From IMG/VR virus record IMGVR_UViG_3300037827_000030, positions 1-20,210 of that record: 20,210 nucleotides of DNA; one strand, given 5' to 3'. A program made the position numbers and the translations under genes. Numbering within the stretch: the stretch's first letter is position 1; each line of letters opens with the position of its first letter. Positions 1 through 20,210 of this stretch are shown one piece after another. Source of the DNA: a virus. Under the pieces are notes generated by a model. The model did not search any database. It saw only the letters and a program-made list of their open reading frames with translations, and had not been told where the DNA came from.

Positions 1-1860
1 ATAAGTAGCACCACCCAAAAGTTGAGCGCCACCACCGACAACCTGATAAAAATTATAACTATGTGTATGCGCTGCAAGTTCATTTAATAATTGCGTATGT
101 AAATGTTCTCCAGCATTTGTACCCGCAATACTTCCATAAATAGAATTTGGCGGAGTTCCTGCTGAACTATAAGCAATATAAACGCTATTAATTGCATTGC
201 TAAATGTAGTAGAAAGATACATTGTGGTTGAACTTGCAATATCAGATACATAATAAACATTAGTTAGCAATAAATTTCCTGGAAGCGTTCCTGCTGTAGA
301 AAATGTTACAGGCTGTCCTTTATAAAAAACATTGGTTTGAGGAACCGTGATTAGCAAGTTTCCCACTCCATCATTACTACCAGTAAAAAATTGTGACCAT
401 ACATTTTGAGGATAGCCTAAAAATCCTGGTGGTAATGTACCTGTCAAAACACGGCCTAACGATTTTGTTAATGAAATTTGATTATTTGAATTCCAATCTG
501 CAATAGCAGATGCGCCGTAAGTTACGGAGAATCCTGCGCTGTTATACATTTGAGCTATAAAATTTGTTGTACTATTTGTATATTGTACAAACATATTCCA
601 GACCAAACTAAATAACGGCCACGCATCAATATTGGCACGAGAGGACGCATTAGAAGATGCATTTCCGATAGTGCCATCATTCATAACCACCCATCCAAAA
701 GGATAGTAAGCATTTAATGAGGTTCTAATATCCCCTGTTCTGGGCGAATCAATAGTACCGCTTACAACCTCATAGGTTTGAAAGTCATTCACAGGCGCTA
801 CAGCACTTAAATAAACAGAAGGTTTTGCAATATTCATGCTAAATTCAACACCCACAGGTAATGCTATTTGCAGGAACCAACCATCGTCTCCTGCACCACC
901 AGGCGGAAGGGTTGCTGGTGGGAAAGGGAATGGGAAAACAGTTCTAATCCAGTTATCATCAGAAGGTGTTATTGTGACTAGAGTTGCAGGTGCAGGGGAT
1001 ACAACGCCCGTTCCTAGAAACTGAAATAAATTTACCTTTAATACTGCATTTGGAGAACCAGATACATTTTGCGTCCACAAAGTAACAGACGCATTTTGAT
1101 ATTCACTTAAATTTCCAACATGTAAACAGATAGGAATCTGAATATATTTTGTATTTTCAGATGATCCACTATTGCCACATGCCACATTCATATAAAATTC
1201 TGGATTGCCATCGTTTGTCAATTGTGGAAAATTGGTTGCATTTGTAAAGGGCGTAAATGTAACAGTATCAGTTGCGCCAGTTGCATTTTTAACGAATGTC
1301 ATATCGGACATATAGTCAATAAATCCATCATGTTGGCTTGGCGCTATCTTCTGATAATATAGAGTTACTCCATTTAATACATAATTAGGTGTAGTAGGTC
1401 CAAATGTTAATGTTGGAGAACCTGCATTTCTCCAAAATACATTATTAGTAATTAGATTTGTTAATGTTGAAAGGAATGAATTAGTAGATCCTGGGTTGGA
1501 TACAAATGGAAAATTTTGTCGGGTAAATTGCCGCTGGCCATTTGAATTATCAACAGTCACGTAATAGGGCTGAAAGGTTGTATTATCTAACTCACTGTAG
1601 GGATACCAGAAAGGTATCGTATCATTCCCATTCGCATCTGTAATCGTGCCAGCAGCGCTTAAAACTAGAGGGTTGGGTAATTGAGTATAGGTATAAGACC
1701 CTGCTGTACCTGTTTGGTAATACCAGTTTTTAAGCGTAGTACGGCTATTGTCTTGATAGCACGTAATAACACCGTTTGACATGGCAGCATCAGTTGCATT
1801 GTCTGAGAAATAATCTTGCAAGATAGCTGCACTAATAAGCAGCGCTTTATTGATAGCCAT
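1..1860 (-). CDS. Tail fibre / collar-domain protein, 3' end outside window
   Basis: Reading from ATG at 1860, the frame stays open for 620 codons to the window edge, so the C-terminus is missing. The N-terminus (MAINKALLISAAILQDYF, then a YQTGTAGSYTYTQLPNP stretch) matches a start I know from phage tail fibre-type proteins. The middle is beta-rich and Asn/Thr/Ser-rich. From about residue 385 a segment with FGWVVMNDGTIG, DAWPLFSLVW and SLGRVLTG follows the layout of a phage tail collar domain. Near residue 585 a GEHLHTQLLNELAAHTH stretch resembles the His-containing motif at the end of collar domains. It is the last gene visible in the operon, after the ejection proteins, where P22-like phages keep tail needle and tailspike genes. 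An AAGGAT site lies about 9 bases upstream of the start. Structural role is likely; receptor specificity cannot be read. Confidence 0.75.
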   Translation of the reverse strand, partial: MAINKALLISAAILQDYFSDNATDAAMSNGVITCYQDNSRTTLKNWYYQTGTAGSYTYTQLPNPLVLSAAGTITDANGNDTIPFWYPYSELDNTTFQPYYVTVDNSNGQRQFTRQNFPFVSNPGSTNSFLSTLTNLITNNVFWRNAGSPTLTFGPTTPNYVLNGVTLYYQKIAPSQHDGFIDYMSDMTFVKNATGATDTVTFTPFTNATNFPQLTNDGNPEFYMNVACGNSGSSENTKYIQIPICLHVGNLSEYQNASVTLWTQNVSGSPNAVLKVNLFQFLGTGVVSPAPATLVTITPSDDNWIRTVFPFPFPPATLPPGGAGDDGWFLQIALPVGVEFSMNIAKPSVYLSAVAPVNDFQTYEVVSGTIDSPRTGDIRTSLNAYYPFGWVVMNDGTIGNASSNASSRANIDAWPLFSLVWNMFVQYTNSTTNFIAQMYNSAGFSVTYGASAIADWNSNNQISLTKSLGRVLTGTLPPGFLGYPQNVWSQFFTGSNDGVGNLLITVPQTNVFYKGQPVTFSTAGTLPGNLLLTNVYYVSDIASSTTMYLSTTFSNAINSVYIAYSSAGTPPNSIYGSIAGTNAGEHLHTQLLNELAAHTHSYNFYQVVGGGAQLLGGATY

Positions 1861-1882
1861 TCCTTGGCATCCTTTAATTTAA

Positions 1883-1899
1883 AGCAATATCCTATTGCT
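1883..1899 (-). promoter_or_regulatory. Hairpin upstream of the tail-fibre gene
   Basis: A perfect 7-bp inverted repeat (AGCAATA / TATTGCT) with a 3-base loop sits in the 57-base gap between the ejection protein and the tail fibre gene. On the minus strand it is followed by TTTAAATT and then the SD of the fibre gene. It could be a weak attenuator or a messenger-stabilising hairpin; the U-run is too poor to call a full terminator. Confidence 0.45.
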
Positions 1900-1917
1900 A
1901 GTTTTCAATTTTATACG

Positions 1918-3768
1918 TTAATGTGTTCCATGGGTAGCTTTTTTGAAAGCTTTACCTAGGTAAGCCCCTATTAAATCTTCTGGTTTAAGTTTTAATCCAT
2001 GAACAGCAGCAATCCCTAATCCACCACCAATAATAGTCCTAATCATATTATTCATTTTTATCTTTTTTTCTTGTTTACGATTGAAATCTTCTTCATAAGA
2101 TTTTTGCATCTCTTTTTGTTTTGATTGAGATAAATTTTCTGCCTCTTTTTTAGCCGAATCCATTTGTCTTTGTCTTGCATTAGCTAACTGAACTCTTTTA
2201 TTTTCTTCAGCTTCTCTCACTTTTTTTAATTTTTCTATTAATTGTTCATTTTGTTTATTTTGTTCTATAATGGCTTTCTCAGACTCAACATTGTTTCTTA
2301 AGTTTTTAAATGCTTGCTCATAATATGGATGGATATAAGAAGAAAGACCTTTTTTCTCTAAAGATTTCCTAGCATTTAATAAATTTTTAGGCGCATTTTC
2401 ACTTCCAGTTATACCAGATCCAATGTGGACAATTCTTGCACGATTATCCGAGGTTAAATCATTTGCAACTTTTGTAATATTTTCTTCTGGATTTTTAAAT
2501 ATAGAAGTTATTTGACTTGCAGTAGGATTTTTTATTTTTCCAGTGGCAATGTCCTTAAGATTTTTATCAGAATGATATGGGATAACGTTATTTTCCCAAT
2601 CAGTAGTAGCATCTTTATATTGTTTGCCTAACTTTGGGTCAATTTTATTAAGTTGATTATCCATATCTTGCTTTAAGGTATCTCGCATATTGGCATATTT
2701 AGATAATTTATTTTTACCTAATTCATCTAAATTACCAGCATCTTTCTGTTTTTTTAAATAGCCAATTTCAGAACCTAATTCACTTTGTAATTTATGGTGA
2801 TTTTCTATACTTTTATTTTCCATTAATTCATCATGTAATTTTTGAATATTTTCATCAGGAAAATTATTATCTCTGTATTTTTCAATATATTTACCATTAT
2901 CTACAGGCATATTTTTAACTTTAATTGGTTCACCAGTTGCATAGCTTTCATTTTCTGTAGGTTTATTGAAAATTGTATCATATTTTTTTTGGTGAATAGC
3001 TTTCACGCTATCATAAGAATTTTTAATTCCAGTGGCTAATTGTTTCCCCGAATCTTCTATTTCACGCTTTCCAACTATTCCGTTATGCAATTCAGTTGCA
3101 ATAGGTTCAGATAAAAATTGTGGGTTTTTTTCCTCTAAAAAAGAAGGGGGTTTAAAAGGAATATTAGTAAACTCAGATTCTGAAGATGGAAAAGTTACTT
3201 TTGGTTTAAAATCTATTGTAGGTGCTTGTTGTTTAGATCCAAATATTTTATTTCCGATACCATGTGTAACTGCACTTATGATCGCATCTTCAATTGAGCT
3301 CCTAACACGACCACCTGGCTTCAATCCTAACATGGAATCAATTAAACCTTTCTGTCCTGGCTCAAATTGAGTTGCCCCATAAGTTCCTGCGCCAAGTGTT
3401 GAACCTATCAATGATCCCCCTCCCCCAACTGCAAATGGTGCATATTGGCCAATTGCTTCCGCTACAGGATTAGGATTTTTCTGTCTAATATCTGGCATGT
3501 TAGGCATATTTTGGCCATATGCCATTTTAGCAATATTTGATCCTGCTTTCCCAAAACCATATAAAGCATCTTGTACATTTCCCAATGCACTATGATCTAA
3601 TCCAATAATAGACTGAAGAGCGTTACTCATATCAAACGGATTAGATGGATTAGGAGATTGTCTATCACCTTTTTTTTGTAAAGGTTGTGATAAATCAGGA
3701 TAGTTATTAGAAGCTCCTTTTTGCAAAGGTTGTGATAAATCAGGATATTTAATAGCTTTAGTTGCCAT
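1918..3768 (-). CDS. Large ejection / internal virion protein (P22 gp16-like position)
   Basis: A 616-aa protein. Residues 8-17 and 23-32 are identical decapeptides (YPDLSQPLQK). Residues about 107-150 form a glycine-rich hydrophobic patch (FAVGGGGSLIGSTLGAG), followed by a long Lys/Asn-rich helical region. Residues about 520-575 are a highly charged Gln/Lys/Glu coiled coil. Near the end, residues 575-592 (MIRTIIGGGLGIAAVHGL) look membrane-active, and a short basic tail follows. This design (Gly-rich patch, coiled coil, amphipathic end) fits proteins packaged in the head and ejected with the DNA across the cell envelope. It is the third of three consecutive ejection-type genes, starting one base after the stop of the gene at 3770. 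No lysozyme or protease motif is visible. The assignment rests on position and composition, not on a family match. Confidence 0.6.
   Translation of the reverse strand: MATKAIKYPDLSQPLQKGASNNYPDLSQPLQKKGDRQSPNPSNPFDMSNALQSIIGLDHSALGNVQDALYGFGKAGSNIAKMAYGQNMPNMPDIRQKNPNPVAEAIGQYAPFAVGGGGSLIGSTLGAGTYGATQFEPGQKGLIDSMLGLKPGGRVRSSIEDAIISAVTHGIGNKIFGSKQQAPTIDFKPKVTFPSSESEFTNIPFKPPSFLEEKNPQFLSEPIATELHNGIVGKREIEDSGKQLATGIKNSYDSVKAIHQKKYDTIFNKPTENESYATGEPIKVKNMPVDNGKYIEKYRDNNFPDENIQKLHDELMENKSIENHHKLQSELGSEIGYLKKQKDAGNLDELGKNKLSKYANMRDTLKQDMDNQLNKIDPKLGKQYKDATTDWENNVIPYHSDKNLKDIATGKIKNPTASQITSIFKNPEENITKVANDLTSDNRARIVHIGSGITGSENAPKNLLNARKSLEKKGLSSYIHPYYEQAFKNLRNNVESEKAIIEQNKQNEQLIEKLKKVREAEENKRVQLANARQRQMDSAKKEAENLSQSKQKEMQKSYEEDFNRKQEKKIKMNNMIRTIIGGGLGIAAVHGLKLKPEDLIGAYLGKAFKKATHGTH
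3676..3750 (-). repeat. Two 30-bp in-frame direct repeats at the 5' end of the ejection gene
   Basis: Copies at 3676-3705 and 3721-3750 are 45 bp apart (15 codons) and nearly identical. They encode YPDLSQPLQK twice. The few differences are scattered, which indicates a fairly recent tandem duplication inside the coding region. Confidence 0.85.
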
Positions 3769-3769
3769 A

Positions 3770-5044
3770 TTATTTCACCCGTTTAAACCCATTTTTAAGA
3801 GCGGCAGCATTATTTTCATCGCTATTATAAACAGCCACTCTTTTTTTATCTGGTCTCATCCACCAAGATGTATTTTCTGGAGGTGATTCTGCTATATTAG
3901 GGTTATTTTTAGGATTTTCAGTGTTATTTTGTTGTACTGAATTATTTCCTGTAAATGGAACAGGATTCATTTGTTGCTGCATAGATAGTAGCTTTGAATT
4001 TAATACGGATAATTGATTCATGACTCTTGGCTTATATCCGGTAGTTTCTCCTGATAATGGTTCTAAAATACTATTAATATAATCTAAAGATTGATCAGAT
4101 GAAGCTATTCCAGGAAATGCAGGTAATAATTCTTTTGCCATTTGCATTTTGTTTGTTTGCCATTCAGCGTAACGGCTAATCATGTTAGGATCAATACCAA
4201 TTTTATTTTCTAATCCTGGAACAAATCTTCCGAAACCTGGAAGATATTTTGCTACAAGACCTCCTCCCATAGATGCGCCTGTTTTAAACATAGATTCAGG
4301 TTTAAAAAATTCTTGTGATTGCTCTACATACTTATCAAATCGTGGCATAACTCTACGTAAAGCATTTATACCCTGTACATTAGTTTCAATAGTATTTTCT
4401 CCGGGTTGAGCATACGATTTATGAGTATTGGGGTCATAAAAAAGTGTATTTCCTGCATGTACTTGTTCTTGAGTTGCAGCAAGAGATTTCGCAGAAGCAC
4501 TTGTAGGTAAGTCTTTCCCAGCTTGAGGCAAAGAGGGGTTATAACCATTATTTCCTTGTGCTCCTGCTTGCCCAACGCCTGAACCTGAAGAACCATTTAC
4601 CCAAGCTTGATGTTCTGGTGTACCGTCTGGTGGCTCAGGTGGATTTCCATTATTTCCAGATCCAGAAGGCATTGGATTGTTTGTTCCACCTCCCATCGAA
4701 GAGCCATTGCCGTTATTTAAATTATTAGAGCCTCCAAAAAGATTATTAAAAACATTTCCGGCAGGATTGCCAGAATTATTCTCTCCGTTTTGAGATAGTA
4801 ATTGTTGAATGGCATCCATAATTCCCTGCCCTTTATCGCCCATCATAGCCATTGCTAACGGATTAGATGCAATTTGAGCTAATGGCGCAAATTTTTTACT
4901 AAAAATATCAGCTTGGGCTGCTTGTGGAGCATATTTTGTAGTTACAGCATTTTGATAATTTTTCATAGCATTAGACACAAGATTAGCATAGGGGCTAACT
5001 TGTTCAGGCGTTCCTGGCTGATAATTATTAAATGAAATAGGCAT
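3770..5044 (-). CDS. Gly/Asn-rich virion protein, probable ejection protein
   Basis: A 424-aa protein of no family I recognise. Residues 1-80 look helical and Ala/Gln-rich. Residues about 85-190 are a low-complexity linker rich in Gly, Asn, Pro and Ser. Residues about 195-350 form a second helical domain. The C-terminus (WWMRPDKKRVAVYNSDENN) resembles the short modules that end many phage virion proteins. The start has a clean AGGAG site that overlaps the stop of the upstream gene (TAG at 5054-5056). It stands between two genes of ejection-protein type, in the place of the P22 gp7/gp20/gp16 block, so packaging in the capsid and release with the DNA is the likely role. That is inference from context. 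Confidence 0.55.
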   Translation of the reverse strand: MPISFNNYQPGTPEQVSPYANLVSNAMKNYQNAVTTKYAPQAAQADIFSKKFAPLAQIASNPLAMAMMGDKGQGIMDAIQQLLSQNGENNSGNPAGNVFNNLFGGSNNLNNGNGSSMGGGTNNPMPSGSGNNGNPPEPPDGTPEHQAWVNGSSGSGVGQAGAQGNNGYNPSLPQAGKDLPTSASAKSLAATQEQVHAGNTLFYDPNTHKSYAQPGENTIETNVQGINALRRVMPRFDKYVEQSQEFFKPESMFKTGASMGGGLVAKYLPGFGRFVPGLENKIGIDPNMISRYAEWQTNKMQMAKELLPAFPGIASSDQSLDYINSILEPLSGETTGYKPRVMNQLSVLNSKLLSMQQQMNPVPFTGNNSVQQNNTENPKNNPNIAESPPENTSWWMRPDKKRVAVYNSDENNAAALKNGFKRVK

Positions 5045-5053
5045 TTTAGTCTC

Positions 5054-5710
5054 CTACAAAAATGCTGCCAATAAGGAAGCACCGCCCGTAATATTGCTTA
5101 ACATAGAGTTTTGGGCTTCGTTTTGATTCTCTGCCCCTGCGTAAGCTAAGTTTCCTTTCTGTGCTAAAATTTGTGCAATTTGTTCTGCTAAATTACCTGA
5201 TGCTTGCTGCCCTTGATGGAAGATATCTTGTGTTCCAGTTAAACCAGTTCCATAAAGTTCTGTAGCCGGTTTTAGCCAATTATAATATTCCTGATTACCC
5301 AAATTAGTTCCAATTTGTTGATTTTCAAATTCATGCTCAGGCGACCCAGCCATACCTCCTGCTGCTGCCGCATGCCCTGCGCCTTGTAATGCTTGCTGTA
5401 AAGCAAATTTAAAGCCAGGGGATTGTTGAAAGCCTTGGCCTATCTGGTTTAGTTTGCCACCAGGATTAGACATTAAACTTTGAAATTCAGGCTGCGCAGC
5501 GCCTAAAGCAGTTTGTCCGGCTTTAACGTAGGGTTGATAATAAGGGCTTATTTGTCCTGGAATTTGATTCAGATAAGGCATTGCTGCATCGGCAGGGTTT
5601 GTATTGTCATTCATCATGCCAAATAAACCTGCACCAATACCGCCCGCTCCAGCTGCTTTGCCAAAGTTTGATGCATTTCCATATTTTCCAATAAAATCGC
5701 CGAAATCCAT
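5054..5710 (-). CDS. Glycine/alanine-rich internal virion (DNA ejection) protein
   Basis: A 218-aa protein with an N-terminal Gly/Ala segment (AAGAGGIGAGLFG, residues about 19-31). The central motif FQQSPGFKFALQQALQGAGHAAAAGGMAGSPEHE falls at residues about 93-126 and is followed by a Tyr/Asn-containing helix (EYYNWL). This arrangement is one I know from a widespread family of phage internal virion or DNA-transfer proteins, comparable in position to P22 gp7. The C-terminal half is Gln/Ala-rich and helical. It is the first of three ejection-type genes. An AAAAGGA site lies about 9 bases before the ATG, and the stop codon lies inside the SD of the next gene, which suggests translational coupling. 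Confidence 0.7.
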   Translation of the reverse strand: MDFGDFIGKYGNASNFGKAAGAGGIGAGLFGMMNDNTNPADAAMPYLNQIPGQISPYYQPYVKAGQTALGAAQPEFQSLMSNPGGKLNQIGQGFQQSPGFKFALQQALQGAGHAAAAGGMAGSPEHEFENQQIGTNLGNQEYYNWLKPATELYGTGLTGTQDIFHQGQQASGNLAEQIAQILAQKGNLAYAGAENQNEAQNSMLSNITGGASLLAAFL

Positions 5711-5742
5711 GGCTAAATCCTTTTAGTCCAAAGTTTAAAACA

Positions 5743-5925
5743 TTATAACAATAAAAACGCACCACCACTAACAGTTGCAGTCCATACTGCTTGTGGTGCT
5801 GGTGTTCCATTTGCAGATCCTGCTGTTGTGCAAATATAGAGTATAGAATCTGTTGTGTCATAACATAAATAATTTAATCCGCCGCCAACATTGCCATTCG
5901 GATTGCCTGCATAAGTTGTCATCAT
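5743..5925 (-). CDS. Small virion-associated protein, 60 aa
   Basis: A short beta-rich protein (MMTTYAGNPNGNVGGG, then a YDTTDSILYICTTAG strand pair and an AVWTATV end). The segment 'DTT..ILYICT.AG......VWTA' is familiar from small phage structural proteins and from fibre subdomains. The start at 5925 forms an ATGA overlap with the stop of the upstream gene. GGTGG lies five bases before it. An in-frame ATG at 5934 and one at 5922 are alternatives; 5925 is preferred for the overlap and the SD spacing. Its likely role is a minor tail or head-surface component. Confidence 0.65.
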   Translation of the reverse strand: MMTTYAGNPNGNVGGGLNYLCYDTTDSILYICTTAGSANGTPAPQAVWTATVSGGAFLLL

Positions 5926-6308
5926 AATAACCACCAGCCCGCAGTCGATACATTGGGAGGAGTTGACGCATCATAGGTAATAGAGAACACATTAGCTGCT
6001 CTATTCGTTGAATCAAAGACCTGTGCGCCACTTATATCAGGCAGGAATACTTGACTACCGCCTGACTGGTTCTGAGGTAATGGCAAGCCTATATAGGGCG
6101 TATAAATCGCTGTGATCGTTGCCATTTGAGTTGCCGTCAATAAAGGTAATCGCAAACCCTCATTGCTAAAGTTTTTCTGCAATCCTTGAAATAACGAACT
6201 AAACGCCAACATCCAAGATTGCGTAAAATTACCTTCCTTATCCACTGAATGAGGATCTCGCGGAACATCAGGAAAAATTGCCTGTGGTATACTTGTTTGT
6301 GTCGTCAT
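5922..6308 (-). CDS. Conserved phage structural protein, 128 aa
   Basis: The N-terminal half has Pro-rich and helical parts (IFPDVPRDPHSVDKEGN, SWMLAFSSLFQGLQKNF). The second half has beta strands ending in a VSTAGWWLL-type finish. The first segment resembles short proteins that often follow the head-closure protein in podovirus operons. It starts with an ATGA overlap on the gp10-like gene and ends with an ATGA overlap on the 60-aa gene, so all three are probably translated in a coupled fashion. Function is unknown; a head-tail connector or a small tail component would fit. Confidence 0.65.
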   Translation of the reverse strand: MTTQTSIPQAIFPDVPRDPHSVDKEGNFTQSWMLAFSSLFQGLQKNFSNEGLRLPLLTATQMATITAIYTPYIGLPLPQNQSGGSQVFLPDISGAQVFDSTNRAANVFSITYDASTPPNVSTAGWWLL

Positions 6309-8044
6309 TGTCGTGTATTTGCGATCCCGTCAGTTGCTACAAATCTTCCAAGCCCCCAAAACTTAAATAATGGCACCACATCATTCCCTATCCCACACTG
6401 CCACCACATCAATTTATTTTTACGTTGTCCTATAGGATTTAATACATAAGGCATATCATGGCCAAAGGTAGCACCACCATCATAAGATAATGACAAATCA
6501 ACTCTGGGAAGTGACAATGGGCCAAATCCTGTATTTTGATTCTGTTGAAACTTAATAAAATTAAAATCTGTACTATCTGTATTTTGAGCTACTAACACAT
6601 TCAATCCATCTTGTGTCTGTATAAAATTACCATCTTGCGTTATAAGAAATATTGCTGAACCTTGTGTAATGACAAAATTTCCATCTTGAGTAAGCCAGAG
6701 TGCATCACCACCCAAAATCTGTTGCTGATAGTTCGTTTCACCTGATTCAATCGTAAAACCAATGTCATTTATAATTCGATATTCTTGAGAGGGTAATCTA
6801 ATATTTTTACATGTTCTGAATCGTGGTATTTCATTTAATATAGGATTTCCACTAGAATCATTTTGCGTACTATAATCTGTATAGATTGTGTCAAACGCAA
6901 ATAAATTACCGTTTTGTTTACTTACAAAATAATATTGATTATTAAAAAATGCAACTTGCGCTGCAATAAAATAATTTAAGTTTTGATCGGATGCGTGGAA
7001 AAATCTCTTTGTATTAAAATCATAAAATAGTGAAAGATTATCTGTATAGAAATTAATATGATAAATTAAATGCCCATCTTGCCGGTATAAAAATCCTTGC
7101 GAGTCCTGAGGAGCTGTCAATTGTGACATTAAATAATCAATACCATCCGTGGTTATTTTTTCAATGGTACAGCCGTCTGTTGAATAAACAATGATAGGGC
7201 CGCTCCTCTCATTTTGCGCAAGCCATACGACAATGCTATCCATAAATGCAATAGTCGCAGGGTTAAGACAACCGTAATCAATATTGTATTGATTGTTGCG
7301 CTGATACGGAAATAATTGCGCACCCGTATCAAACCATGGCTCAGAGACGACCGACCCTATAACCAGTATAGCATTCCCTTTAGAGGGGAATCTAACCACT
7401 GCTTGTATGGTATCTGGCTTTGTTTGTATTAGACCGATACTTGCAGCATTATTAAGCCATGTAAGCCCATCATTTTGCCCAGATAACCGCCATGTATTGG
7501 TTGCAGCCGGAGAATAGAAATTATCTTGCTTTGCAGCACATAAAAAATAGGTATCGTGAAATGAGACATATCCAGGGGTAAATTGCAGACCTGTAACAAT
7601 CCTAAAAGTTGGAGACAAAGTTGGATCGTATAAATAGAGATTAACACTATCTGATATCAATATCTGCGGTTTATTATTCTCTGCAATATAAACAACGCCC
7701 GTATTAGTTTGCAATGGAACGCCTGGATTAATTAATGTTGCCGTTGAATCAAATGTACGTGAGAGACTTTGATCAAAGAATAAATTAACCAAATAGACAT
7801 TTGAATCTATAACAACAACTAATCTATTGAGTTTAGAGCTTGAATAACATGCGCGACCTACAAGGCCATTTCTAAATGAAGATGAAGGTACTGCAATTTG
7901 ATAGCCGGCGTATGGGACTAAAAAATTGTCACTGATAAACATGTTTAAAGTTTTTTGTATAGAAATCTTTGGGTATCTTCCAAAACTTGAACTTCCCACT
8001 ATGTCTATGGGAATAGAAGAAAAATTATTCCCTCGACTTATCAT
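6305..8044 (-). CDS. P22 gp10-like head-to-tail / packaged DNA stabilisation protein
   Basis: A 579-aa, beta-strand-rich protein, longer than P22 gp10 (472 aa). Its N-terminus (SIQKTLNMFISDNFLVPYAGYQ) parallels the 'NMLATPKE...SSGYLRSFPG' opening of P22 gp10. The body alternates strands with Asp/Asn turns, as in beta-propeller-like tail hub proteins. Residues about 447-487 hold repeated LTQDGNF/ITQDGNF units. It follows the gp4-like gene, the same order as gene 4 then gene 10 in P22, but an HNH gene lies between. gp10 closes the portal channel after packaging and forms the tail hub. The ATG at 8044 lies inside the end of the HNH gene (20-base overlap). Confidence 0.7.
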   Translation of the reverse strand: MISRGNNFSSIPIDIVGSSSFGRYPKISIQKTLNMFISDNFLVPYAGYQIAVPSSSFRNGLVGRACYSSSKLNRLVVVIDSNVYLVNLFFDQSLSRTFDSTATLINPGVPLQTNTGVVYIAENNKPQILISDSVNLYLYDPTLSPTFRIVTGLQFTPGYVSFHDTYFLCAAKQDNFYSPAATNTWRLSGQNDGLTWLNNAASIGLIQTKPDTIQAVVRFPSKGNAILVIGSVVSEPWFDTGAQLFPYQRNNQYNIDYGCLNPATIAFMDSIVVWLAQNERSGPIIVYSTDGCTIEKITTDGIDYLMSQLTAPQDSQGFLYRQDGHLIYHINFYTDNLSLFYDFNTKRFFHASDQNLNYFIAAQVAFFNNQYYFVSKQNGNLFAFDTIYTDYSTQNDSSGNPILNEIPRFRTCKNIRLPSQEYRIINDIGFTIESGETNYQQQILGGDALWLTQDGNFVITQGSAIFLITQDGNFIQTQDGLNVLVAQNTDSTDFNFIKFQQNQNTGFGPLSLPRVDLSLSYDGGATFGHDMPYVLNPIGQRKNKLMWWQCGIGNDVVPLFKFWGLGRFVATDGIANTRQ

Positions 8045-8702
8045 GATAAAATTCCTTTAAATAATTAATTGCTTCCTGCAATAATTCTATAGATTCTAAT
8101 GAATATCCTATTAGACAATTACATTTAGAACATAATAATCCTCTAACAATTCCTGTATTGTGACAATGATCTACGGATAAATCTTTTATTTTATTACTTT
8201 GTTTTGAAAAAGCAGTTTCAAAGTTATTACAAATTTTACATTTATTATTTTGTTCTGATAACATTTTATTATATTGTTCTAAAGTTATTCCATATAATTT
8301 TTTTAATCTATAATTTCTACGTTGATCTATATTATTTTTATAAAATCTTTTAGACCGTTCAGCATACTTTTCTTTGTTATTAATATAATCCTTCGCTTTC
8401 CACTCTCGATCTCTTAATCTAATATGATCAATATTTTTCTTACGAAATTCTCTTGATTTAAAATTTAATAATTCCTTATTTTCTTTTCTATGCGCGCGCA
8501 CTCTTTCTCTAGCGCAAGCTTTACAACTTATATTATTAGGATTTCTAATTCTAACTTCCGATTCAGTAAGATCACCATGTACCTTACAAACTTTCACAAT
8601 ATCATTCATATACACCCCATCAAGTGTTGTCATCAAGGAATGCAAAACCAGGCCATTGATGAGATGGCTTTTCGGTAGCGAACCTATGTTTTGCTGTATC
8701 AT
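8025..8702 (-). CDS. HNH homing endonuclease (endonuclease VII-type zinc fold)
   Basis: The C-terminal part (residues about 135-219) matches the recombination endonuclease VII family. It has YGITLEQYNKML, a CKIC zinc pair (C155, C158), the catalytic VDHCHNTG segment (D178-H181), RGLLCSKCN with the second zinc pair (C191, C194) and N195, then a helix ending in AINYLKEF. An N-terminal C-x2-H (C39, H42) and C60-x2-C63 may bind a second zinc. The middle is Lys/Arg-rich, as expected for DNA contact. Such genes are free-standing mobile endonucleases. It sits between the gp4-like and gp10-like genes and overlaps the latter. The start is uncertain: ATG 8702 has an AGGATG site, while ATG 8609 (MNDIVKVCKVHG) looks more like the usual N-terminus of these enzymes and has GGGGTG upstream. 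Resolvase activity is less likely here. Confidence 0.85.
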   Translation of the reverse strand: MIQQNIGSLPKSHLINGLVLHSLMTTLDGVYMNDIVKVCKVHGDLTESEVRIRNPNNISCKACARERVRAHRKENKELLNFKSREFRKKNIDHIRLRDREWKAKDYINNKEKYAERSKRFYKNNIDQRRNYRLKKLYGITLEQYNKMLSEQNNKCKICNNFETAFSKQSNKIKDLSVDHCHNTGIVRGLLCSKCNCLIGYSLESIELLQEAINYLKEFYHDKSRE

Positions 8703-8753
8703 TTTAACATCCTATAAAAATTAGTAAATAGATAAAAGCTTCAATAAAATCAA

Positions 8754-9740
8754 TTAGTTAGGCCTCCAGCCACGGCCAATATTGATATCGCCGTAATTGT
8801 AACCTGTTGATTCTGTTAGAATACTTATCTTCTGCAAATGCAAATCCGGCGGACTCATATACATCAACTTCCTGCGCATTGAATCATATATTTTCTGCGA
8901 TTCAGGATTAAAGAGGATGCCGTATTCCGAGCACATGTAATTTGCGAGAGCATAACGCATATACTCAAGATACGACGAGTCATATCCCGCATTATTTGTC
9001 TGAATAAAGTTATAATTTGATACGTAAGCTTGCGCAACAGCACCAGAGCCACCACCTCCTGTAATTGTCACGCTTGGCGTACTTACAAAATTCCCTCCTG
9101 CATTAACTAGGTTAATAGCAGCAATCCCCCCACCACGAATAACAGCATAAGCTTCAACTCCTGTTCCTCCCCCTCCTGAAACGGTTACAGTAGGTATAGA
9201 GGTATAATTTAATCCTGGATTCGTTACGACAATATTTTGGACAAACCCTTGTCCTAACGACGATAAGACATTTGTTAAATCTGTTTGCAGAGTAACGTCA
9301 TTTAGAAATAGCTTTGCCATTACCTTTAATGGGTAATTGGCTTGAGGAAGAAAGTAGACACCTAAAGTGCCACCACCTTCACCCCTATTGAAATTCCAAT
9401 TGAAAGGCAATGTTTGGATGTTATCAACACGACTTGAACCAAAATAAGCGCGTCTACCCGTCTGATCCATGGGGTAACGCACGACATCTATATTGAATGT
9501 CGCAAGCTCTATTTCAGCCACATTAGGCATAAAATAGTATTCTTGGCCACCGACAAGCGGCATTTCAAGATAGGTGTAATAGGGAATTAAATCCGTCTCA
9601 ATCTGTTTAAAATCGAGTAACGCATTCAATAGCATTAATCCATCAGTAATCTGGTCACCCGTAACTACTTGAAGATTACGGGCAACTATACCTGACAAAT
9701 ACCAAGAGCGCGTAATTAAAGTTTGGGCAGTGTATGCCAT
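8754..9740 (-). CDS. P22 gp4-like head completion / portal adaptor protein with inserted Gly-rich repeats
   Basis: Residues 1-165 (AQTLITRSWYLSGIV, ITDGLMLLNALLDF) and 250-300 (LEYMRYALANYMCSEYGI, YDSMRRKLMYM) match the layout of P22 gp4-type adaptors that bind under the portal ring. The protein has 328 residues against 166 in P22 gp4. Part of the excess is two tandem beta-type repeats at residues 172-201 and 211-240, each with a YTSIPTVTVSGGGG-like core, offset by 39 residues. This repeat is common in phage surface proteins. The gene follows the decoration-like gene and precedes the HNH insertion. A hairpin abuts its AAGGAG site. P22 gp4 has been reported to have cell-wall hydrolase activity; I see no evidence for or against it here. 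Confidence 0.7.
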   Translation of the reverse strand: MAYTAQTLITRSWYLSGIVARNLQVVTGDQITDGLMLLNALLDFKQIETDLIPYYTYLEMPLVGGQEYYFMPNVAEIELATFNIDVVRYPMDQTGRRAYFGSSRVDNIQTLPFNWNFNRGEGGGTLGVYFLPQANYPLKVMAKLFLNDVTLQTDLTNVLSSLGQGFVQNIVVTNPGLNYTSIPTVTVSGGGGTGVEAYAVIRGGGIAAINLVNAGGNFVSTPSVTITGGGGSGAVAQAYVSNYNFIQTNNAGYDSSYLEYMRYALANYMCSEYGILFNPESQKIYDSMRRKLMYMSPPDLHLQKISILTESTGYNYGDINIGRGWRPN

Positions 9741-9754
9741 ATTACACGCTCCTT

Positions 9755-9770
9755 GTTAGATTATACTAAC
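9755..9770 (-). promoter_or_regulatory. Hairpin abutting the SD of the gp4-like gene
   Basis: GTTAG / CTAAC arms enclose TATAAT. The stop codon of the upstream gene lies inside the hairpin. The AAGGAGC Shine-Dalgarno begins at the next base, and ATG follows after 8 bases. Confidence 0.4.
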
Positions 9771-10621
9771 GCAGGGTAAGCACTATTAGAAACACCTGCC
9801 CATGCTGCAACTGAAACGGTGACTGCATCCGCACTAGAAGTTAATTTATAATCAATCTCTGGTTTAGATGACCCGACACCTGCTATCACTTGGATATATT
9901 GCGTTTGAGCGAAACCCGCAGTAACACCCGTAATAGTTGCAAGATTCGCCGTAGCAGTAGAACCTGTTGGTCTAAATTGAACAACATCACCAACTGCCGC
10001 AGGCGTAAATACAACTAGCAATGTCACAATCGTATTTTGCAATGTCGTTGTAGGCATAGCACTACTGGTTGTTAAATCCATTGCTGCGAATGTTGCGGAT
10101 GTTCCACCTGTTAAGACTGCAATTGCAGGAGAGTTATAATACTGTAATAATCCAGCAATATTTTGTGGCTTAGATGTAGAATACACAAAATGACTAGAAC
10201 TATCTGTTGCCATGAAACCAATCAAACGATAGGAATCATAACCAGATGGCATGATAGGCCCGGGGTAATTGCTTGTTAAACTAATCACAGCAGCAGTGTT
10301 ATTATAATTGCGAGAATCACCAATTAAATAAACCGCATATTGTGTACTAGCTGCAATTGTGCCTGTATCAAGACCATTAACACCATTAACAGCCGAGTTG
10401 ATCAATAATCCTGGTTGATATCCCGCAACTAACAATGCTGGGTTATCAATACCAAAATAGTTCTGTAATCCTACAACCATATCAATTGAGTTAGTCGAAT
10501 CACGAGCTGCGCCAGGCGATACTGCAAGTAATGTAGTTGAGGCGGGTGAAATGCTTAAACCAGATGTATATAATCGAGGTAAAGCGTAAATTGCTTCATT
10601 TTGGATCTGTGGTATAGCCAT
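9761..10621 (-). CDS. Head decoration or fibre-like virion protein
   Basis: A 286-aa Ala/Thr/Ser/Gly-rich, beta-type protein. Residues about 20-75 contain LAVSPGAARDSTNSIDM, and residues about 90-160 contain a GLDTGTIAASTQYAVYLIGD... MPSGYDSYRLIGFM pattern. That pattern ('GLDTG.......Y.VY.I........MP.GY..+R.IG') is well known in phage head-fibre and tail-fibre proteins. The C-terminal half is a beta-rich domain. It lies directly after the coat gene, a usual place for a decoration protein. A short palindromic hairpin abuts its SD (AGGA), which stands 8 bases from the ATG. Whether it sits on the head or the tail cannot be read from sequence. Confidence 0.65.
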   Translation of the reverse strand: MAIPQIQNEAIYALPRLYTSGLSISPASTTLLAVSPGAARDSTNSIDMVVGLQNYFGIDNPALLVAGYQPGLLINSAVNGVNGLDTGTIAASTQYAVYLIGDSRNYNNTAAVISLTSNYPGPIMPSGYDSYRLIGFMATDSSSHFVYSTSKPQNIAGLLQYYNSPAIAVLTGGTSATFAAMDLTTSSAMPTTTLQNTIVTLLVVFTPAAVGDVVQFRPTGSTATANLATITGVTAGFAQTQYIQVIAGVGSSKPEIDYKLTSSADAVTVSVAAWAGVSNSAYPALV

Positions 10622-10633
10622 AATATGTATCCT

Positions 10634-10647
10634 CTTAATCCATTAAG
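10634..10647 (-). promoter_or_regulatory. Hairpin abutting the SD of the decoration-like gene
   Basis: CTTAAT / ATTAAG arms with a two-base loop end exactly where the AGGA Shine-Dalgarno begins (10630-10633). The ATG is 8 bases further. The spacing is the same as for the coat gene. Confidence 0.4.
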
Positions 10648-10683
10648 TAAAATAGGGATAGACGACACTACCCCCAATTCTTT

Positions 10684-12000
10684 CTAGCCTTGTGACAGCG
10701 GAATCATAAAGCGCATGGAATACTCAGGAACAATCACGGAACCGTGTGTTTCATCGTAAATCATACCTGTTTGATTCTGTCCAAATAACGAACCATAAGT
10801 GAGGCGTAATGATGCGCCTGTCTCTGGATCATATTCATTTGCAGTGTCATATGGGCTTTGCTCTGGTAATTGTGGCATAGCCATAAACAATGCTTCACCG
10901 CCCAAAATACCGCCGCAGCGATGTGAAGGGTAAGTCAATAATTGCATACCAGTCGCAATAGGATTATTTAGATTTTGATTAGCGCCGCCAGCCCAGTTAA
11001 GAGCAGGAGTAATACTAATCGTGACATTGCCAGATCCATTTGCAGCTGCATTTGCGGTAGCTCGAACTTGCACAGGGTTAGCCGATGGACTATGCCCAAT
11101 GAAAGTTAGGTAGCGCATATTAGGTTGTCCAGAAACACCATCTTTGAACTGGAATAAATCGCCAGCAAATACGGCATTCGCATCTGATGCCGTTGCACCG
11201 CTCAATGTAATTTGTGTAACGTTTTGACCAGTGGGATCGTTAGTACTGATTACTGTGAGTGTTTGTGCATTCACGCCTGTATCACCAGATACGTGAATTG
11301 GCATCAAGTTGGATTGATAGTATTTAACTAATGGGGTTCCGAAATCACCTACTTCCCAAGACATAGCGATATCATCGTTACGATTTGGAACGAATTGATT
11401 TAAACCATTGCCAACGATTGCAGGGATAACAGTATCAGGCAGATAAATCTTCATGCCTTCCGCAACAGCGCCATAGTTTTTAAACAACATCACAGCTTGC
11501 GCTAATTGTTGATAAGAGCTAATAGCAGTGGAACCATCACCAAAGAAACGATATGGGCCTGAGAAGGTATTAGTTGTACCATCTAACTGACTGGTGACGC
11601 CTGAATCCCAGTTTAATGCAATGTTTGATTCAACCAAGTTTGCAAGTTCAGCAATAGCAGACTTACCAAACACACGCATGTAATCCTCTTCACCTTTTTC
11701 CAAGTTAAAGATGCGTTGTTGTGAGGTAACAGCAAAGCTAGTGTTGTTTGCTTGGTCGCAGACAAGCTGCAATACACGTTGAACAGCAGGTTCAAATGCG
11801 GCAACTAATCCTGCGGTTGTGGTAAAACGAGGGGGCAAGTCAAATGTAACAGTTGATCCTAAGTTTGCCTGAATTTCATCGAAGTCTTTGAACCTCGTAT
11901 TAGCCGTGCTAATATGCGCACAAAGGTTTAATAACAAGCCCAAAGACGATCTTTGGTATGTTTGAACTTGTTGTAAAATATTATTGGGAAATACAGCCAT
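10684..12000 (-). CDS. Major capsid (coat) protein, P22 coat-like
   Basis: A 438-aa protein, close to the 430 aa of P22 coat. It follows a scaffold-type gene as in P22. Residues 1-240 are mixed helix and strand (a long helix near 112-130, FGKSAIAELANLVESNIALNW). Residues about 243-335 form a beta-rich, Ala/Ser/Thr-rich segment (TLTVISTND, ITLSGATASDANAVFAGDLFQFKDG, VTISITPAL) at the place where P22 coat carries its insertion domain. The last hundred residues return to the core fold and end in VPEYSMRFMIPLSQG. The family call rests on length, domain order and gene order. The start has AGGAG at 8 bases, directly preceded by a 6-bp hairpin, which may tune high expression. Confidence 0.8.
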   Translation of the reverse strand: MAVFPNNILQQVQTYQRSSLGLLLNLCAHISTANTRFKDFDEIQANLGSTVTFDLPPRFTTTAGLVAAFEPAVQRVLQLVCDQANNTSFAVTSQQRIFNLEKGEEDYMRVFGKSAIAELANLVESNIALNWDSGVTSQLDGTTNTFSGPYRFFGDGSTAISSYQQLAQAVMLFKNYGAVAEGMKIYLPDTVIPAIVGNGLNQFVPNRNDDIAMSWEVGDFGTPLVKYYQSNLMPIHVSGDTGVNAQTLTVISTNDPTGQNVTQITLSGATASDANAVFAGDLFQFKDGVSGQPNMRYLTFIGHSPSANPVQVRATANAAANGSGNVTISITPALNWAGGANQNLNNPIATGMQLLTYPSHRCGGILGGEALFMAMPQLPEQSPYDTANEYDPETGASLRLTYGSLFGQNQTGMIYDETHGSVIVPEYSMRFMIPLSQG

Positions 12001-12013
12001 TGTTAATACTCCT

Positions 12014-12035
12014 AACTATCAGTCCATGAATAGTT
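12014..12035 (-). promoter_or_regulatory. Hairpin abutting the SD of the coat gene
   Basis: AACTAT / ATAGTT arms with a 10-base loop end at the base before AGGAG (12009-12013). This could keep the ribosome site open or protect the 5' end of a processed coat messenger. Confidence 0.4.
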
Positions 12036-12066
12036 CGGATAACAATTTGCTATGTGACGTTAGAGA

Positions 12067-12849
12067 CTAGACTTTCCATTTAGCCCTATAATCCTTTACG
12101 CCCATAACACCATTATCCGTTCCAGTGTTAGAAGGACGCATACGACTGAGTGGCTCATTAGGAATTCGGGTCTTTGATGCTGTCTCATTATCTTTTAAAG
12201 ATTGAGACATCCGCTGCGCTTGCCGGATTGCATCTTTCGGTGATATGTAGGCAAGGTTTTCAAGCGTTGCCATTTTCCCGCGATCTTTCCCTAGCTCATA
12301 GAGCATGTCATGTGAGTTATCAACGTGTTCTGCTAATAACTGTACGACATTAGGAAATCTTGCGTACTCAATATCACCTGTGACAGCTTCAAAATCAGAG
12401 TATTTTTCTTTTCCTGGAGCGACTTTATTCCAGAAGTTTTGCACGACTTTTTGCGCTGATTCTGCTTCGTAGCGTTTTTGAGCTTCCTCATAGCGCTGAT
12501 CAGAAAAGCGTTGTGCCTCTTCTGCGGCCAGTCGTCTGATTTCCTGTTCGGAATTGAATTGGTTTTGCGGCTGAATGGATTGCTGCTGTGTGGGCTGCTC
12601 TCCATATTTTTGTTGAACATAGTGGGGCTGCTCTGATTGCTGCCGTCTATATTCCTCAATTGCCCTAGCCTTTTCACGTCCGACTAGTGAATTAACTTCT
12701 GACTGTTTAAAAGTCTTTTCTTCGCGTGGGCTTTCCTGTGGCGAAGGTGCGCTTTGTGGCGCAGAGCTTGTTGGGGCCGATTGCGAAGATACTACTCCAG
12801 GACTAGGCGATACACCTTGATCCTGGCTCATTCCTTGAGCTTCATTCAT
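12067..12849 (-). CDS. Scaffolding protein
   Basis: A 260-aa, strongly charged, mostly helical protein. Residues 1-45 are a Ser/Pro/Gln-rich disordered stretch. Residues about 46-150 are Glu/Arg/Gln-rich helices with coiled-coil character (FKQSEVNSLVGREKARAIEEYRR, IRRLAAEEAQRFSDQRYEEAQKRYE). Residues about 150-220 form a helical middle part. The end is basic (VKDYRAKWKV), comparable to the positively charged C-terminal helix-turn-helix by which P22 scaffold binds coat. It precedes the coat gene, the standard portal-scaffold-coat order. Its job would be to direct procapsid assembly and then leave. The SD (AGGA) lies in the loop of a small stem, described separately. Confidence 0.8.
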   Translation of the reverse strand: MNEAQGMSQDQGVSPSPGVVSSQSAPTSSAPQSAPSPQESPREEKTFKQSEVNSLVGREKARAIEEYRRQQSEQPHYVQQKYGEQPTQQQSIQPQNQFNSEQEIRRLAAEEAQRFSDQRYEEAQKRYEAESAQKVVQNFWNKVAPGKEKYSDFEAVTGDIEYARFPNVVQLLAEHVDNSHDMLYELGKDRGKMATLENLAYISPKDAIRQAQRMSQSLKDNETASKTRIPNEPLSRMRPSNTGTDNGVMGVKDYRAKWKV

Positions 12850-12851
12850 TT

Positions 12852-12863
12852 GCTATCCTTAGC
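12852..12863 (-). promoter_or_regulatory. SD-in-loop hairpin of the scaffold gene
   Basis: GCTA-AGGA-TAGC on the minus strand puts the Shine-Dalgarno AGGA in the tetraloop of a 4-bp stem, a few bases before the scaffold ATG. The same design, with a longer stem, occurs at the portal gene. Confidence 0.35.
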
Positions 12864-12876
12864 TATTTACCCTGCA

Positions 12877-12960
12877 ACGGTGATGCAACCCTCGCTATAC
12901 GCACGAGTCTCGGACTATTAACCGCGTCACCGTAATGCCCCGCTATACGCACGGGTCTCG
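12877..12960 (-). promoter_or_regulatory. GC-rich double-hairpin leader before the scaffold gene
   Basis: Two 22-bp direct repeats (12891-12912 and 12939-12960, period 48 bp) differ at only two bases. Each forms a 4-bp stem closing the same 9-base loop TGCGTATAG. The stems are CCCG/CGGG in the upstream copy and CTCG/CGAG in the other, so the two differences are the two partners of one base pair (C-G to T-A). ACGGTGA (minus, 12933-12927) is complementary to TCACCGT (minus, 12883-12877) and would enclose the second hairpin. The region is clearly richer in GC than its surroundings and lies in the 133-base gap ahead of the scaffold gene. No U-run follows, so it is not a simple terminator. Confidence 0.6.
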
Positions 12961-12982
12961 ATAGGTGAAGTTGACGCATATC

Positions 12983-13480
12983 CTATGCAATCATCTTCAA
13001 TATATATTTCATCATAGGTATTGACTTTTCAAATGTCAATAGGTTCACGCAATTTATATAAAATATTTTTCCATAAAAATCTGAGCAAGCAATTTCTTTT
13101 TGCAGCTTTTCAGACGCATAAACAGGATCAACATCAATCTGATCGCAATACCAACAAAAATTAGGATTTTGATCTGTTAGAAACTGTCTGGCATAATAGG
13201 ATTTTTCATCAATAAAGTTTGAATAGATATCCATAACTCTATAAATTTTTGCCAATAAATCGATTAGTAAAAAGCTAATTTTATATTGATTATCGCCTGC
13301 ATATGGATAAGATTTACATACAACAATGAATGCATTGCGTAACTTTCGTTTTCTTGTTTTACGCCTTTCTAAAGTAAATTTATCAGTAGGACAAGGCTTA
13401 CAACTTGCTACCGCCTCATCAAAAGCATCGCTAATAACACGAGCAAAAATAGACTTACAGCCTGCAATATTATCTTGCAT
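12983..13480 (-). CDS. Unrecognised 165-aa protein between fibre and scaffold genes
   Basis: I do not recognise this protein. Residues 1-60 are mixed, with a CKPCP pair and a very basic patch (ERRKTRKRKLRNAF, residues about 38-51). The middle is hydrophobic and helical (ISFLLIDLLAKIYRVMDIY). A CWYCDQIDVDP segment near residues 109-119 gives a second Cys-x2-Cys, so a metal site is possible. The C-terminus is helical (KSIPMMKYILKMIA). A good AAGGA site lies 7 bases before the ATG. The gene interrupts the usual portal-scaffold-coat order, and its base use looks more AT-rich than that of the neighbouring virion genes. It may be a later insertion. Confidence 0.6.
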   Translation of the reverse strand: MQDNIAGCKSIFARVISDAFDEAVASCKPCPTDKFTLERRKTRKRKLRNAFIVVCKSYPYAGDNQYKISFLLIDLLAKIYRVMDIYSNFIDEKSYYARQFLTDQNPNFCWYCDQIDVDPVYASEKLQKEIACSDFYGKIFYINCVNLLTFEKSIPMMKYILKMIA

Positions 13481-13500
13481 TCATTCATCCTTAAATTTTA

Positions 13501-13519
13501 GGCCAGCATTCAACTGGCC
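13501..13519 (-). terminator. Terminator-like hairpin after the fibre gene
   Basis: GGCCAG / CTGGCC arms (6 bp, GC-rich) with a 7-base loop lie 8 bases beyond the stop of the gene at 13527. On the minus strand TAAAATTTAA follows. It is a weak terminator or attenuator, or a hairpin serving the SD of the next gene 8 bases further. Confidence 0.4.
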
Positions 13520-13526
13520 CATGTTT

Positions 13527-14552
13527 TTATACAGTAGCTGTTAGAACTTGATAAACTAATGTAATAACGACATTGGTTCCAGTACCACCCGTATAATCGC
13601 CTGTAGCATTACTAAATGTGATAGGCAAGTTTGAAGTCCCAGTCCATGCAGTGCTTGCAGCTGGCCCCAAGGTTCTAACTTGGCTTGCCGCAGCCGTAAT
13701 ATCACCCGCCACCAATCCTGCCCCAGTGGCTAGTGTTCCTGCGCCATGCGCTGTTGTGCCATATTGAATGATAGGGGCTGTTCCTGTTGCATAAGCCGTA
13801 TGTCCTGTACTTGCCGTGTACACAGCCGCGGAAATAATTTGAATCATTTTAGTCGCACCAGGTGCTGCAATTAATGTCAAAGGCGTGTCATATGCTGTTA
13901 CCATTTGAGTAGGTGTTAAAGTAACTGAAACCTGATTAATAGTGCCTGTTTGTGTAATCAATGCAGAGACAGATGCTGCTGTAATACCAGAATCAGCTAA
14001 CGTACCATTCACATCACTAAACTTAGGCAAATCACCCGTTGTAACAGCGCCTGGCGACATAACAACAAAAGCTTGAGATGCAGCAGAGGGTGCTGCACCT
14101 GAATCTTGAATTGTTTTATTAGTGCTATTTACTGTAACAAAATCACCGGCTGTTGCTGTTCCATGAAACAAAGGTGAAACGGTATCTGTTCCATTTGAGA
14201 AGGCAACACTTGAGTCTTTAATCTGGCCAGTTGTGCCATTGAATATAGCAATATCACCTGAAACAACAGGCAGTAAAACATCGCCCGTACTTACAGTTGC
14301 AGCAAGGGTTATGACACCATTGCTAATAGAAACTGTAAAAAATGCAAAGGTACCTTTATTTGTATTAATATTATACGAATATGTAATACCTAACACATCA
14401 GATGAAAATATAGGATTAACAGCAAGATCAATAGCATTTAGATAACCGGCTGCCGTGACTGTAGCAAGACTATCTGTTGTAACCATATATTTAATAGCGC
14501 CTAAAACGCCGACTTGTCCTGGAAGGACAGATGGAGCTTGAACAATACCCAT
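13527..14552 (-). CDS. Repeat-containing fibre / decoration protein
   Basis: A 341-aa, Thr/Ala/Gly/Ser-rich beta-type protein. Three copies of a motif 'G-D-x(2)-[FV/K]...G/K-x-[IL]-x-D-S' begin at G99, G136 and G173, exactly 37 residues apart (GDIAIFNGTTGQIKDSS, GDFVTVNSTNKTIQDSG, GDLPKFSDVNGTLADSG). This repeat is common in phage fibres and capsid-surface proteins. The C-terminal domain (residues about 200-341) is a beta sandwich-like stretch rich in Gly/Thr. Placed upstream of the scaffold, it is more likely a head-surface or collar protein than the main tail fibre. AAGGA lies about 7 bases before the ATG, and two hairpins occupy the leader. Confidence 0.65.
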   Translation of the reverse strand: MGIVQAPSVLPGQVGVLGAIKYMVTTDSLATVTAAGYLNAIDLAVNPIFSSDVLGITYSYNINTNKGTFAFFTVSISNGVITLAATVSTGDVLLPVVSGDIAIFNGTTGQIKDSSVAFSNGTDTVSPLFHGTATAGDFVTVNSTNKTIQDSGAAPSAASQAFVVMSPGAVTTGDLPKFSDVNGTLADSGITAASVSALITQTGTINQVSVTLTPTQMVTAYDTPLTLIAAPGATKMIQIISAAVYTASTGHTAYATGTAPIIQYGTTAHGAGTLATGAGLVAGDITAAASQVRTLGPAASTAWTGTSNLPITFSNATGDYTGGTGTNVVITLVYQVLTATV

Positions 14553-14572
14553 ATTAATTCCTTTTAATAAAT

Positions 14573-14624
14573 AGTTAAAATCCGTTTAACTTTATCGCTG
14601 ATTTGCTATGCTGGTTCAGCGATA
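14573..14624 (-). promoter_or_regulatory. Two tandem hairpins in the leader of the fibre/decoration gene
   Basis: The first in transcription order pairs TATCGCTGA with TCAGCGATA (14616-14624 with 14593-14601; 9 perfect bp, 14-base loop). The second pairs AGTTAAA with TTTAACT (14585-14591 with 14573-14579; loop of 5). They nearly touch and lie in a 113-base gap. No clear U-run follows. They could be RNA-processing or attenuation elements, or operator half-sites. Confidence 0.45.
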
Positions 14625-14665
14625 GAAACCTCTATTCAATATAAGCCGATAGGCAAATATCTATT

Positions 14666-14854
14666 TTAGGCGCGTCTAGGTGTCATTGATCCACCAGCGC
14701 GTTTCCATTCAGCATGGCCTTTACCCGTCATTTTACCATGCTCGCCAACACGTCCGCCCTCACCTTTTCGCTGAATAACTCGTGAGATACCTTCCTGATG
14801 GCTATCTTTAACCATCCGATTATCCATCATCTTACTTTTCATTTTGTGTTCCAT
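14666..14854 (-). CDS. Small basic Gly/Lys-rich protein, 62 aa
   Basis: A very basic protein with many Met, Lys, Arg, Gly and His (ISRVIQRKGEGGRVGEHGK, then HAEWKRAGGSMTPRRA). The 'GGRVGEHGKMTGKGHAEWKRAGGS' type of tail resembles short phage proteins encoded near portal and scaffold genes, whose role I do not know. The start at 14854 has a strong GGAGG site 7 bases upstream and overlaps the end of the previous gene by 23 bases. Nucleic-acid binding in the virion or during packaging would fit its charge. Confidence 0.7.
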   Translation of the reverse strand: MEHKMKSKMMDNRMVKDSHQEGISRVIQRKGEGGRVGEHGKMTGKGHAEWKRAGGSMTPRRA

Positions 14855-15368
14855 TGTCGATCCTCCGTGAAATAGACTTATTAAGCCACATAGCGGCTTC
14901 CTCTAAGCGCTCAATTCCTTTTGAACGCTCTTTGTTTTCTTGAATATTATCTAAAAGCCATTTGTACAATTCATACAAAGCATCTTTGATATGTCTTATA
15001 TCATCGCGCCTTTTGGCATCGACTGCAATGAACTCGAATGGATTTTCTATTTTTTCTGTTTTTGGTTTAATCCAAAGATCATTTTCTATGACAATATTAG
15101 TTATTAATTTTTCTGTTTTTTCTATTCTATCGAAGCACTTTTTAATGCCTTCTTGGGTGTGATTTATAGTATTTTCATGTGCATTAAGTTGTTGGCTTAC
15201 AACTTCTAAATCACTATTTATTTTTATTCTAAAATTCTGTATTTCTGCAAAGGTAGGTGAGGTTGTTGTGCTAAATGTACCATAACATCTAGATTCTCTA
15301 CCATTAGGATAGGCACTACACTTTCCACCCAGCAAACAAAGACAAGATCTAGATGAATGATGACTCAT
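14832..15368 (-). CDS. Acb2/Tad1-hairpin-domain-like protein (candidate anti-CBASS/anti-Thoeris sponge) with N-terminal extension
   Basis: Residues about 120-168 run RRDDIRHIKDALYELYKWL, then ERSKGIERLEEAAMW and LNKSISR. The signature 'E-[KR]-S-x-[AG]-[IL]-x-[KR]-L-E-E-A-x-M-W-x-N-x-x-I-x-R' is the one I know from the phage Acb2/Tad1 hairpin family (formerly a DUF; T4 Vs.4-type). Proven members bind cyclic di- and trinucleotides of CBASS, or the gcADPR signal of Thoeris. The usual members are roughly 70-120 aa. This one has 178 aa, with a Cys-rich N-terminus (C9, C11, C17, C28) and a predicted coiled coil (residues about 40-95). The gene sits in a tight small-gene cluster (ATGA overlap upstream, 23-base overlap downstream). 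Ligand binding is inferred from one motif; a structural role cannot be excluded. Confidence 0.55.
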   Translation of the reverse strand: MSHHSSRSCLCLLGGKCSAYPNGRESRCYGTFSTTTSPTFAEIQNFRIKINSDLEVVSQQLNAHENTINHTQEGIKKCFDRIEKTEKLITNIVIENDLWIKPKTEKIENPFEFIAVDAKRRDDIRHIKDALYELYKWLLDNIQENKERSKGIERLEEAAMWLNKSISRRIDNGTQNEK

Positions 15369-15559
15369 AATACTCTTCCCATCGTTATATTTGTTAATGC
15401 TCGCACATCAGGATTTGCAAATGTCCAAACTTCCCCTGTTTCATCAATTGCAACTGTCCACATTAAATGATGCTCTGCGCCATAATCCAGAACTAACCAA
15501 GCAAGTCCTGCACCTTTTGGAGTCATCATAGGAATAGGAGGATTTAATTGTAATATCAT
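15365..15559 (-). CDS. Small conserved phage protein, 64 aa
   Basis: Its sequence has the pattern LNPPIPMMTPKGAGLAW, LDYGAEHHLMWTVAID, GEVWTFANPDVRA and NITMGR. I recall this pattern from small phage proteins often encoded next to Acb2/Tad1-type genes, but no function is known to me. It looks like a compact beta barrel of SH3 size with conserved Gly, His and Trp. It is joined by ATGA overlaps to both neighbours (15556-15559 and 15365-15368), so the three products are probably made together. Confidence 0.7.
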   Translation of the reverse strand: MILQLNPPIPMMTPKGAGLAWLVLDYGAEHHLMWTVAIDETGEVWTFANPDVRALTNITMGRVL

Positions 15560-15828
15560 AAATGCCCATATTTAAACAATGGGTTTAAAACATGAGTACA
15601 GTGGTTTGTACCTTTAATAATTGTGCCAACTCTAAAATATTTGTGGGTCGTAATATCTTCTGAATCATAGACATATTTTGGCTTTGGCATCCGCATGTCA
15701 TTGTCATCCATATAAGTCATGAGCGCTATTGGATTTATCTCTGATAAGTCTTTTTCATCAAACTTGGCTTTCTTGATCTCTTGCAGATAGTCGTTTTTCA
15801 ATTTGTTATAACGCTTAATATTAAACAT
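15556..15828 (-). CDS. Hypothetical 90-aa protein
   Basis: No family recognised. The N-terminal 35 residues are Lys-rich and helical (FNIKRYNKLKNDYLQEIKKAKF). An acidic turn follows (MDDNDM), then a beta-rich end with VRVGTII-like strands and a His/Cys pair (NHCTHVLNP). AAGGA lies 7 bases upstream of the ATG. It is the first gene of the coupled group 15828-14666 and overlaps the next gene by ATGA, which supports it as a real gene. Confidence 0.6.
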   Translation of the reverse strand: MFNIKRYNKLKNDYLQEIKKAKFDEKDLSEINPIALMTYMDDNDMRMPKPKYVYDSEDITTHKYFRVGTIIKGTNHCTHVLNPLFKYGHL

Positions 15829-15872
15829 GCAAAGTCCTTTTAGAAGTTATAAATTCCATTTATCAAAACAGG

Positions 15873-16025
15873 TTACATGCCTTTTTTAGTAGGCTTAACC
15901 ATTTTTCTGCGTGTTTTGTTTGTGTCTTTGGCAACAGGCTTTACTGTCTTTTCAGTTTTGGCAAATGCCTTTTTCTCGTTCTTCACTTCACGCTTATTGG
16001 CTGGATTAGGTTTCTTGGCTTGCAT
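15873..16025 (-). CDS. Lysine-rich small protein, 50 aa
   Basis: From ATG at 16025 (MQAKKPNPANKREVKNEKK) the protein is about one third Lys and ends in TRRKMVKPTKKGM. A strong GGAGG lies 5 bases before this ATG. The frame is open further upstream to an ATG at 16100, but that part has a different composition and no SD, so 16025 is chosen. Such a histone-tail-like peptide could bind DNA or RNA, or help condense packaged DNA. No family match. Confidence 0.6.
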   Translation of the reverse strand: MQAKKPNPANKREVKNEKKAFAKTEKTVKPVAKDTNKTRRKMVKPTKKGM

Positions 16026-16129
16026 TGTATCCTCCATGGATTGTTTTAACTGTCTTAATAGATATTTCACAAATGAATAGACACATCGTCCTATGTCCAT
16101 TCTTCCATAATAACTAAATCTCGGTTCAA

Positions 16130-16267
16130 CTATTTTTTTTTAGACTTAGCTTTTCTTTTGATTGAATAAGCAATCGCCAAACTTTGCCTTTTGGGCTTAC
16201 CTTCTTTCAATTCCGTCTTTAAATTCTTTACAAAAGTTTTCTCGCTTTTCCCTTTCTTTAACGGCAT
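16130..16267 (-). CDS. Very small basic phage protein, 45 aa
   Basis: ATG at 16267 follows GGAG at about 8 bases. The product begins MPLKKGKSEKTFVKNLKTEL, continues KEGKPKRQSLAIAYSIKRKA and ends in a Lys run before TAG at 16130. The motif 'KP.+Q..AIAY.+K+KA' is widespread in tiny phage proteins near portal genes and argues that this is real despite its size. Its first 71 bases overlap the end of the 77-aa gene in another frame. Function unknown; the charge suggests nucleic-acid contact. Confidence 0.75.
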   Translation of the reverse strand: MPLKKGKSEKTFVKNLKTELKEGKPKRQSLAIAYSIKRKAKSKKK

Positions 16268-16430
16268 CACATCTCTCCTTGTGTCTTTGGCCTATCAAGT
16301 TAGATACTTCTGTCAACTTGTCCTTTAGCATTCCTTTAAAAAATTCGTTTAACTCTATTTCATGCTCAGTTATCTGCTTTGATTCAGGATAATCTTCATA
16401 CCACCCGCGACCTATACCACCATTACGCAT
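16197..16430 (-). CDS. Hypothetical 77-aa protein overlapping the 45-aa gene
   Basis: The N-terminus (MRNGGIGRGWYEDYPES) is Gly-rich with aromatic residues. The rest is a charged helix (ITEHEIELNEFFKGMLKDKL and on). The start overlaps the last bases of the upstream 56-aa gene (ATGCGTAA), which suggests re-initiation, because no strong SD is present. The last 24 codons are shared, in another frame, with the 45-aa gene. The N-terminal part looks protein-like, but the C-terminal part may simply shadow the other frame. Confidence 0.5.
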   Translation of the reverse strand: MRNGGIGRGWYEDYPESKQITEHEIELNEFFKGMLKDKLTEVSNLIGQRHKERCDAVKEREKRENFCKEFKDGIERR

Positions 16431-16593
16431 TTATTACTTTTACATTTGTTTCAGCTAACCCATTGCATTTTTCGCATTCAAGAATAGCATTATATTTTTC
16501 CTTACCATATACTTCCCATTCACATTTGCTTTCACTAAATTTATCATGCTTACAGCCATTTTCAGGAAACTCATAATACATATCATTTTTCAC
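16423..16593 (-). CDS. GTG-started zinc-ribbon-like protein, 56 aa
   Basis: GTG at 16593 shares its first G with the TAG stop of the preceding gene and has AGGAG 9 bases upstream; an in-frame ATG at 16581 is the alternative. The product begins MKNDMYYEFPENGCKHDKF. It contains C14, H16, C24 and a C40-x2-C43 pair (LECEKCNG), the spacing of a small zinc ribbon. It ends at 16423. No family is recognised. Such mini zinc-ribbons are frequent in phage operons and may bind nucleic acid. Confidence 0.7.
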   Translation of the reverse strand: MKNDMYYEFPENGCKHDKFSESKCEWEVYGKEKYNAILECEKCNGLAETNVKVINA

Positions 16594-16775
16594 TACGCGT
16601 CTCTCCTATTTCTTCGGTAAAGTTTATCATACATAGATCGTCGATCATTCGCATCAGCCCCGTTCAAATGGTTACGATAAGCATTTTCAAGCTGACGATC
16701 ATTTAACTTATAGGTTTTTTTAAGTTCTGCGGGCTTTGCTTCTTGGAAATCATTCCATGTAGGTTGCTTGCTCAT
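16593..16775 (-). CDS. Hypothetical 60-aa protein downstream of portal
   Basis: A short helical, charged protein (WNDFQEAKPAELKKTYKLND, then QLENAYRNHL and a basic end KLYRRNRRDA). The start overlaps the portal stop by ATGA, and the stop overlaps the next start by one base. The gene is therefore embedded in a strictly coupled operon. No family recognised; the basic C-terminus could bind DNA. Confidence 0.65.
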   Translation of the reverse strand: MSKQPTWNDFQEAKPAELKKTYKLNDRQLENAYRNHLNGADANDRRSMYDKLYRRNRRDA

Positions 16776-18916
16776 GTTCTCGCTCCTTGAGATTCACTAG
16801 GTTGACTGATTTTGTGATGCAATTCAATCCCTTTGTGATGCGTTTCTATACTTTCTTTTACATGGCGGTGACCCATATCCATATGCTTCAATTGCAGATC
16901 GACTTGCTTGCCAAAACGCTCTGTCTGCGCCTTGACAAGTTCAACAGAATCTTCATCCTCAGACATTTTAAGTTCAGCCATAATCTTTTTCTCTTTAAGT
17001 TCAAGATCTTTCATATCAACTTGGAATTCTCGTTGATTTTTCATTTCATCTTGTTGCAGTTTCTTCATATCAACCTGTACTTTTAACATGGCGGGATTAT
17101 TCTGCATTTCAGCTTGTTGAGCCTGCATTGCCATTTGTTTCTGCTGTTGCATCTCTTGCAGCCATCCATCAACCATTGTCTTAAGCTGCTCGATACCACG
17201 TCCTTCCATATTGTCTAGAACGAAGTTTAAACCCTTTTCTGCAATAAACTGTGCAAATAGAGGTGACATACCCATCATCTCTTTGACCATCATAATAGTA
17301 CGTGACTTCTGCACTTGGAACGATGCACCTGCCTTCACAGCAATATTAAGTTCATTCGTATCAAAATCCATGTCCATACCATCTTTCTGGTTGATCTTAA
17401 TAAACGTCTTTTTCCCCTCAGCATCCATCAAGGGTAAGGTACGAGGAGTTGTATAATATTTAGGCATTAGATCCACATAGATTTGCGCCGCACGCTGATA
17501 GCCTTGCAGATAACCTACGATATAGGGCATTGCGGTTGCATTAGACTGGCTTGCAGCCTCAACCAAGGCAATACCACTCAATTGGTTGTTATTGATCCCT
17601 AAAGCTGCGTCATAGCTTCCTAATACGTTTTGTATAAGCTGGTCAGATCCCGTGAACGCATTGATAATCTCAGGCGGACATGGGATGCGTTGCACCTCAC
17701 GTATAGGGTTTGAAATAGGTAGATCAGGATTCTGTTCATGCACTGAGTTGTAGACTAAGACATTCGCTTTCTGCACATCCTTATAAGCGGATAGAAACTC
17801 CTCCTCTTTAGGGAGCGCCTCTTTAGCAACCATAAACTTATGCTGTACGGTATTTTCAATCTCATTCGCCAAAGCAATGCCTGAGTAGTTCTTAAGGCGT
17901 TGCGCACCTTTTGCATGGTAAACATAAGGTCGTGTCACTTGCCTTACATTGCCGTTCTTTGGCGTTTTAATCATGACTGAATGGCCATCCACAAATATCA
18001 ATGGCAGCATGGTAAAGTCAGTTGCTTCATGGTCGATGATCTGGTTTTCAATGAGTCTGTATCGGTCGATACTTTCAATCATGGTTTTGCGAGGCTTTCC
18101 AATCATGGCGGGAGGCGCTGCTAAGTCGCCCCATGTTTTTAGCATCTTATCGTACTTATCCTTGGTCATGACTTGAGGAGGTGCGCCCTGCTCACCTCTC
18201 ACTTGTACGATTGTTTTCTCCTTGATCTTTTTCTCGTAATACTCAGCTACCATCACAATGGGTGTTGCATCATTCAGATATGACCAATTAAATCCCGCAA
18301 AATCCCGTCTAAAGTTTAGGTTTTCAATAGATATCTCTGGGAATTCGTCCTCAAAATCTTCTTTGGCCTTTGGATACAATTCAAAGCAGAATCGCCCATC
18401 CCCTTTATGTGAGTAACGTGCTAGCTGATCAAACCCGCATAATGTCGGATCAAAGACACGCTCAATGTTAATGACTTGATGGAAGCTCATCGGCTTTGCA
18501 TAGTCAGTGGACATTTTAAGCGAGCTAAAACCTCCAGATAGTAAGTCTTTATAGACTTCATATTTAGTGTGATGATTATTCGAATCAAGCAAGACATGAC
18601 GCAAGTGCTGCTCTACAACCTTAATAGTCATAGGATCAGCCGTAGTCTGATCATCAGCATTCACCTCGATATCAGGCTCTTGCTTTGAGAACTCACCCAA
18701 TAAGCGTGATATATATGCCTCAAGCACGTTAAACTCAAGCTGAGGTCGTCCAAGCGTCATTAAAAGAGTAATATCATCTTCTTTTAAAGATGCCTCAAAG
18801 ACAAACCGTCTGAACTCGTTATAACGGTCATAATTGGGTTTAAAATAGTCGTATGCGCGCCGTACATTAGTTTTAATACGGTCGAGTTGATCCTGGTGCC
18901 TTTTTGCCACTTCCAT
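16772..18916 (-). CDS. Portal protein, P22 gp1-like
   Basis: A 714-aa protein, nearly the length of the P22 portal (725 aa). Residues 58-89 (PQLEFNVLEAYISRLLGEFSKQEPDIEV) correspond to the N-terminal 'wing' helix region. GGFSSLKMSTDYA (128-140) precedes the conserved segment with DPTLCGFD, and GDGRFCFELYPKAKEDFEDEFP (172-193) matches the 'ARHC...SMSQNGWEDFAEKY' stretch of P22 portal. PIVMVAEYYEKK then parallels 'IQIAEFYEVVEKK'. The last 120 residues (about 595-714) are Gln/Met/Lys-rich coiled coil, like the C-terminal barrel. Portals of this family form a 12-subunit ring at one capsid vertex and measure DNA filling. The gene has a 308-base leader holding pentamer arrays, and its SD lies in a 9-bp palindromic hairpin. 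Confidence 0.88.
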   Translation of the reverse strand: MEVAKRHQDQLDRIKTNVRRAYDYFKPNYDRYNEFRRFVFEASLKEDDITLLMTLGRPQLEFNVLEAYISRLLGEFSKQEPDIEVNADDQTTADPMTIKVVEQHLRHVLLDSNNHHTKYEVYKDLLSGGFSSLKMSTDYAKPMSFHQVINIERVFDPTLCGFDQLARYSHKGDGRFCFELYPKAKEDFEDEFPEISIENLNFRRDFAGFNWSYLNDATPIVMVAEYYEKKIKEKTIVQVRGEQGAPPQVMTKDKYDKMLKTWGDLAAPPAMIGKPRKTMIESIDRYRLIENQIIDHEATDFTMLPLIFVDGHSVMIKTPKNGNVRQVTRPYVYHAKGAQRLKNYSGIALANEIENTVQHKFMVAKEALPKEEEFLSAYKDVQKANVLVYNSVHEQNPDLPISNPIREVQRIPCPPEIINAFTGSDQLIQNVLGSYDAALGINNNQLSGIALVEAASQSNATAMPYIVGYLQGYQRAAQIYVDLMPKYYTTPRTLPLMDAEGKKTFIKINQKDGMDMDFDTNELNIAVKAGASFQVQKSRTIMMVKEMMGMSPLFAQFIAEKGLNFVLDNMEGRGIEQLKTMVDGWLQEMQQQKQMAMQAQQAEMQNNPAMLKVQVDMKKLQQDEMKNQREFQVDMKDLELKEKKIMAELKMSEDEDSVELVKAQTERFGKQVDLQLKHMDMGHRHVKESIETHHKGIELHHKISQPSESQGART

Positions 18917-18937
18917 AACTGAAATCCTTTTCAGTTA
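18916..18937 (-). promoter_or_regulatory. Perfect palindromic hairpin holding the portal SD in its loop
   Basis: Minus strand: TAACTGAAA, loop AGGA, TTTCAGTTA. The nine base pairs are perfect, the loop is the Shine-Dalgarno core, and the last A is the first base of the portal ATG. The stem would occlude the start codon while displaying the SD, so folding could limit portal translation. As DNA it is also a possible operator. Confidence 0.6.
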
Positions 18938-18949
18938 AAATTAGTAATT

Positions 18950-19218
18950 CTTTCCTTACCTTACCTTACAAAACTTTTAAACGCATTACATTACACTACA
19001 CTACTAAATCATTTTAATAATACTATCATCCGTGCCTTACAGTTCTTTACACCACATTACACCACGGAGCCACACTTTAGAATATTTAATAAAACCTTAC
19101 TTTTCATCTCTAAACGCCACTTGACAAAACAACACATAAGTAGACACCACAATACACGATAGTTAACCCTTACTTTTCTTTTCCATACATGACAATTCAA
19201 CGCATCACTGCACATGAC
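18950..19218. repeat. Pentamer arrays NNNAC (GTNNN on minus), four blocks, portal leader
   Basis: This non-coding stretch between portal and the gene at 19225 consists of phased five-base units ending in AC on the plus strand. Block 1 spans 18955-19004 (10 units; 8 end in AC, 9 in C; a C-ending unit also precedes at 18950). Block 2 spans 19031-19075 (9 units, all end in C). Block 3 spans 19091-19155 (13 units, 10 in AC, 12 in C). Block 4 spans 19169-19218 (10 units, all end in C). AT-rich spacers at 19005-19030, 19076-19090 and 19156-19168 separate the blocks and reset the phase. The other three bases vary freely. The minus strand is therefore G/T-rich and C-poor. No ORF of protein-like sequence is present. 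Confidence 0.85.
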
Positions 19219-19224
19219 ACAAAT

Positions 19225-19773
19225 CTAGTCTTTTCTTTCTTCCCAATTTGTTACAACAAATCGGCCATATATACCTTTCCGTGCTGGCCTAAAATCCCCT
19301 AACCCGACTTTACTTCCTGCATCATCGACTAAAGTTCTTATGAATTTAGGACTAAACATTTTCAAATCTACAGATAAAGTAAATTCTATGCTCCACTCAT
19401 CTAATCTAGGACGATGACAGACAATACGTCCACCAGTAGAAGGAACAACTACAGCTCGGCTATCAACTTCCCAAGTCGAAGGAGTTTTAAAATAGACTAT
19501 CTCATTTTCAATCATAACACCTGCTGGAATAAGAGATGATCTTGCAGTTGTTACCTTAACTTTACCATCTTTATGAAACTTTCCAGCTTCAATTAAACAA
19601 GCATAAATATTTGTAGTGGGATAATAAAGTCTTTCTTTCTCATCAATATAGCATACTTTCTGTGCTGCTTCTCGAGGTGTAATATCTTTGTCTTTTTTTA
19701 GCTTTTGTTCATCAATGTTAAATCTATTCATCAATAATGGTGTTATTCCTGTTATCTCAATATCCAATTTCAT
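19225..19773 (-). CDS. Conserved phage protein of unknown function (TPLLM...GLGDFRP...GRF family)
   Basis: A 182-aa protein with a pattern I know from a common phage family of unknown function. The parts are: N-terminal strand IEITGITPLLMNRF (residues 5-18); a TPREAAQK helix; YYPTTNIYACLIEAGKF (55-65 region); SSLIPAGVMI; a W-x-V-D-x-R-x-V-V-x-P segment; CHRPRLDEWSIEFTLSVD; and the ending VGLGDFRPARKGIYGRFVV. The layout (N-terminal strand, C-terminal Gly-rich loop followed by a strand) is loosely like a RAMP/Cas7-type RNA-binding fold, but I cannot show that. AAGGA lies about 7 bases upstream. It is flanked on both sides by the pentamer arrays, and the stop codon (TAG, 19225-19227) lies just beyond block 4, so it may be the protein that uses them. 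That last point is speculative. Confidence 0.7.
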   Translation of the reverse strand: MKLDIEITGITPLLMNRFNIDEQKLKKDKDITPREAAQKVCYIDEKERLYYPTTNIYACLIEAGKFHKDGKVKVTTARSSLIPAGVMIENEIVYFKTPSTWEVDSRAVVVPSTGGRIVCHRPRLDEWSIEFTLSVDLKMFSPKFIRTLVDDAGSKVGLGDFRPARKGIYGRFVVTNWEERKD

Positions 19774-19790
19774 AGTTATCCTTAGATTAA

Positions 19791-20015
19791 TTCACGCTAC
19801 AATGCACTACATTACTGGACTTCACTCCATATAAATCATTAAAATCCTTACCAAACTTTACAGTACGCCACCCGACACAACGCGACATCACACAACTTCA
19901 CAAGACAGTAACTTTTAATATTCAAAATCCTTACATTACAGATCTTTTCTGTACCCAACACAACAGTGCTTTACAATACGTTACAAAACACCATAAATTT
20001 AATATATCACACAAC
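19791..20015. repeat. Pentamer arrays NNNAC (GTNNN on minus), second group
   Basis: The gap upstream of the gene at 19773 has the same design. Block 5 spans 19791-19825 (7 units, all end in C, 6 in AC). Block 6 spans 19847-19906 (12 consecutive units, all end in AC). Block 7 spans 19925-19989 (13 units, all end in C, 9 in AC). A short remnant follows at 20006-20015 (2 units). Spacers at 19826-19846, 19907-19924 and 19990-20005 are AT-rich with TTTAATAT-like or TAAATCATT cores. On the minus strand blocks 6 and 7 end in GTAAGGATTTT. No gene is visible in 19774-20037. Confidence 0.88.
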
Positions 20016-20037
20016 TATTTAACGCCTATACAAATAT

Positions 20038-20210
20038 TTAATTTCTATATGCTGATTTCCTCAATCTATCCACTTGGTGAAATCCTTTCATCAAGTCTCT
20101 AGCCACATGATTATAATTAACAGGATTCACTTCCTTGCCTATTATAATCTTATCAATCAATGCCATTTTAACAGCGTCATAACAAGTATCTGCAATGTCA
20201 TCAAACCGAT
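20038..20210 (-). CDS. C-terminal fragment of an upstream gene, possible resolvase/nuclease
   Basis: The frame is open from the window edge to TAA at 20038-20040 and gives 56 complete residues. The piece begins RFDDIADTCYDAVKMALIDK and ends in a basic DRLRKSAYRN tail. An acidic helix 'F-D-D-I-A-D-x(3)-D-A' near the C-terminus is typical of RNase H-fold enzymes such as poxvirus A22/RuvC-like Holliday junction resolvases ('KKDD.AD.L'), whose last catalytic Asp sits there. Terminase nuclease domains are another option. The N-terminal catalytic residues are outside the window, so the call is tentative. Confidence 0.4.
   Translation of the reverse strand, partial: RFDDIADTCYDAVKMALIDKIIIGKEVNPVNYNHVARDLMKGFHQVDRLRKSAYRN

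Follow-up and report, generated by a model that had tools for sequence, protein, structure and literature searches.

A divergent Acb2-side hairpin domain fused to a cysteine-rich coiled-coil front part in a phage portal-to-capsid cargo island

Small proteins of the Acb2/Tad1 hairpin family let other phages soak up bacterial alarm molecules. In the T4 member Vs.4 (T4 Acb2), Y8 and F82 form stacking interactions with cGAMP, and Y8, H11, K23 and R79 contact it, while the hexamer is held together by L29, A66, A73 and A77 and its interface is broken by A77I (PMC10097602). A natural T68M change has been described as lowering the affinity of T4 Acb2 (PMC12657230). In phage phiKZ, the virion protein gp184 has been validated as injected (PMC10449902), and a review describes the injected phiKZ Tad1 as blocking both CBASS and Thoeris (PMC13282480). 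We found gp184, which is annotated as a structural protein, to be a Tad1 homologue (E = 2e-6); it also escapes the Pfam model of the hairpin family (PF24729) entirely (L185:2470-3162), which means that the family is under-counted by Pfam.

Here, we describe a related protein encoded in a 20,210-nucleotide stretch of viral DNA (IMG/VR record IMGVR_UViG_3300037827_000030, positions 1 to 20,210; hereafter the window). A 178-aa open reading frame (14832-15368, minus strand) combines a Cys-rich start, a coiled-coil helix and an Acb2/Tad1-type hairpin, as delimited from the ORF list, Pfam and PHROG profiles and AlphaFold.

The hairpin domain: family membership and predicted fold

The 178-aa protein is a real, divergent member of the Acb2/Tad1 hairpin superfamily. 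PF24729 (Acb2_Tad1_hairpin) matched residues 117-168 (14865-15020, minus strand) at 30.0 bits (E = 5.9e-7, curated cut-off 27), and phrog_1454 also matched the protein (E = 2.8e-9). The same Pfam profile gave 71.4 bits for T4 Acb2 (Vs.4) and 34.2 bits for SBSphiJ7 Tad1, and among the two sister proteins found in other phages it gave 27.9 bits (L002) and 26.3 bits (L001, just below the cut-off of 27). When the family profile was rebuilt from 77 family sequences without the window lineage, the window protein scored 39.9 bits, compared with at most 12.0 bits among 20,000 shuffles. The closest PDB sequence match was 'Acb2 homolog 43' (9ptq), a weak one (E = 0.02), and searches of the 178-aa protein with PADLOC and NCBIfam gave no match above cut-off. 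Based on the family alignment, residues 109-178 (14835-15044, minus strand) form a complete Acb2-type module, extending from NPFEF to MWLNKSISRR and a tail. Within the family signature (RE..SLA.T.LEEA..W), the E, S, LEEA and W are kept; an Arg present in 93% of the family and a Thr present in 90% (equivalent to T4 T68), which rank among its most conserved positions, are replaced by K146 and E153, and both changes are common to all three members of the lineage.

AlphaFold, given a 57-row family alignment, predicted a hairpin of two helices (residues 118-141 and 146-168) with a pLDDT of about 94; with the three lineage members alone as input, pLDDT was 43. In the predicted layout, residues 1-39 are without structure and are followed by a single helix (40-96), a linker and then the hairpin. 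The original prediction had assigned the C-terminal signature to the Acb2/Tad1 hairpin family and had proposed a profile search and a structure prediction as checks. The assignment was borne out by both, as the profile match was significant and, for the hairpin part, the expected helical fold was obtained. Foldseek comparison with viral models (BFVD) placed Acb2/Tad1 hairpin names on most of the top 21 matches, and the first two matches in the PDB were the T4 Vs.4-cGAMP and Tad1-gcADPR complexes, at E values (0.58 and 1.5) that are not significant alone. VIA-align Z scores were 6.3 against T4 Vs.4 and 5.7 against Acb2, which is level with unrelated helical pairs, such that this measure does not separate the family. 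Such a tie would suit a chance similarity between generic helical hairpins, but that explanation is contradicted by the profiles, given the passing of the Pfam cut-off and the distance of the lineage-free score from the best shuffle, and we consider it hardly credible.

Within the superfamily, separate profiles gave the window protein 38.6 bits on the Acb2 side versus 14.2 bits on the Tad1 side. In the tree, the window lineage likewise fell with the Acb2-side sequences at the Acb2/Tad1 split (0.997), on a long branch (1.5 substitutions per site); a domain this short supports a rough tree at best, but the placement agrees with the profile scores. The MWLNK motif and the GT tail had suggested a Tad1 assignment; we rejected it on the evidence of both the profiles and the tree, and given their agreement on the Acb2 side these Tad1-like elements are secondary. 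An Acb2-type hairpin ORF was also observed, unannotated, in cyanophage S-2L (L006:5986-6183; PF24729, 69.5 bits), where it lies in a tail gene cluster and overlaps the start of an annotated tail assembly protein.

The front part and the portal-to-capsid island

The hairpin is fused to a front part of two segments. Residues 1-39 (15252-15368, minus strand) are Cys-rich (C9, C11, C17, C28) and predicted to be disordered based on low AlphaFold pLDDT. Residues 40-96 (15081-15251, minus strand) are predicted to form a single long helix (pLDDT about 90) with coiled-coil heptads, whose periodicity exceeded that of shuffles in the three homologues (p = 0.017, 0.002 and 0.008). The long extra N-terminus of the original prediction is therefore present and Cys-rich, but it is not a coiled coil of 118 residues: the extension spans about 108 residues, of which just 40-96 are predicted to be helical. 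Two other sequences share the front part: L001, which is 72% identical across the full protein, and L002, which is 66% identical and carries an additional insert; each comes from a metagenomic phage contig. Within residues 1-39, the block CLC...G.CSAYPNGR is conserved in both, and beyond these two sisters no further copy of the N-terminal part was found in phages, viral contigs or genomes. Both parts are under purifying selection (dN/dS of 0.07-0.25 for the front part and 0.15-0.18 for the hairpin). Since no ATG, GTG or TTG occurs between codons 12 and 131, the hairpin can be produced as a fusion only. GC-rich phages also contain long ORFs that end in a hairpin; considered as further fusions, these mostly look like start-codon artefacts and were set aside.

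The gene belongs to a series of virion genes that all point the same way, comprising a terminase piece, the portal gene, several small genes, a scaffold-like gene and the major capsid protein gene. Its placement within a virion operon, also part of the original prediction, proved correct: it sits between a P22-type portal protein (16772-18916, minus strand; PF16510, E = 9.7e-92) and the major capsid protein (10684-12000, minus strand; phrog_283, E = 6e-10), which form the upstream and downstream borders, respectively, of the island described below. The ATG start codon of the hairpin gene overlaps the stop of the upstream 64-aa gene (15365-15559, minus strand) as ATGA, and a ribosome-binding site read from the sequence (GGGAAGAG, 15373-15380, minus strand) lies 4 bases ahead of it. 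At its 3' end, the hairpin gene overlaps a 62-aa basic gene (14666-14854, minus strand) by 23 bases. The hairpin gene is thus translationally coupled within the portal-to-capsid run and would be co-transcribed with the head genes; promoter and terminator scans gave scores at or under chance level. The 64-aa protein (LNPPIP...) belongs to a widespread, unnamed phage family, which we found at 87 loci in many contexts and which is without a Pfam or PHROG match; it was rejected as an obligate partner of the hairpin gene (80 loci). Elsewhere in the window, a recombination endonuclease VII gene (8025-8702, minus strand; PF02945, E = 3.5e-23) occurs among the tail genes, possibly as a homing-type insertion.

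We compared the stretch from portal to capsid among phages with a related capsid protein (43 distinct relatives). The 62-aa gene was kept in 39 of the 43 and the first small gene in 40, but the slot before the 62-aa gene varied from phage to phage. A hairpin gene was present within the interval in six of the 43 relatives: as the fusion in both sisters, and as short stand-alone hairpins in L150, L131, L013 and L015 (the last two under the Pfam cut-off, with the motif present). In L162, L170, L171 and L267, a hairpin gene occurred outside the interval (that of L171 under the cut-off). Because stand-alone hairpin genes occur in further relatives, four of them in the same interval, the lineage appears to take up the domain recurrently. 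Other cargo of the island in relatives included a C5 DNA methylase (in the sister L001), HNH endonucleases, a DnaB-N protein and a sigma-70 region 4 protein. The portal-to-capsid stretch can thus be classed as an accessory island in which the hairpin gene recurs as a passenger, cargo rather than core. Attempts to name a host through capsid relatives in genome bins led to bins in unrelated phyla.

Other genes in comparable positions were also noted. Three proteins (L098 7203-7436, L103 6948-7355 and L035 6191-6919), encoded in the corresponding island slot or behind the 64-aa gene, combine a CxCxC cluster with helical structure and are not detectably homologous to the front part. A collagen-repeat protein (L114:4073-5053; PF01391, E = 6.9e-20) lies in the equivalent island of a relative. 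In L013 (6001-6709) and L015 (6001-6670), a small coiled-coil gene overlaps the stand-alone hairpin gene in the slot after the 64-aa gene, an arrangement that resembles the window's fusion in split form. We do not claim the window protein as a fusion of this gene pair, as profile comparison of the front parts (alignments of 2 and 3 sequences) gave no similarity.

Pocket residues and possible functions

The cGAMP site of T4 Vs.4 is partly retained in the window protein, with F113 at Y8, V116 at H11, K128 at K23, K164 at R79 and S167 at F82. The F82 equivalent is also missing from most of the family, and sister phage L002 carries Q at the K128 position. At the hexamer interface, L29, A66, A73 and A77 correspond to L134, G151, A158 and L162; studied Tad1 proteins carry L or M at the A77 position. 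The family Arg replaced by K146 is R67 of Pseudomonas phage Acb2, which contacts cA3. Judged from these residues, the dinucleotide site (F113, K128, K164) looks better kept than the trinucleotide site (K146 for R67). Given the changes in signature residues (R to K, T to E and H11 to V), the choice of ligand has probably been altered, or binding lost. The working sponge of the original prediction could accordingly not be upheld as stated, with residues of the cGAMP and hexamer sites changed together with the conserved R and T.

We lean, by little more than an even chance, towards a counter-defence protein, in which a divergent Acb2-side hairpin sequesters a nucleotide second messenger of host defence. 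The protein would be made from the head-gene transcript through translational coupling, its hairpin domain would most likely oligomerise, and the oligomer would sequester the messenger such that the defence effector stays off. The Cys-rich coiled-coil front part would probably serve as a second oligomerisation or anchoring surface. Against a sponge speak E153 at T68, V116 at H11, S167 at F82, L162 at A77, the Q of L002 at K128 and the long branch, as well as a late-operon position that is not obviously useful against an early-acting defence. Alternatively, the hairpin may have been repurposed: having lost nucleotide binding, it would act as an oligomerisation module only, in a protein that serves the head operon as an assembly, scaffolding or other accessory factor and whose working part is the coiled coil. 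In favour of this reading, all three lineage members carry K and E at the family R and T, the H11 and F82 equivalents are lost, the long ORFan coiled coil is under purifying selection, and the gene is embedded in the head operon. We nevertheless consider repurposing unlikely, if a serious contender, since the hairpin is constrained at least as much as the N-terminus (dN of 0.06-0.16 versus 0.26-0.31) and its pocket retains the aromatic position and most of the basic ones. Moreover, most relatives with conserved head genes are without the gene, which is thus not generally required for assembly, and its on/off presence in a variable island argues against a structural role.

As a special case of the sponge reading, the protein could be synthesised late, packaged via the Cys-rich coiled coil and injected with the DNA before signalling begins. 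Accessory phage proteins that are injected exist, the gene lies among head genes, and phiKZ gp184 is a precedent for a Tad1-family sponge injected from the virion; as such a sponge is already known, the idea is plausible and not new in kind. However, position is a weak argument where a methylase, homing nucleases, a DnaB-N protein and a sigma factor share the island in relatives, and the N-terminus is without detectable similarity to gp184. On balance, we regard virion delivery as improbable here. In its most specific form, this small P22-portal phage would package and inject an Acb2-side sponge tethered by a private Cys-rich coiled coil, and the remodelled pocket would take up a nucleotide signal bound by none of the studied sponges; such a combination seems very improbable indeed.

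Comparison with known hairpin proteins

With this protein, the Acb2/Tad1 family gains a new architecture, a Cys-rich coiled coil plus hairpin. The phage lineage also illustrates how genes of the sponge family are gained and lost within a head-operon cargo island, in one case in fused form. Should the remodelled pocket have retained signal binding, it may lead to a defence messenger that has yet to be studied; if it binds none, a sponge fold would have been reused for another role.

Like Acb2 (T4 Vs.4 and Pseudomonas phage Acb2, PDB 8h2j/8h2x), the window protein has two antiparallel helices and a preceding short segment, and it resembles Acb2 in the aromatic/Lys/basic pocket (F113, K128, K164) and in L134, G151 and A158 of the hexamer interface. 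It differs from Acb2 in adding a 108-residue N-terminal extension, in carrying V, S and E for H11, F82 and T68, and K for R67 of the Pseudomonas phage protein, and in its long branch. With Tad1 (SBSphiJ7, CbTad1) it shares the MW(L/M)N motif, a GT-containing tail and a hairpin preceded by a fused N-terminal part; in Tad1, however, this part is an antiparallel beta-sheet domain, whereas residues 1-117 of the window protein are predicted to be disordered apart from one helix. A hairpin fused to an N-terminal part also occurs in SUFG_00048 of Sulfitobacter phage phiCB2047-B (L009:3581-4147), but there the partner is a RyR domain (PF02026, E = 3.3e-10; hairpin PF24729, E = 5.4e-8) rather than a Cys-rich coiled coil; it is annotated as a hypothetical protein. 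Finally, phiKZ gp184 is likewise phage-borne, with a long N-terminal extension, a C-terminal hairpin and a similar RR.(E/D).GT tail. It is of Tad1 type and injected, whereas the window protein is nearer to Acb2 and has a front part unrelated by sequence; virion delivery, if true, would make the window protein a second, much smaller example beside phiKZ Tad1.

Follow-up and report, generated by a model that had tools for sequence, protein, structure and literature searches.

What are the regular five-base arrays that surround a small gene next to the head genes of this phage? The question concerns a viral sequence of 20,210 nucleotides (IMG/VR record IMGVR_UViG_3300037827_000030), which was analysed at its full length and is called the window here. 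Its main genes lie on the minus strand, and the head genes are those for portal, scaffold, major head protein and head closure. The arrays flank an open reading frame of 182 amino acids (19225-19773, minus strand), in the interval that separates the end of the terminase gene from the portal gene. The downstream edge is the portal protein gene (16772-18916, minus strand), assigned to PHROG 156. The upstream edge is the 3' end of the terminase large subunit gene terL (20041-20210, minus strand), which aligns with the terL end of three related phages (L200, L126 and L127), the terL of L200 belonging to PHROG 38.

Read on the gene strand, both non-coding stretches that flank the 182-aa gene consist of GTNNN units of five bases. 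The first-pass annotation had written them mainly as NNNAC on the plus strand; the coding and array strand is the minus strand, and its alternative minus-strand form is the unit used here. The annotation had considered the pattern real and non-random, and the lag-5 autocorrelation that it proposed confirmed this. On the plus strand, 20 AC pairs at lag 5 were found in 18917-19224 (z = 6.6) and 22 in 19774-20045 (z = 8.3), compared with 500 dinucleotide shuffles. Additional peaks occurred at lags 10, 15 and 20, with troughs at 4, 6, 9 and 14. The top 12-unit phase score was 9/12 in the first region and 12/12 in the second, values reached by 0 of 5000 shuffles in either. An exact run of 12 NNNAC units, already counted by eye in the sixth of seven blocks, spans 19847-19906, and the longest run in 5000 shuffles was 6. 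Downstream, unbroken runs reach at most 5 units, a length also attained in 61 of 5000 shuffles, and the evidence there therefore lies in the phase and not in the run length. The array pattern is thus real and not an artefact. A coding explanation was rejected, as the list of open reading frames holds none of at least 60 aa across the arrays. A simple tandem repeat or microsatellite was also rejected, in line with the earlier reading, because the units are diverse.

The gene between the arrays encodes Vipr, a relative of the CRISPR RAMP proteins (Cas7/Csm3-like; PHROG 4652). A tblastn search with the 182-aa protein gave matches in 124 phage records, including Felixounavirus kin of Escherichia phage SUSP1, and SUSP1 Vipr matched with 25-28% identity over 95% of the length. 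The alignment with SUSP1 agp039 is full-length (blastp among five proteins, E about 5e-14). A profile built solely from the protein's own clade found PDB entry 36pp, 'SUSP1 Vipr protein', with E = 1.6e-8. Modelling from 9 close sequences gave a pLDDT of 56; the AlphaFold (AF2) model from an alignment of 56 viral relatives is confident, with a pLDDT of 92. In Foldseek, the top matches of this model were all Csm3/Cas7-type RAMPs (E about 1e-6, probability 1.0), and the best solved structures were Csm3/Cas7-type subunits of CRISPR type III and type VII complexes and Cas7-11. Searches against Rfam, PADLOC and NCBIfam gave no match, and the Pfam search gave a single one, far below its cut-off. No host was found; the sole genome match, with a Vipr 55% identical, is a rumen Desulfovibrio MAG.

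According to the accessible text of a 2026 preprint, VIPR is a CRISPR-related system with which phages silence rival phages (PMC13142463). It relies on phage-borne RAMP proteins and on guide RNAs of 9-16 pentamers with a fixed GGY and a variable NN, and it targets double-stranded DNA with one base skipped per unit. Seven types are distinguished, and the experiments described concern few systems, with GGY/NN guides. The SUSP1 system is of type II, and the tail of its guide RNA (vrRNA) forms a pseudoknot (PMC13142463). Among the papers searched, this preprint was the only one found that treats VIPR. The five-base arrays of the window are almost certainly vrRNA genes of such a system, in a TGT-NN (loosely GT-NNN) variant. 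The first-pass annotation had supposed a probably undescribed element; as far as the accessible text goes, the kind has already been described (PMC13142463).

The comparison with this system is close in most respects. The protein is a RAMP homologue of about 20 kDa, and terminase, portal and capsid genes surround the locus, as for a phage- or provirus-encoded system. The window shares with SUSP1 a homologous Vipr flanked on either side by vrRNA arrays, pentamers with fixed and hypervariable positions, and a constant 3' end. Six of the seven arrays have 10-12 units including those of the handle, and one has 7; array length and a size of about 100 nt fit what the accessible preprint text gives (PMC13142463). 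Three differences count against the assignment. The pentamers follow a related consensus, (T/A/G)GT/NN, and not the strict GGY/NN of SUSP1, the first G being replaced by T, A or G. The vap gene, an accessory gene typical but not universal in VIPR, is absent, and the only gene among the arrays between terL and portal is vipr. The handle is short and unstructured, without the SUSP1-type fold (no stable fold in the vrRNA tails, z-scores -0.4 to 1.2). The window also departs from SUSP1 in its 3+4 vrRNAs, which are densely packed, and in their place between terL and portal. As for class 1 CRISPR-Cas, its RAMPs (Csm3/Cas7) share the fold of the Vipr model and the periodic binding of subunits along a guide RNA. 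In contrast, the window holds a lone RAMP with about 10-14% identity to them, and neither CRISPR repeats in a repeat-spacer array nor a cas operon.

Parsing of the minus strand gave seven arrays with 77 units, very close to the 74 units that the annotation had counted over its seven blocks (on the plus strand, 72 with a final C and 57 with a final AC). G is the first base in 97% of the units and GT in 75%, the latter figure also counting against VIPR. Upstream of vipr, vrRNA 1 (19910-19989) has the 12 units GTTTT GTAAC GTATT GTAAA GCACT GTTGT GTTGG GTACA GAAAA GATCT GTAAT GTAAG, followed by the tail GATTTTGAATATTAAAAG. vrRNA 2 (19828-19906), which contains the run of 12, has GTCTT GTGAA GTTGT GTGAT GTCGC GTTGT GTCGG GTGGC GTACT GTAAA GTTTG GTAAG and the tail GATTTTAATGATTTATAT. 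The shortest, vrRNA 3 (19774-19825), has the 7 units GTGAA GTCCA GTAAT GTAGT GCATT GTAGC GTGAA, then TTAATCTAAGGATAACT. Downstream of vipr, vrRNA 4 (19158-19218) has 10 units, the last being GAAAA GAAAA GTAAG, then GGTTAACTATC. vrRNA 5 (19081-19155) has the 12 units GTATT GTGGT GTCTA CTTAT GTGTT GTTTT GTCAA GTGGC GTTTA GAGAT GAAAA GTAAG, then GTTTTATTAAATATT. vrRNA 6 (19026-19075) reads GTGTG GCTCC GTGGT GTAAT GTGGT GTAAA GAACT GTAAG GCACG GATGA and has a degenerate 3' end. vrRNA 7 (18950-19004) reads GTAGT GTAGT GTAAT GTAAT GCGTT TAAAA GTTTT GTAAG GTAAG GTAAG GAAAG. As read from the sequence, 19996-20034 on the same strand, GTATA GGC GTTAA ATA GTTGT GTGAT ATATTAAATTTAT, may be what is left of an eighth array.

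A constant 3' handle, GTAAGG(R)TTTTTAAT, had 49 matches across the window's clade. In the window itself, it is clear in vrRNAs 1, 2 and 5 and weaker in the others. The likely vipr ribosome binding site, AAGGAT, overlaps CTAAGGAT, the handle-like end of vrRNA 3 (19774-19790), and the same layout is seen in clade members. This overlap may reflect a self-regulation of vipr.

The link between arrays and vipr was examined from both sides. Among 80 viral Vipr relatives, nearly all had 5-mer arrays beside vipr (GGCNN, GGTNN and, in the window's clade, TGTNN/NGTNN), and the same scan recovered the GGYNN arrays of SUSP1 next to its vipr. Conversely, among 73 contigs picked solely for a diverse (GTNNN)10 array, at least 47 had a Vipr homologue, a lower bound because vipr can lie outside the stretch examined. 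The other 26 loci (e.g., L017 and L115) carry diverse pentamer arrays with no Vipr match on the stretch examined and may be other types or fragments. In nine Vipr-positive GTGNN loci (L029, L033, L068, L071, L086, L088, L101, L111 and L123), the first listed array lies opposite the vipr strand in 9/9. GTCNN and GTTNN dialects are also present among the array-bearing loci.

The first-pass annotation had held that only the dinucleotide and the spacing are kept. As a description of the pattern this stands, except that the fifth base is not fully free (in the window, T in 49% of the units, C rare). In 728 guide units of the clade, positions 1 (G) and 2 (T) are fixed, and base 5 is T in about 62%, A in 19%, G in 11% and C in 8%. 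This fifth base stands where GGY has its first G. Loci with TGT-type repeats group in a monophyletic clade (support 100/99), and sister loci are intermediate: L247 and L249 retain G-Y with a mixed fifth base, and in the arrays of L250 (2559-4510) only G and Y are fixed, the other three bases being free, with 0.03 bits at base 5. The locus thus shows a repeat code evolving, with GGY, NGY and TGT within one Vipr branch. Relative to GGY, the fixed part is reduced to GY/GT in the window, and in the near relative L250 the fifth base varies as freely as the guide bases. Such RNAs could read three bases per unit, a change of the guide code in this branch that we consider improbable. If true, the target would be contiguous, unlike in published VIPRs and nearer to CRISPR. 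The locus is a compact natural set for testing the fixed-base requirements of Vipr and the way in which the NN bases are read.

Comparison of related phages showed that the locus is mobile. In two portal relatives (L126 and L127, 91-94% identity), terL and portal are directly adjacent and the site is empty. Among 80 portal relatives, almost none has a comparable array upstream of portal: L200 has one at the same site as the window, L135 has one 5 kb upstream of portal, and a weaker signal upstream of portal in L194 is a simple repeat. Absence of the pattern from the same place in related phages had been named beforehand as an argument against it; most portal relatives do lack it there, but only since the arrays move as part of a cassette acquired by horizontal transfer. 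Two further phages (L206 and L207) carry a Vipr 85-87% identical in the same terL-portal gap. Their terL belongs to another family (PHROG 2 versus 38, no BLAST match), and their portal is 22% identical. This is most simply explained by a transfer of the cassette among phages that are only distantly related, with insertion into the same gap. The locus shows that one small gene and its arrays can travel as a cassette between unrelated phages without an accessory gene. The locus is explained in kind by VIPR; its repeat code and its cassette form are new relative to the accessible preprint text (PMC13142463).

The empty site also bears on the proposal that a multimeric protein binds the arrays as double-stranded DNA, with the arrays serving as a ruler, a centromere or a packaging site. 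The strict 5-bp phasing would suit such a site, as would the terL-portal position, near which packaging signals are often found. The site is empty in close relatives, however, and is thus not needed for packaging. Moreover, a RAMP, the subunit of RNA-guided complexes, sits between the arrays, these are discrete units with a common 3' handle, and a 5-bp step drifts against the 10.5-bp helix. This explanation is extremely unlikely. The ruler-like multimer site of the first-pass annotation had the right geometry in spirit, with one subunit per five bases, but the evidence favours an RNA, the vrRNA, bound by the neighbouring Vipr instead of a DNA site.

Two observations were made beside these comparisons. 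A strong hairpin, AACTGAAA-AGGA-TTTCAGTT (18914-18938, z = -3.0), has the ribosome binding site of portal in its loop; the hairpin is also present in L200 and missing from L126 and L127, both without the cassette. In L207, a lone CRISPR repeat (GTCGCGCTCTTCACGAGCGCGTGGATTGAAAC), which we take to resemble type I-C, lies at 2755-2788 inside a VIPR array, in the downstream vrRNA arrays; no second copy of its core was found in the sequences examined, including most of the L207 phage contig.

The window very probably holds a stand-alone VIPR locus of a podovirus-like phage, with Vipr, a minimal RAMP protein, and seven guide RNAs that would silence rivals. The function of the locus is most likely that of VIPR, and the following steps are inferred by analogy with the published system. 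Transcription of the arrays, on the vipr strand, would yield seven short guide RNAs that each consist of about 7-12 GT(NN)N units and the 3' handle. Vipr would coat the transcript through the fixed GT, one copy per five nucleotides, and present the variable NN bases. Through gapped pairing, with one base skipped per two read, the complex would then attach to the double-stranded DNA of rival phages or of satellites and silence their genes. The varying bases are most likely guide information and not filler.

One subunit per five nucleotides of RNA is also the spacing of the TRAP RNA-binding ring, which recognises NAG repeats every 5 nt. The proteins are unrelated, and to our knowledge TRAP repeats carry no variable guide information. 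A TRAP-like regulator acting on translation or the transcript, in which Vipr would bind the GT repeats and control expression of vipr or portal, would share this geometry, and the overlap of the vipr ribosome binding site with the end of vrRNA 3 would fit it. This is nonetheless very unlikely: the NN bases differ among members at the same site, the guides of the window lying no nearer to other loci than shuffled ones do, and the homologue that has been characterised is, in the accessible preprint text, a guide complex that targets DNA (PMC13142463). Alternatively, VIPR could be real by descent with its function lost in the window's phage. The downstream units that deviate (GA and CT starts), the 7-unit array and the possible remnant point in this direction. 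Such decay is unlikely, as vipr is intact at 182 aa, with 76-87% identity among the eight closest relatives and an invariant glycine-rich C-terminal motif, and the G is retained in 97% of the units.

Targets of the VIPR guides were searched for as well. For the window's clade, the 1-nt-skip rule gave no target in about 3.9 Mb of mostly related phage DNA, which counts against VIPR, and skips of 0-4 and other unit readings gave nothing above controls with reversed unit order. Exact IMG/VR scans with four window guides matched 24, 0, 13 and 11 contigs; these matches extended no further than expected by chance, had no consistent wobble alignment and look like chance. Window triplets read contiguously had no match in cultured phages. 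GGY control guides showed an excess at skip 1 (13 matches at E<0.1 versus 3, 3 and 1, including near-copies), which supports the search method. A suggestive candidate for a guide-target match was seen between the sister loci: under a 1-nt skip, 12 units of the array at 3560 of L249 match 711-750 of L247 at 21 of 24 bases, with a score that alone is not above controls. L247 is a related phage, and the matched segment codes for the Walker A region in its homologous ATPase gene. The match keeps the reading frame, the skipped base falling on the third codon position, while base 5 does not track the skipped base (3 of 12). Near-perfect skip-1 matches were also found for two GGY guides (L263 2895 with L256 313, and L289 2706 with L213 1839), one within the vipr gene of another phage and one in an LESphi2 region near regulators.
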